Positions 1 to 64,000 of a stretch of 64,000 nucleotides of DNA are shown one piece after another. The translations under genes and the position numbers were made by a program. Source of the DNA: Bolinopsis microptera (Eukaryota > Ctenophora > Tentaculata > Lobata > Bolinopsidae). Each line of letters starts with the position of its first letter. The stretch's first letter is position 1. The stretch is from assembly GCF_026151205.1 (NCBI RefSeq), contig NC_087077.1:5356483-5420482 (forward strand), in the 5' to 3' direction. Under the pieces are notes generated by a model. It saw only the letters and a list, made by a program, of their open reading frames with translations. It was not told the origin of the DNA and searched no databases.

Positions 1-1217
1 GCTGCACTTCTAAAAATTGTCTGCATGAGTTCTTAATAATTCTTATTAGTTCTTCCTAATGAGACAGACTTCCTATCGTATCTATACAAAGCCGTGTTTA
101 GCCGGACAAGTATAAACGTCATAATATGCTAAAGTAAATCAATGCTGACAGATCCAGACGCGATGATACATACAAAACTACTTAGAATTGCTTAAAGATG
201 ACTCGTTTCCATGCATACGGGCAATGTAATTTGAGGTCTGTGGCTGAACCCATTCACTCTACCTATATTTTCAATAGTAATCTATGTTACTAGTAACAAT
301 AGGGTGGATGGGATTAAAATCATGCAAATTAAGCCATTTTTTAGTAAAAAGCAGTGAAAGTGAAATATCATGACAGTTTTCAGTAATTGTTCCTCACCGG
401 CAAGTGTGGATCCGACCAGCTCCTTGACAGAGGTCCGGATTTACGTACAACCAACGAAAGGTTGTTTTTAAAACTTTGTTTTGATTCGTCGCATCATCCC
501 ATGGAAGCAATTGATCTAGATTGGGCGGAACTGTCGGGCAGAACTGTCAGTAGTTACATATAATGAGATTTTAGTGACGATGTAGTTTATTATACGATCG
601 TCACTAAAATCTATCTTTGGATTGACCGCTGATTTTGGCAGCCAGCTGAATTGCAAAACCTTTTACTCTTTAACATATCATAACCTCAACTAAAATACTT
701 ACTTGTCTGTCTTTTCGGCTATATTTATGAAATTATATCAATATCTATCGTAACTGTGTTACTTCAACTTGCGCGTAACCATGGCAATTGGTTACGTGGT
801 GTGTTACTCTGATTATGGCTCATCATGTTTGTTATTAATGCTGCTTATTTCGTTTTTAATGTTTTCAAAACTTTGTTTAACCCTTTCCCTATCATTTTAG
901 CTAAGTTCTATCTCTCCCAGCTCCCTCGTCGAGATACTTCTTTTTGTCAACTGTGACGGGCCCGCTCAAGGTAAAATATTCACTATCACAATATTAAGTT
1001 TGCTATAAAATTTGCAGATCAGCTTGCGAGAGCCACAAACAGTGTTTTTAATGAAATATGTCTATAACTTGGGAGTAAAAGGCCACTGAAATTTCGTATC
1101 GTCTAACCTGAACAAGCGATCAGTTTGGAAAGAAAAACCGTTTGATTCATTCTGTCTTCTGATTGGCTGAAAACTGTATACTACATTTTTTATCTTTTTA
1201 CAACCCCCCATTTACAG
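1..1217. other. No gene recognised; one short hairpin
   Basis: I see no convincing coding region here. A perfect 16-bp inverted repeat (566-581 with 597-612, 15-bp loop) is the only structured feature noticed. The sequence is AT-rich non-coding DNA. Confidence 0.5.
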
Positions 1218-1370
1218 ATGGCCGCGGAGAGAGCAGTAAAGACAGAAGCTGAAGAGGACGATATAGAAGCAGGAGGGTCATTACGTATGGAATAAGTGAA
1301 TCTGACGATGAGAAAAAAAGCTGCTGAAGTTTTTGGTGAGATAAACGAGAAACCTGTCGTACGTGCGATT
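1218..1370 (+). pseudogene. Possible decayed acidic-protein exon
   Basis: An ATG directly follows a pyrimidine-rich acceptor-like stretch ending in AG. It opens a short acidic reading frame (MAAERAVKTEAEEDD...) that stops after 25 codons. The next two frames continue with similar acidic and lysine-rich content (SESDDEKK, then AAEVFGEINEK), as if one exon had acquired two small frameshifts. No family is recognised. It may be a decayed first exon of a nuclear acidic protein or chance; no partner exon was found. Confidence 0.25.
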
Positions 1371-2868
1371 ACTCGATAGTCGATAAGTTACCAAACTTTT
1401 CTGGCTTGATTAGACGATATTTTCTGACAATCTTGGATATTATTACAGCCTAGCTGTTATACTTTTAGTTTAATACCATCCTCTAACCCCTCCGGCCTCC
1501 ATACTCGATATTATGTTATTATTTGTAAAATTAGTGATATCCCAGGTTTAAAGCTAATGGTACTGGTAGTTTTGCTTTTGGTATTTGAGACGGACTTTGG
1601 GAACTAAAACTTTCTTTGAAAACCCCTCTAAACAGGTAAAACTGCATAGTTAGTGTGTCACTCAAACATTGGGGGGGGGGGGGGGGGGGGCAACCATATT
1701 AAAGTATATTAAAATATAGGATTTTTTCCGATTTTGACCCGGATATCTCCTTGGAGGCCTACATCAACAATTTTTGCCGGCACAATAAGCTTGAAATGCA
1801 ATTCTTAATCGATTCCAAAAAGTTCTTGCAAAAATATTGAAAACTGATAGAGTTATTTCAATTTTAATAAAGTCATAATTTTGGCTAGTATTCCGAACCG
1901 AGATAATATTATGTGCAATTTTCCCAATTTTTTTCATAGAGGTCTTTTTACTTAGTAATCACTATATTCAACAAACACTGAGGTATATCTTTCACATAGA
2001 GTTAGTCTCATTAAAAAATATTGAAGTTTGATCGAATTTAGGCAAAAGCAAATTTGGGCAAAATCGTATGCCCAAATGTGGGCATATTTTTTAAAGCTCA
2101 TAACTCAGCCAATTTTTGACCAATTTGGATGTAAATCCATGTACTAGTCCTAAAACAGGCTTATCTTGCGAATCTAAGCGAAAAATATAGTTCATCATGT
2201 AAATCTTAACGAAGAATATAAATATTCTAATTTTTTCCGATTTTGACCCGGGGATATACTTTATATTGCTGACCTTGTATTGTCCTTCCAAAAGATACAC
2301 AGCACCATCGGCCAGCCAGTCGCCAAATACTGTAATATTAATAAAACGGAATAATGGCATATTATCTTCTTAGATGACACTTAATACAGCTCCTCCGTAC
2401 ACACGGCTACACTCAGCTCTGTTCACACCGCTCCCATTTGACATTACACATTCCACTGTAATTAGTGTTATTGTAAGAATAAGTTTCAAATGTGTGGTAG
2501 CTGGCACGTGTGCGCGGCTCTAGTCATGCCATAATTTTATAGTCACGCACAAATTCATTCATAAAATGTATCCGAAAGTTTTATATAAACCACACTCACT
2601 TCAGCATATATTTCTATATTTTACCGCGCTCTCGGGCGTGCCGATCAGCCGATGGGGCAGGGCGGGGGTTTCAAATCATCAAATGATTTAGATTACGCTA
2701 GTGTTATTATGACACATAACAATAGCTATACTATCTGTAAAATTGATAACGTAGTGGGGGTGGGGAGGTGTAAGAATTGGCCAATAGTGATAACCTAATT
2801 ACGTAATATGTGAACTGTCCCTAAATCATTCGACACAATACCGTGTCAATAACTATTATTTAAGTACG
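1371..2868. other. Non-coding stretch with a poly-G run and a short repeated motif
   Basis: No gene is recognised. A long G homopolymer lies near 1672-1690. A motif of about 25 bp (core TTTTTTCCGATTTTGACCCG) occurs near 1721 and again near 2232 in the same orientation, suggesting a dispersed repeat. Confidence 0.4.
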
Positions 2869-2907
2869 TTACGTGAATTGTCGCGTACAGACGGTAAAGT
2901 GATCGAC

Positions 2908-4560
2908 CCCAGGAGGTGACCGGGAATCCCGGTACCGGGATTGGCAATTTTGAGCTATCCCGGTCCCGGTCCCGGTCAACCGGGTCAAGTCACATTTTTC
3001 ATCCCGGTCGCGGTCCCGGTCCGGGGGTGATGCAACGTCAATTAATGTCAGTATTCCATAAAAACCCCAAACTGACATTGACATTAATTGACATTAATTG
3101 ACATTAATTGACATTAATTGACATTAATTGACATTAATTGACATTAATTTGTCTTGAAATTTGAGATTATCATTATTCGATAGATATTCACGTCTATGTA
3201 AGTTAGACCGGTTCAAAAAAAAACAAAATGTCCTTGAATAATTATGATTATGTTCTTATCTGTTGATCCTGAGGTTCAAAGACCACCAAAAAAAAATTAG
3301 CTTCCAACTCTTCCATCTTCGGTCCCCACCGGCCACGCCCATATTTTATTGGTTTCTTATACAGGTAAAATATCTAGAATCGGCTTTTTTAGCATGAAGG
3401 AGTAATGTTAGCTGTTTAAGATTCGTTATTCAAATATAAATGTCATGAAGGCATTTCGTTTAATGTGGGTTTTAAGTTCTGATGATGTTGAGAACCACGC
3501 CCTTGGATGGCCACGCCCATTTAAGAAAATTAAATTTCGGAAAACCGTTTTATTTTAGTTTTATTGTTTAATGATCTGAATTTTTCACATTTCACATTTC
3601 CATATGTGAAAGTAGTGAATAAATTGATGATATAAACGTTCTAAAGTGCTAAAAATATGGTAGAACTACATAATCTCTGGTCGAAAAATATCGTGTCAAT
3701 TAATGTCAGTATTCCAAAATTTTGCAAAACTGACATTGACATTAATTGACATTAATTGACATTAATTGACATTAATTGACGTTGCATCACCCCCCCCCCC
3801 CCCCCCCCCCGGTCCCGGTCAAATGCTGATTTATGATCCCGGTCCCGTCCCGGTTAATTCAGGATTCTTGGTCCCGGTCCCGGTCCCGGTCCCGGTCAAT
3901 CACTCAAATTTGCCGGGATTTTGACCGGGATCTTTCACATAATTTCATTCACTGTGATTTTAAGTTTTTACTTTCATTCATTGTGAATTTCATCTTTAAA
4001 CAACCTCTGAGCCAAATAACACAATGTTTAAAATTGCTAAACAAGTTTAGGTAACTAATATCGTTACATAACTCATAAGTGCAAACTAACATCAAGTTTT
4101 CAACTCGGGCTACGCCCAATTGTCAATTGGAATTGGAGAATGAAACTGTTGAATAATTTGAGGGATCATTGATTGAGGAATGAGGAATGAGGGTGAACTT
4201 GAGTAATCAGTACATGAACATTATTGGTGTAGTACATTAGGCCCATGCCCCATATTGACGGTTTTTTAAAAGTTTTTTCTAATTTAATATTCTAGTTATT
4301 ACTTATTCAAATTGTTCAATTATAATGTAAATGAAAGTTGCAGCTTTCAATATGAGAATACCAGTTTTGGTCCCGGTCATCCCGGTCATCCCGGTAAAAT
4401 TGGATTGTTGGTCCCGGTCCCGGTAAGATAGAAATCCCAGAAATTATTGGTCCCGGTCACGGTAAATTGATAATCTCAGTCCCGGTCCCGGTCAAGTCAC
4501 ATTTTGTATCCCGGTCCCGGTCCCGGTCAGGCCTAAAATCATGTCCCGGTCACCTCCTGA
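2908..4560. repeat. CCCGGT hexamer satellite, interrupted
   Basis: Blocks of tandem CCCGGT hexamers and degenerate versions lie at about 2908-3028, 3811-3930 and 4368-4560. Intervening AT-rich DNA and an inserted TIR element (3023-3810) separate the blocks. Short open frames rich in SRSRSRS or PGPG over these blocks are translations of the hexamer, not genes. Confidence 0.8.
3023..3810. mobile_element. TIR element with homopolymer G/C ends inside the satellite
   Basis: The ends are inverted copies: GTGATGCAACGTCAATTAAT on the left matches its complement at the right end. The left end is preceded by five G and the right end is followed by about 21 C. Just inside each end is a run of the 10-mer CATTAATTGA (about 3071-3150 and 3731-3785). 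No coding capacity is visible, so this looks like a non-autonomous TIR element (MITE-like). No target duplication can be assigned because both flanks are hexamer satellite. Confidence 0.65.
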
Positions 4561-5300
4561 TCGACCCTTTAGACTTAGTTACGCTACCACCTCTATCACC
4601 CCTTCAATCGCTCACCCCTACTAAGAGAAAGAAAACTTCGCCGGTTGAAGACGGTAGTTGATATTTGGGTTACAATGTTTTATTTTTTCTTCACTTACTG
4701 GTAATTTCCGTCAAAAATTTAAAAAGAATGTTCACTGTTAAGGACACAGTTTATTTTACATCCCAAACGTGTTGGGAATTTTCAAGATACCACATTCCAT
4801 ATGACACGTAACATGGATCATTCAACGTCAATTAATACAGCCACGCACTTATCCCATGAATTTGTGTTTATGTTTGTTTGTATATTACATAACCACTTTA
4901 TATTACGTAATCAATCACTTTTCCGACAATTTGTACCCATGCAACTCATCCCACGTAACTGGAATATTATAAGACTTAGCTTATAAATTCTAAATAGATT
5001 TCTAAACGCACACCTATTTTTCAGGAGGTGATCTACAATAATGAAAGATGATCTATTTCTGGCCAGAAATTTGCGGAGTTCAATCGTCTTGATATCAGTC
5101 TTGGCTGCAGTTGTATCTCTAAAAATCAGGTATACATTATTTTAAAATAAAACTATCCTTCCTGGCTTAAACCCTGGTTGTTAAAACTAAAAGCCGCCTT
5201 GCATATTCATCTTTGATTAGAAATGAATCAGATTTGTTAATTTGGTAATTTCATGATAGAAGTTGAACATTTTCTCCTCATTTTCACACGTAGTAGCTTA
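4561..5300. other. Non-coding, with one possible short exon
   Basis: Mostly featureless AT-rich DNA. At 5041-5131 (+) an ATG lies 15 nt behind an acceptor-like TTTTTCAG. It opens a hydrophobic 30-codon frame (MKDDLFLARN...) that ends at a donor-like GTATAC. It could be a first exon with a signal anchor, or the N-terminal part of the decayed transposase-like gene that follows; the evidence does not decide. Confidence 0.25.
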
Positions 5301-5314
5301 TTTTCTTTCCCTCA

Positions 5315-6460
5315 GTGACGGTTTGAGGAGACACTGCATCTCACTGCTCAGTGGAGACACGGGGATATGAAGCAGTTTTCCCTCTCAAAGTCCACTGAAC
5401 GTTGTCACAGTCCGATCAGAGTAAGCAGCAAAGATAAAAAGAGACTTTACCTCTGATGTCAGACAGATAAATTTTGACGAAAACAGACCTCGGAGGGTTT
5501 AGTAAAGTAAACAGACTGGCTATGGTCCTAGTACAAGAGGAGGAGAACAAGATACTCGCAATCTGTACGACTAGTTACTCTCAGTCTAAAAGGACTAGGA
5601 CGAAGCAGACAAAGTGAAGAAGATTCTCGACGACCGGACCTAGCAGATAAAATAATAGCCGTTGGATTTGATACGACATCATCCAATACTGGAGTTCACA
5701 AAAGAGCATGTACTTCTCTTCAGCAGGTCCTCAATCGACAGATCCTCTGGATGGCCTGCAGACATCACGTCCTGGAGGCGGAGCTTGTAAGAGGATCTGC
5801 CTCCAAGCAACTGTTCGGTGACACAATATCACTCGAAGTAACCCTCTTCAAGATCATGAAGACCTCCTGGGAATCGATCTGCAGAACATCGTCCTTCCCG
5901 ATATCCCTACGCGCTAAAGGAACGACGTAGGAGATATTCTATCCTTTATTAATCACATCCGTCAACTCAACAACCAGCCCAGAACATTACAAGGAATTCC
6001 TAGAGCTTGCTAAACTAATCCATAGAGAAAGCATAGATATGAAGAAAGGATACGTCTTCCAGATACAAAGACCTGGAGCTGACCACCATGCCAGATGGAT
6101 GGCTAAGTCCATCTACATTCTACATTATGAAGATGGCTTTTCTTCACTAGATACCAATTCACTGTACGAAGAAGAGAAACGTGCAGAAGATGGCTCACTT
6201 TGTTGTCTTCGTTTATTTGAGAGCTTGGTTCAGCGCTCCTTTCCTTGAATCTACAGCCTCCGCCGACACCCGTTTGTTACAGAGTCTTCAAAGGTACAAG
6301 AGTGTGGACATAGTATCAGCCATCACCACGGCAGTCCTGAAGAGGCAAACATGGACCTGACTGAAAAGCTCGTCCCACAATCCTTGTTTGATAAAGACCT
6401 ACCTCTAGAGCGAAGAGCTCTCCTTGCAGCAAGAATAGGCCAACAAACTCTTTGAGCCTT
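5315..6460 (+). pseudogene. Decayed transposase-like gene of a repetitive metazoan family
   Basis: Fragments in different frames resemble a repetitive protein family seen in many copies in invertebrate genomes. They include GFDTTSSNTGVHK near 5665, CRHHVLEAEL near 5757, then EFLELAKLIHRES and GADHHARWMAKSIYILHYE near 5990-6130, and FVVFVYLRAWFSAPFLE near 6200. The order matches that family: a DTT..NTG motif, a CRHH motif, then the GAxHHARWMAK box. Several stops and frameshifts separate the pieces, so the copy is dead. The assignment to a transposon family is from memory of such proteins, and I cannot name the superfamily. Confidence 0.55.
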
Positions 6461-6469
6461 ATGAACGTA

Positions 6470-7780
6470 AAATTATCTTAATTGATAAAAAATTATTTGG
6501 ATATGTTTTCCTTTTATGAACCTCTTTATAATGACCAAATAAGGATGTTGGTATAATTTGTCGTAGTCGTACGGGTAATGGTTTTCAACATACGTTCTAC
6601 ACTCTAATTTGGGTTTAGATTTTTAATAGTCTCTAAGGACTACTTGAAGTAGTACGTGTTAAAGTATGCTACGTGCAGTTGGTCGAGTACTGAGTGATCA
6701 ATCATCTTCACATGTTTACTGTTTCAGTTTAGTGTAGACCTTGTTGTAGAAACTCAGTACGGTGCTCCGCAGTTAATGTCATTCTGTATCATACGAAAAT
6801 GCATAGCTAGCATGAGGTATGATAATCCCTCGTATCGGAATCTTTTACATATCTAATCGATTGAGTACCTGGGGACCCCGTTTTAGGTTTTCATACACGT
6901 ATCAGTCATGAATCAAGCATATTTACTAAAATCTAATATTAATATAACTACTGTGTTTGAGAACACAAAGCCCGGGGTCCCCGGGTAAGTTAAAGCTGAA
7001 AATATTCTGAGTGATTTGTGTGTTTGGTAATGGTACTGGCTATAGCACTGACAACTGTGAACTGAGCACTCTCGTGAATAGCTATTTGTCAATAGTTTAC
7101 GAATGACTCCATTATTAACCGTTCTCTTTAAATTATGTAATAAAATTATTAGAATATGATCTTTAAATTATGCATATGTAATAAAATGATTAAAATATGA
7201 AAGTTGACATAAATTCTGAGATATGTCTACCACCTTTTTCCACTTGATTGTATTAACCTTTAGACCTCCGGCTTTTGTGTTCTTTAACACGATTGATATA
7301 TAATATGGTGGAATGACATTGGTCGCGTTTTTGGTGTGGAATGCTAGGCGAGTTGTCGTGTGATCATTAACAATTCAGTAATAGTAATACTAGTTATACC
7401 ATCATGAAACCTTTGATCCGTCAAAGTTCGGGATTGCAATTGCAATTGCAAATTGACCAAAACAAATGAGAAACTTCATAAAGTATCACAACGCTACCGC
7501 ACTAGTAACTTACAACATGTCGCTTGTCGGCTTGTTGCCACTCTGTCACATACTGCTTTTAAAAGGTCTACCGATATGCGATTATCATTACAAAACATAT
7601 ATTTTGCGCGCTCAGCATTCCACGCGCAAAAACGCGCCCGTCCGAGAGACCTGCGCGTATTAGAGGGCTCAGTCTCACCAGGCTATGTTAATGAACATAA
7701 TAGCCTGGGGTCCTCAGGTAAGATCACGTGATATGACCGTATAAGGAAGTTAGTCTTATTTCTCGTTAGGGTTAGAGTTA
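6470..7780. other. Non-coding repeat-rich DNA
   Basis: No gene is recognised. Motifs of the form CCTGGGGWCC or GGGGTCCCC are seen near 6868, 6970 and 7704. The last lies in a partial copy of the repeat that is better preserved at 37620-37700 and 56693-56788. A short GCAATTGCAATT run lies at about 7435-7450. Confidence 0.4.
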
Positions 7781-7786
7781 ATTGAC

Positions 7787-7904
7787 GATGTTGATTCACG
7801 ATGTCAATCCTTCGCAGCTCGGTGAGGCACAGTGGCGCATCTCGCCGATCTAGCCTCATTGAGTGCGCGGCGCGGCACAGTAACGCATCGCGCTACAAGG
7901 GTTA
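7787..7904 (+). repeat. GC-rich hairpin repeat, family H, copy 1
   Basis: About 118 bp running from ACGATGTCAATCC through ATCTCGCCGATCT to CATCGCGCTACAA. Related copies lie at 8362-8473, 32116-32180 (partial), 32293-32393 (inverted) and 34944-35043. It has no coding capacity and is GC-rich against an AT-rich background. The 34944 copy is flanked by a short direct duplication, which suggests transposition. Confidence 0.6.
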
Positions 7905-8008
7905 AAGTTTCAGCATATGCTTTTGTTAAGGATTGGGTTAGGGTTAGGATCAGATTAGTTTGAATTTATTTATGAATATAACATTATGTATTGATTGTTT
8001 CTAGGATT

Positions 8009-8130
8009 CACCTAACGATGTGCTCTCGCGCCACTGCGGGCGCGCTTGTTTCACAAGTTTTTACCGCCGTGAGGCGGGCGCGCGCTACTGCAATGTGCAA
8101 GCGCAAGGGCTCTGGATAAAGCAATTTCTA
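8009..8130 (+). repeat. GC-rich repeat, family K, copy 1
   Basis: The unit starts CACCTAACNATGTGCT, passes through CGCGCCACTGCGGGCGCG and TTGTTTCACAAG, and ends near GCGCAAGGGCTCTGGATAAA. Further copies lie at about 33176-33303 (inverted) and 33558-33655 (same orientation). No coding capacity; likely a small non-autonomous repeat. Confidence 0.6.
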
Positions 8131-8361
8131 GACGGCCCCAACGTTAATGTGGCTCTTGCTATGTGTTGGTTCAGCCGAATTAATTATTATGTAATCAAGT
8201 TTATTTTTATCTTTTAGTTAGTTGTCATCCGGCCAAACATTAAACAACTTATATTGCAGTTCCATTTATCAATTAGTATATCAAAATATGAAATATTGAA
8301 TATGTCATTGTAATTTTGCATGGCTGAAATGTAACGCTTGATTTATATATATAATTAATTG

Positions 8362-8473
8362 ACGATGTCAATTCATGGCAGCTCGGCGCGGCACAGTAGC
8401 GCATTTCGCCGATCTAGCCAGTGAGAAGCCTCATTGAGTGCGCGGCGCGGCACAGTGACGCATCGCGCTACAA
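8362..8473 (+). repeat. GC-rich hairpin repeat, family H, copy 2
   Basis: Same family as the copy at 7787-7904 (CGATGTCAATTC ... CGCATCGCGCTACAA), with an extra GTGAGAAG segment. It sits immediately upstream of the decayed MFS transporter. Confidence 0.6.
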
Positions 8474-8584
8474 TATATAATAATTAATTGAATTTTCAAA
8501 TTTTAAAAAAAGTTTTGTGGTAAATACGTTCAGGACGAGCTAGAGAACAGGTTGAAAAAGTCACGTGACAGTTGAGTGTAGTGA

Positions 8585-9556
8585 TTAATCATCATCCTTT
8601 TCAGCAGGTGCAAGGTGGAGGCTGGGTTGCTCTTCTGGGGTATTTTCTCCTAGATTTGGTAGGATGGAGGGTATTTGTTTTATGTACCTCAATTCCTCTT
8701 TTTGTGCCACCTATACTTATACTACACTGTTGCATAAAAAGAGAAAATAGAAATAGTGGCCCGACTGAACAACCTCTAATAAGTACCCAAGGAGGAGAAG
8801 AAACACCAAGCGAGTCTAATGAAACCATCCATGGTGAGAATCTCGCCTCAAGGATTACCAAAGCCAGTATTTTTGTCTTCATCAACATCTTCCAAGGATA
8901 TGGTAGTATAATTCTGCTTCCAGGATTGATGAGAGGAGAACGAGAAAAGGTGCAAGATCCTGACCGAGAAACAGGACGGACCCTGTAACAGTGTGGTAAT
9001 GTTGTACCACATTGGAGGACTTCGCCGCTTCGACGCGCCGCGCGAACTAGCATTCTTGCTTCGCATCGTCGATCGTTGCTCTGCTTCGCAGAGCAACGAT
9101 TTCGATGGGTTGACATCGTCAACCAAGTGGTAATGGTAATCAATTCCTAGTTTTAGCTCTTGTAACTGGTGCTGGCAACTTGTTTGGACGTGGGGTGGGA
9201 TATCTTCTCATTAGAATTATTAGATTCAGGATCCTCCAACCAACTCTGGCATCAGTCATCTCTAGTCGGATATCTTCTAGTCGAGAATAAAAGTATGATA
9301 TTGGTTGTCTGCTCAATGGGGTGGTGTAAGATAGTTTACTCAATGATGCGATGTGAAACTTGTCTCATTTCATTCGATCCTACGTTCTTTGGAACAGTGA
9401 CTATAGCTAAAGCAGGTGGAATCGTTCTCGGCATGTTCGGCTCCGTGGTTGGTAATGGGTGTGCTGCCTTCCTCAAACCCCACATCACTGTACAAGTTGC
9501 ATTTTTTTAAAGCTTAGTACTGATTGGGGTTGTATGCACCATAACAGAGCGATAAA
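8585..9556 (+). pseudogene. Decayed MFS transporter (SVOP/SV2-like)
   Basis: An acceptor-like TTTTCAG at about 8600 precedes a transmembrane frame (GGGWVALLGYFLLDLVGWRV), typical of an MFS helix pair. After a GC-rich inserted stretch near 9000-9120 comes LVTGAGNLFGRGVGYLLIRI, then a third piece (SFDPTFFGTVTIAKAGGIV) resembling the late helices of SVOP/organic-cation-type transporters. The last piece meets TAA where a leucine codon is expected. The frame then continues with SLVLIGVVCTITER before a second stop. Internal stops also split the middle piece. A related relic lies at 34480-35195. I read this as a pseudogene; the family placement is by pattern only. Confidence 0.55.
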
Positions 9557-10016
9557 AATAAATAACTTTGATTAACCTTAAGTCTTCTACTGTTATTGAT
9601 TCTCATTTCAAGAAAGTTTCAGATGTTTGTCAAATGACATATTATAAGAAAGTAGTTGAGCAGCAAGAGTTGGGGAAATGGGGACGCGTTGAAAGCCACC
9701 GTAAGTCAGGCTTACTGTAGACGCCGACCAATTTGAAGAAGAGATATTAGAAAGTAGGTTTAATTTCTCGTCAGGGTTTCGGGAGAATTGGGTTCCGGGA
9801 GAATACAAGATTTTCAGACTAAAATTGTGTACCTATGCTACTAGTGTAACCCGGATGTGACAATAAAAAATCGGCTCATTTAAGATTATCATATAATTAT
9901 AAAAATAAACATTTAAGTCAAATATATCATCCATAAAAACAGTTCTTTAATTAAGACCACACTTCAAATAACATGCATATCGGACAGTGGTGCAAAATCA
10001 TAGCCAGTTAATAAAT
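9557..10016. other. Non-coding
   Basis: No gene, repeat or regulatory feature could be supported in this AT-rich stretch. Confidence 0.4.
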
Positions 10017-10020
10017 AGTT

Positions 10021-10892
10021 ACCTTATCGGACCTTATTTGGACGGACATTACTTGAACGCTGGAGGCCCTAGTGTTCATCTTAATGTCCGTTCAAATAAA
10101 GTCCGTTCAATTAATGTCCGTCCAAGTTAAAGTCCGTTGAAATTTTTTCAAAAAGTTTTCCATTTCGAACTTTGTACCCAGAATATGACAACTATGAGAA
10201 CTTTATTGTGCCGTAAGTTAACGACGGAAAGGTTCTCCTTGGTCTGCCGGAGGCACAGAAAACTTTACTAGTATATGTTTTCAAGGGTCACTTGGCGGAA
10301 AAAGTCAACGAAATCATGGCACTCAACAACATAGTTCATGAGCTAGTCATGACAAACTTGTTCCAGCCTCTAGATATTACGGTAAATCGTGTTGCCAAGG
10401 ACATTGTCCGACGTTGTTATAGTTCATATTACTGAGGGGAGGTAATGAAACAGTGCTAGGAAAGCTCCACGTGATGTTAAGGTTAACCTAAAGTTGTCTA
10501 AGATAAAACCACTTCACGCCGAATGGCTTGTAAAAGTTAACACTGAAATGCAGGACCGGGGTAGTTTGATTAAAAAAGGTTTCCACAAAGCTAGAAATCA
10601 CTGATGCTTGTTTAAGCATGGACTATTTCATGCACGAAAACCCATTTAATGAATATGATATGTTATATTAGACACTGATCATGTACACATATTTTAACAT
10701 TTTTACTGCTTAATGACTGCTTTTCTTACTTAAGTACTTACTGTATAAAAATGGATTAAAAAATCATTTGCTGTAATTAAAAAAACGTCAAAAATTGAAA
10801 AAAATTCAGATTTTTGATGGTTTTGAATGCCTTCGAGCGTTCATATTAATGTCCGTTCATGTAACGTCCGTCCAAATAAGGTCCGATAAGGT
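10021..10892. mobile_element. 872-bp TIR element with AGTT target duplication
   Basis: The left end (ACCTTATCGGACCTTATTTG, continuing GACGGAC) is repeated in inverted orientation at the right end, about 38 of 40 positions matching. The 4-bp AGTT flanks both sides (10017-10020 and 10893-10896). Inside each end, short tandem variants of AATGTCCGTYCA occur. No transposase is recognisable inside, so this looks like a non-autonomous DNA transposon. Confidence 0.7.
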
Positions 10893-11071
10893 AGTTAAAA
10901 CCCTGACCTTACAGCATGTAAGGATGCGTCTAACAGCTTACTGATTAATGAATAACTTACATTTTAGAAACTACATCGCATTAAAAGAAGGACTCAATGA
11001 CTTCCATAAATAATTTAGTTGTGTACATTAGCAGGGGGCAACGTTGCCCCGCCCCCCCCCCCCCCCCTACA

Positions 11072-12829
11072 TTAGCAGGGGGCCGAGTGGTCTATGCTTC
11101 TCCACAACTCGTAGATATTAATGTCGTGTCCGGTGGAGGTGCTGGACTCTATTTTGCGAGCTTTCAGGTCCCAGAACACCAAGTTATCTGCTACTGAGTG
11201 GGTCGAGCTGAGGAAATTTTCACTTAGAATACCCCAATTTGTTTATCTTACCTCAAATATAAAATCACAATAGAAATGAGCAAATATTTTCCAGAAATAT
11301 GCAAAATCCTGTCACAAAAAAGGCAGAATCTCATTAAATCTACAGTACCTGCGAATCTGATGCGCCATCCAGCATTTAGATTCCGGCTTGCGAGAAAGAG
11401 CGTCACTAATAGACGACAAAACACCATCAACGTCCGATTCTAGAAGGAAGAAAGTAAAGATATAATCGAAAACAAATCAGGGACTTGAAAACCGAAATAT
11501 TTCAATTCAATGGCGATGACACTGCAAAATATTGTACCTTCTGAGTCGTAAATTAGATCGGAGGCAAGAACTAGATCGACGGGGAACAACTTTTCAGATT
11601 CGTAGTATTTAATCTCCGTATATGCTATTTGAGTGTTATTCAGCTCTGCTACCTTCCTGAATTTTGGTTGTTCAGATGAAAAAAACATAAATCATACTTC
11701 ACGTATTGCTTTCATATGTATCTAAAAGCATTCTAATGTCGTTATGAGTTAGCTATCCTATGAACAGTCAACTCACATCTCAAAATACACACTAAACTGA
11801 GATTAGATCAGAAGTTAAAACAAGAAGAATACCCACCTCCAGTACTTGTAGTCCATGGTGGCGTCCGAGAGGGTAACTAAAGCCCCACATTTAGCAGCTA
11901 CTAATCCTGGTAGTCCAGTTCCACAACCTAGCTTTAGAGATGGGGTCGTTAGATTCAGCACCCATTCAGCACTAAAATAACTATAACTCAGTACAGCTCA
12001 GGTGACAAGGCAATCCACAGTCTATTAGACTTCGGCAGAAGAATTGAACAGATCTGTAGGTTAAGTTAGGCCCCTAATATCGGGACAAACGCAAAACAAG
12101 AACTGAGGAAGGGGGGGGGGGGGGGGGGGGGCCAATGACTACCAATGGAGACTTTTGGGGACTAAAAATCATGGGGACTAGAGGTCAACTCGTTGACGTA
12201 ATTCACCATTTGTCCCCATAAGTCCCCAGAATTTTTGACAGTTATTTATGGTTTTCAAGTTAGTTTAATAACGATACGATCGAGATGTTTTGTCCAAGAT
12301 AAGAGTAGGATAAATCTAAATGGGGACTAATGGAGACTTTTGGGGACTAAAAATCATCTAAATGGGGACTAATGGGGACTAAAAATCATGGGGACTCGGG
12401 GTAAAATCGTTGACGTAATTCCCCAAGTCCCCAAAAGTAGTCATTGGCGCCCCCCCCCCCCCCCCCCCCCCCCCCGGAAGGGGTAATGGATTACCAACCT
12501 CAAGAACGGAGCTGCATGGTGTGATGTTCCTTCGCACAAAGTCAGCCAAGACTTCAGCACATGGCCAAGTGAAAAAGTTAAACTCTTTACATGCTCTCTG
12601 AAAGGAAAGTATTGCGGTGAATCAGATGTAACTATCTTTTGTTGGATGGCTTAATGAGGCGACTGACTGCATTGTCAAATAGTTTAATCTTGATAAGAAC
12701 GCAGGGTTGCTGAACATTAAATTTATTCGAACTTACATCAACGACAGTGACAGAGACGTCTCCAAAAGTGAACTCTTTAGGAAATTCCCTCGGTTCGGAG
12801 GAGTCCGCGAACAGAATTTTAAATTTGAC
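11072..12829 (-). CDS. METTL23: METTL23-like SAM-dependent methyltransferase (start exon not found)
   Basis: Six exons join without a frame break: 12829-12737, 12597-12499, 11931-11837, 11656-11538, 11439-11349 and 11207-11072 (donor phases 0,0,2,1,2). They give about 210 residues against 190 in human METTL23. Exon 2 carries FFTWPCAEVLADF, matching the family's YVWPCAVVLA. The junction of exons 2 and 3 creates the SAM-binding glycine motif VLE-LGCGTGLPGLVAAKCGA. Exon 4 has the post-strand-4 motif DLVLASDLIYD. The family methylates protein residues; human METTL23 is reported as an arginine methyltransferase. No ATG lies in frame in the first exon seen, so the true start is upstream or in an unseen exon. 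A poly-G/C-capped TIR element (12111-12475) sits in intron 2. RACK1 ends only 183 bp upstream on the same strand. Confidence 0.72.
12111..12475. mobile_element. Short TIR element with G-run and C-run ends
   Basis: A run of 21 G (12111-12131) is followed by CCAATGACTAC. The right end is GTAGTCATTGG, then GC and a run of C to 12475, so the termini are inverted copies including the homopolymers. Inside, copies of GGGGACTAATGGRGACTTTT are repeated. There is no coding capacity. It lies in an intron of the METTL23-like gene and has the same architecture as the element at 3023-3810. Confidence 0.65.
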
Positions 12830-13011
12830 CTGTAGCTGTGCAGATCAAAATGGATGAGAACAAAATCTCGTAGAAATCAGACATTTTGTGATATTTGAAA
12901 TCGAATTGTTCTCGTCAAGCTTGAAGTTTTAGTCATAATTTGTTAAACGATTGTAGATTTTGGTCGATTAAAACAAGGTTTCACAATAGGTAAAAATTTA
13001 AATTAATAAAA

Positions 13012-13953
13012 TTAAGTCGACTGGACTTCCCAGACGCAGATTTCGTTATTCGTGTAGCCGGCGTAAAGAGTTTGGCCATCTGAAGACCAAGCGAGGCAAG
13101 TGCAAGCGACGGCACCGTTGTTCGATGTGTTTTCCAATTTCTTCTCATCGACGATCTGTTTTCCTTCGAGATCCCAGATCTTGATTTGAGAGCCGGTGGC
13201 GGCACAGAGCCAGTATCTGTTGGGAGAGAAGGCGAGGGCGTTGATGGCATCACCACAGTCCAAAGTGTAGAGATGTTTGTCTGCGTTGAGATCCCACAGC
13301 ATGGTCTTGGTGTCTTGTCCACCGGAAGCAGCCAGGGAACCGTCAGGGGAGATGGTTACGGTGTTGAGGTGTCCGTTGTGACCGACATGGTTGGTCTTCA
13401 GCTTGCAGTTCTGGAGGTTCCATACCTTGACCATGTTGTCCCAGCCAGCTGAAACAAGAAGTGGGTTCTTCTGGTTAGGACTGAACCTGACACATGATAC
13501 CCATTCACTGTGACAATCTTCTTGGATTGTGTATTTACATTCGGCCAAAGTGTTCCACAGCTTGATGGTCTTGTCTCTGGATCCGGAAACGATCTGCCTG
13601 TTATCAGCGGAGAAGGCGACTGAAAGGATATCTTTCTCGTGACCCCAGAATTGACGAGTAGTTGCTCCCGTGTTGAGATCCCACAGCCTCATGGACTTGT
13701 CCCATGATCCAGACAGAGCGAACTGACCGTCTGAAGAAACAACGACGTCGGAAACGAAGTGAGAATGGCCGGTAAGGGCTCTCTTGGCGTATCCGTAGTT
13801 ATCACTACCACTTTCACCCAACTCCCACAGGATGATTGTGTGATCTCTTGACGACGAAAGGATCATGTTGGGCACTTGAGGAGTGGTTGCGATCTGTGTG
13901 ACCCAGCCATTGTGGCCCTTCAGGCTACCTTTGAGAACTAACTGCTCGGTCAT
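13012..13953 (-). CDS. RACK1: RACK1 (receptor for activated C kinase 1), intronless
   Basis: A 313-residue protein of seven WD40 repeats, beginning [20 protein letters not shown] and ending ICVWEVQST, the normal RACK1 length and layout. Recurrent GH...WD spacing is clear (for example [11 protein letters not shown] ... MRLWDL, and [11 protein letters not shown] ... IKLWNT). RACK1 is a scaffold on the small ribosomal subunit and binds signalling proteins such as protein kinase C. The whole coding region is one exon, whereas vertebrate RACK1 has several introns. A CCCTAG acceptor-like motif lies 2 nt before the ATG. I see no damage, so it is probably the functional gene rather than a processed copy; with no second copy in view, a retrocopy cannot be fully excluded. 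Confidence 0.95.
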
Positions 13954-14474
13954 GTCTAGGGACAGTGATTTATTAAAATAAGAGTTGTGAAGAGAAAAAC
14001 GATATGCAATTTCAGTAAAATCAAACTAGCGCGCGCCGCGCAAAAATATAGGGCGAGAATGATAACAGGAGCCGAGAAAAACCACTACAATATTGTCCGC
14101 GCGTTACGTTTGGTCTTAAAAACGTCTGATTTGCCACGACTTTGGCAACATTTTAGAACCTTCGATCGTAATTCGGATTTAAGGTTAATCACACGAAATA
14201 AATATCACAGTAGATCAACAATACATTCCACATCAATATAGTCGTTTAAATACAACTTTGGATATGAAAATTTATTAAAATTTGTGATTATGATACTGTA
14301 CATATATAATCCACGTAAATTACAAAATAATTTCATGATATTGATATGACGTTCAAAATCGAATACTGTAGAGCTGTTATTCAAATAAGAGTTAGACAAA
14401 CACAAACCCTCAACATCTAGAAAAAAGTGCTTTCCTGGAACATCCAGCTAAAATCTAACTTGTTAAAACCAAGT

Positions 14475-14747
14475 TCACTTCTTCAACCTAAACATGAGTT
14501 CCATCTCAAGAAAAGCCTTCAAACTAGGATCGTCGATTTGAGCCAAGATGTCTTTTGAAACAGATTGAGGACAGTCCCCATACTGAGATATCAACTTATC
14601 AGCGTAGTCTATCCAAACACAATTAGCACAACCAGACATGCAACAAGTGGTCGGGGCAGGGGGCAGTGTACCAAGGGGCGGACAATCTGATAAATATCTG
14701 AGGAATTTGACGACTCTAGCTGCTGACGATCGTGCCATGTATGCCAT
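14475..14747 (-). CDS. OXLD1: OXLD1-like oxidoreductase-like domain protein
   Basis: A 90-residue protein with the diagnostic CCMSGCANCVWIDYADKL block (residues about 35-52), matching the cysteine-rich motif of the oxidoreductase-like domain (C-C-x-x-G-C-x-x-C-V-W). Human OXLD1 is a mitochondrial protein of unclear function. The arginine- and alanine-containing N terminus (MAYMARSSAARVVKFLRYL) could serve as a targeting sequence. The start codon lies 76 nt downstream of the stop of the TFAM-like gene on the same strand, and an acceptor-like CCCTTAG precedes the ATG by 6 nt. Shorter than the human protein; the core motif is intact. Confidence 0.82.
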   Translation of the reverse strand: MAYMARSSAARVVKFLRYLSDCPPLGTLPPAPTTCCMSGCANCVWIDYADKLISQYGDCPQSVSKDILAQIDDPSLKAFLEMELMFRLKK

Positions 14748-14823
14748 ACATCCCTAAGGGTTTGTCTTATTCATATAATGGATCTATTAGATATTAAGAT
14801 AATGAAATCGTTAAATTTAATGT

Positions 14824-15381
14824 TCATGGATTAAGAAGCTGCTGCATTCTGTTTTCGTAAGCCCCTTTCATAACTCCAACTTCATCAACCAGCCTAGTCT
14901 TCTCATGCTGTGACAGTTTCTGGTACTTCTGAGCAAACAGTTTCATGTTTTCTGGAGCTGTAAGCTTGGGATTCCCCTTTTGACGTGAAATAAAGAGCGC
15001 GTACCCAGAAATTGGAGGTCTCTTTGGTAATCTTCCTAGCTCCTCAAACTTCTTCATCATATATTTCTTCTCTTTCTTATCCTCTGCCTCAAATAGCAAC
15101 TGCAAAGAAGCAGTTTTGAAAAATTTGTCGTACTTTTTTGTTTCAACGAGAGCTTTCTGTTGGTATATGGTTTTACTTCCTGCAGGAAGAGTACTCCAAG
15201 CTTGACCTAGAGACTTCATTATGTCTTTACCAGGTGTATTCGGTGGGTGCTTGGACTTAACAAGGGGGAAGTTGGCTGATACATAGTGGATGTAAGGGTT
15301 AGAGGGTCGCTTTGGGAGAGAAGAGAGTTGAGCAGCAGAGAACTGAGGGCAAACTGCAGCCGAGACTCTGCTTAGAATCAT
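14824..15381 (-). CDS. TFAM: TFAM-like mitochondrial transcription factor, two HMG boxes
   Basis: A 185-residue, intronless protein. The N terminus (MILSRVSAAVCPQFSAAQ) is basic and hydroxylated, typical of a mitochondrial presequence. HMG box A spans about residues 24-92 (LPKRPSNPYIHYVSANFP ... WSTLPAGSKTIY) and box B about 117-180 (LPKRPPISGYALFISRQ ... KYQKLSQHEKTRL), separated by a basic linker. This is the arrangement of TFAM, which packages mitochondrial DNA and activates its transcription. I start at 15381 because an in-frame ATG there follows ACTTTAG plus one base, an acceptor-like context. The frame extends 5 codons further upstream with no ATG. OXLD1 follows 76 nt downstream on the same strand. 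Confidence 0.88.
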   Translation of the reverse strand: MILSRVSAAVCPQFSAAQLSSLPKRPSNPYIHYVSANFPLVKSKHPPNTPGKDIMKSLGQAWSTLPAGSKTIYQQKALVETKKYDKFFKTASLQLLFEAEDKKEKKYMMKKFEELGRLPKRPPISGYALFISRQKGNPKLTAPENMKLFAQKYQKLSQHEKTRLVDEVGVMKGAYENRMQQLLNP

Positions 15382-15399
15382 CCTAAAGTGGTTCACGTG

Positions 15400-16440
15400 T
15401 TATATCAGAATGTGCCAAGGGAACTGGTGATAAAATGACGCAACGCATAACCATATAGTCCTTAATTCAATACGTAAGAAAAAATAGAAATTTGAAACGA
15501 ACTAGGTTGCGATCTGTAATCATGCACTTGAAATTTGACCATAAAATATAAAGAGGGCACAATTTTCTGTGATACCTTTGGCAATGTTTAGACCGGTTCA
15601 CTTATCACTTAGACTTTGATTTAATCCATCAAGTTGTGTCTTCAAATAATTTAAAACCGGGGGCTGCAGGGGTGTTAAAATAACGGACCATTACTATTAG
15701 CATAAATACGTATTACGTAAGCTGCTTAGGGGGTCCAGGGGGATGCAGATGAGGCATGAAAAAGCTTACATGGGAGAGGGTCTAGGGCCGGGCTGGCATA
15801 ATTAAGGGGCGGGGAGGGGGCAGTTGTACGCTTACAGTGACTTACGAGAGGAGTGTAAGATAGCCAAATTCATCTAAGAAAGTAATATTTAACCGAATAA
15901 GCAAGGAAATCTGTGCTCTTAATTTGATGGTTTGGAAATGTGCTGCAACACAAACTGAATTGTACTAGTAGGAACATTCTTAAACTTGTATAGGAACATT
16001 CTTAAACTATAAATATTAACAACATTAACATATTCTGGCCCTTTTTACCATTGGCATTCAAGTAAGGGGAATAAAACTAGATAAGAAAAGCTACATTAAA
16101 ACAGATGAGTACATCTATTCTTAGTTAAGTTGAGAAATTTACTCTGCTTTTGCATTTATTCGATCATGGTAAAAAGCACTGTGCTGTAGCATACATCTAA
16201 TTTGCAGTGTTTGAAGTTTTCGATTCCAGGCGATGGATGAGCAGGAAAAAACTGACCGATGAGATTGTTGTCAACAATCCCTACATTGTAGTTAACGGTA
16301 TTTTATTATTCACACAATGTATGTAAAAAAACTTAGTGGAAGGAAATGGCCACAGTAAATTGCCATTAGGGTTAGAGCAGCGAATTGGAATTTTACTGTA
16401 CTCACTGTTAGTCCATCAAAACGTAGAGCCAGTTTAACAG
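15400..16440. other. Intergenic
   Basis: No gene recognised. Features noticed are G-rich stretches near 15660-15830 and a duplicated 14-mer (TAGGAACATTCTTA) near 15970 and 15990. No repeat boundaries could be set. Confidence 0.4.
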
Positions 16441-16730
16441 CAAACTTCACCTTGTTTGACGACTCATTTGCAATTCAAGGAACTGCATTGTGGAAATGCA
16501 ATCCCCTACCATCTGAGCGTCATTCAAGATCTCGAGCATTTCAAAGATAGGCTCATCAAGTTCATGTTGTTTCTCCCTGATAAGCTGCCAATCCGGGCCA
16601 ATCAGGGGATATATACTCCTTCAAGTACAATCTCTCTGTTGTGCTGGCGCAACAAACGAGAACTAACGCAACAAGCGGGAACTTTGGCACAAGACTTTAC
16701 TTCGCTGAGTGACCTATATTGAGTTTGGAG
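16440..16730 (+). pseudogene. Non-LTR retrotransposon C-terminal tail remnant
   Basis: A short open frame reads THLQFKELHCGNAIPYHL ... LEHFKDRLIKF. This resembles the tail often seen after the reverse transcriptase of LINE elements (W/G-N-x-L/I-P ... F-K-x-x-L). The frame then runs into unrelated residues and stops. It looks like a 5'-truncated relic. Confidence 0.4.
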
Positions 16731-17569
16731 GAGAGAAAGCAGCAGATGTAAAAGGAAGATTTGCCTGGTGCATGAAGGATATTATCCAAAGACGAGGAGC
16801 TAAAACGTCATGACATGCAGACATGAAGGTAGACATTAGGTCACTCCTGTTTGATCTAATCCCTTGAGCACATTAAAGAGAAAGAGACTGTTGCGTTGGG
16901 TGAGAAATGACAGTCCAAGTGAGAGGTTGAACAAGAGACTTCAGTGAGTATTGAGTGAGACACTCTATACTAGGATCCTTATCAATAAGAGTTTGTAGAG
17001 AGTTTTCATTACAGAAAATCCTAAAACTGATAGGCTGGAGGATTTGAAGGCCGGAGAAGCTGGGGAGACATTAGAGAGGGAGAGGCTGAAGAGAGTTCAA
17101 GAAATGTAGAGGTACGGTACAAGGATACAAAAGTGATCATTACTTTATTGAGTACACAATAGTTGAAATTCTGAAATAATTTAAGTTACGCAATTCTAAT
17201 TATTTACAAATGTGTAGGGATAATTAAGAAATGTTATTTAATACTAGTTTTTTAAACTATCGGTTACATATATACTTGAACCTACTTGAGTCCTAACACT
17301 ATCCCATGAAAACACAATATAGTGCAGTTACCCAGAAAGAATACAGGCTGGGGGGTGAGTGTTTGCAGAAAGAGGAGCTGAGTTAGAGGCAATGTTGGAG
17401 ACAGATTCTGTGAAGCGCAAGTTGCTGGAGAGATAAGAGCCAGGTAGGGTTCAAGGACAGAGAGAGGGCAGCGAGAGAAAAGTAAGAGAAAGATCTGGGA
17501 GAGGTTTGAGGCTTGTCAGATGTTGAGCTGCAGCGGGGTGAATAGTGGGAGGATGATACACTGTAGAGG

Positions 17570-18155
17570 AAAATGAAAAAGTACAACAACAGAATCATCC
17601 AGGTGGAAAAAGGCACCTTTACCCCACTTATATACTCAACAAATGGCGGATGGGGTCCACAAGCCACAAGATACCACAAGAGACTCGCTGAAAAACTATC
17701 CCAGAAGAAAGGAGAAGACTATGCGGCTATTATGTGTTACATGCGCACCAGGATTAGATTCTCAATCCTCAGGAGCACCCTGATAGCGGTCAGGGGTGAG
17801 AGAGGGAGACGGCAATCGTATACATTGCCAGTCAGTGTAACTTCGTTTAATTTGACACCATGGACTATGAATGTTTCTAGACACTATCCTTTTGATATTG
17901 AGATATTGGTATCTCAGATCACGTGTACATCGTTGCTTTTTATGACACAGTAATTTATTGACACTCACAGCTATAATTTTAATCATTGAATCAGTATTTT
18001 AATCTGTGCTCTGCGTAATGCATCACATGAATCAGTTTTTTAATCTATTAACTTATTACACATTTGTGCCCTGCTTTAGCATCACTTGACTATTTTAAAA
18101 AATTGTTTGTTCAGGCCATGACCTTATAGTCAGCCAATTGGCCATTGCTATATTA
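17570..18155 (+). mobile_element. Truncated retrotransposon tail, copy A
   Basis: An open frame (17573-17953) encodes MKKYNNRIIQVEKGTFTPLI ... GGWGPQATRYHKRLAEKL ... RSTLIAVRGERG, then a 3' untranslated region to about 18155. The same protein and 3' region recur at 30183-30780 with few differences. The GTFTPL.(F/Y)ST.GG.GP.A motif is a recurrent C-terminal signature of repetitive reverse-transcriptase ORFs in invertebrates. The left edge is abrupt, consistent with 5' truncation, and the preceding 200 bp are unrelated to copy B. There is a small difference near the end (copy B has an extra CTGCCA stretch). Confidence 0.55.
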
Positions 18156-19212
18156 TGTGCATATTGTTTTATTATGTTTTCATTTCTACCTAATTTTAAG
18201 AAATTCATGCTGATCTTTCTTGCTGAGTTTTTTGACATTTTCATCTACACTGTAGAGTTAGAGGAAGGAGAAAGTGAGTGCACTGGTTTTGATTGGGATA
18301 TCAATGAGATTGAATTACCATTTGCCAACAAGTTAGAGTTTTGAGAGGGAGAGGTCGGATATTAGAGAGCTCGAGTAGAATTTGAGGTCACAGAGTGAGA
18401 AGCAGGATAAGGTGCTAAACTTATGACTGGTGAGGCTGGAAAGGCAGAGGGTTGAGAGAGCCAGTGAGAATACACCTACAATCTACATAGGTTGGATTTT
18501 CTGCGCAAAACATGATAGTTGTTTTAGGGACAGAAATGAACATATGCTAATAATATTTCTAATTTAAACTTTCAAAAATATAAGATTACAGCAATAACTT
18601 AATATAAAGTATAATCCTGATCAAACACCTAAGAATAGATGGTAGGTATTAACATTGAGATTCCGTTAGATGAATAAAACTAAGCTCGAAGAATCAAGTT
18701 ACATATGCATATGCCATGTTCAAACATTACGGGTGGATGCTTATCACTGCAATCGATGTTTGTGGGAAAGTGAGACACTTGGCCTGGTGATCTCAAGACA
18801 CAAGATCGTGACTCAAATCCCCAGCCACTTTGTAATTCAACCCCACTGTGCAACAACATATAAATCAAACTTAAACTTAGACAATAATGGCAATTAAAAG
18901 TATTGAAGAATTTTACCTGTGTGGACGATCATCCATAACACACCCCTGGGGCTGATGGCAAATGGGTCTCATACTAGCAAAATACATGAGCATTCAACAC
19001 AAAAGGATTTCATCAGACCGCATGAAAAAAAGTCAGATAGAGAATGGAATAACACATATGTTGAGAGAAATTTGATAGCTTCAGTCGGAACCTCCACAAA
19101 ACGTTTCTTTAATCTTGAGGTCAACATACAGGTAAGCAAGCCATGCACAATGACATTTCAATCTGATACAAACGATCAACAGACATCATTGGAAAAACCA
19201 AGGATCAATGAT
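18156..19212. other. No recognised gene; left flank of the Penelope insertion
   Basis: A 99-codon open frame at 18919-19218 (+) has no recognised features and runs straight into the Penelope boundary, so it is probably fortuitous. A tRNA-like stretch near 18770-18835 (GACTCAAATCC as a possible B box) was noticed but not supported as a gene. Confidence 0.4.
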
Positions 19213-19218
19213 AACTAA

Positions 19219-20278
19219 TATAACAATAGACAGTTTTTGGGTTTTTCCAAATAGTTTCTGATTATTCTGATTTGCGACAAATGATATTGCACTGTTAGGA
19301 TAAACGACGTTTCAAAGTAACAACTTCTTATTCATGCTGACAAAATTGGTAAATATGTGAGAAAACTGTCTCATAAAATTTCTTAATCAAAAATGGCTAA
19401 ACCGAAACGACAACAAATTGTTCAAATACTCGACTAAAATTAGAATCAAAATCTATATATATACAACACTACTCGATCTGCTATTCAATAAACTTAAAAC
19501 ATCCACTAAACAGCAAGTACGTGATTGTGATCGTGTGATGGAATGACATGTACAGTGATAACAGATGATTTAAGATGTAAGTGATAACAGATGATAAGGT
19601 AAAAGATACAATACATGTGAGATGGTGTATACACAATGTGAGTGAAAATATAGTGAGTGGTTACTGATTGTGAGCGAGATGTGAAAAAACATTAAAACTT
19701 ACTACTGCTAGAAAACTTAAACTGTATGCAATAAAAAGGGAATGAAACTAAAATATCTAAAATTCTTCAGTACTAGCTATGATAAAACGTTTAATAGTAT
19801 CCAGTTCTTCTCTCTTGTTAATTGTAGGGTTCAGATTAATAATAAACATCGCTTCAAAAATCTTTCTTCTGACAGTATTGGGTTCAATTCTTAAAATATC
19901 TACTTCTAAACTGGGATTTAACCCCTCATGACAGCTCGAATAATGTATGGCAAAAGCTTGACTAACATTAGAAGGGGTAGCAGGGTAGGTAGCGTAACGT
20001 AAGTGTTCTCCTACACGAGCATGTACTTTCCTACTGGTTTCTCCAACGTACAGCTGGTCACATAATTTACACTTAATCTTATATACAACATTCTTCACTT
20101 CACAATCTTTATTACAAACTATCAAAGGACAAATTTTACATGAATTAATACTGCACACACGTTTATCATACGGTCTGTTACTACATAAAATATTTCTCAA
20201 TTTCGAAGTAGGTTTAAAGTTTACTTTAATAGGTAAATTGTTCTGCTTTACATAATTTCTAATCTTATTGCTAGTACT
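19219..20278 (-). repeat. 3' pseudo-LTR of the Penelope-like element
   Basis: 1060 bp containing the GIY-YIG-coding end of the ORF and the 3' untranslated region. It is matched by the 1060-bp copy at 28380-29439 with no net length change and very few substitutions seen (for example near 19383/28544 and 19460/28621). Confidence 0.85.
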
Positions 20279-21123
20279 GTCTGAAATAAAATCTAAATTA
20301 AGAACTGTCCTGGAATCATCCTCAACACTCTGACGCCTGTTAGAATTACTACTGTTACAATAACGTCTTGGGTTCTGGTAACCGTTTTTCTGTAATAGAT
20401 CATCAAGGAGTCTGAGAGAGTGCTCCTTTTCCGCTGGACCAGATGAGATACGGCAAGCCTCGCTATATAGGTTCTTCACTGTATTAATCTTAACAGACTC
20501 AGGATGGCAAGAGTTGTTGTGCAGGGTAATATCCTTTTGTTGCGGCTTGCGGTACAATCTGCTGGTTAATTTACCGTTTGGCTCGATCCGGACCTCAGTG
20601 TTCAGGAAGGGGATAAAATCGTCCTGTTGTTCTGGAAAGTCGACCTCCCACTTCAACTTTTTGTCCGGATCTTGGTCTGCAATCTGTTGAACCAGAGCAA
20701 GGGCTTCTTCTTTCGTCTCTGCAGTACTGGCAGCATCATCTATGTAGCGTTTGTAGAAGTTCGATAAGTATACCGATAGGTAGTGTCGATCGGTGTAGAT
20801 AGAGTTCTTCTCGAACTTGTACACTCTAATGATGGCACAGAAGGGCCCTGGCCTCAAACCCATGAACAGACCATCCTGCTGTAGCCAGAGAGTCCTGTTA
20901 TACACAAAGAAAGAGTTGGTAAGGATGTGTAGTAGGATCTCATGAATGTCTGTCAGGCTGAGTCCCATCAGGTCCAAACTGTCTCGGTGCTCTGTAGCTA
21001 GCTCAATGACATCGTCTATACAGCCCTGTACGTTTATGTTAGTGTATAAAGCTGAAATATCCGCGGCAAAGAACTTTCTCCTGGCAAGCTGTTCCTGAGA
21101 GATCTGGCGGAGCATCTCTATGT
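19757..21123 (-). pseudogene. Penelope ORF, C-terminal part: reverse transcriptase end and GIY-YIG endonuclease
   Basis: About 455 codons. They contain the reverse-transcriptase blocks FFAADISALYTNINV and YKRYIDDAAST (YIDD, the catalytic motif C), a linker with CSINSCKICPLIVC, and a GIY-YIG nuclease domain (VVYKIKCKLCDQLYVGETSR ... HARVGEHL). Penelope-like elements use the GIY-YIG nuclease for target nicking. The frame continues in the upstream piece at 22551 once the 1427-bp insertion and one copy of its 17-bp duplication are removed. This piece itself has no stop or frameshift. Confidence 0.88.
21107..21123. repeat. 17-bp target duplication, left copy
   Basis: GCGGAGCATCTCTATGT, repeated exactly at 22551-22567. 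The last four bases could be shared with the ATGT tail of the insert, so the true duplication is 13-17 bp. Confidence 0.85.
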
Positions 21124-22550
21124 ATGTATGTATGTATGTATGTATTTTGACACGGGGCAGCGCTAGACCCCATGTAGTGCCCTCAACCTACTTTTAGATT
21201 TGAAGGTCATAAAGGCGACAACAATGCCAAGAGGACAGCGCAAGCCGGTGGGCTGTACACTGGGCACGTGCGCGTAATAATAGAGCTCAAACAGGTAATA
21301 GACCCCGCGAGCATATAGAATCAGGATTTTACAGGATGTGGGCAGCCGGCCCTGTGAAGGTGATGGATGCGTGCAAATCTGAGGGCTTGAAGCGAGTGTA
21401 TTGTGGAGCTAGCGTACTCTGATAAGTGAAGTAGCCCGAACCAGGTAGCTCACCTGCTCCGCATCGCGGGGGGCCGCTCCAGTTTACAGATGTACATGCG
21501 GAGATATGTCGACGCTCGTGAGTGAATGGGGAATAGCTGATTTGTGCGAAGGTAATGTGTGGGTTATGATGGTGCTGTTACTTTATAAGTTCTAAGCTTG
21601 TAGAATGTGTTGCAAAAACCATCCTAATTGAGGTTTATTGGTTGGCGTATGTAGTGAGGGTTTGACGATGAAAGAGCGCTAAGATAATTTTGGGAATGTA
21701 GTATGGGCAGTGACAGATTCAAGGTTGATGGAGATAATTAAAACAACGAATATAACTGCAATTGTAAAAAGTAATAGCAAATATTTGTAAGTGAATCTCG
21801 ATTGTTTGTGAATCCTCTTTATCGACACTAGGCAGAGTATGATGCTGAGGCAAAGTTCGGGACTGATCTGGTATCATCTTCCTTGAGTTTACTAATCAGA
21901 TCAACCTGGAGTGATGGAACGTTTCAATTATGTGGATTTGTCGTAATCTCGTGGAATAGTCGTAAGCTCGTGCGCGCGCAGGCTCGCGCGCGCACTAAAT
22001 TTTCTGTTAAAAAAATGACGACTATTAGGTTGCTACGTCCTTGAGTTGTATGGCGTTCGCGCGTTACGTTTAATGCGGGAAATTTGAAGGACGGATTTAA
22101 CTGGTTTGAGTAACTGGATTTCATTGAAGTTGTGTTTGGTGGAGCAAGGCGGTAGGTTCGTTTTTTAGGGGTGATTAGTGGGAGTGTTCTAACCTGGTGG
22201 TGGTGGAGGAACTGCTAATACCGGATGAAGGGGTACCCTGGAGGCAGTGATTGGATCTCTACTGGTTTGGAGAGTGGGAGTCCTTTATTTAGGTTGTCTG
22301 ATGAATATCTGTGTCAAGTCGTCAATCTGGAATAACTCGAGTTTTAGTAATTTATAAAGTGGGCTGTAACATTGCGTTCCAGCCCTGAGAGGGAAAATAA
22401 ACTAGTAAGAAGATGTAATTATTGGAAAATTGATGCAGATTACATTTATTGACTGATCAGAACAAGGAATAATGTTATGTGGAGTCCAACTTGTAGTTAT
22501 TCATCTCATGTGATGGTTTAGCGAAGATTTCTGGATCGGAGTAGTATGAT
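21124..22550 (-). mobile_element. 1427-bp retroposon-like insertion with ACAT-repeat tail
   Basis: It is flanked by the 17-bp duplication and interrupts the Penelope ORF cleanly. On the minus strand its 3' end is a run of ACAT units (plus-strand ATGT at 21121-21142), as expected of a target-primed non-LTR element or SINE with a microsatellite tail. No reverse transcriptase or other long ORF is present. A GC-rich hairpin-like stretch (GCGCGCGCAGGCTCGCGCGC) lies near 21972-21991. It is either a non-autonomous retroposon or a 5'-truncated LINE consisting of untranslated region; the family is not recognised. Confidence 0.7.
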
Positions 22551-22567
22551 GCGGAGCATCTCTATGT
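22551..22567. repeat. 17-bp target duplication, right copy
   Basis: Exact copy of 21107-21123, GCGGAGCATCTCTATGT. Confidence 0.85.
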
Positions 22568-23619
22568 GCTGGATTAAATTACTCAGGTGACTAGGCACCT
22601 CATTAAGGAGAGGTTTAAGAATGGTCGTCACTAGCCAACTGAGTCTCTCTGTAGGTGAGTCCACGCAGCTGATGATGGGTCTAACCTTAACCTGCTCAAG
22701 AGGGATCGTCGAGCGGAAGCTCTCCGGAGGGTTCTTGTGGGTCTTGATTTGGACGTACATGACTGGGAGGCTGACATGGTCAGGAACTCTGATCCGTCGC
22801 TTGTAGTCGTCGTCAAGGTTCCGCTGTGATGAGATCTTCTTCCACAGGTTATTCGACTCCTTCACCAGGTTCTCCGTCTTCTTCTTGATGAGCTGTGTGA
22901 GCTGTTGAGAGGTGGGTTCCGCTACTGAGACAGTTTTACCGTTGATTTTTCTCGTGGGAAGCACACGCTGGTACACAGCTGTCTCCTGGAGGTGATTCTC
23001 TGTTAGATGCCGATGTGTGTCCTTAGTTGTCACCACAAACTCACCGCACTTGTCTGATACCGACACGTGTAACGTCCTGTTTGTCAGAAGGGAGCGTAAA
23101 CCATCTTTCTGAAAACGAGTGAGGTTATCCTGTGGGTTGGTGTTAGTCACGAGGTCCTGTACAAAGCGGTTAAACTGTGCCAGTTTGTCCTCTAAAACCG
23201 GGTGAGTGGGGTCAGGTGTACTGGTGAATGGTGAAGGAAAGGGACACAATCTCCTCACTTTGCTGGAACTCGACTCCTCGGTGGGCTCAATCGGGGCACT
23301 AACTTCCGCACTAGTGTCTGAGTTGGCACGTTGAGTGATAGCGTGTTTGTGTCTGATCTTAAACACACACTGAGCGATATCAACGGCAACTTTATCCTTG
23401 AATGACTGGTCAATTCGCGGAGACACGGCGAAGTTAGGTCCGAGAGCTAAAACTGACTTCTGCTGCTCGGAGACACTGTCGATGTTGAGAGTAGTGACTC
23501 TATCGTCAGCAGGTTGAGTAGTGGATGGAGGAGGAGGAGGAGTAGGAGGGTAGTATTTCTCCAACAACCAAGAAAACTTCTTCTGTAAACGGTCCTTATA
23601 ATGCTGCTTAACATAACGC

Positions 23620-23624
23620 TGGTG
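23620..23624. repeat. 5-bp target duplication TGGTG, left
   Basis: TGGTG immediately before the CACAGTG terminus, repeated immediately after the other terminus at 27973-27977. Five-base duplications are the known hallmark of Transib and RAG-family transposition. Confidence 0.92.
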
Positions 23625-23666
23625 CACAGTGCGCCGAGGAGGCGATTTTCTGGAAAAAATCAAGTT
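23625..23666 (+). repeat. Left terminal inverted repeat with RSS-like heptamer
   Basis: CACAGTG, then an 18-bp GC-rich spacer, then CTGGAAAAAATCAAGTT. The first four spacer bases (CGCC) resemble those of the right end (TGCC). The heptamer equals the consensus of V(D)J recombination signals. The 17-bp block is 16/17 identical to that of the right end. Confidence 0.88.
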
Positions 23667-24156
23667 TGTTCCACAACTCTTCATATTTTTCGTCAAAAAC
23701 TACCTTACTAGACTAAAATTAAGCAAGGAATCGTTTAAAGCCATTTCCGAAATCATTGGATACAAGGGTTAAACACAAAACACGATTTTCTAAAATCAAA
23801 ATTTTTCAAAATTTTCAAAATTTTTTTAAATGATTTTGAACACAAGGAAATATGTTTGACAATGTTATATATATGTACGTTCAACACTCAATCTGATGTT
23901 ACGTAATGTGCTGTTCAATTGATGCCAGTGAAATGTATTTCATGATCTGTGCAGTATACTTTTACGAGTTGTTTTTACTTGTCACTTAGCTTTGAAATGT
24001 TTGAGTAAAATTTGAGTAAATTTTTATTGTTTGATTGCATTTCTGGGTTTGAACGTTGAACCTCTCAGTCTAGTTGATATACTAATGCAAATGGAAATCA
24101 TAGTAATCATTGTGTCATCAATCACTGTAATTATTGAAATCATTGTATAGGAAGAA

Positions 24157-26605
24157 ATGGAGTTTACTAACGGGGAAGTCTGGAAGTTACTGAAAAGTTT
24201 AGGATCACCTGTACCTGTAACTCAGCAACTTTTGGAAAGGTGCCCGACTCTGGGATCTTATGATGTAGTCCTGGGAAAAGTACGGAGAGCTATGGGTAAA
24301 CGCCCACATAGAATTGAAAAGATCGTTCAGTGGGAGAAGCAAGTGTTATTTGAGGGTGCAGAATTGGAAGCAGAATTGGAAGCGGAATTGGAAGTTGAAG
24401 AAGCTGCTCCTGTGGAAGAAGCGGTATTTGAGGGAGAATCGGAACCACGTGCTCATGGAGGTTGTAGGAATAGAGCAGGCAGGAGCAAACTCCGATTATC
24501 TGATAAACCTGGAAAGAGGACTGCTCATAGTATTTTGCAACCTAAAATCGATGAGCTATTAGAATTCGCCACTGACCAAGGAGTGACGTACGAGGAGGTT
24601 ATTGAACTACTCGAAGAAAAAAGTAGAAAGAAGAAAAAAGGGCCAGTATATGTTGCTGAGGTTCCTATCAATGAAGCGGTTGGGTTTTACTTCAACCAGG
24701 AACATAGTACTCGGTCTTGGACAGAACTGCGGTTGTTTTTAGGACAATATGGGCTGAAACTCCCCACTAGAAATGCCATAGACCGGAAAAAAAAAGAAAT
24801 GCTTCCTCAAGGTATGAGGAACGAACAAATAAAGAGTGACGTCAACTTTGAATGTCTTGCTGCTGACACTGTCAAGGGTGAATAATATATAATACGTTTT
24901 AGATTTTGTTTTGTTTTGTTAAGGATCGATTTATTGAATTCAAACTTGAACAAAGTATCAAACTTTCGGTACTAAATTATCTGTAACTTAAGTACACTTC
25001 TTCAGGGTTACTAGAATCCACAGGCTACCAGGTTGAGATTGGAGAGAAACTGAATCTGACAGCCAAAGCAGGTATGGATGGGTCAGGCAGCCACAGAGCA
25101 AGACACCAGAGAGTGGATAGGGCGAAATCTCTAGAGGAGAATCCACACCTGGACCCGGATAGTTACAAGAACTATCTTCTTACCTGTTTCTGTCCACTCA
25201 CCCTGACAGCAGTTAAGGATAATGGATTGGAGGTAAACATCTGGGTAAACCCCTCCCCAAACAGCATGTCCTACACCAGACCCCTCTCCCTCATAAGAGC
25301 AGCCGAGAGCAGAGAGGTGATAGAGAAGGAGTTTTCTGACACACTTTCAGAGATTAGTAAGCCCAAGGTTGAATAAACACTTAAAACATTTGCACATTTC
25401 TTTGTATAACCTGACTGATACGCAGTAAATTATTTTAGTTTTCAGTTTGTATTTTGCTCATTCACATAACAACAATAAATTTCATACCATTTCAGACAAT
25501 AAACATCACGTCATCAACCCTACCCCCACCACACATCACATCCCTCACAGTTCACACAACTATGAGTATGATCGATGGCAAAATGGTCGACATACTTCAG
25601 GGGGATTCTGGAGCCCCATGTCATTTTTGTGACAATACTACTGCTGGAATTAACAACCTTATTAGTATCCTGGCAGGATTCAATATCACCAAAAGTTTTG
25701 AGAAGTGTATGGAAACTTGGGAGAAAGTGGTAGTAGGAGAAATCGTATGGAAGGATGAGGCGAGAGCAGGCCAGTGCCATGCACCCCTAGCTGATCTAAA
25801 AGTGTTTGCTGTGCTGCACTGGAGTTTACGGACTTTCGATTGGCTTCTTCAAATCCTGTATAGATTGGTAGCCGGGGTGAGACGCTGGGGTATATCTCAC
25901 AAGCCATCCCAGCCATTTGTTAAAGCTGCCAAACAGCAAGTCATTGACTTTTTGAGGGAGAAGACGGGAATGTTGGTAGACACACCCACTTGCCAAGGAG
26001 GTAACACCAACACTGGACAGTTGGCTGAGCGGTTCATGGCCCCTGAACACCGGGAATTGATCTGCAGCCTCATAGACAATGCCACTGACAGGGAAAATTT
26101 CTCTCTCCTGCTAAGAGACATTAACATCATGCTCAGAATTACCCAGAGCACGAGAGTAGGAGTGGTCTCTACCAAACTGAAGCAACTAGGGATCGACATC
26201 ATGAGCCATGTCAGATCTAAATTTTTGGATCACTTGGGGCAGCCGTGGATTAATGTGAACCCCTCGTTGCATGCGATGTGTGGGCACGCTTGGCAGCTGG
26301 TTGAGGTGCTTAGTGCACCTGTGGCTATGTACAGTGAACAAGCCCAGGAGCACTGGAATAAGTACCTCACCAAGTACAAGAGTGGGCCATGTGCACGGGC
26401 GAGGCAGCACGATGTTAGTGTCAACCTCACTGACATTTTTCAGCGGATGCTGTTAATGACCCATCCTCTCATAGCTTGCAAAAAGCGGAAAGTTGTCTGC
26501 AAGTTATGTAACAAGGAGGGCCATTCAGCATCATCTGTTAAATGGCATGGATATGGGCCTAACAAGTGGGAAGATGCACTATTAGAGAATTATTATTTAC
26601 ATTAA
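24157..26605 (+). CDS. RAG1-like DDE transposase (three exons, 730 residues)
   Basis: Exons 24157-24877, 25006-25367 and 25496-26605 join in frame (introns of 128 bp each, phases 1 and 0, GT..AG). Residues about 107-137 (AGRSKLRLSDKPGKR ... LLEFA) align with the RAG1 nonamer-binding domain start (GRP...). About 190-210 (LPTRNAIDRKKKEMLP) aligns with the region after it. Catalytic residues are D265 (MDGSGSHR, cf. RAG1 D600 in DGMGD), D388 (SMIDGKMV, cf. D708) and E646 (SEQAQEHWNK, cf. E962 in SEGNESGNK). The zinc site is C403/C406 (CHFCD, cf. CTLCD) and H620/H625 with the RAG1 spacing of five. Spacings D-D 123 and D-E 258 are close to RAG1 (108, 254). The N terminus lacks a RING domain. The C-terminal tail has C-x2-C-x3-G-H-x7-H. 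An acceptor-like TATAG lies 6 nt before the ATG. Whether it is Transib proper or RAG1L needs a phylogeny. Confidence 0.93.
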
Positions 26606-27003
26606 TTCTATTACTTTTCACTTTGTTCTAAATATTTTATTATGGTTTGACTTTATTTTGTTTATTACCTTATACCTTAATCTTCGTACTTTATTAGTTC
26701 ATCAAAACAACTATTCCTTGTTTTATTTAAAATGAATGTGGAATTTTAAGTGATAGAAATTCATGAAATTCATGAAAATTCGACGTTTTTGTCAAAATTT
26801 TGAAAATTTTTGTTCGTCGCGTGCCGCATGTCACTATTTCAGCATAAAAATAGCTTTAATTCGACTAAATTATTGCAAAATCATCAGATTTTTTATTCTG
26901 CCAGTGTTCAAATTAAGTTAAAAACTTTGTCTGAAGAGTTAAAGTAGAATTTAATGTAAATCATTGCACAGTGTACAATTATACAATTATACAAGCAACA
27001 ATA

Positions 27004-27686
27004 GAATTTACCTGTATTTTGACAGTCAAAATTTTTGATCGAGGCTGGTACCAACATCGACCCAGATGATCAGCATGTCGCACCGGGGAGGCTTCAAAAT
27101 TATGTTTTATGATTATGAAACCGTTTGGAAAGTCAAACAAACATCATGAGAGAGCCTCCCCATTGTGACATCATAGTCAATTTTGACCATTTGTGGGTGT
27201 GCCCTAGAAAAAAATACACCAAAAAATCGCAAAATCTCTCATTTTCATCACCAAAATTCAGTTTTTTCACAATTTTGTAATTTGGGAAGCTCAAAATAGC
27301 CTCAAAGCTGCCATAGAAGCTAATTTAAAGTGATATAAACGACAAATACATACATTTGTGGAAATAGAGTGGTTGAAAAGAATTTACCTGTATTTTGACA
27401 GTCAAAATTTTTGATCGAGGCTGGTACCAACATCGACCCAGATGATCAGCATGTCGCACCGGGGAGGCTTCAAAATTATGTTTTATGATTATGAAACCGT
27501 TTGGAAAGTCAAAAAAACATCATGAGAGAGCTCCCCCATTGCGACATCATAGTTAATTTCGAACATTTGTGGCAGCGCCCTAGAAAAAATACACCAAAAA
27601 TCGCAAAATATCTAATTTTCCTCGCCAAAAATCAGTTTTTTCACAATTTTGTAATTTCAGTAGCTCAAAATAGCCTCAAAGCTGCC
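27004..27686. repeat. Two direct 308-bp repeats in the 3' region of the RAG1-like transposon
   Basis: 27004-27312 and 27380-27686 are direct copies, both beginning GAATTTACCTGTATTTTGAC and ending CCTCAAAGCTGCC, with scattered substitutions. They lie between the transposase stop and the right terminus. They contain no credible ORF and may have arisen by internal tandem duplication. Confidence 0.85.
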
Positions 27687-27939
27687 TCATTACTATGTAA
27701 ACAGAGCTTGAATAATCAGAATCATGTAAAAGCCTAAAAACGACCATTATTTGTTCCATTTAAATGAACAAAATTTGAGATGCGCTGAAACTAGGAAGTA
27801 AATTAAGTCAAAATGGGCCACTTTGAATTTTCGTAACTCAAAAAGTAAAAAAGATATGCCCATAATTTTTTTAACTTGTGAAAATTTAGTTAATTGTCCA
27901 CCTGATGAAAGCTAAGTTATAGAGATTTTAAAAAGTGCC

Positions 27940-27972
27940 AACTTGATTCTTTCCAGTCATGGGCACACTGTG
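27940..27972 (-). repeat. Right terminal inverted repeat with RSS-like heptamer
   Basis: Read inward on the minus strand: CACAGTG, then only 9 bp (TGCCCATGA), then CTGGAAAGAATCAAGTT. The spacer is exactly 9 bp shorter than on the left end. Confidence 0.88.
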
Positions 27973-27977
27973 TGGTG
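27973..27977. repeat. 5-bp target duplication TGGTG, right
   Basis: Matches 23620-23624. Confidence 0.92.
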
Positions 27978-28379
27978 TTCCTCGCAAATAGTAGCAATAC
28001 TGATGAAAGTAGAGTGGTCCACTTTATGAAATAAACTGTCCTTCAACTGTAATAAATCACGTTTTCTGTCTGCAATAAACTGATACTGATATGATATGTG
28101 CTGTTGCAATGATAATGTTCTTATTCTGTGCTGATAACGTGTTACACTGCCAGAATTCTGCCTCATCGGAAACAATGATGACTGATTAAACGTAGTACTG
28201 TTCAACATAAATACAGGAAAAACTTGCTGTCGTTTACAGCGTTTGAAAAAATTCAACTTCTGTTCTGAAATTTTGAGTTTTTCTGCTGTAGCAATGAAAG
28301 TTTTGGCAGTTCCAAAGTTCTCCCGAGAAAGAGTAAGGTTCCAAAGATTACGGACTGGAACATTATTTATTAGTCGCAT
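27973..28379 (-). pseudogene. Penelope ORF, N-terminal part
   Basis: About 136 codons starting MRLINNVPVRNLWNLTLS. They include FFKRCKRQQVFPVFML, a pattern typical of the N-terminal region of Penelope polymerases. The frame breaks at the RAG1-like transposon end. Together with the two downstream pieces (407 + 1069 + 1350 nt, each duplication counted once) it totals 2826 nt, that is 942 codons including the stop, divisible by three. Confidence 0.8.
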
Positions 28380-29439
28380 TATAACAATAGACAGTTTTTG
28401 GGTTTTTCCAAATAGTTTCTGATTATTCTGATTTGCGACAAATGATATTGCACTGTTAGGATAAACGACGTTTCAAAGTAACAACTTCTTATTCATGCTG
28501 ACAAAATTGGTAAATATGTGAGAAAACTGTCTCATAAAATTTATTAATCAAAAATGGCTAAACCGAAACGACAACAAATTGTTCAAATACTCGACTAAAA
28601 TTAGAATCAAAATCTATATGTATACAACACTACTCGATCTGCTATTCAATAAACTTAAAACATCCACTAAACAGCAAGTACGTGATTGTGATCGTGTGAT
28701 GGAATGACATGTACAGTGATAACAGATGATTTAAGATGTAAGTGATAACAGATGATAAGGTAAAAGATACAATACATGTGAGATGGTGTATACACAATGT
28801 GAGTGAAAATATAGTGAGTGGTTACTGATTGTGAGCGAGATGTGAAAAAACATTAAAACTTACTACTGCTAGAAAACTTAAACTGTATGCAATAAAAAGG
28901 GAATGAAACTAAAATATCTAAAATTCTTCAGTACTAGCTATGATAAAACGTTTAATAGTATCCAGTTCTTCTCTCTTGTTAATTGTAGGGTTCAGATTAA
29001 TAATAAACATCGCTTCAAAAATCTTTCTTCTGACAGTATTGGGTTCAATTCTTAAAATATCTACTTCTAAACTGGGATTTAACCCCTCATGACAGCTCGA
29101 ATAATGTATGGCAAAAGCTTGACTAACATTAGAAGGGGTAGCAGGGTAGGTAGCGTAACGTAAGTGTTCTCCTACACGAGCATGTACTTTCCTACTGGTT
29201 TCTCCAACGTACAGCTGGTCACATAATTTACACTTAATCTTATATACAACATTCTTCACTTCACAATCTTTATTACAAACTATCAAAGGACAAATTTTAC
29301 ATGAATTAATACTGCACACACGTTTATCATACGGTCTGTTACTACATAAAATATTTCTCAATTTCGAAGTAGGTTTAAAGTTTACTTTAATAGGTAAATT
29401 GTTCTGCTTTACATAATTTCTAATCTTATTGCTAGTACT
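28380..29439 (-). repeat. 5' pseudo-LTR: truncated tandem copy of the Penelope-like element
   Basis: 1060 bp matching 19219-20278. It contains a 5'-truncated GIY-YIG domain (DQLYVGETSRKVHARVGEH) and the 3' untranslated region. It abuts the start codon of the full copy directly, which is how Penelope pseudo-LTRs are placed. Confidence 0.85.
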
Positions 29440-29854
29440 AACTAATATAACGTTTACAAATTTTAGCAATCTTATACAGGTTGAATTAATCGATTAATCC
29501 ATTTTTTGAATATGGTCAACTCAATAATTTGCTGAACTCAAGTATTTGTGAGCAAAAAATGAAACTGGACTAGTGAAGAATAAGTTTTAAAGGTGTCACT
29601 GCGAGATACAGAGAAAACGATCATATGCACTTACAGGAGAAAATAATTAGACAGCTTAAATGCTCCTAGTTGCGAGTCACAATTTCAAAGGTCAGTGGTG
29701 CAAGCGAGAACATAAATGATGGTATAAAACAAACTTCAACGAGAGAGCTATGGTAGCCCATTTTTAATGGACTAAAATTGCTTACTGTTCAAAACTTGTA
29801 CAAATACCACTGTATATCTGAGATATTTCGAATTATGAAATTTCGCACTCCATA

Positions 29855-30780
29855 CTAGTTGTATTGTACTTTAGACTCATCAAAACGTGATACAAGCAAT
29901 GTCATAATCCTCCCAAGAAAAACCAACACGTTTCTTTACAAAGCCTCCAAATTGTGGAATAGCATACATAAACGTATTCTAAATGAGAATGGGGTAATTC
30001 TCACTACTTCTGTATCTTTGGTTAAATTACGTTGTAAAACTATCATCCTAGGATCCCAATCCATCAACAATAATAATACCTGGACTTACCACAACTTTCA
30101 CATCGCCCCTCACTCAGTCAGAGACCAAACCAGTTCATCACTCAAAAAAGATATGGAACAGATCTATAAAGCTCATGAAATGAGGAAAATGAAAAAGTAC
30201 AACAACAGAATCATCCAGGTGGAAAAAGGCACCTTTACCCCACTTATATACTCAACAAATGGCGGATGGGGTCCTCAAGCCACAAGATACCACAAGAGAC
30301 TCGCTGAAAAACTATCCCAGAAGAGAGGAGAAGACTATGCAGCTGTTATGTGTTACATGCGCACCAGGATTAGATTCTCAATCCTCAGGAGCACCCTGAT
30401 AGCGGTCAGGGGTGAGAGAGGGAGACGGCAATCGTATACATTGCCAGTCAGTGTAACTTCGTTTAACTTGATACCTGCCACCATGGACTATGAATGTTTC
30501 TAGACACTATCCTTTTGATATTGAGATATTGGTATCTCAGATCACGTGTACATCGTTCCTTTTTTTATGACACAGTAATTTATTGACACTCACAGCTATA
30601 ATTTTAATCATTGAATCAGTATTTTTATCTGTGCTCTGCGTAATGCATCACATGAATCAGTATTTTAATCTATTAACTTATTACACATTTGTGCTCTGCT
30701 TTAGCATCACCTGACTATTTAAAAAAATTGTTTGTTCAGGCCATGACCTTATAGTCAGCCAATTGGCCATTGCTATAATG
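29855..30780 (+). mobile_element. Truncated retrotransposon tail, copy B (longer)
   Basis: An open frame (29859-30503, 214 codons) contains FLYKASKLWNSIHKRIL, typical of the segment after a non-LTR reverse transcriptase. It continues into the same GTFTPLIYSTNGGWGPQ ... RSTLIAVRGERG end as copy A (17573-17953). The shared sequence continues through the 3' region to about 30780. The upstream part of the ORF is missing, consistent with 5' truncation. Confidence 0.55.
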
Positions 30781-30789
30781 TATATATTG

Positions 30790-32110
30790 TTTGAATATTC
30801 TTTCTCATCCCTGCCCCTATAATGGAGTAGATCATGTGTTTTGTTAAAATGTTTTTGAAAAAATTATTGGTAGCAATGAATTGTGCTCTGCCAATTGCAA
30901 CACTTAAAATTTGATTGTGCTCTGCCAATTGCATCACTTGATTTAATTGAATGTATATATATACTGTTTGACACATTTTCAAAAAAAAAATATTCTTTCT
31001 CATAAGTTCATCACTCACTCACCAAATTGCCGACCCAATATCTATTGAAGTGGCGAAGATTTTTTAGACGAATAACATATCGATATTATTGCTGCAGCAG
31101 ATACAAATACTAACATTATCATATACCCAACCGTTTCAACCATTAAATTAACTAGGAAATTCAATCCTCAACTTAACTTTTACTGTTTTATACTAATATT
31201 GGCAATCCCTCACCTTTACAGTAGGCAAAGTTGATCATGCAAATGAAACTTTAGACTAGACATTCAAAACTACAGATGATTTCTTGTCAGGGATAGATAG
31301 ATCCCGAACTTAATAAACAATGAACTTTAAAAGACCGCACCCTAACAACTTTCACACTAGCACAGAAAACATAGATCATGTTTCAAAATCAAGACCGACA
31401 GCCGAGCTGCTACGTTAGAAATACACAGTATCGATCAATTAAATAAGTGTTTTGAAAAGTATCTTATCAGGGATGAGGTTAGGTAGGTTTACTGTCATAC
31501 AATCTACAATGCTCTGAATGATGGGATGTAGACTGCTAACCATATTATTAGGGTACTTAAGCATAATCCACAGATTAGAGATCTACTCGATATCAAGTTA
31601 AAAGAGGTTAGGAGTTGTTGCATTCGAAAATGTATCTCTAACTCTAATCATTACATCGAAAACATTGATTGAACAAGTGACAAAAAGTGTCAAGAATCAC
31701 AGTAAGTGTCAGTATTGTGATTGGAATCGTCATCAGAAGATTGTGATATCGATGTGTGATGCTAACTTATTGTTCATTTATTCAGATATGTTTAGAGAAA
31801 AATTGAATGAGAGTGAGAAACGATCCATGGAGGAGCAGTCACCTTAAATATTCATCATATGCAATGGTAAATCATATACAATGGTAAATGTGCAAAGAAC
31901 TTTAATTTAGCGCTCGATTTCCATCGTATTAACACAGTATTACAAAAGTATGCGCGGCGTGCCTCAAATTTTAAAATCGTTTTGATAAATGTACTATTGA
32001 TTGTTTTGTAACTGGGCGGCACTCAACTTGTCATCTTCAATGTTTGTAACGGGTTAAACTCGTATAATATTTGTTGGCGCAGGTTATATATCCAGCGAAG
32101 GCACACTCCC
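30790..32110. other. No recognised gene
   Basis: AT-rich sequence. Short open frames here (for example 31665-31847) show no domain features. The repeated phrase GTGCTCTGCCAATTGCA near 30890 and 30920 is a small local duplication. Confidence 0.4.
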
Positions 32111-32115
32111 TTGTT

Positions 32116-32393
32116 ATGTAGCGCGATGCATTGATTCACGATGTCAATCCTTCCACCTTCGCATCTCGCCGAAAAGTGTAGTCACAGAATGCATCACAGA
32201 ATTTTAATCGAGTAAAGTGTAGTCAAATATGAAGTATAGAGTAACTGAATAAAGTGTTAACTGAATAAAGTGTTAAATAATATAAGGCTGGACGTTGTAG
32301 CGCGATGCACTACTGGGTCGCGCGCGCGCATCCAATAATGCTTCTCGCAGATCGGCGAGATGCGAAGGATTGAATCAAGGCTAGACGTTAACT
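32116..32393. repeat. GC-rich family H repeats, partial (+) and inverted (-) copies
   Basis: 32116-32180 holds TGTAGCGCGATGC, then GATTCACGATGTCAATCC, a partial copy. 32293-32393 is an inverted copy (GTAGCGCGATGCACTACTGG ... AGATCGGCGAGATGCGAAGG). Both match the copy at 34944-35043. Confidence 0.55.
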
Positions 32394-33175
32394 GAGCTTG
32401 AAGCAAACTACTGATGATAGAACCAGCACTCCTGACAGCCAAACCAATTTTGCAATTTATCCAATGCGAAAATGCGCATTAACAGTTAAATGAAAAAAGT
32501 GTGGGCGAGCAATTTAGTGAGCGCGCTCGCCGATCTGCATACGAGAAGCATTATTGGATGCTATAACTAAAAGCACAATTGTAGGTATATAACCTATTAT
32601 ACCAAAACGCGCACCGAGTTGAACTCGTCGACGGTCTTGAATAATGAATATTTGAAACAAATATTTTACAAGTATAACCCGTTAAAAAGCACAATAGTGT
32701 GACATGTGAGATCAGAAGCCTTTGTCATTTGTCGAAGTGCCTCAAAAGTGATCCTAAACAATTCCCCCGCGTTCAATTTTGATCGCAGAATTACGCCAAC
32801 TTAATGCATAATTAAAAAAGTTATAGATGATAGACATGGCATATTTTGGCTTTTACTAAATTGCTCGCCCAAAAAGTTCACGTGACTTTGGTTTTTTGGT
32901 TTTGCAGCCGTATTGACCATTGTTAATGATCTGGCCCGGCGCGCGCTACTTCGTAGCACTTGCCATCGGGCCACATTTCGAGAAGAAAGCGGCGCGCGCT
33001 ACTTCGAAGAAATTATTTAGACGAGTAACATCCGTCAACAGCCGTACAAAACAGTTTTACATAGACCCTAATCCCAACCCTAACCTTAACCATAACACAC
33101 CACAATACACCGATCTAGATCACCTTTCATGCCTAATATAAAGGGCCTTTTCACAAGAATTTTCTTAAAATTTGG

Positions 33176-33655
33176 GCGAGCGATTTAGTCGCTCCTACTT
33201 GCTCTATCCAGAGCCCTTGCGCTTGCAGTAGCGCGCGCCCGCCTCACGGCGGACTTGTGAAACAAGCGCGCCCGCAGTGGCGCAAAAGCACATGGTTAGG
33301 TGAAGCTCCTACTAAATCGCTTGTGAAAAGGCCCTTTAGGCATGAAAGTGATCTAGATCGCGATCGGTGTATTTTTGGACGCTGATTCCGAATCACCCCC
33401 CATGACGTAGGGTTAAAATGCTTCCCTGGAGAGTTATGGGCAAAAAACCGTTTTGGTCACGTGACAGGCTGGTAAAACGTGAATTCCATTATTTAGGGCT
33501 CGGCTTAGGGTTAGGGTTGTGGTTAAAATTTATATGGATAGCTTCGGGGTTATGGTTTCACCTAACCATGTGCTTTCGCGCCACTGCGGGCGCACTTGTT
33601 TCACAAGTCAAGGCGGGCGCGCTACTGCAAGCGCAAGGGCTCTGGATAAAGCAAG
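33176..33655. repeat. GC-rich family K repeats, inverted and direct copies
   Basis: 33176-33303 is an inverted copy and 33558-33655 a direct, shorter copy of the family seen at 8009-8130. Between and after them are short TTAGGG-type runs (33500-33530, 33665-33690) and a second repeated phrase GTTTTGGTCACGTG (33452), which also occurs at 50987. Confidence 0.55.
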
Positions 33656-34479
33656 TTATGGTTAGTATAGGGTTAGGGTTGGGATTAGGATTTATGTAAA
33701 ACCGTTTTGGGCGAGCGATTCAGTAAGAGCCCGATTTAGTAGGAGCGACATATTTTATACGTATCAAATTGGATGTGCGTTTGGCGGAGATTTGACATAC
33801 GTTGCAGTACTTGCATGCCACTTTTCGCGCGCGAAGCGCGCGCCGCCGAAGCGGAGATATAACCTGCGCCATATTTGTTTGAAAAACCGTGGTTTTGCAT
33901 TTACTTCAAGACTGTTGACGGGTTCAACTCAGCGCGCGTCTTAAAAGGTTATTATCCATTATCTAAAACCTAATTGGAGGACTTCGACGCGCCGCACAAA
34001 CTATAGCAATCCAAAAAATCGATTTTTGGAAGTAAAGATCAATTTTTAACGACCATGCATGTGGCATATTTACAAATCGGTCCTTTCTTGTTCACTGTTG
34101 GTGAAATTTTTAACTTTCTTGTGATATAAGGTAGGCCAAAAGCAACGTTTCATACGTTGGGTTTCATACCACCACCGCGTTTCATATTTGAGACCTGAAA
34201 CTTTGCAGATGGTATGTTGTAACTACTCATTCGAGGATTCCGTCACCAAAATTCGAAAACTCGAATATTATATTTCAGACCACGCCCATATAATATTAAA
34301 CCACTGCACCGGCTAGATCTTCTCGGCTGGACTTGGAGAACGTTCCTGCTTATATATCGCCTCTCTTCCAATGTGTTTAATTTTACTCCAATTTTGATCC
34401 TACACATTTTCTTAACAAATAACTCGAATACCGAGCAACCAAACAGAACAAAGTGGAAATGAAAAAGTTGATGCTGTGG

Positions 34480-35195
34480 AGGTACCAAATTTTAAAATGA
34501 GATTAAAGATGTCTTTGTTTTCCAGCATTAATAACTACCATGGGTGGGGAAATATTCTACTCGTAGTCGTACCTTCTTTGATACATATAGATACGACTTT
34601 TCAACGTAAAAGAAGTTGGACTTGGAGGAAACGGTACCAACTGCGAAACAGTGATCACCCAAGGAACTCAATTCTTTCTCCTAGCATTTGTCGCGGGAGC
34701 AGGAGGACTAGGAAGAATTGCATCTCCGATCATCAGGAAGAAGATAAGATTTAGAATTTTGTACACCTCACTTGCGGTGATTATTCTAGTCGGCTACATG
34801 ATATTGATATTGCTGCTCATGTAATGGAATTGAAAACCTAATTGTTATTGTGGTCGTAAAATTAGTAGGGGAATTGGTATACGGGATAATCTCAATGGAA
34901 AAAAAATTACATCTGGCATAATGCAAGGTGCAGGTTTGATGGTTGATTCACGATGTCAATCCTTCGCATCTCGCCGATCTGCATACGTGGTTGCAAGAAG
35001 CATTATTTGATGCGCGCGCGACCCAGTAGTGCATCGCGCTACAAGTTTGATGGCAGGTGTAGCAGACACTGTTTTGGTTTCTTTTGCTTCACCGCAAAGA
35101 GCTATCATCACTGGCTTGGTACTGAGTGTTTTTCAAATCTTTGTAGCAAATTCTATGAGAGAGCAAGATCATCGGCAATAACCAAACTGGAAATA
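34480..35195 (+). pseudogene. Second decayed MFS transporter relic
   Basis: One open stretch reads VGLGGNGTNCETVITQG ... FLLAFVAGAGGLGRIASP, then a final hydrophobic segment SLAVIILVGYMILILLLM. A later one reads TSGIMQGAGLMAGVADTV ... IITGLVLSVFQIFVANSM. These have the order and character of the same late MFS helices as the relic at 8585-9556. A family H hairpin repeat interrupts the second stretch, and frames change between stretches, so the gene is dead. The two relics may derive from one gene family amplified with repeats. Confidence 0.45.
34944..35043 (+). mobile_element. Family H hairpin repeat with GTTTGATGG duplication
   Basis: About 100 bp from GATTCACGATGTCAATCC to CATCGCGCTACAA. 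GTTTGATGG precedes it (34935-34943 region) and follows it (35044-35053 region). Removing the repeat and one copy of the 9-mer restores a continuous MFS-like frame. This is the best evidence that the family is mobile. Confidence 0.6.
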
Positions 35196-35279
35196 TCGAC
35201 GTCACGTGATGCCCATATATGGAGATATAGTAATAGATTATATGTAATAACATTGGACGCCCAATTTGAAACTTAAGGC

Positions 35280-36095
35280 AACCTTTCTATTTGCGATGGA
35301 AAAACAGTAAACTAAATTCCAAGATGTTAACAAAGTGAATCATTTAACATTTAAAATTAACTTTAAGGTAGTAAGCACGTGATCGAGACAGTTTTTCGCC
35401 GATATCTCGCCAGGGGAGTATTTTAACCCTATCCCATGTGGGGTGCTTCAGAATCAGCGTTCAAAGATACATCGACTCAAGTTGATTTCAACTTTCAGAA
35501 AAATCTAAAAATTCGAGTTTAAAGTGATTTACCACGCTCGCAGCAAAATTGTGCGAAGTAATTTTATTAACTAAATAGTATTTAATTTTTTGAATTTGTA
35601 ACTTTGATACGTATTTTGTAAAACATTCTACATTATCATCATAAATTGTATAATATTAATATAAATTGCAAGCATCGTAAATCCAAGACCGATATCTTTC
35701 CTTCGATTTAATCATTAAATTCACAGTTCATCTTTTGCAAAGAAGAGCCCGATGAAATTGATTAAAGTTAAACAAATAATCAATAACATGAACTGATATG
35801 CTGTTGCTTCCGGTTCCGGTTCCAGTCGAAACGATATCGTCAAAATGGGGTCGTCAAAATAGTGGATGAGGTCGTCCAAATTTGACAATATCTTCTGTAA
35901 GTGCTCTAAGTCTTCGGTAACACATCCATAACAAGAGAAACAGCGCTGAATCATGATAAATGATGATTATGTTTCCAACTGTCTGCATCACGAGAGAAGC
36001 TATTTATTCTGCACTCAGTGCACTGTTCAACATTGTTACAAGTATCGACCTCAGAAGAAGCTCCAACGTATCATTTCTCTTAAAGTTGAGCTACA
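35280..36095. other. Intergenic, downstream of the EF-hand gene
   Basis: No gene recognised. Mostly AT-rich, with a short GGTTCCGGTTCCGGTTCC-like run on the complementary strand near 35808-35826. Confidence 0.4.
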
Positions 36096-39000
36096 CTAAT
36101 TCTCCTTGCATCTGTTCATCATCATCCTGATAAAGTCTGATCTGGTCAGTCGGCCCTCTCCCCGTCTGTCTCCTCGTTTCATGAGATCGTCCAGACCCTC
36201 CTCTGATACAGGGTGGGCCAGGCTAAGCATCACCTGCCTCAAAACGTCCTGAAAATAACGGCAAATCAGACTCAACATTACTTGCCTCAAAACGTCCTGA
36301 AAATAACGGCAAATCAGACTCAACATCACTTGCCTCAAAACGTCCTGAAAATAACGGTAAATCAGACTCAGCATCACTTCCCTCAAAACGTCCTGAAAAT
36401 AACGGCAAATCAGACTCAGCATCACTTGCCTCAAAACGTCCTGAAAATAACGGCAAATCAGACTCAGCATCACTTGCCTCAAAACGTCCTGAAAATAACG
36501 GTAAATCAGACACCATCACTTGCCTCAAAACGTCCTGAAAATAACGGCAAATCAGACTCAGCATCACTTGCCTCAAAACGTCCTGAAAATAACGGTAAAT
36601 CAGACTCAGCATCACTTGCCTCAAAACGTCCTGAAAATAACGGTAAATCAGACTCAGCATCACTTCCCTCAAAACGTCCTGAAAATAACGGTAAATCAGA
36701 CTCAGCATCACTTGCCTCAAAACGTCCTGAAAATAACGGGAAATCAGACTCAGCATCACTTGCCTCAAAACGTCCTGAAAATAACGGCAAATCAAAACTA
36801 GTTACTGTTTTGTGTTTTGTAGTATTAATATTATACGGTCAATGTTATTAATATTATAAGATAAGATATTGTAAGATATAGAAAGACATAGAATGTGGTT
36901 ATGCAATCATAAGCTATAAGTATAGAAAGAAAAAAAAGCTACACTCAAGGCTTTCACAAAGTTTCAGTTGAATCGTCCTAGATAAAATATAAAGACACCT
37001 TATATTAAGTTATTGAATGGTGACGAGTTATAAATAAAAGCGCATACCCTAGTGATAAAGCCACTATGGCCTTTGTCAAAGATGCGGAAGATATCTTCAA
37101 GTTGAGACTCTGGGGTAATAAGTGGATTCTGCTGAAGACTCATCATTCTGATAAACTCGCATATGTCAATGATACCGTCATTATTAATATCAACTTTGGA
37201 TACCATTACCTGTGGAAGGATGATGTTGAAATTATGGTAAAATTATGGTAAAATTATGGTGAAATAATAGATTATGGTGAAATAATAAAGCGACTTCCAT
37301 TCAAATTGCTATACTTGTACTTTTGTTGTTTTACGAATAAAAGTTCAGATCTAAAGTGCTACCTCTACTTCTTCGGGGCTTGGTTTCAGACCAATGCTGT
37401 CTAATACGTCTGGAAGTTCGTCAACTGTGATGATACCTATATAAATAGATAAAATAAGCTTAGGTTAAATGAATTAAGCCTAAAACTGAACGTAGCAATT
37501 TGCAATAGGTTGCAACCTGGATGTGATCATCAAAAATTGTATTGTTTTATAAGCATTATTCTGTGCTTTTCGGTGAAAGTGCATTATATCGAATATCGAT
37601 ACTATCAACTTATTTGTTACTGGGCGGCGTTCATCCTGTCATTCCGCCGAATCTCTATTCGGTTGTTTATGAACATGATAACCTGGGGTCCCCAGATAAC
37701 TTATTTGTGGTATTTGTGGTATTTGTGGTATTTGTGGTATTTGTGGTATTTGTGGTATTTGTGGTATTTGTGGTATTTGTGGTATAGTATGAATATCTAT
37801 CAGTATCTGTTTAACATCCCGCCAGCTTACCATCTCCATTTTGATCGAAGTCTTTGAATGCTTGTTCGTACTCCTGGATCTCGTGCCAATCCAGACTGAC
37901 GGGTATTGGCAACGGTCTCTCTCCATTGTTATCTGAAATTAATCACAATCAATAAATCAAGTAAGGTTAAAGATATTGGGTTCCGTCTAGACGACCAGAG
38001 GCAAATACGCGGATCAGAATTAACTAGATCTCTGTGAGCCATTGTGGACATGGTTAGCATGGTCACAGATCACGATTATTATACTAATTTGATACTGGGA
38101 TTAGTGTCATCTTCCATAATCATGAAACCAACGACAAACCACAGGATCTGGTAGTGGTAAACATTTCAGATAGAAATACCGTTTCTATGACCAAGATTAA
38201 AAGCTCTGCTTGATAAAAGTAATTGTATCAAGTAAAACCGGATTAAACTGCATTAAATTCAAACGGAGCAAACTTACAAATTTTAAGCCTCACAAGAGAT
38301 TTATAAAGTCCGCGAGTTTCGCACAAATGATACCGACATTCAGAATAATTTCTGGGTGATCGACTGCATGATAAGCCCATTTATATTTATCAGAAATAAA
38401 AGAAGCAAACGGAATGGTATAATTTTGTGAATACGCAAGGTTCACACATTGGATCCATTTATTAGGCTAAGATCAGGAGACCCGTGTACCAGGGGTGTAG
38501 GAATGATTTTCTTCATGGGGGAGGGGGGGGGGGGGGGCAATTCTAAATTTTTTGGAGCTTCGCGCCACAGCCTGGATTTGTTGGCGGACATGCAACAGAT
38601 CACGATTATTATACTAATTTGAGACTGGGATTAGTGTCATCTTCCATAATCATGAAACCAACTTCAAAACACAGGATCTGGTAGTGGTAAACATTTCAAA
38701 TAAAAAATACCGTTTCTTTGACCAAGATTAAAAGCTCTGCTTGATAAAAGTAATTGTATCAAGTAAAACCGGATTAAACTGCATTAAATTCAAACGGAGC
38801 AAACTTACAAATTTTTAGCCTCACAAGAGATTTATAAAGTCCGCGAGTTTTTCACAGCCTGGATTTGTTGGCGGACATGCAACAGATCACGATTATTATA
38901 CTAATATGAGACTGGGATTAGTCCTGTCATCTTAAACCATATAACTAATAACGTAAATCATGAAACCAACGACAAACCACAAGATTTGCAGTAGTGGTAA

Positions 39001-42000
39001 ACATTTCAGATAAAAATACCGTTTCTATGGGCAAATTCTAAATTTGTTTGGCGCTTCACGCCAAAGCCTGCATTTCAAAAAAATGTTCAGTTCTCCGCGA
39101 CAAATAGCGCATTTTCTTTTAAATCTGAAGACCAAATTCGCGTATTTTCTTCAAATCTACGGTCCAAATATCACGTTTTCTATAAGTAAAGTATATGAAA
39201 CCAACCATGTCCACAACCTTCCGAATGTAGGTGCGGACTTCGAAAACAAAAATATTTTCGGCTCATAATGATCAGGATAGCATGAAACATGAAAAAAAGT
39301 AATTTCCAGGAAAACTTTGAAAAATTTTGACTGAGAAAATTTTCGGTCCGAGTCATTCTCGATACTGGATACGTACCTCTGAAGGCAGAGCTCCCGCTTC
39401 CGAGCTCGTATTGCGAAGGGGAGGCCTGCCTTCCGAGATTGCCCCCTGCCCCCCCCCCCCCGCTTCCAACACCCCTGCCGTGTACCGATTAGAGCTTTAA
39501 GCTATATAAAGTAATGAATATCCAATAATAATATCAATTATGTATAGCTGGGAATCCTGATAGCGTCCATGTAATAATCTGTACATATAATACCATGTGT
39601 ATTTCTATAGTATTTTATTATACACCTATGTCCAATTTCCGTTAAATTTTGAGTATCCATTTGACACCTTTGAGTTTGGGGCTTATGTACGGTTTCATTA
39701 AAACAGAAAACTGTTGATATTAAAACTTTATTTTTACACAGATTAATTAAAACTTAGCAAAAATGTAAATAAATACGTATATTTCTTTAGAAAATGCGCT
39801 CGTATTGGAAGAAAATCTGACAGGGTCAAACTTCTACTTTAATCTTTTAATCGGTTTTTAAAAAACTTTTACGTTTTTCTTTAATTCATTTTTAAGAAAT
39901 GAACTACGGTCTGTTAAGCATTTTTAAGTGACTTTTGACAAATTTAACGCAGAAAAGATTCCAATAAACAAAAACTCAAAAAATAAAACTAAACAACAAT
40001 TACGTACACTTTCCTTCTCTTCGTTCAATTCGTAAATTCAAAAGAGACTTTTTGAGAATGATCTCTGGAATTTTCTGAGGTTTCGTCTTTCTTTTTTTTT
40101 TCAAAAGGAGCATGATGCAAAATCCCCAGTGATAAATACGCCACTATTACATGAAATCCGGCAGAAGCTAACTGTATCAAACTGAAGTAGGGGATATCAT
40201 AAACAATTACAAAATGTTTCGTTATTTAAGGTAGACTCCAAATTGGTTCCACTAATTTCAGAGATCGAACCTAATACAATAATGCTAACTGGTTTAAATG
40301 GATGCGGACGCGGAAGTACCATAAATGATACCGTATCAAGTCTACCAAACTTGTACTTAATTACATATAATTGTAAATTGAAGATATTAAAAAAATAATT
40401 ATCTCTCCCGTCTAACCCTAACTCACGTGATTCCTCACAATATCTCTCCCTTCACTTGGTCTAACCAAAACAGCCCAGTTATTAATCCTCCCAATATACC
40501 CAAATTGTTCCTCTCCATTTGACCATCATTTCTTGGAATACAACTTAATCCAGTTCATAACTTAATGCCCTCACTCAATAACTTAATCGTTCGCATTGTC
40601 GTTATGCTATCACTGAGGGAGAGGGAGGGGTTTCCCAATTATTACACTAGTGTCATCTTAACACATGTGTGCAAAGATGGGGGGGGGGGGGGGGGGGGTT
40701 GGATGGGGGTTCCATACTAGTTTGATCCTCTTTTAATCCATAACCCATAATAAGGGGGGGGGGGGGGGGTTTAATGACCCATACTAAAAGATAGGCGGGG
40801 GGCATACTAAAAGATAAGCTTGACAACACAGGGACTCAAGAAACCAACACTCGCTTACGTAGGCGTACAAATCAATACCCTTAGCGGCGAATTAACGTTA
40901 AGCTGTTATGTATATCTATTATATAGTTATGTAATGATTTGAATAGGCATCAAGACCCCACAGATATGGGCAATTTGTTGTAATTACGCAAAATAGCAGC
41001 TGTAGTCTTTAACGAAGACGACGGTGTCACTCTTAAAACATCAAAGGTAGAGTGGCTTATCAAAGCACAGTTAGTATCATGCAATAAACTATAAATATAA
41101 ATAGATCATTTATAGTCAGCTGTATTCTATAACTAAACTACTACAAATTCATTGAATAATTTTCTACAAAGGTAGGGTAAAATTCTGGGTTTACGATTGA
41201 GAACCTCCGGTTCGTTGTACAGGGTACTAACAGTTACGACTTTGGAAGAGAGTCCGGCGCCGCTTAGCAGTTTCGAATTAGAGTCGTCATTATTGGTCAA
41301 AACTATCAAACAACCATATGTTAATGACGCTTTACCGCTTCTAATTGATACTCAATTAGTCACTTCCAGCGACAAAAAAAAAGTATCAACCTAACACAAG
41401 ATGTTTGTGACACGGGCAGATTTACCATCAAGTTCTTAGGAAATTGTTTTCTATTAGGATGTAGGGTGTCTGTTGGAGAGGCTATGTACGGGCTAACGAC
41501 GAGCTATCAAAATTAACATGATTTAACAAAATTAACAAAATTAACAAAATTAACAAAATTAAACAAAATTTAACAAAATTTAACAAAATTAACAATTAAT
41601 TTATAGGATCATAGTCAGTCAGTCTGTCTGCAGCTGATTATGTCTCAAGACTGAAAATAAGGCTTACTCTGACCTTTTAGTGAAGATAAGGCTTACTCTT
41701 ACCTTTTGTCTTTTTGGCTTCTACATACTCCTGGAAGTTTGGCTGATCCCGAAGTTTCGAAAATGCGCCTTTGAGGTTATCCAGAACTGAAAAAAGAGAT
41801 TAGATATCAATTTCACTCCAATATTCAGTAAACAGTTCTTAGACGCTACTAAAAAGTAGCAAATTTATAAATGAGAACACAAGTCAGGCTAAGAAATGGG
41901 TGCTATATTGGCTATATTGGCTGCAGAATACCGGCGTATACTAGCCAGTAGCCACCTTATCAGCTGGTGTTCACACAATTTATGATATATACGATAATAC

Positions 42001-43228
42001 AGACGATTGAGATTATTCACGGTTAAAACTCTGGGTTTTGTTCTCAGACAGGTATTTATTCTCTCTATTTTTCTAGTCTCAGCACATAAGCACCCGATTG
42101 AAATCTCAAGTTGCGAAAAAATAGGTACAATGGTCCGTCTACAACGATTAATAACAGTTTGAATATTGAAATAGTTATGCGTTGCTTCAAGGAAAGTTCA
42201 CTTTACACAAAGAGGTGAAAATAAATTATAAACCACCTACCGGGACAAAATAACACTTTTTGTGATCTCAGAGCAATAATTATACTTATAGTGCACAGTT
42301 CAACCTTATAAGTCAGCAGCAAACATTAAACAGAGAACAACAGAGAGCTGCATGAAACAGGGGGAAATCATTGAAATGACGCTGTTGATAAAAACCGGAT
42401 ATGCACCTGTCATGATGTGCATTTACAACTAATACATATCACTATCATGGTTATTGGTTATCACGAAGTGAGCTGCCCGACTAACAAAGAATGGACAATG
42501 CTAATAGTCCGCTAATCGTCCGCTGATAGTCCTCTAATAATAGGCTGATGTAGAGCCCATAATTATCGTTGCTCGATTGTCGATAAGCTGGTCTGACCTA
42601 ATAGTTTAAATTAGAGTAAACAGATGAATTGTCAAACCCTGGAGGCCAAATCAAATAATTGTTGAGTGTATGTCAGGTGGGCGTGGTATCTGCAGTATGT
42701 TTGATGTAATTGGTAGTGTAGTTTTGATTTTTATGGACAAAAGATGACTGGAAGAAAGCGTTCACTTTCAGGCAGCGGTTTCAGCAATTTAAGAGGTTCA
42801 GGTAAGCAAAGATGGGGTGCTCATTGTCCCGATGAGAAGTTTCGAGTTAATTAACACAAAGCAGCGAAGTCAGCGATCAGCAGTTTCATTTCATAGCATT
42901 CTTCTTAGGAAATACAGCTTAAAGAAAATAATTTTTAAATCGTTCCGTGTCTCATACGTAGGGTACAATAATTTTAATTATTTTTCTCCAACATAGTAAT
43001 GGTCCCCGCCAGTATCCAGATATATAAATCTATCAGACCAGAGACTATATCCAGACCTGAATGGGGAGGTTACACGACAAAACAAATATGGTTGCATCTA
43101 TCAGACACAGAGACACAAGTCTGGCATAATTCTAATATCTACTCACACTGAGCCCTTTTAGATCCCTTAATACGATGAAGCGCTCTAGCCCGTCTTTTAG
43201 AACCGGCGCTTAAATCCTTCAAGAACAT
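36096..43228 (-). CDS. EF-hand calcium-binding protein (calmodulin/troponin-C type)
   Basis: Exons 43228-43147, 41786-41703, 37932-37831, 37436-37363, 37209-37048 and 36248-36096 join in frame (phases 1,1,1,0,0) to about 218 residues. EF1 is FDQNGDGIITVDE (split by an intron) and EF2 is VDINNDGIIDICEF; both loops are canonical (acidic at 1 and 12, glycine at 6). EF3 (FDKGHSGFITRDVL) has valine at position 12, and EF4 (GDRRGEGRLTRSDF) is degenerate, so probably only the N-terminal pair binds calcium well. The basic N terminus (MFLKDLSAGSKRRARALH) is not part of a calmodulin. Exon 6 begins at the innermost of about twelve 48-bp repeat copies, each carrying the same acceptor. Other candidate first exons lie upstream at 44883, 46632 and 47804. 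The exact family member is not identified. Confidence 0.8.
36236..36793 (-). repeat. 48-bp minisatellite containing a duplicated 3' splice site
   Basis: Twelve copies at 48-bp spacing (one interval is 46 bp, near 36510). On the minus strand each contains TTATTTTCAG followed by GACGTTTTGAGGCA(A/G)GTGATGC. This is the acceptor of the last EF-hand exon plus the first codons of that exon (DVLRQVML). Each unit is 16 codons and free of stops in that frame (ICRYFQ-DVLRQ-VMLSL), up to the 46-bp interval. Confidence 0.9.
37620..37700 (+). repeat. Family C repeat, copy 1
   Basis: It starts CTGGGCGGCGTTCATCCTGT, passes through TTCCGCCGAATCTCTATTCGG, and ends near CCTGGGGTCCCCAG. A fuller copy is at 56693-56788 and partial copies lie near 7668-7724 and 32008. 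It lies in the EF-hand gene intron between exons 3 and 4. Confidence 0.55.
37705..37785 (+). repeat. TATTTGTGG 9-bp microsatellite
   Basis: About nine perfect tandem copies. They abut the family C repeat, whose end it may have expanded from. Open frames here are VFVVFVV-type translations of the repeat. Confidence 0.9.
38060..39030. repeat. Three direct copies of an intronic segment
   Basis: A segment beginning near GATCACGATTATTATACTAAT and containing AATCATGAAACCAAC and CATTTCAGATA occurs at about 38065-38310, 38597-38850 and 38884-39025 (partial). Copy 2 lies behind a poly-G stretch at 38517-38537. This is a local tandem duplication within the large intron of the EF-hand gene. Confidence 0.6.
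38515..39463. mobile_element. Possible poly-G/poly-C capped element
   Basis: The left edge is a G run followed by CAATTCTAAATTTTTTGGAG. The right edge is GATTGCCCCCTG followed by a C run, so GGGGGCAAT is inverted at the two ends. It resembles the capped elements at 3023 and 12111 but the inverted match beyond the homopolymers is short. It may instead be coincidence of two G/C runs. Confidence 0.3.
39470..41500. other. Intronic DNA of the EF-hand gene
   Basis: No coding sequence was supported. Two long G runs lie at about 40680-40698 and 40755-40769. Confidence 0.45.
41512..41600 (+). repeat. AACAAAATT tandem repeat
   Basis: Eight or so units of AACAAAATT / TTAACAAAA, slightly imperfect, in the intron upstream of EF-hand exon 2. 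Confidence 0.85.
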
Positions 43229-43939
43229 GTTGCAGCTCTCAACAATGAACGACCACCCACGTGCAAATCAGAAGCATATCGTCGAGAGCGATGTCACATT
43301 GACGGAGCCCAGCAGAGCCCAGCAGAACCCAGCATCAGTGATAAGGAGACAATTTAACAAGGCGGATTAAAGCAAGTGCGATCACGATTATATAGGAGAC
43401 GACGTCGACTTTTGTAATTTCAGGTTTAGATCTGGAAACTTACTATAAGGTTAAAAGACAGAGGAAGCGGCGAAAGTGTCTGTTAGGAGCAGGCCCGTGC
43501 CATCATAATAAGTAAGTGAAGTACTTAAATTTCTACATGATCTGCCTAAAAGTAGGATTTCTCTTCGGATTCGATCTCGGTAAGGATAATAGTTAGTCTA
43601 ACATAAAATTTAAAACATTTTGTCCGAAATCTGTCGAATACAGAAACTAAGCTTCGTTTGTATACAAGCACCAAACAGGAAAGACGAGGAGCGTGCAGGC
43701 TCTCCCCACTGCGAGGAGTTTTTGAGTGGGATGTTGGGATGAAACTGGCTTTGACGCTGACGTATAGTGAAATTAAATATTCAGTACTGACCAGGACCTC
43801 GATCTTGTTTTTCTTAATTAGTCTTGGGGAAAATTTAGCAGGAGAATGATCATGGCTGACGACGAAATGTCAGGTACTGCAGTCTTCAAAAGCGGCCGAC
43901 TCGACATCTAGTGCAGTGGTGTTCAAATTAAAAATGATT

Positions 43940-44001
43940 GAATATTGATCACATACATATTTATTATTTATATATGTATGATATGTATGTGATCAATATT
44001 C
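43940..44001. repeat. Perfect 21-bp inverted repeat
   Basis: Arms 43940-43960 and 43981-44001 (GAATATTGATCACATACATA and its complement) are separated by 20 bp. It could form a stem of 21 pairs. No ORF or transposon context. Confidence 0.8.
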
Positions 44002-44882
44002 TGTTATCTGTATACAGACAACATGTTACAACAGAAGATGCAAGGGCAGGTGTCTTCAAACGTACGCTGGTAGTTTATTGAGGAATAATAAATTTTAATT
44101 TTAAAGCTGTAAACTGCGTTGGCCTTCGTGTAGTGGGACTGGTAGTAGTGGTAGAGGAAAATTCTTTACTGAGTTCCGTGAAGCTGGTAGAATTAGGATC
44201 CGTATTTGAGAGTTAATTGTTGATTTTGGTTATCAAACGATGTTGATATCTCAGCAAAAGATTTCTTACTACCTTACTTCATAGACAATTTTAAAATTTG
44301 GCTGGACACCAGGACACAATAAACTGTTTAGAATTTGTTTGGATATTTTGTAAATTTTGATAGTTTTGATAATGTTTCATGACCGATAAAAATCAACTTA
44401 ATAACACCAGAATGTGTGTGTGTGTGTCTGATCGTTCGTGTGTAATTTCCGAACGGTTATACAAAGAAAATGGTAAGAGTTACGGGACTGGTTTTTTCGG
44501 TATAGTGTCGACAAAACTCTGCGCCAATGAGAGTGCTCGACTGCCGGACTGCAGTTAAGCAGGAGCATCAAATTGGCGGGCAAACGCGAACGAAAACCAA
44601 TAATCATATAGTATAATTATATACAGCTTTATCACGTGTTTAATTACGCGTGATTTATTACGCGTGATTTATTATTGATTATGTGTAAAACTTGTAACAA
44701 TTTTTGACATATCCAATATGTATAGCTGGTGACGGTTGCATGAAAACCACAATTCACAATACGGATACCATGCGCTAATAGTAATGTGCTAATATGCTAA
44801 TGTAAGGCCTTCAATTGAATGAAGTTGCTGCAAGGGTTGCAAGGGTTTCAGACCATATATCGGTGCTACACTTACTACTTAC

Positions 44883-44958
44883 TAGTGCTACTTGGGTTTG
44901 ACACCAGATCTGCGAACATCTCTCTTCGGCTTTTGCGTCGCTCCTTCTGCTTCTCCAT
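44883..44958 (-). CDS. Candidate alternative first exon of the EF-hand gene (b)
   Basis: An ATG opens a 25-codon basic frame (MEKQKERRKSRREMFADLVS ...) ending at donor A|GTAAGT in phase 1. That is the phase required by the exon at 41786-41703. It is preceded by CCCTACAG and CTGCAG. No other minus-strand gene in reach needs it. Inference only; transcripts would settle it. Confidence 0.45.
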
Positions 44959-46631
44959 CGCTATTTCTGCAGACTTTTTAGCAGCTGTAGGGTACGAGCT
45001 AGGTTTAGGTCGACATTAAGAAATGAACCCCTCTACTTCGACCTCTGAGATTCCTTCTACAATTAATACAAAAATGAAAAACGTCTCACTCCAACCATAC
45101 CAAGGTCTCAGTATATAATTTGCTTACCCGCCGTTATACTGTCTGACACGCTAACGCCGATTAAGGCCGACCAGCAATGACTCGGTAACCTTTATTCCCC
45201 CTTAGTTTTTGAATGTGTAAATTTGTCCGACAACTGTATAGTCTATACTTATACAATAAACATTGGACAGTAGACACATATGATGTATAAATATCACAGT
45301 TGCATTGGTAGTGCCTGTTCGCGAGATCAATCCGTTTTCATAAACCATATTTTGCACATTTAAGACATCTGCACGGAATTTGTGTCGCCGCAAGTTGTGA
45401 TAAAGTTTTATCAAAATGAGTTTCCATGTGGCTCAAATTTTTACTACGTTTCGCCAGTATCTCTGCTAGTATAGTTTAGTATAGGGTGCTACTGAATATT
45501 ACTGAATATTACTGGACTAAATTAACTTCACTTTAACTCAGTTCCAACTAACCAAAGCAAAAATAGTAAACCAGAATGGCTTATAACAAACTAATAAATT
45601 AATAATAATAGATAATATTCGCTCCCAACCATGAAACACGGCAAAAAATGGCTGGTTATTTGTTATAACAATTTCTGAGTAGCATAATTCTGAAAGTATG
45701 AATATCATTGCTAGAGCCATCGGTGTTGATTTCTGTAAAACATCAAATTCGACGCACCAATTCACCAAAGTTCATAAACCAAAAAATTCGCGTTGCTGTA
45801 TTAATAGCGGCGTTTATTCATCCCGTCGAGATTAAAATGCATAACTCGTTTCCGAAATTAATATCCATTGTTAATTTAACAATTAAGCCAAGCAAGATCA
45901 TACTTCTAGCGCATTTTCCGTCTTTTCTTTCATTAATAATTAACGATTAATAAAATTATCAGGTCACAAACCTGGCGGCGAACCTTTCAGGAACCAAACG
46001 ATCTGACCATCATACAGATCATCAAGTAATGCTTGAAAAGCACCGTGGGAAATTAGAGTAGATTTAGGAACCAATTAATACAGATTACCAAGTACTCAGG
46101 TTCTGAGTATGTAAAACGAGCAAATGTAGTACAGAATACTGCAGGAAACCCTCTTCTTAGAAGAATTGTCTTTCCAACAGTCAGACGATCCAGATGATAG
46201 TCAATTATAACCTAGGTCGTTCCTTTATAGTACGAAAATACTCTCGAACGGAGGGCCTTATGCGATTCGTTTAAGTTTTAAAACTATAGATAAATAGTTG
46301 TTGTATATCATAGGACTGCCTGTCCTCTTCAGGGATGTTATGGCCTTGTCCATTTCTAAGTCAATCAAATGCTATCCGGATCACATCACCAATTATAAGT
46401 CACTGATTGGGTGACACGATCTGATCTCTCTGGAGGTCGGATCAGTTTGGTTCAATTTGGATCAGTATAAAAATGTATACCATAAAATTCGCGGCACTCT
46501 TTAATATTGACAAAATACGCTTGCGATGAATTTGATGCTTATCAGTATGCGAAAAATATCAAAATTTTCACCATGTGGTGGCGCTTTATTGTAGTTAGTT
46601 AAGTTAGTTACTTAGTTAGTCAGCTACTCAC

Positions 46632-46692
46632 CTCTTGCAGTATCTGAAGGCTCAATCAGGGAGCTGAGCCATGGAAACTTGGACATTGACAT
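46632..46692 (-). CDS. Candidate alternative first exon of the EF-hand gene (c)
   Basis: A 20-codon frame (MSMSKFPWLSSLIEPSDTAR) ends at a strong donor G|GTGAGT in phase 1, compatible with EF-hand exon 2. Same inference as for the other candidate first exons. Confidence 0.4.
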
Positions 46693-47803
46693 TCATTAAT
46701 ATTAAATATTCGAACCGAAAATGGTTTCAAGTCGAAGTAAACTAGAAAGTAAACCAGAAAATGTATAATTATAATATCATGAATAGCATATGAAATTGAA
46801 ATGGAATGGTGCGGTTTATATACAGCCGCGGTTCTACCACCGAGGTCAGAATCTAAAAGCGGCCCTGGTTGTGATGACGCGGCTAACTAATAACTAATAA
46901 CTAATAACTTTCATTTCCATGTCCATACGTACAGGGGTTTTATTAACTTAATGCACATTTAAATATCGAGAGGAGGATATTTGAACACGCATGGAAATTG
47001 CTATAATACGATAAATGAAACAAGCAGATAAGCTTGTAAGCAGCGTATATTATATTGATATTTTATTCTGTTGATATTTTTCAAGTCCAATGAGAGTTGT
47101 GGTGATCACGTCTAGGAGTAGATAGCCAACAAATTAGTGGTTTTCAGGGCTCACATCTAGATAACCAACAAATTAGTGGTTTTCAGGCCTAAGCTAACTG
47201 TCCTAACTATGGACCAGTCAGCGGAAAAGCTTCATTAGTAGTATTTCACTGATAGCTAATATATGTAGCAACTGTAATCTACAGAAGGCTTCACTGACGG
47301 GTCGGGTAAAACAGCTGTGCAGGCGAGTGTCCGGCCGTATTTCATGAGAATAGCAGTAGCCAGTTAGAGTAAGCCACAGCTTGGCGGTGTACGATTAAGT
47401 AGCTCCACCCTTCAAAACAGTTGCAATTAATAGTAACTAATAATAAGTACCTACCTTAACAGTAAGTAGTAACCCTAACATACATGTACCGGTACGAACC
47501 ACTTTTAGATAAATCATATAGAAATTGAACAGTAAAGCAAGATGTGAAGATAATATTAAATTTAAAGTCATACTAGGTTGATTCAAAATTAAATTTCCCC
47601 AAATCACTCATATGATCGAGAGGGTGATATCAATACGTATCTGTAAAACAAAATTTGGAAAATAAATTGAAAAAGGATACGATAGTTAATTAATATACTT
47701 AGAGCAGCTGATTTAATAGTTTATCATCAAATAAATGCTGACCAGCACTGCAATGACAGCAGCAATTTTATAGATGATTCAGAAAATAATATAGATGACT
47801 TAC

Positions 47804-47831
47804 CTGTAATCACAGATGTTTGTCGTTTCAT
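47804..47831 (-). CDS. Candidate alternative first exon of the EF-hand gene (d)
   Basis: A 9-codon frame (MKRQTSVIT) ends at G|GTAAGT in phase 1. The ATG follows CCGAAG by one base. Very short, so weak on its own; its phase and position match the other candidates. Confidence 0.3.
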
Positions 47832-48070
47832 TCTTCGGTTATTAATTAAACATTTCATTCTTCGGTTATTAAGTGAACGTTTCATCACCGATTACTGGAT
47901 CAGACAATATTGTATAATCAATTAATAGTAATACTGATAATTGATAATACTGATTATTAATAATACTGTATACGCCTATACTATTACTCTATAGGCATCA
48001 CGGTTTCATCAAACTGAATCAATTATCGAAAGCGATCACAGAATTAAAGGATTTCATGAACTCAGTAAGG

Positions 48071-48125
48071 GTCTGCCCACACTACGCCATGTGGCGACGG
48101 GCCACATGGCGTAGTATGGGCAGAC
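48071..48125. repeat. 25-bp hairpin palindrome
   Basis: Arms 48071-48095 and 48101-48125 (GTCTGCCCACACTACGCCAT and complement) pair over 25 positions with one mismatch and a 5-bp loop. An outer AGGGTCTGCC/GGCAGACCCT extends the symmetry imperfectly. GC-rich against an AT-rich setting. Possibly a small foldback repeat or an unrecognised structured RNA. Confidence 0.85.
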
Positions 48126-48774
48126 GGCAGACCCTAATAGATAAGTAAAAGTAACGCTTAGCTGCGAAGGGAGCTCAGAACAAAAGTCAATGCTGTGGAG
48201 GATCACCCTTACAAGAGTTCGTGTCGTGGTGGTGTTACAATCGTTCTGAATATAAACTCTAAATTAAAGGTTTATCAGCATACTCCAGAGTCCCCACTTT
48301 GCCCATGTTTTAGGCACGTGATATTTTATGCATATAATAGGATATGCTGGTTGGATAAATGGTTAAGCAGGGATATTATTAGTAGTTAGCACAGTACTCA
48401 ATATTAATGCAGTAATAGAGCTGAGTTTAAGCTTAAACTGCAAATATGTTCAATTGATGCAGTTCCCACCTTTGCTGGCTAGTTCTAAAATGCGCTAATA
48501 TATAATTGCGCTAATTTATAATTGTATCGAAAATATTAAGCTATACTAGGAATCGAATAAAGAAGCTGATATCGTGAATCGACTAAATTATAAAAATCTA
48601 ATTAACATAATCAACCGTTTATATCACCACATCAGTAAACAATACCGATATGATATAAAAGATCCGATTATACAAAACGGTTAAAATGTAGCCTCTTTTG
48701 TAATATAAATACCCCTCAGGCAATTCCGTATAGTATACACGTTATAACATTACTTTTTCTACAATTCCACGAAA

Positions 48775-50223
48775 TTAACAAATTAAAATTTTATCCATCC
48801 ATTTATCTTTCTTCCTATAAAAGTATCTCTTCCAGCCAATCATGGTGATATCCAATTTGTCCCGTATGCTCTTAATAGTGAGGAGGTATGCGTAGGGAGA
48901 GCAGCTAAGTGAAATGAGCAGTGAGAGGAGAGCTATGTCAAGAAACCAGTCCCAGGAATGTTTGTTTCCCTTAATCTGCCCGATCTTGATAACATTGCAA
49001 AGCAGAGGCAGGACAGTGAGGGATGTCAACACCACCACCAGGATAATAGCGAATGGCACGTTGTGCAGGTCCTCCACCAGTTTCTGGTATGTGGTCCGTT
49101 TCCTGCACTCGAAGCTGGTGTACCGTCTCATGGTACGGCCCGAAGGGTGCCTGTCCACAATGCTGTACCCGCGAGGTCTCTGCACTTGTTCCACGAACTC
49201 TATTGCTCCGTTAAACATGGTCTTCTCCCTCCGGCTCATCTGCGGTGACTTGATTCTGACGGGGGCCGGTACTCTCCTGGATCGTATGACATTGTTACTT
49301 GTGTTCTCTGACGACAGCACGAAGGTTAGCACGGTGGTTATGGAGAGCACGTTCTGCAGACCGTTTAAGAAGGATGTTACCCTAGCGTATCTCTTCTTCA
49401 GACTCTGATTCTTTCTTACTGACTTGTAAATAAACCCATATAAAGTTATTGTGACTAGTCTTGGGAAAAAGATCCCAAAAAAGCAATATATCCCATAAAA
49501 AGCGGAGCAGCCATACTCTGAAACGTCCAAATACTCGCACCTCTCCTCCTCCCTATTGTAAGCAAATCCACACAGACCAAATATAGGAGGGATGGACAAG
49601 CAACAAGCCCAAGTCATAGCCACCAGACATACAGCCAGTTGGTTTCTAACGTGAAGTATTCTCTTATACCTGAGAGGTAGTTTGAGAGCAGTGAGCCTAG
49701 CGGTGGTGATGCAGCTCATTGAGTAGGATAACATGCTCACTGCGGTGGAGCGCATTGTCATGTTGAAGGAACAGTCCAGTTCTTTTGTTGAGGAACCGAA
49801 GAAGGACAGTAAGAACTGTGATAGAACGAATATCTGAAATAGAGATGGTCAAGTATTCTCCTATTTAACAGTATCTTTATATTTATGAGCCAATGGCACA
49901 TAACAACAATTGAAGTTCGTACGGTCAAAATGAGCCAGATGTTTTAGCATTATAAATATGAATGGTAACAGTAGAAGCATTAGAAAATAACAAACCTGAC
50001 AGAAGCAAAAGAAGATCAAGAAGAAGTAAGGATGAATGGAGCGACGGTAGAACTTGAGTATAACATAAAGTAGGAGGGAAGTAGCGAAACCGCCCATGAA
50101 GAGAAAAGGAGTGAAGAGTATGGGAGTGAGGTAGATGAGGTGCCCTCCTCCTTCTTCTTCAGTGAGAGGAGAAGGGCTGGTGGAGTTGGTTGTAGTCCCA
50201 TCCTCACCAATAGAATTTACCAT
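48775..50223 (-). CDS. Rhodopsin-type G-protein-coupled receptor, divergent
   Basis: Two exons, 50223-49996 and 49833-48775, joined in phase 0, give 428 residues with seven hydrophobic segments. The extracellular N terminus has NST and NSTSP sites. The TM3 end reads TTARLTALKLPLRYKRIL, which aligns with the DRYxAIxxPLRYxRI region but has ARL in place of DRY (arginine 3.50 kept, aspartate and tyrosine lost). TM7 reads SCSPYAYLLTIKSIRDKL, SPxxY in place of NPxxY. A long basic third intracellular loop of about 100 residues separates TM5 and TM6. The loss of the TM3 acidic residue suggests altered activation or constitutive coupling. A CCTCCCCCTACAG acceptor-like tract ends one base before the ATG. 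Ligand unknown. Confidence 0.8.
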
Positions 50224-50229
50224 CCTGTA

Positions 50230-51530
50230 GGGGGAGGGGTATTTTATAGTTTATCTCACTAAAAACACTAATTTGAAATACTGAAAAATAACTATTGTAT
50301 TCAGGGCTAGCCACAGAAATTTGAAAATAATGCTGATTATTAAGTAAGTAAATTGCATATATTATCATTCTATTAAAGTATTTGAATAAAAGATAAAAAC
50401 CCTAGCTTCACTTTCAGTTTCAGTAGTAAATTATTCGATCATTAAACTATAAAGTTGTATAACCTACTCAATAGCTACGATCATCCAGAGGAGAAAAAGA
50501 GCTAATAATTAGATTTAGACAAAATCTTTAAAAATCACGATAAGACGATTGTAATTTTTGAAATAGTTTTGAAAAATCAAAAATGTTACTATTAATTAGA
50601 ATAACTCTGAGTTTGACCTTCGCCAGGCTATGATACAAACAATATGTCGATATATCCTGATCGTACCAGAGACTTAATAGTACTAGAATGTATTAGTAAT
50701 ACATGTCCTAGCTGTCTTGAAGGCGCAGAGTGGTACAGACGGCAAGCACTAGAACACTCACCCAATTAATAAGTCTTCGTCATTATTCATTAATGAATAA
50801 ATGATTTTGGATTGTTATGGATGTCAGTGGGGGTAAATGTAACCAAGTAATATTGTAAAAAACAAGTAAATATATATTATATATAAGTACCTTAAGAACG
50901 ACAAATTTAGTTTACCATAAGTTTAGTCAACATTTTTACCAAAATTGTTGTAAACCAAATTTATTGCCCCCGTGAGTAAAATCCTGTTTTGGTCACGTGG
51001 TAGGCTAGTGAAACACGAATTCGATTGTTTAGGGTTAGGGTTAGGGTTTATTTAAAACTGTGTTGATCAGCTGCAAAACCATAAAAACCCAAGTCACGAA
51101 AAAAGTATGAGCCAACAATGAGATCGAATACTAAAAGTAAATGAATTGTATGGTGGAAAAGGAAGAAAAGGAAAAAATGATCAAATATTATGGATATTTG
51201 TAGTAGCTCAATGGATAGTAATTGTAATATTGGATGCGATTTTTTGTATAAATAATTCCTTGATAAACTTTAAAAGAAAGCCGATAGCTGACAAAAATTC
51301 AGATTCGGAGGTAAGTTGCTGACCAAAGTCAGAATGTTAGCATATTTTAGAGTTACTGGTTAACAAATTGCAGGAATTTACGGATAGCTGACAGGAACAC
51401 TTTGCCAAAATATAGCTAAACGATTTCTGCCTTCAAACCTAGAAGAAACAAGGTAAGCTTGAGAGCTGTATAGGAAAAATAATTGTAAGCTTGAGAGCTG
51501 TATAAGAAAAATAATTGTGAGGAGTTTTGT
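50230..51530. other. Intergenic
   Basis: No gene recognised. A repeat phrase GTTTTGGTCACGTGGTAGGC followed by TTAGGGTTAGGGTTAGGG lies at 50987-51047 and is related to 33452-33530. A 35-bp direct duplication (AAGCTTGAGAGCTGTATA...) lies at about 51455-51520. Confidence 0.45.
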
Positions 51531-52032
51531 GTCTTAGTCTATGATGTGTTTGCGATATAGGTCGGTAACTGTAAGAATGTATCTTTGATCAATGTTTCTT
51601 TCCTGTAAATCCAATGCCCTGGTACAGACGACCAGTGCGAATCAGTAATTTTCAGTGGAATGAAGTTGGTATGTGGCACTGAGGATAAATTAATTAACAA
51701 GTTAAATAATATTCCATCGCGGACATTTCCACCAATTAGTGGCAGCTGACTGTCGTTATGGCGAACAGTTGGGGTAGATGGTAGAACTGAGGTGGATTTG
51801 CCTGAGTTGTTCATTTCACAGGAGAAGTGACTTCATTACTTCTAGAATTAAGAATTAACTGATAACGGAGTAATGATTCATTATCAGATGGAAAATAAGG
51901 GCTTGTACTTGAAGATAAAAAGTAATGGTTGAATGCAGCCAAATTCAATGAACATAGCATCGTGTGAATAGTTGTATAACCGAAGGATTATTTACATCCT
52001 CGGAAAATTCTTGGAAATTAAGTTCACTTGCT

Positions 52033-52454
52033 TTAAGGGATAATGACCTTTACAAGACTAGTGCAGTCAGCCTCGATTGCCACAACATGCATTGTACGTG
52101 ACGGGAAATTTGTGCCACCATTGTACACATAGCACGAATATATCGAGTTGAACGGAACAATTGCCACAGCGTGTTGAATGGTACGCAACCAATTGGTCTG
52201 TATAGTGGGTAAATAAGCATTGGAGTTCAAACACGTGGTACATCGTACCAGCAGTGTGGTTTGATGCAATCTGTAGGTGGTTTAAGGCAATCTATAGGTG
52301 GTTTGATGCAATCTGTAGATGGTTTGATGGAATCTGTGGGTATGACAATATGTTGATCACAATAGAGTATCCCACATTTTTTGCTGTTCTGAGAAACTAT
52401 CAGAGCAGCAGATCTCAGAGTAACCAATATAGTGAAACGCACAACGAACATCAC
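52033..52454 (-). CDS. Possible small secreted protein with CIKPP repeats
   Basis: A 75-codon frame (52454-52227) starts with a hydrophobic segment (MMFVVRFTILVTLRSAALIV) and continues into heptad repeats of the TDCIKPP type, encoded by about four 21-bp units. An overlapping second frame (52269-52033) carries CTTCLNSNAYLPTIQ ... YSCYVYNGGTNFPSR, which looks protein-like and cysteine-containing. A shift of frame in or after the 21-bp repeat would join the two. It could be one gene broken by repeat-length change, a spliced gene, or chance. Confidence 0.3.
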
Positions 52455-52739
52455 GAATCAGACATCCTAACCGCTGATGTGACACAAAATTTGCTATAAC
52501 GTGCGGAAATTCCACCTCAAAGCGTTCATAAAATATTAAACATGTACCAGTTACTCCACTTGAATCAGCCTCTAGCTGAGCCGCTGGAACTATCAGCTCC
52601 TTATACGGGCATCACGTGGGAGAAAGTTCACCGCAAGTTCCGGCGACAAGTTGTCTCATCGAGCCCAGCTGTTGGCTGGGTCACTAATTCTCACACTCAC
52701 AGCGAGAGTGACATGTTGTTAAGGGTGGGGTTGTGAGGA

Positions 52740-55700
52740 GTTCAACTTATATTTCAACAACTTCTCGGATTAGAAAGGGGTCCAATAAAATGATTGATGG
52801 ATCAGGTAGATATTTTACCGATACCAAATTCCTACTGCCAAACTATGAGCAACGGAAGTAATAAAAATATATGGTGGCAACAGATGGCAACGTAACCAAC
52901 TGATTTTTTCATTTTCAATTATTCAACGTATTCCTCTGTTTTTGGGGCTGAATGAAGTTAGACCATTTTACTTCACGAAATGATTAAAGATGGAGCCAAA
53001 AATAATCAAAATTAGTCCAGTTTGATTATCATATTCAATAGAACACACGCAATCTTGAGGCAAAGCTTAAAATTAATGCAACTGATCTTATCAAATGATA
53101 AAGGAGAACATAGAGAAGTGTTGAGTAGAGTAAATAAATAAAAATTGGCACAGTAAAAACACAAATTCCTCCTCGGCTTTGGAGGTACATATTTTACTCC
53201 TTTATGACCTTATGAAAAGACAGTAAAATTTTATGTTGAGTTTTAATGCCACGGACCGTGGTACGCTCCAACAATGACGCATAAATGCGCTAATAATGAC
53301 GTTAATAATAAAAAATATTCGGACCGTGCTAAAATTTAGACACCGATAATGGAGAGGACCGCGTTATCGAGGAGCTGTAAAACACAGTCCAATGCATCTA
53401 AATTACCATAGATTAAATAATGGAGGTGCTGACAGCAATTTTTGGATTTCTGGACGATTTCTAATAGTTGTAAAACTTAGCTGGCTGCGATGATTTGATG
53501 ACGCAACCTTGTCGTTATGATTCTTTGTTTTCTATTCTGCAGAACGATCAAATTGGGCATGTTTAGGTAAAGATGAGCATTAACAAGACTCTGCCACCTA
53601 ACAAGGAGTTGAATCTGAGGGTAATTTCATAGCACGGGATATAATTTATGGAATTCCGAATAAACCTTGCTGTTAGCACTTATATTTCTTCTACCAGGCA
53701 TAAGCTAACCCTGCCTGGGTCCAACTCTAGTTTCCTTATTTTTTAATATTCAATCGATAATTTTATTGAAATTTTAAGATCTGATGACTAAACCCAATGA
53801 TGCCATTGCTTTTACATCACAATGACGTCATGATTACCCAATTTGGCATATAAACCTTTTATACGATCTAAAATCATTAATATATTTCAGCTGTATATTA
53901 CATATTGCAGACTGACTGTTATCATAACTTCAATCAAGCTTACAGGAAATCCAGCAGGAAAGGCTTAAAATTGATTTTCAGCAACAAAATAAATACTAAA
54001 TTATCTAAATAAATGCTTATTGATGGCTGTCAATTAAGGCTGGAATGCTTAACTTTACAGACATGATTGTGCTCTTACCCCGACTGAATAATGCTCATAT
54101 GTTACAAGAAAAATGCTGGAATGTGACCAGATACACGTAATGATTCTTGACAGTCAGTTTGTACGGTTTATACATATTTAGAGCATGAAAATTGAAACTC
54201 AAATAACGATCAACATATTGTTAATGTAGATCTCATAAGAAAATCATCGGGAATCGGTTCGAAAAATGTTCAATAAACTGGTTACGGAAATACAACAGCC
54301 ATCACTTAATTGGATCGTGAACACTGTAGGAAATGGTTTACAATCATTTTCTGTAAATCTTCAATAATTGTCGATACGACTTTCTTGAATCTTAGAGCAA
54401 GACAGTAGCATCAAAAACATTTCCACTGGTGCCGTCTTTTTTCCATCGCTTAGCATTTTTCTAATTGTCAGTTCATAATCTAATTCTAATCCAATAATCT
54501 ATCTAATTCTACAGCTATTATTGTCTTATAATTAGAACGATCAGTTTGACACGTACTTGGGCTACATTAGATTAACAAATATGCTAAGCATTATATACCG
54601 AAGCAGCAATTAAAGCTTACACTTACAGCGACAGTATAATTACGTTCAATATTGTAAAATATCATCGATGGATATTAATTTACATGAAACGGAGCACAAC
54701 AACTTACTGGCCTAGCAACAACTCATAAATTAATGGCATCTGAAAGTCTGGTGTTCTGGTATGTGTACGCGGCTTTTAAACTTAACTTTGTAAAGTATGT
54801 TTACTGCTTTTCCTCCGCACTGAGAACTGGGAGGCCCTCTAAGGCCAGTAAAAATTCGTGATCAAAATCTGAAAAAAACCTGAGCTACTGTCGGAAATGG
54901 TAAAATCAAAGCGCTGCTCGACTGTTTTCCATTCAGAAAGTGACACTACCATAATTTTGACAGACTCGTAGTTGGGTTATTGTCAATTGTCGCGACTCAT
55001 GACATGATTGTCCAGTCACAAAAGAATTTTAATTTTCTTATTTTTAGCACTTTCAGGTTTTGAATAACACGTTTTCGAGTACTAACTTTGCAGCCATTGG
55101 AAACTGGACATGATGTTTAAACTAAAGTTTATATGTCGACAACAGACATTTTTCAAGTATGGTGACCGGATATAAAAATGGTGGTCACTCTAAAGAATTA
55201 TTAATATTACTATTAGTATTAGCGTAAATAAATTCATGGCATGGAAACGTTATTGAAGAAGAAGATTTTAAACAAAAATTGCTATAATTCGTAGAAATGG
55301 CCGAGTGAAAAAGGTGTTGATTTCGATTCAAACTATTCTGATCAATAATCATGACACTCTAAATTTTACTAAACAGTGCCGCCTTCAAAGCCACGGAATT
55401 CAACTCCTTCGTGACATCCCAAAGGCTCTAGCAACGTATTCCAAAACATTAAACAACTTAAACCGTGTTGATTTAAACCCTTCAGCAAACAAAACCTTTA
55501 CTTAAAGTGTGAAAAGGACACTTGTTGACTTGTTGGACAAGGTTTAAGTACGTTAACTCTGTTTGACTAATTTGAGGTTTAGCGAGGTTTGAGTCAAAGC
55601 TACTGCATATTTGCTGGAAAGGAGAGCTGTGAGCTCCTTTGTGAGCTGACTTACAGCTTTTAGCGCTAATATAAAGGATGTGAGGCTGTTACAATTACAT

Positions 55701-56690
55701 AACAACCAACCAATGAACGATGCTGTCTTGTATTGGGAAATAAAGCAAAGCCTGCGTAATATAAAATATAAAACTGCCAACAATGTTTGCCATGTTGACA
55801 TCTTTCTTGTTGTTATGTTGAGAAGAAAGAAGAGGGGAGAAGGGAGGAAACGATATCATGTCTCTAAAGCAAAGCGAAAAAGCCAGAAAATTGCATGAAA
55901 ATATATTGCACTAGTCTGAGTTGCAAGTGTGAGTTATTCTCCTTCAATTAAGTGTGAAAAACATGACTTAAATTCTAAATAAAGTGCAGATGACGATACA
56001 TTAACATTTTTTATTTTTATGCGTTACTCTAGCAGCATGAAGTAGATATGATATATTCGTTATATTTTAGGTTTTAGCAAAAATTACAGGATACGCGACT
56101 AAGAAAAATGAAAAATCAGTATGAATATTGGATATAAAGATTGTGTTTTCTATTTTCAAACTAGCTAACCCAGTATAACCAGGTCTATGCGGCAACGACA
56201 ACCACAAAAAAGACAGCATATTTCATGCAGTTTCAAGACCCGAACATTTGTCGGCTATTTCGGTATGAATTAAAAGAAATTATCATAATTAAGCACAGTG
56301 AGTCAGATAACTGAGGGCCAATTAACTGTGCTCCACGTTTATATCCGTATGCCAGCCGCCCTGCCATGTAGCGGTTATATTTATAACTTAACTACCAACC
56401 ACAATCATTCAGGATCCGCGGAGTTTACCAAGCGCGGTACGGACGTTTGTTAAGTGGCCGTATAATTAATAGAAATAAGAATGTGATCTTATTGTGAAGT
56501 ACCCTTTTGTAATTCGACTAGTTTCGGATTTTTACGGCCTTCCACCAGGGAGTAATAATTAAACGAAAAAATGACAAATATAACGGTAAAAGTTAGGTTA
56601 ACGTAAAATACTTCTATTTATAGGCCTAATAATAATTCTTGCTTCATACTGTTCTAGATACATATCTTAATCAAGGTATTTATATTTTCT
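52740..56690. other. Gene-poor AT-rich stretch
   Basis: No gene recognised. One possible short exon is at 53574-53622 (+) (MSINKTLPPNKELNLR ending at GG|GTAATT), not supported by any partner. No repeats with clear boundaries were found. Confidence 0.4.
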
Positions 56691-56692
56691 TA

Positions 56693-56788
56693 CTGGGCGG
56701 CGCTCAGCCTGTCATTCCGCCGAATCTCTATTCGGCGGAATTTTATGAAGTTTATGAACATCATAGCCTGGGGTCCCCAGGTAAGGTA
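56693..56788 (+). repeat. Family C repeat, copy 2
   Basis: CTGGGCGGCGCTCAGCCTGT, then an internal hairpin TTCCGCCGAATCTCTATTCGGCGGAA, ending GCCTGGGGTCCCCAGG. Fuller than the copy at 37620-37700, showing the hairpin intact. Confidence 0.65.
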
Positions 56789-56789
56789 T

Positions 56790-59700
56790 TATACATGTTA
56801 TTATTATAGTAATGTTAAATTAGAAAGTTCATTGGAAAGTGTATTATTATGAGCTTATTTATGAGATTTCGCCATGTAACATGTATGTATGTATTATTTA
56901 TGAACTTCATAAATACTTGAGCCTAAGAAGAGTTTTGTCGCGGAAGAGGAATGTCCAAAAGTTTATAACCATGTTGGACTCCGCTATAAGTTATAACTCT
57001 GCTTGTTTCAGCTAAAGTTTATTTTTTCTTCAACATCTTTTCATATCATAGTATATATTATATAGCTGTTTTATTAATAAAATTCAGACTTATCTCAAAT
57101 CTAATTATTCGAAGGATTTACTGAAAAGTAAAAAGTTGCGTTTCGGAACAAAATTGTCCAGAGGCAAAACAACGAATATTACAAACAATGGAACTCAGTT
57201 TTAATAAATATCACACATTCCAGCTGTAACTGAGTATTATCCTATTATTAACTTACCATTGGCATTACCTGGCCAGTGACCATTAATTGACCACAATGAA
57301 CTTACCATATGCTGACTAGTATAGTAGTACGAGCACTGACAGACCATTGGCAGACCAATTCAGCGAAAATACCAAATACTCGAGGAGCCAAATCAGTAAA
57401 TCAGGAAATATAAATCGTAAAAGTCAAAACAACACAAGTTAACAAGTAAGTGGTGATTATTAGAACGTCATTCAACAGCATTTGTGCGTTAAGTGGGCTT
57501 ATTAGATGCATTAAATCATTAATTAGTTGAGTTAAGTCTTAACTAGTTGAACTGTAGCCTAATGCAGGGTTAATTTTGCCTTGATTTAGAACTAAAGATA
57601 CACAATGATTCGTGTTACGATCAGGTTCTGATGTCTAGAGTTCGTCGATTCGGTTGTTAATCAAAGAAAAATAATCTGTTATTAAACTTAGTAAGTTTTC
57701 AATCGATCGGCATTGTGATCAAAAGTTCCGAAGAATTCTCAATACCGGTCACTAAATTCCAATTGTCAATAGAAATAATAAATAGTTCTAAGAGTAAAAT
57801 TACCTTTTTAAGCCAGAGATCTGCAGCCAGTCAGCGGCATTATCCCCGGATTCCCCACCAGATGCTTGACCGGTGTTAACACTCCGGGAAAAACTCCGGT
57901 ACTTTTCCGTTATCCGGTCACATCCTTCACCACATTACTACAGGAAATGAAATGCGGAAATTGATTTATTGAAATATGTGTTTTTGATAATCACTATAAT
58001 TACGACCACTTTACTGTCTGGTTTTCAGTATTTACTAGTGGTATTACGGAAAGAAATGACTGTCGGCGAAAATTTGAAGATGATAAAGATACATCCAGAT
58101 ATCAAAATGTAGAACAAAAGAATGTAAAACAGAAAAATTTCGACATCGTGAAACAAATGCAATAAATTGTGAATGACTAAGTGTGTAGCAATATTAAAGT
58201 TACGAATTTACAATTAGCAACTATTACGGTGAGTCATTTACAATTAACAAACATGCAATCTGAACTTATATTCAACTCGTCAGAACCAAAACGGTTTGTA
58301 ATTGTGACACAACAATAAATTAACATATTCGCAATCAAAAATAATATTCAATTCATCACCTATGAAATGAATATGTGATAATTTTCAATCTTGTACAGAA
58401 ACCTTCCAATTTACTAACTTAGTTTCAGAGTGAACAAAAAATGAGTAAAAACTTGTTATTTTGAAATGAAGAACACTCACAGTCACAGTGGTTAAAAATA
58501 AATTGAAACTCTGATTAAGACCGTGTTCGCTCCGGCTCAAGTGGTTATTGTGTTTGTTTTAATACCTACCTACATTACTCACTTCCACACAAATTTTCTA
58601 ATGAAAATCGAGCTTCATTTGTTAAAGAGATACCCGACACTCGTCTTTTTCACTTCGTTATGCGGTGAGCAAATATAGATAACTCCCTCATTAGCGAAAA
58701 TGTGGACGGTTGAATTAAAATAAAAGTGAGAAGCCAAAATGTTAAACGGCTTCAACTATAAACGTTTTTGCCCACATAACACGACAAACATTGTCAGGCT
58801 TATATTATAGAAAAAAATACCGAACGGTTTAGTTTAAGTATAAAGGCTGCGGCTATTTAAATTTGCGTTCTCATTAAAAACGTCCAAATTATCGCCAATA
58901 TTTCGGTATATCAAGAATCAATATTTCGGTATATATCCATTATCCAACGAACGTGGTCACAAATTAAGAAATTGCTAATATATCTTTAACTTTAACTCGG
59001 TTCGGATGGCTCAGTCTAATTCTATAGCTGATCCACGCTTTTAGTCACGTACCTACTTAATACTTATACGTGTAACCACAGAACACGGACGATTGGTAAC
59101 ATTCTAATTTCCTTTTCAGACCTGGTTTGGTCACGTGCCAATTAGCAAATGATTATAGGCGGAATTTGTGTCTGCCAAATTGATTAATCAAATTACAGCG
59201 CTGTAATATGCACATAATTAACACTAATTACAACGCTGTATGCACATAATTAATACACTTGACAGGGTAAACTAAGAGTAGATTCGATAGATCACTAGAT
59301 AGGTTTTACAATTTACAGCTTGATGCAATGTGAGAGCTGCTAACTTTAAGCCATAGAATATACTATACGTTTATAGGCTTTTGTGCATAGGTTCCTGACA
59401 GCCTTTTTAGGTGCAATTATGCGGAGACCATAAAATGCTGCGCTCACACGATTAAGAATGAATTTATGAGTGGAGCGAGTGACCAATTTGATTTTTGATA
59501 TCAATTCAATTTTCAAACGGTCTAATATAACGGGAGGTGAATAATCTCAGGGGTGAAATTTCGTTTCAATTGACGCAATGTTGGAGGAATGAAATTACAG
59601 TGGGTGATATAAGACTAGGATAAGCGCCTGGTCACGTTGGACGAACAATGATTAAATTTCTTTCTAGCCCAACTTTGTATTGAATATGAATATATAATAA

Positions 59701-60820
59701 ATAGGTACGGTATCTTCAAACGAATGTGGAATAATTATCAACTTTTGGAGCAGTCTTTCACGTTTCATAGGGTTCGTCTAGTTCGACTGAATCCATTCTA
59801 TGGCAAACACTTATGAGTTATATGGAATGAACGAACCCTTGGATAAGCACAGGGCTTCAATGCTTTATCTTTTAGTGGTCATCTTGACCACAGCCCCCTA
59901 CGAAGAAGAACAACCCCTGATAAGTATTATTCAACCGCGTCAGTCTGCTGAAAGTATTTATTACTATCGTCTATTGACTTGTTTTACACCTCGAATAGCG
60001 AATCGTGATAGGTTTAACATTAAGTAGTCGGCGGAGGTTCACATAATATAGTCCGGATTCGTAGGTCTTCACTCATCACTTGGATCGTTATTACTTTCCG
60101 TGCGTACCACTACCTCCTTATTGTTATCGTTTATTATTGTATTACTGTTAAGGCTAAGCCCGATTTTTTGTTCATCTGAGGGCGTATTTCAGACCGATTA
60201 AATTTACCGCAAGCCCCGATTGATCGCGGGTAATTCCCTTCCCCCGAATTTGTTATCAAAATTTACCTAACATTTATTTTCGAAAAATTTGACTTTCCGA
60301 CAATTTAAATTTTTAAAGAAACGTGATCCCTTACAGAAGTGGCAGTGCTTAGTAATCGGTACCTTGCGATACACGTGATTGTCTGGACCACAAATATCAA
60401 AATTTACTAGATCCTTAGTAAATCAAGACAATCAGTAATTTATCTGATGAATACTTCAAAAAAATGAAATGCATTTGTGAGAGATTAATCTCCACACTAT
60501 CTGTTTACCGTTTTATTAGCCTTCATTAAAATTAAACTGAAGCATTTGTAGTAGCCAGTAATCCGATACATGTCCTTGAAACGTGAAACCATTTCTAACA
60601 AAAAATATTAAGATATCGAAATAATTTTCTGAGTTAGCATTTACCAAGCTGACTGTTGGCTAACCTTCCGAGTACTGGTCTAATTTACCGCTGTGACTGT
60701 GAGATCTTAGTCTTGTTCCTTACCTACCGAAGTTTTGTTCCATTTGTGTGATTCACATTGTACTTGTAGTTCCTACTAGTTCCTCAATCTTGTTCCGTGT
60801 GTTTAATTCATAGTTATTCC
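56790..60820. other. Gene-poor AT-rich stretch
   Basis: One possible minus-strand exon at about 57937-57800 (EKYRSFSRSVNTGQASGGES ... WLQISGLK, ending at AG|GTAATT, phase 2) looks protein-like but has no start or partner in view. An open frame at 59800-60027 shows no domain features. Nothing else was supported. Confidence 0.4.
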
Positions 60821-60875
60821 TCAATTGTTATATTTCTTTTGTACGTTTAAACTGCTAACAGTTACCTCTCTCAGA

Positions 60876-62387
60876 ATGAAGAGCCCTCTGCTCCACCTCG
60901 TCCTGCTAACCGCTCTCTTGGCTCTGTCTGGTAGCTGGAGGGTTCTTGTAGCCAACCCTTTTGCAGGAGGATCCCACCAAAGCGTCTCACTGTACCTGGC
61001 TAACCTACTGGCAACTAACGGTCATCATGTCACATACCTCTCAACCAACATTCCTAAGAAACTGAACTCGGGGGTCATCAAGCTGGAGTTACCTAAAACT
61101 GCTAACGTGGCTAACACAGCTATGGACGGAGGAGCATACAAGCAAGTTTGGGGGATAGAGTTATCCTGGTCCGAGAAGTATGAAGTGTTCCGGACTATTT
61201 CTAGCTTCTGTCACCTTTTCTACGAGGAGCCAAATGTTCAGATGATGATTAAATCGGGCCAACAATTTGACTTGCTCATTGCTTTTGGGGCACAAGATGG
61301 GTGTGCTTTAGCATTAGGGCAGCACTTGAAAATCAACAATTCCGTGCTTCATATGCCGGGAGCATTCCTTCTACCAACCCAAATTACTCATCTGGGAATC
61401 CCGCTGTATGCTTCCAGCCACAATGTAGATGGCATCAGGCTTGCTGATCCAACAAGCCTCCGAGAATCAATGTTATCTCGAGCAGCACAGCTGATAAAAG
61501 TGTTTGTAGCAGACGCACTAAACTGTCTGTTCTTCCGGTACTCAATAGACACAGTGGCTTACAAACACCTCCCCCACTACACCGGCTACAAGGACATGTA
61601 CAGTACTGTGAGGGTGGTCTTCATGCACTACAACCCTCACCCTCTAGTGGATCTACCTCTACCAATGGGACCAGGGGTTATAAACCTAGGAGGGTCTACT
61701 TGTGACATTGGTTACGATGAGAATAAGCTCCCAGCTGATCTGAGAGAGTTTGTGGACTCATCCCCCGGTTTCATCCTGATTTCGTTTGGAAGTCACTTGG
61801 ATCGTTTACCCGAGGAGGAGGTGAAGCTGTGGGTGAAGGTCTTCTCAACTTTACCCTACTCGGTAGTGTGGAGATTAGTGGGACACACTACAACCCTGCC
61901 GGACAACGTGAGAACGTACAAGTGGCTCCCTCAGCAAACCCTCCTACACCATCCCAACATCAAGATGTTTATCAGTCACGGAGGATACGGCAGCAAGATA
62001 GAAGCTGTGTGTGCGGGAGTGCCGTTACTTTTCGTGCCCAGATTTGCAGAACAGTTCTTCACAGCTCAGCATTACAGTGATATCGGAACAGCCGAACAAA
62101 TTCTGATGAAACCTGCTGAGAGAACAGTGGAGGAGATAACGAATAAAATTTCTAAAACTCTGGAAGTGCACTCAAAGACGATGAAGCAGGTGTCAAGACA
62201 GGTTCTACAAACCAGGGTCACTGACGATCAGGCGCTTGGATATCTGGAGATGGCGGCATCTGGTCACCAGCTGCTACCAGGATACCAGCCCTGGTACCAA
62301 TACTTCTACTTAGATATGATCATAATACCAACTGTTATTGTAGCGGGGTTGAGGTATTTAATACGCAAGTATATGTCCAGAGTTTGA
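60876..62387 (+). CDS. UDP-glycosyltransferase (UGT, GT1 family)
   Basis: A 503-residue single-exon protein. It has a signal peptide (MKSPLLHLVLLTALLALSGS), an N-terminal acceptor domain opening with WRVLVANPFAGGSHQSV, the UDP-sugar signature WLPQQTLLHHPNIKMFISHG with G-Y-G-S-K-I-E-A following, and a C-terminal membrane anchor (MIIIPTVIVAGLRYLI) with a short basic tail. This is the layout of ER-membrane UGTs that conjugate lipophilic compounds to sugars. The FAEQ where most animal UGTs have F-x-D-Q is a conservative change in the donor-binding pair. I start at 60876, not at the in-frame ATG 51 nt upstream. An acceptor tract TTACCTCTCTCAG ends one base before the chosen ATG, and the signal peptide then begins normally. 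A polyadenylation signal (AATAAA) lies near 62609. Confidence 0.9.
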   Translation: MKSPLLHLVLLTALLALSGSWRVLVANPFAGGSHQSVSLYLANLLATNGHHVTYLSTNIPKKLNSGVIKLELPKTANVANTAMDGGAYKQVWGIELSWSEKYEVFRTISSFCHLFYEEPNVQMMIKSGQQFDLLIAFGAQDGCALALGQHLKINNSVLHMPGAFLLPTQITHLGIPLYASSHNVDGIRLADPTSLRESMLSRAAQLIKVFVADALNCLFFRYSIDTVAYKHLPHYTGYKDMYSTVRVVFMHYNPHPLVDLPLPMGPGVINLGGSTCDIGYDENKLPADLREFVDSSPGFILISFGSHLDRLPEEEVKLWVKVFSTLPYSVVWRLVGHTTTLPDNVRTYKWLPQQTLLHHPNIKMFISHGGYGSKIEAVCAGVPLLFVPRFAEQFFTAQHYSDIGTAEQILMKPAERTVEEITNKISKTLEVHSKTMKQVSRQVLQTRVTDDQALGYLEMAASGHQLLPGYQPWYQYFYLDMIIIPTVIVAGLRYLIRKYMSRV

Positions 62388-63640
62388 GATTTAACAATCC
62401 TTTTAGCTTTCTAGTGTTAACAATTCGGTTTTCTTTCTCCAGTGCACCATCTCCTGAGTCGGGTTTATTTGAGATATGATCTACAATTAGGACTCCAACC
62501 ATAATGTACTGAGTTAGTACAGTGAACTGTGACCCTTACTAGATGCTAAGTATATGTTCGAGTATGTTCAATTGTTCATGGTATTATAATTTGATGTTGT
62601 GTCTAATAATAAAAGTCAATAGATATAAATTAGTATAGGATTGTTCACATATAGGTGAACCATAAAGTGCGGGGGAGTATGAAGGGTTTCATTACGTTAA
62701 AGTTATTCTTACACAATAGCTATTTCAACAGTTGTCTCGTACGTCACGACTTTTATTTTTATTTAATTTCTGTTCCCCGTGGTTTCGGACTTGTTGCTGC
62801 CTCACAGCAGCTCGACTGCGAGGATGGGCAATAATAACAGAAGAGAATGGATATCTACAACTGGTTACAAACTAAAAAGTGATAAAGTAAATGAAAAATA
62901 AAGGGAAGTTTACTGATTGTCATTGAATTATTTGTATTCTTGGGTCGTTTCAATCCTGTCTATATAAATTGTTGCATGTTGTAATATTGTTTTCATTACT
63001 GACTATGATTATACGAAAAAATAAAAATTGTATCCCAGAGTTAACAGAAGTATTATTTGAAAAAATGAGCAACTTACAATCGGATAGTATTTCGTTGGTA
63101 ATGGTTAGTAGCCACGGATCGAAAGGTTGCATATCAATGTTTTTCTATCACGGTCAGCACTTAGCAGTAACGAAATGTTTTACTATAATAAAAATTACGC
63201 ACTTACTTAAATTATTAAATAAGCTATGGTACCTCGAATCAGAGCAATAAAAGAAACAACCAAATGTAAATAACATGAATGATTGAATAATATAACCGCT
63301 AAAGATCTCGACTCAAGCCAGCCTCTCCTGAGTTAATGTTCCTGGCGAGACTGAAAACCAATTCAGAAATCCTCTCCTGTTTCAGCTCGTCAACCAAATA
63401 TATACAAAGAACATCCAGCATCCTTAAGAAGTGGAAATAAAGTGACAGCGAAAGTTTGAAAGTCATTTAAAGAAGTTGGTACCAGACGTGGTTGCGTTAT
63501 TTCAAACTTTAATATGGATTAAAATATAATAGTATATAAAAATAATTCGATCCTCTCATCAGGAGCACGACAGGAACCAACAGTGAAATACAGCAAATTT
63601 ATTGACAGATCGTTCCATACTTCTGCAGCGCTAGATATAA
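62388..63640. other. UGT 3' region and intergenic
   Basis: 3' untranslated region to about 62630 with AATAAA; nothing else supported. Confidence 0.45.
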
Positions 63641-64000
63641 TTATAAACCGGGCAATTCAAGGTTAGAGATTGTATTTCTACCTGGTTCACATTTATCTGA
63701 GTCATTCACAAACTGCAAATACCAACTGGGCATGAACTGCTTTCCTTGAAATTCCAGAAGTAATTCTCTCATCCCTGTGTATTTTAGCACCCAGGTTTCA
63801 TCACTATCTGGTAAAACAGTGTAAACCCAATCAATTACATCTCCAATGAAACCAATCATAGCATTCGCCTCATATGTTTTCACATACATACCAGGTATTT
63901 GATCCACAGAAATCTGTGTCGGTTCGTCAGAAATAATACCTTGCTTGTTCTTCATTCCGTAATAGAGAATATCTACTTTTCCTAGGAGGGACTTTAACCA
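63641..64000 (-). CDS. Unrecognised protein, C-terminal 119 residues (runs off the window)
   Basis: An open frame from the window edge to a stop at 63641. It includes VKSLLGKVDILYYGMKNKQG, DQIPGMYVKTYEANAMIGF and FMPSWYLQFVNDSDKCEPG. There is a methionine at 63955, but the frame is open upstream of it to the edge, so the protein probably begins outside the window. No domain is recognised and there is no clear membrane segment. The composition and length argue for a genuine exon. Confidence 0.5.
   Translation of the reverse strand, partial: WLKSLLGKVDILYYGMKNKQGIISDEPTQISVDQIPGMYVKTYEANAMIGFIGDVIDWVYTVLPDSDETWVLKYTGMRELLLEFQGKQFMPSWYLQFVNDSDKCEPGRNTISNLELPGL

Follow-up and report, generated by a model that had tools for sequence, protein, structure and literature searches.

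The window, a 64,000-nucleotide stretch of the Bolinopsis microptera genome, contains a whole Transib-type transposon of 4348 bp at positions 23625 to 27972, oriented on the plus strand. Its left terminal heptamer, CACAGTG, occupies 23625 to 23631 on the plus strand, and its right terminal heptamer (27966 to 27972) reads CACTGTG on the plus strand and CACAGTG on the minus strand, on which it lies. Immediately outside the heptamers, TGGTG is found at both 23620 to 23624 and 27973 to 27977. The interior holds a transposase gene in three predicted exons, followed in the 3′ non-coding part by an internal direct repeat whose two units (27000 to 27213 and 27376 to 27589, both on the plus strand) are 95% identical to each other. 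An Rfam search of the window returned no matches.

The extent of the insertion could be read from places that lack it. The assembly searched for copies and empty sites comprises 264.65 Mb in 232 contigs, and four paralogous empty sites in this same genome, at C11, C9, C8, and C4, join both flanks with a single TGGTG, such that window positions 23400 to 23624 directly abut positions 27978 to 28200. The junctions fall at C11:6072921|6072922, C9:10370290|10370291, C8:12480592|12480593 (minus strand), and C4:16004256|16004257, and the joined window flanks are 98.7 to 99.6% identical to the four sites across 1.34 to 1.61 kb spanning the junction. At a fifth place (C5), the junction overlap is only 11 bp, and at a sixth (C11), the junction is covered at 94.8% with several gaps. 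Since the four empty sites join both flanks with one TGGTG, both boundaries are exact, and a chance origin of the element ends is ruled out. TGGTG, present twice in the window and once per empty site, constitutes a 5-bp target-site duplication as found in the Transib superfamily. Among related copies, the last 113 bp of the element match five places including the window, all of them reaching the final base; the first 136 bp match three places, and as the two matches outside the window begin at base 17 and base 20, the related copies do not confirm the left boundary. The initial annotation had proposed a 4348-bp insertion with these flanks and termini; sequence and empty sites bear it out, and neither the other copies nor the empty sites conflict with boundaries at 23625 and 27972.

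The target is itself a multicopy sequence. A minus-strand open frame runs through it continuously once the flanks are joined, and another frame gives weak matches to reverse transcriptase and GIY-YIG domains, below the Pfam cut-offs, so a Penelope-like retroelement is the probable identity of the target repeat. This repeat had already spread when the element inserted.

The transposase gene lies on the plus strand. Predicted exon 1 (24157 to 24877) encodes the N terminus and a GRS-containing segment resembling the nonamer-binding domain (NBD), predicted exon 2 (25006 to 25367) encodes the first catalytic Asp, D265, and predicted exon 3 (25496 to 26605) encodes D388, a CxxC motif (403 to 406), an alpha11-12-like region, an HxxxxH motif (620 to 625), E646, a CTT1-like CxxCxxxGHx7H motif (696 to 712), and the stop codon. 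Joined across GT..AG introns, the exons give a protein of 730 amino acids without an internal stop, as had been proposed from the open reading frames. The first predicted join is supported by the relatives, whose similarity continues across it in frame ("DTVKGLL..."); the second falls within a variable stretch. Translation, motifs, and alignment also agree with the residues singled out in the initial annotation: GRS at 108, CxxC at 403, HxxxxH at 620, and D, D, and E at 265, 388, and 646, the equivalents of RAG1 D600, D708, and E962. A zinc-knuckle CxxCxxxGH is also present, at 696. The profile alignment places the three catalytic residues opposite the active-site segments of RAG1 and HzTransib. 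In an alignment of 34 sequences, counting the rows that reach each column, D265 is conserved in 33 of 34, D388 in 34 of 34, and E646 in 26 of 27, and the zinc ligands are invariant (C403 and C406 in 34/34, H620 and H625 in 27/27). The protein is a transposase homologous to the Transib/RAG1 core and retains its D, D, E residues and zinc ligands, as members of the Transib superfamily do.

Two further regions of the protein proved informative. The alpha11-12-like region, between CxxC and the second zinc half, aligns at the level of sequence with ProtoRAG and RAG1 and is gapped in HzTransib. The tail reads Cx2Cx3GHx7H, with Val at the final CTT1 Cys and a His 3 residues later; the same His is present in relatives P0001 to P0007, nine rows that reach the last ligand column have Cys there, and the zinc knuckle is absent in five relatives from the element's clade (P0021 and P0023 to P0026). 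Because the tails take these different forms, the CTT1 tail is, as far as the aligned sequences tell, not uniform within the clade. Judged by frame length, no RAG2-like gene, which a RAGL transposon carries internally, was seen in the element, the longest non-transposase frame wholly inside it being 80 amino acids.

RAG1, the enzyme that cuts antibody genes, evolved from the Transib-type transposon family, and a RAG1 relationship had been proposed for this protein. We searched about 5.8 billion proteins and scored the 7993 sharing the most words; among these, 33 relatives were found. The best two share 55 and 57% identity with the window protein, and the one at 57% carries the species name of the krill Meganyctiphanes norvegica. 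A pattern search hit 163 stretches in a viral collection and 181 in a prokaryotic one, with no relatives among them. A single-sequence search of the PDB gave HzTransib (E = 3.1e-13) as the sole match below an E value of 1. With Pfam RAG1, the window protein alone reached only an E value of 0.1, under the cut-off, and 7 of the 34 family members, the window protein not among them, reached E ≤ 0.001. The 34-sequence family profile, in contrast, matched HzTransib (1.2e-55), ProtoRAG RAG1L (1.1e-28), and vertebrate RAG1 (2e-22 and weaker) among the structures. In profile-profile comparisons, the HzTransib-like set scored 2.4e-57 over 453 columns, with alpha11-12 largely gapped and without the NBD-like segment or tail, and the RAG1/RAG1L set scored 3.4e-34 over 572 columns; the latter coverage is longer, as three regions find a counterpart in that set only: the NBD-like segment, the alpha11-12-like region, and the zinc-knuckle tail.

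The phylogenetic position was assessed in an unrooted tree of 62 rows, consisting of the element, 25 of its 33 relatives, 16 of 120 listed HzTransib matches (1016 were found), and 20 of 53 RAG1L matches; the eight relatives left out (P0020, P0022, and P0027 to P0032) are mostly fragments, and the program issued a long-branch warning. Three groups each received 100/100 support: RAG1/RAG1L, the HzTransib-like proteins, and the element with 24 of the 25 sampled relatives, the krill protein included. P0033 falls outside all three. Within this third group, which stands beside the other two in a tree built without the published Subgroup I sequences, the element is sister to P0001 plus P0002 (99/98, unrooted). 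A quick tree from which P0033, P0201, and P0206 had been removed, likewise unrooted and with a similar warning, recovered the same groups, with an SH-aLRT of 100 for the RAG1/RAG1L split. The element thus lies neither inside the RAG1/RAG1L clade nor above the Pfam RAG1 cut-off, and its tree position, together with the profile scores, led us to reject RAG1L membership. Of the proposed RAG1 relationship, what stands is the match of the family profile to RAG1 and the HzTransib hit of the single protein; a place on the RAG1/RAG1L branch does not, as the trees put the element in a separate Transib-type clade.

The element is thus very probably a full-length DNA transposon of the cut-and-paste class. 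It would belong to the Transib superfamily and, within it, to the Subgroup I type, with a single RAG1-like transposase and no RAG2 gene seen. Subgroup I was defined on a tree by Tao et al. 2022, who report asymmetric TIRs, the alpha11-12 region, and CTT1 for it, and their tree, rooted with bacterial Transibs, puts it outside RAGL (PMC9435367). By this published description, the element resembles Subgroup I in its single RAG1-like gene, alpha11-12-like region, CTT1-like tail, NBD-like segment, and asymmetric ends, but its Cx2Cx3GHx7H tail differs from the CTT* motif Cx2Cx3GHx4C given in a passage of PMC7204232. Tao et al. 2022 also report six Transib-like proteins from ctenophores; examples from Mnemiopsis, Pleurobrachia, and Hydra appear in a legend without a subgroup for each (PMC9435367). 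With HzTransib and HzTransib-like elements (Subgroup II type), the element shares the catalytic core and the lack of RAG2, as well as CAC ends and a 5-bp duplication, the latter two known for that group from papers; however, it falls in a separate clade, its alpha11-12 region and CTT1-like tail find no aligned counterpart there, and HzTransib ends are described as symmetric (PMC8289069). RAGL transposons (ProtoRAG, AanRAGL) and vertebrate RAG1 with its RSS share with it the homologous core, NBD, alpha11-12, and tail and have asymmetric ends, but those systems encode RAG2 or RAG2L, and RAG1/RAG1L forms a clade of its own. It is conceivable that a RAGL transposon of the ProtoRAG type lost RAG2L and gave rise to the element: the alpha11-12-like region, NBD-like segment, and zinc-knuckle tail are common to RAG1L, and Martin et al. 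2020 propose, in a passage of PMC7204232, that Transib itself could stem from RAG2L loss. We consider such an origin very improbable, given the position of the element outside the RAG1/RAG1L clade (100/100, and SH-aLRT 100 in the quick tree, both trees being unrooted) and the profile scores favoring Transib.

The ends of this Transib-type element differ in their internal layout. An A-rich block, GAAAAAATC, lies 21 bp inside the left heptamer (23653 to 23661, plus strand), and a second, GAAAGAATC, lies 12 bp inside the right heptamer (27945 to 27953, minus strand), the spacer being counted from the heptamer to the first base of GAA. An internal inverted repeat of 17 bp, identical at 16 of 17 positions, is set 9 bp deeper at the left end of the element than at the right end; when the sequence internal to the two heptamers was shuffled letter by letter 5000 times, no shuffle reached 16. 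The initial annotation mentioned neither the 12/21 asymmetry nor this repeat. The RSS consensus, as given in a passage of PMC8289069, is CACAGTG, a 12- or 23-bp spacer, and ACAAAAACC; counted by eye, the A-rich blocks agree with the nonamer at 6 of 9 and 5 of 9 positions.

Related loci fetched from the genome extend this layout. L009, a non-autonomous relative of 1889 bp (C3; L009 5744-7632), has spacers of 23 bp on the left and 13 bp on the right, and its flanks, GGACG and TGACG, agree at four of five bases as a target duplication. The right spacers of L010, L011, and L012 are 12 bp, and the left spacer of L016, the start of which was set by eye, is 25 bp; the left ends of L012 and L015 were dropped as truncated or too diverged. 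L010 and L011 represent one insertion that was duplicated, as they share a flank, so that the measurements comprise three left ends (21, 23, and 25 bp) and five right ends, four of them independent. All eight ends read start with CAC, the short terminal repeat of the Transib superfamily. Right heptamers are CACAGTG in four cases and CACATTG in one, and left heptamers are CACAGTG, CACAGTT, and CACAGCA, the latter two being degenerate. The exact end pattern occurs four times in the genome, each time in this family (the two window ends and the right ends of L010 and L011), and its reversed control does not occur. The window element (12/21) and L009 (13/23) thus have the asymmetric TIRs of Subgroup I, and their spacer layout comes close to the 12/23 rule.

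By analogy with Transib and RAG biochemistry, the transposase would pair one 12-type with one 21/23-type end, place a nick at the heptamer border, and form hairpins on the flanking DNA. It would then link the released 3′ ends to target positions staggered by 5 bp, and the A-rich blocks, about one helical turn deeper at one end, might steer the pairing of unlike ends. The asymmetry could also be incidental and have no role, which is quite possible, though we lean against it. Symmetric ends are found in the majority of Transib families, among them HzTransib (PMC8289069), and the left spacer ranges from 21 to 25 bp here; against this, right ends of 12 to 13 bp (five, four independent) stand apart from left ends of 21 to 25 bp (three), all Subgroup I Transibs are reported with asymmetric ends (PMC9435367), and ProtoRAG performs better on unlike ends (PMC8289069). 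Spacers in AanRAGL are 4/13, with the same 9-bp difference as in the element (PMC9435367), and those of ProtoRAG are 27/31 with a different heptamer, CACTATG (from a passage in PMC8289069).

Coding pieces were recognizable in 7 of the 13 loci fetched; L010, L011, L013, and L014 are longer, and all have stops in their coding parts. Differences between the element and these broken copies at first/second/third codon positions are 18/15/63 (L010), 11/6/39 (L011), 18/19/66 (L013), and 20/16/54 (L014), which amount to two independent comparisons because L010/L011 and L013/L014 are duplicate pairs. Since the differences sit mainly in third positions, they suggest selection on the transposase during the divergence of the copy lineages. 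The introns differ from the broken copies at 9 to 15 positions in 161 to 246 bp, less than third codon positions do, and for this reason the codon bias is no clean measure of selection. One candidate, L010 6794-6934, resembles the right flank of the L010 copy and was considered as an empty site of that insertion; it was dropped, as the sequence that follows matches nothing else fetched.

The evidence bears out the earlier description of a recent single-gene relative of RAG1 whose transposase gene is intact, and the element is probably still active. A DNA search of the genome found no near-identical second copy, the other pieces being 77 to 97% identical (97% over 33 bp only); the donor copy may therefore have been excised during cut-and-paste transposition, be missing from the assembly, or reside in another genome. 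The missing sister copy would also fit an element that is no longer mobile, its gene being kept as a host gene or not yet decayed, and a domesticated gene would likewise give a codon-position bias. We regard this as rather unlikely: the two ends and the two copies of the target duplication are flawless, intact ends are needless for a host gene, the insertion took place only once its multicopy target had spread, and autonomous Transibs are usually present at low copy number, according to a passage in PMC4411706.

A heptamer identical to the V(D)J consensus in a non-vertebrate single-gene element had been singled out as being of evolutionary interest. The heptamer is present, but some Transibs were already known to have RSS-like heptamers and 12/23 asymmetry, and the element is a well-preserved further example; the 12/21 asymmetry is a stronger point than heptamer identity. 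A 2021 review lists insect Transibs that show 12/23 asymmetry and whose motifs are identical to those of the RSS (PMC8355894): Drosophila Transib5 and Anopheles Transib2, N1, N2, and N3 have RSS-like heptamers and 12/23 ± 1 bp spacers. The element is like them by published description but comes from another host group. Among open-licence Transib papers mentioning ctenophore or CACAGTG, none was about this element by title or abstract start. Its contribution is a complete copy for which exact empty sites give a clean picture of insertion. In addition, each end has the consensus heptamer, the spacers are 12/21 (13/23 in a relative), and the tail is a variant of CTT1.

The element bears on the origin of the V(D)J 12/23 pairing rule and on whether RAG2 is needed for it. 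Because it combines one intact transposase gene with two natural, unlike ends bearing the consensus RSS heptamer, the question is directly testable on plasmids. The boldest reading, a living, mobile, RAG2-free ctenophore transposon whose lone transposase imposes 12/23-like pairing on exact V(D)J-heptamer ends, strikes us as improbable; if true, RAG2 would not be required for the spacer rule, and the rule would be older than the RAG locus.

The transposase gene of the window element is interrupted by two predicted introns, at 24878-25005 and 25368-25495. Between this element and the longer coding copies in the same genome (L010, L011, L013, and L014), the introns differ at 9 to 15 positions in 161 to 246 bp, compared to 39 to 66 differences in 265 to 476 third codon positions. 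Fewer changes in the introns than at third codon positions would be unexpected if the introns were free to change. A complete non-autonomous relative occupies positions 5744-7632 of host locus L009; its internal 3' repeat is present in about three copies, versus two in the window element.

The probably Penelope-like retroelement that the transposon interrupts is bracketed by two direct copies of 1,060 bp, one on each side (window 19219-20278 and 28380-29439; 99.8% identity). Flanking repeats of Penelope-like elements are arranged likewise. Elsewhere in the window, a 48-bp unit is repeated 12 times in tandem (36219-36794), with reading frames of at least 190 aa open on both strands, and a long minus-strand frame at 13012-14025 resembles, by eye, an intact RACK1-type WD-repeat gene.

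Among the relatives listed by the protein search, one of the two nearest to the window transposase, P0002, is named from the krill Meganyctiphanes norvegica. The transposase family may have spread among distant animals.
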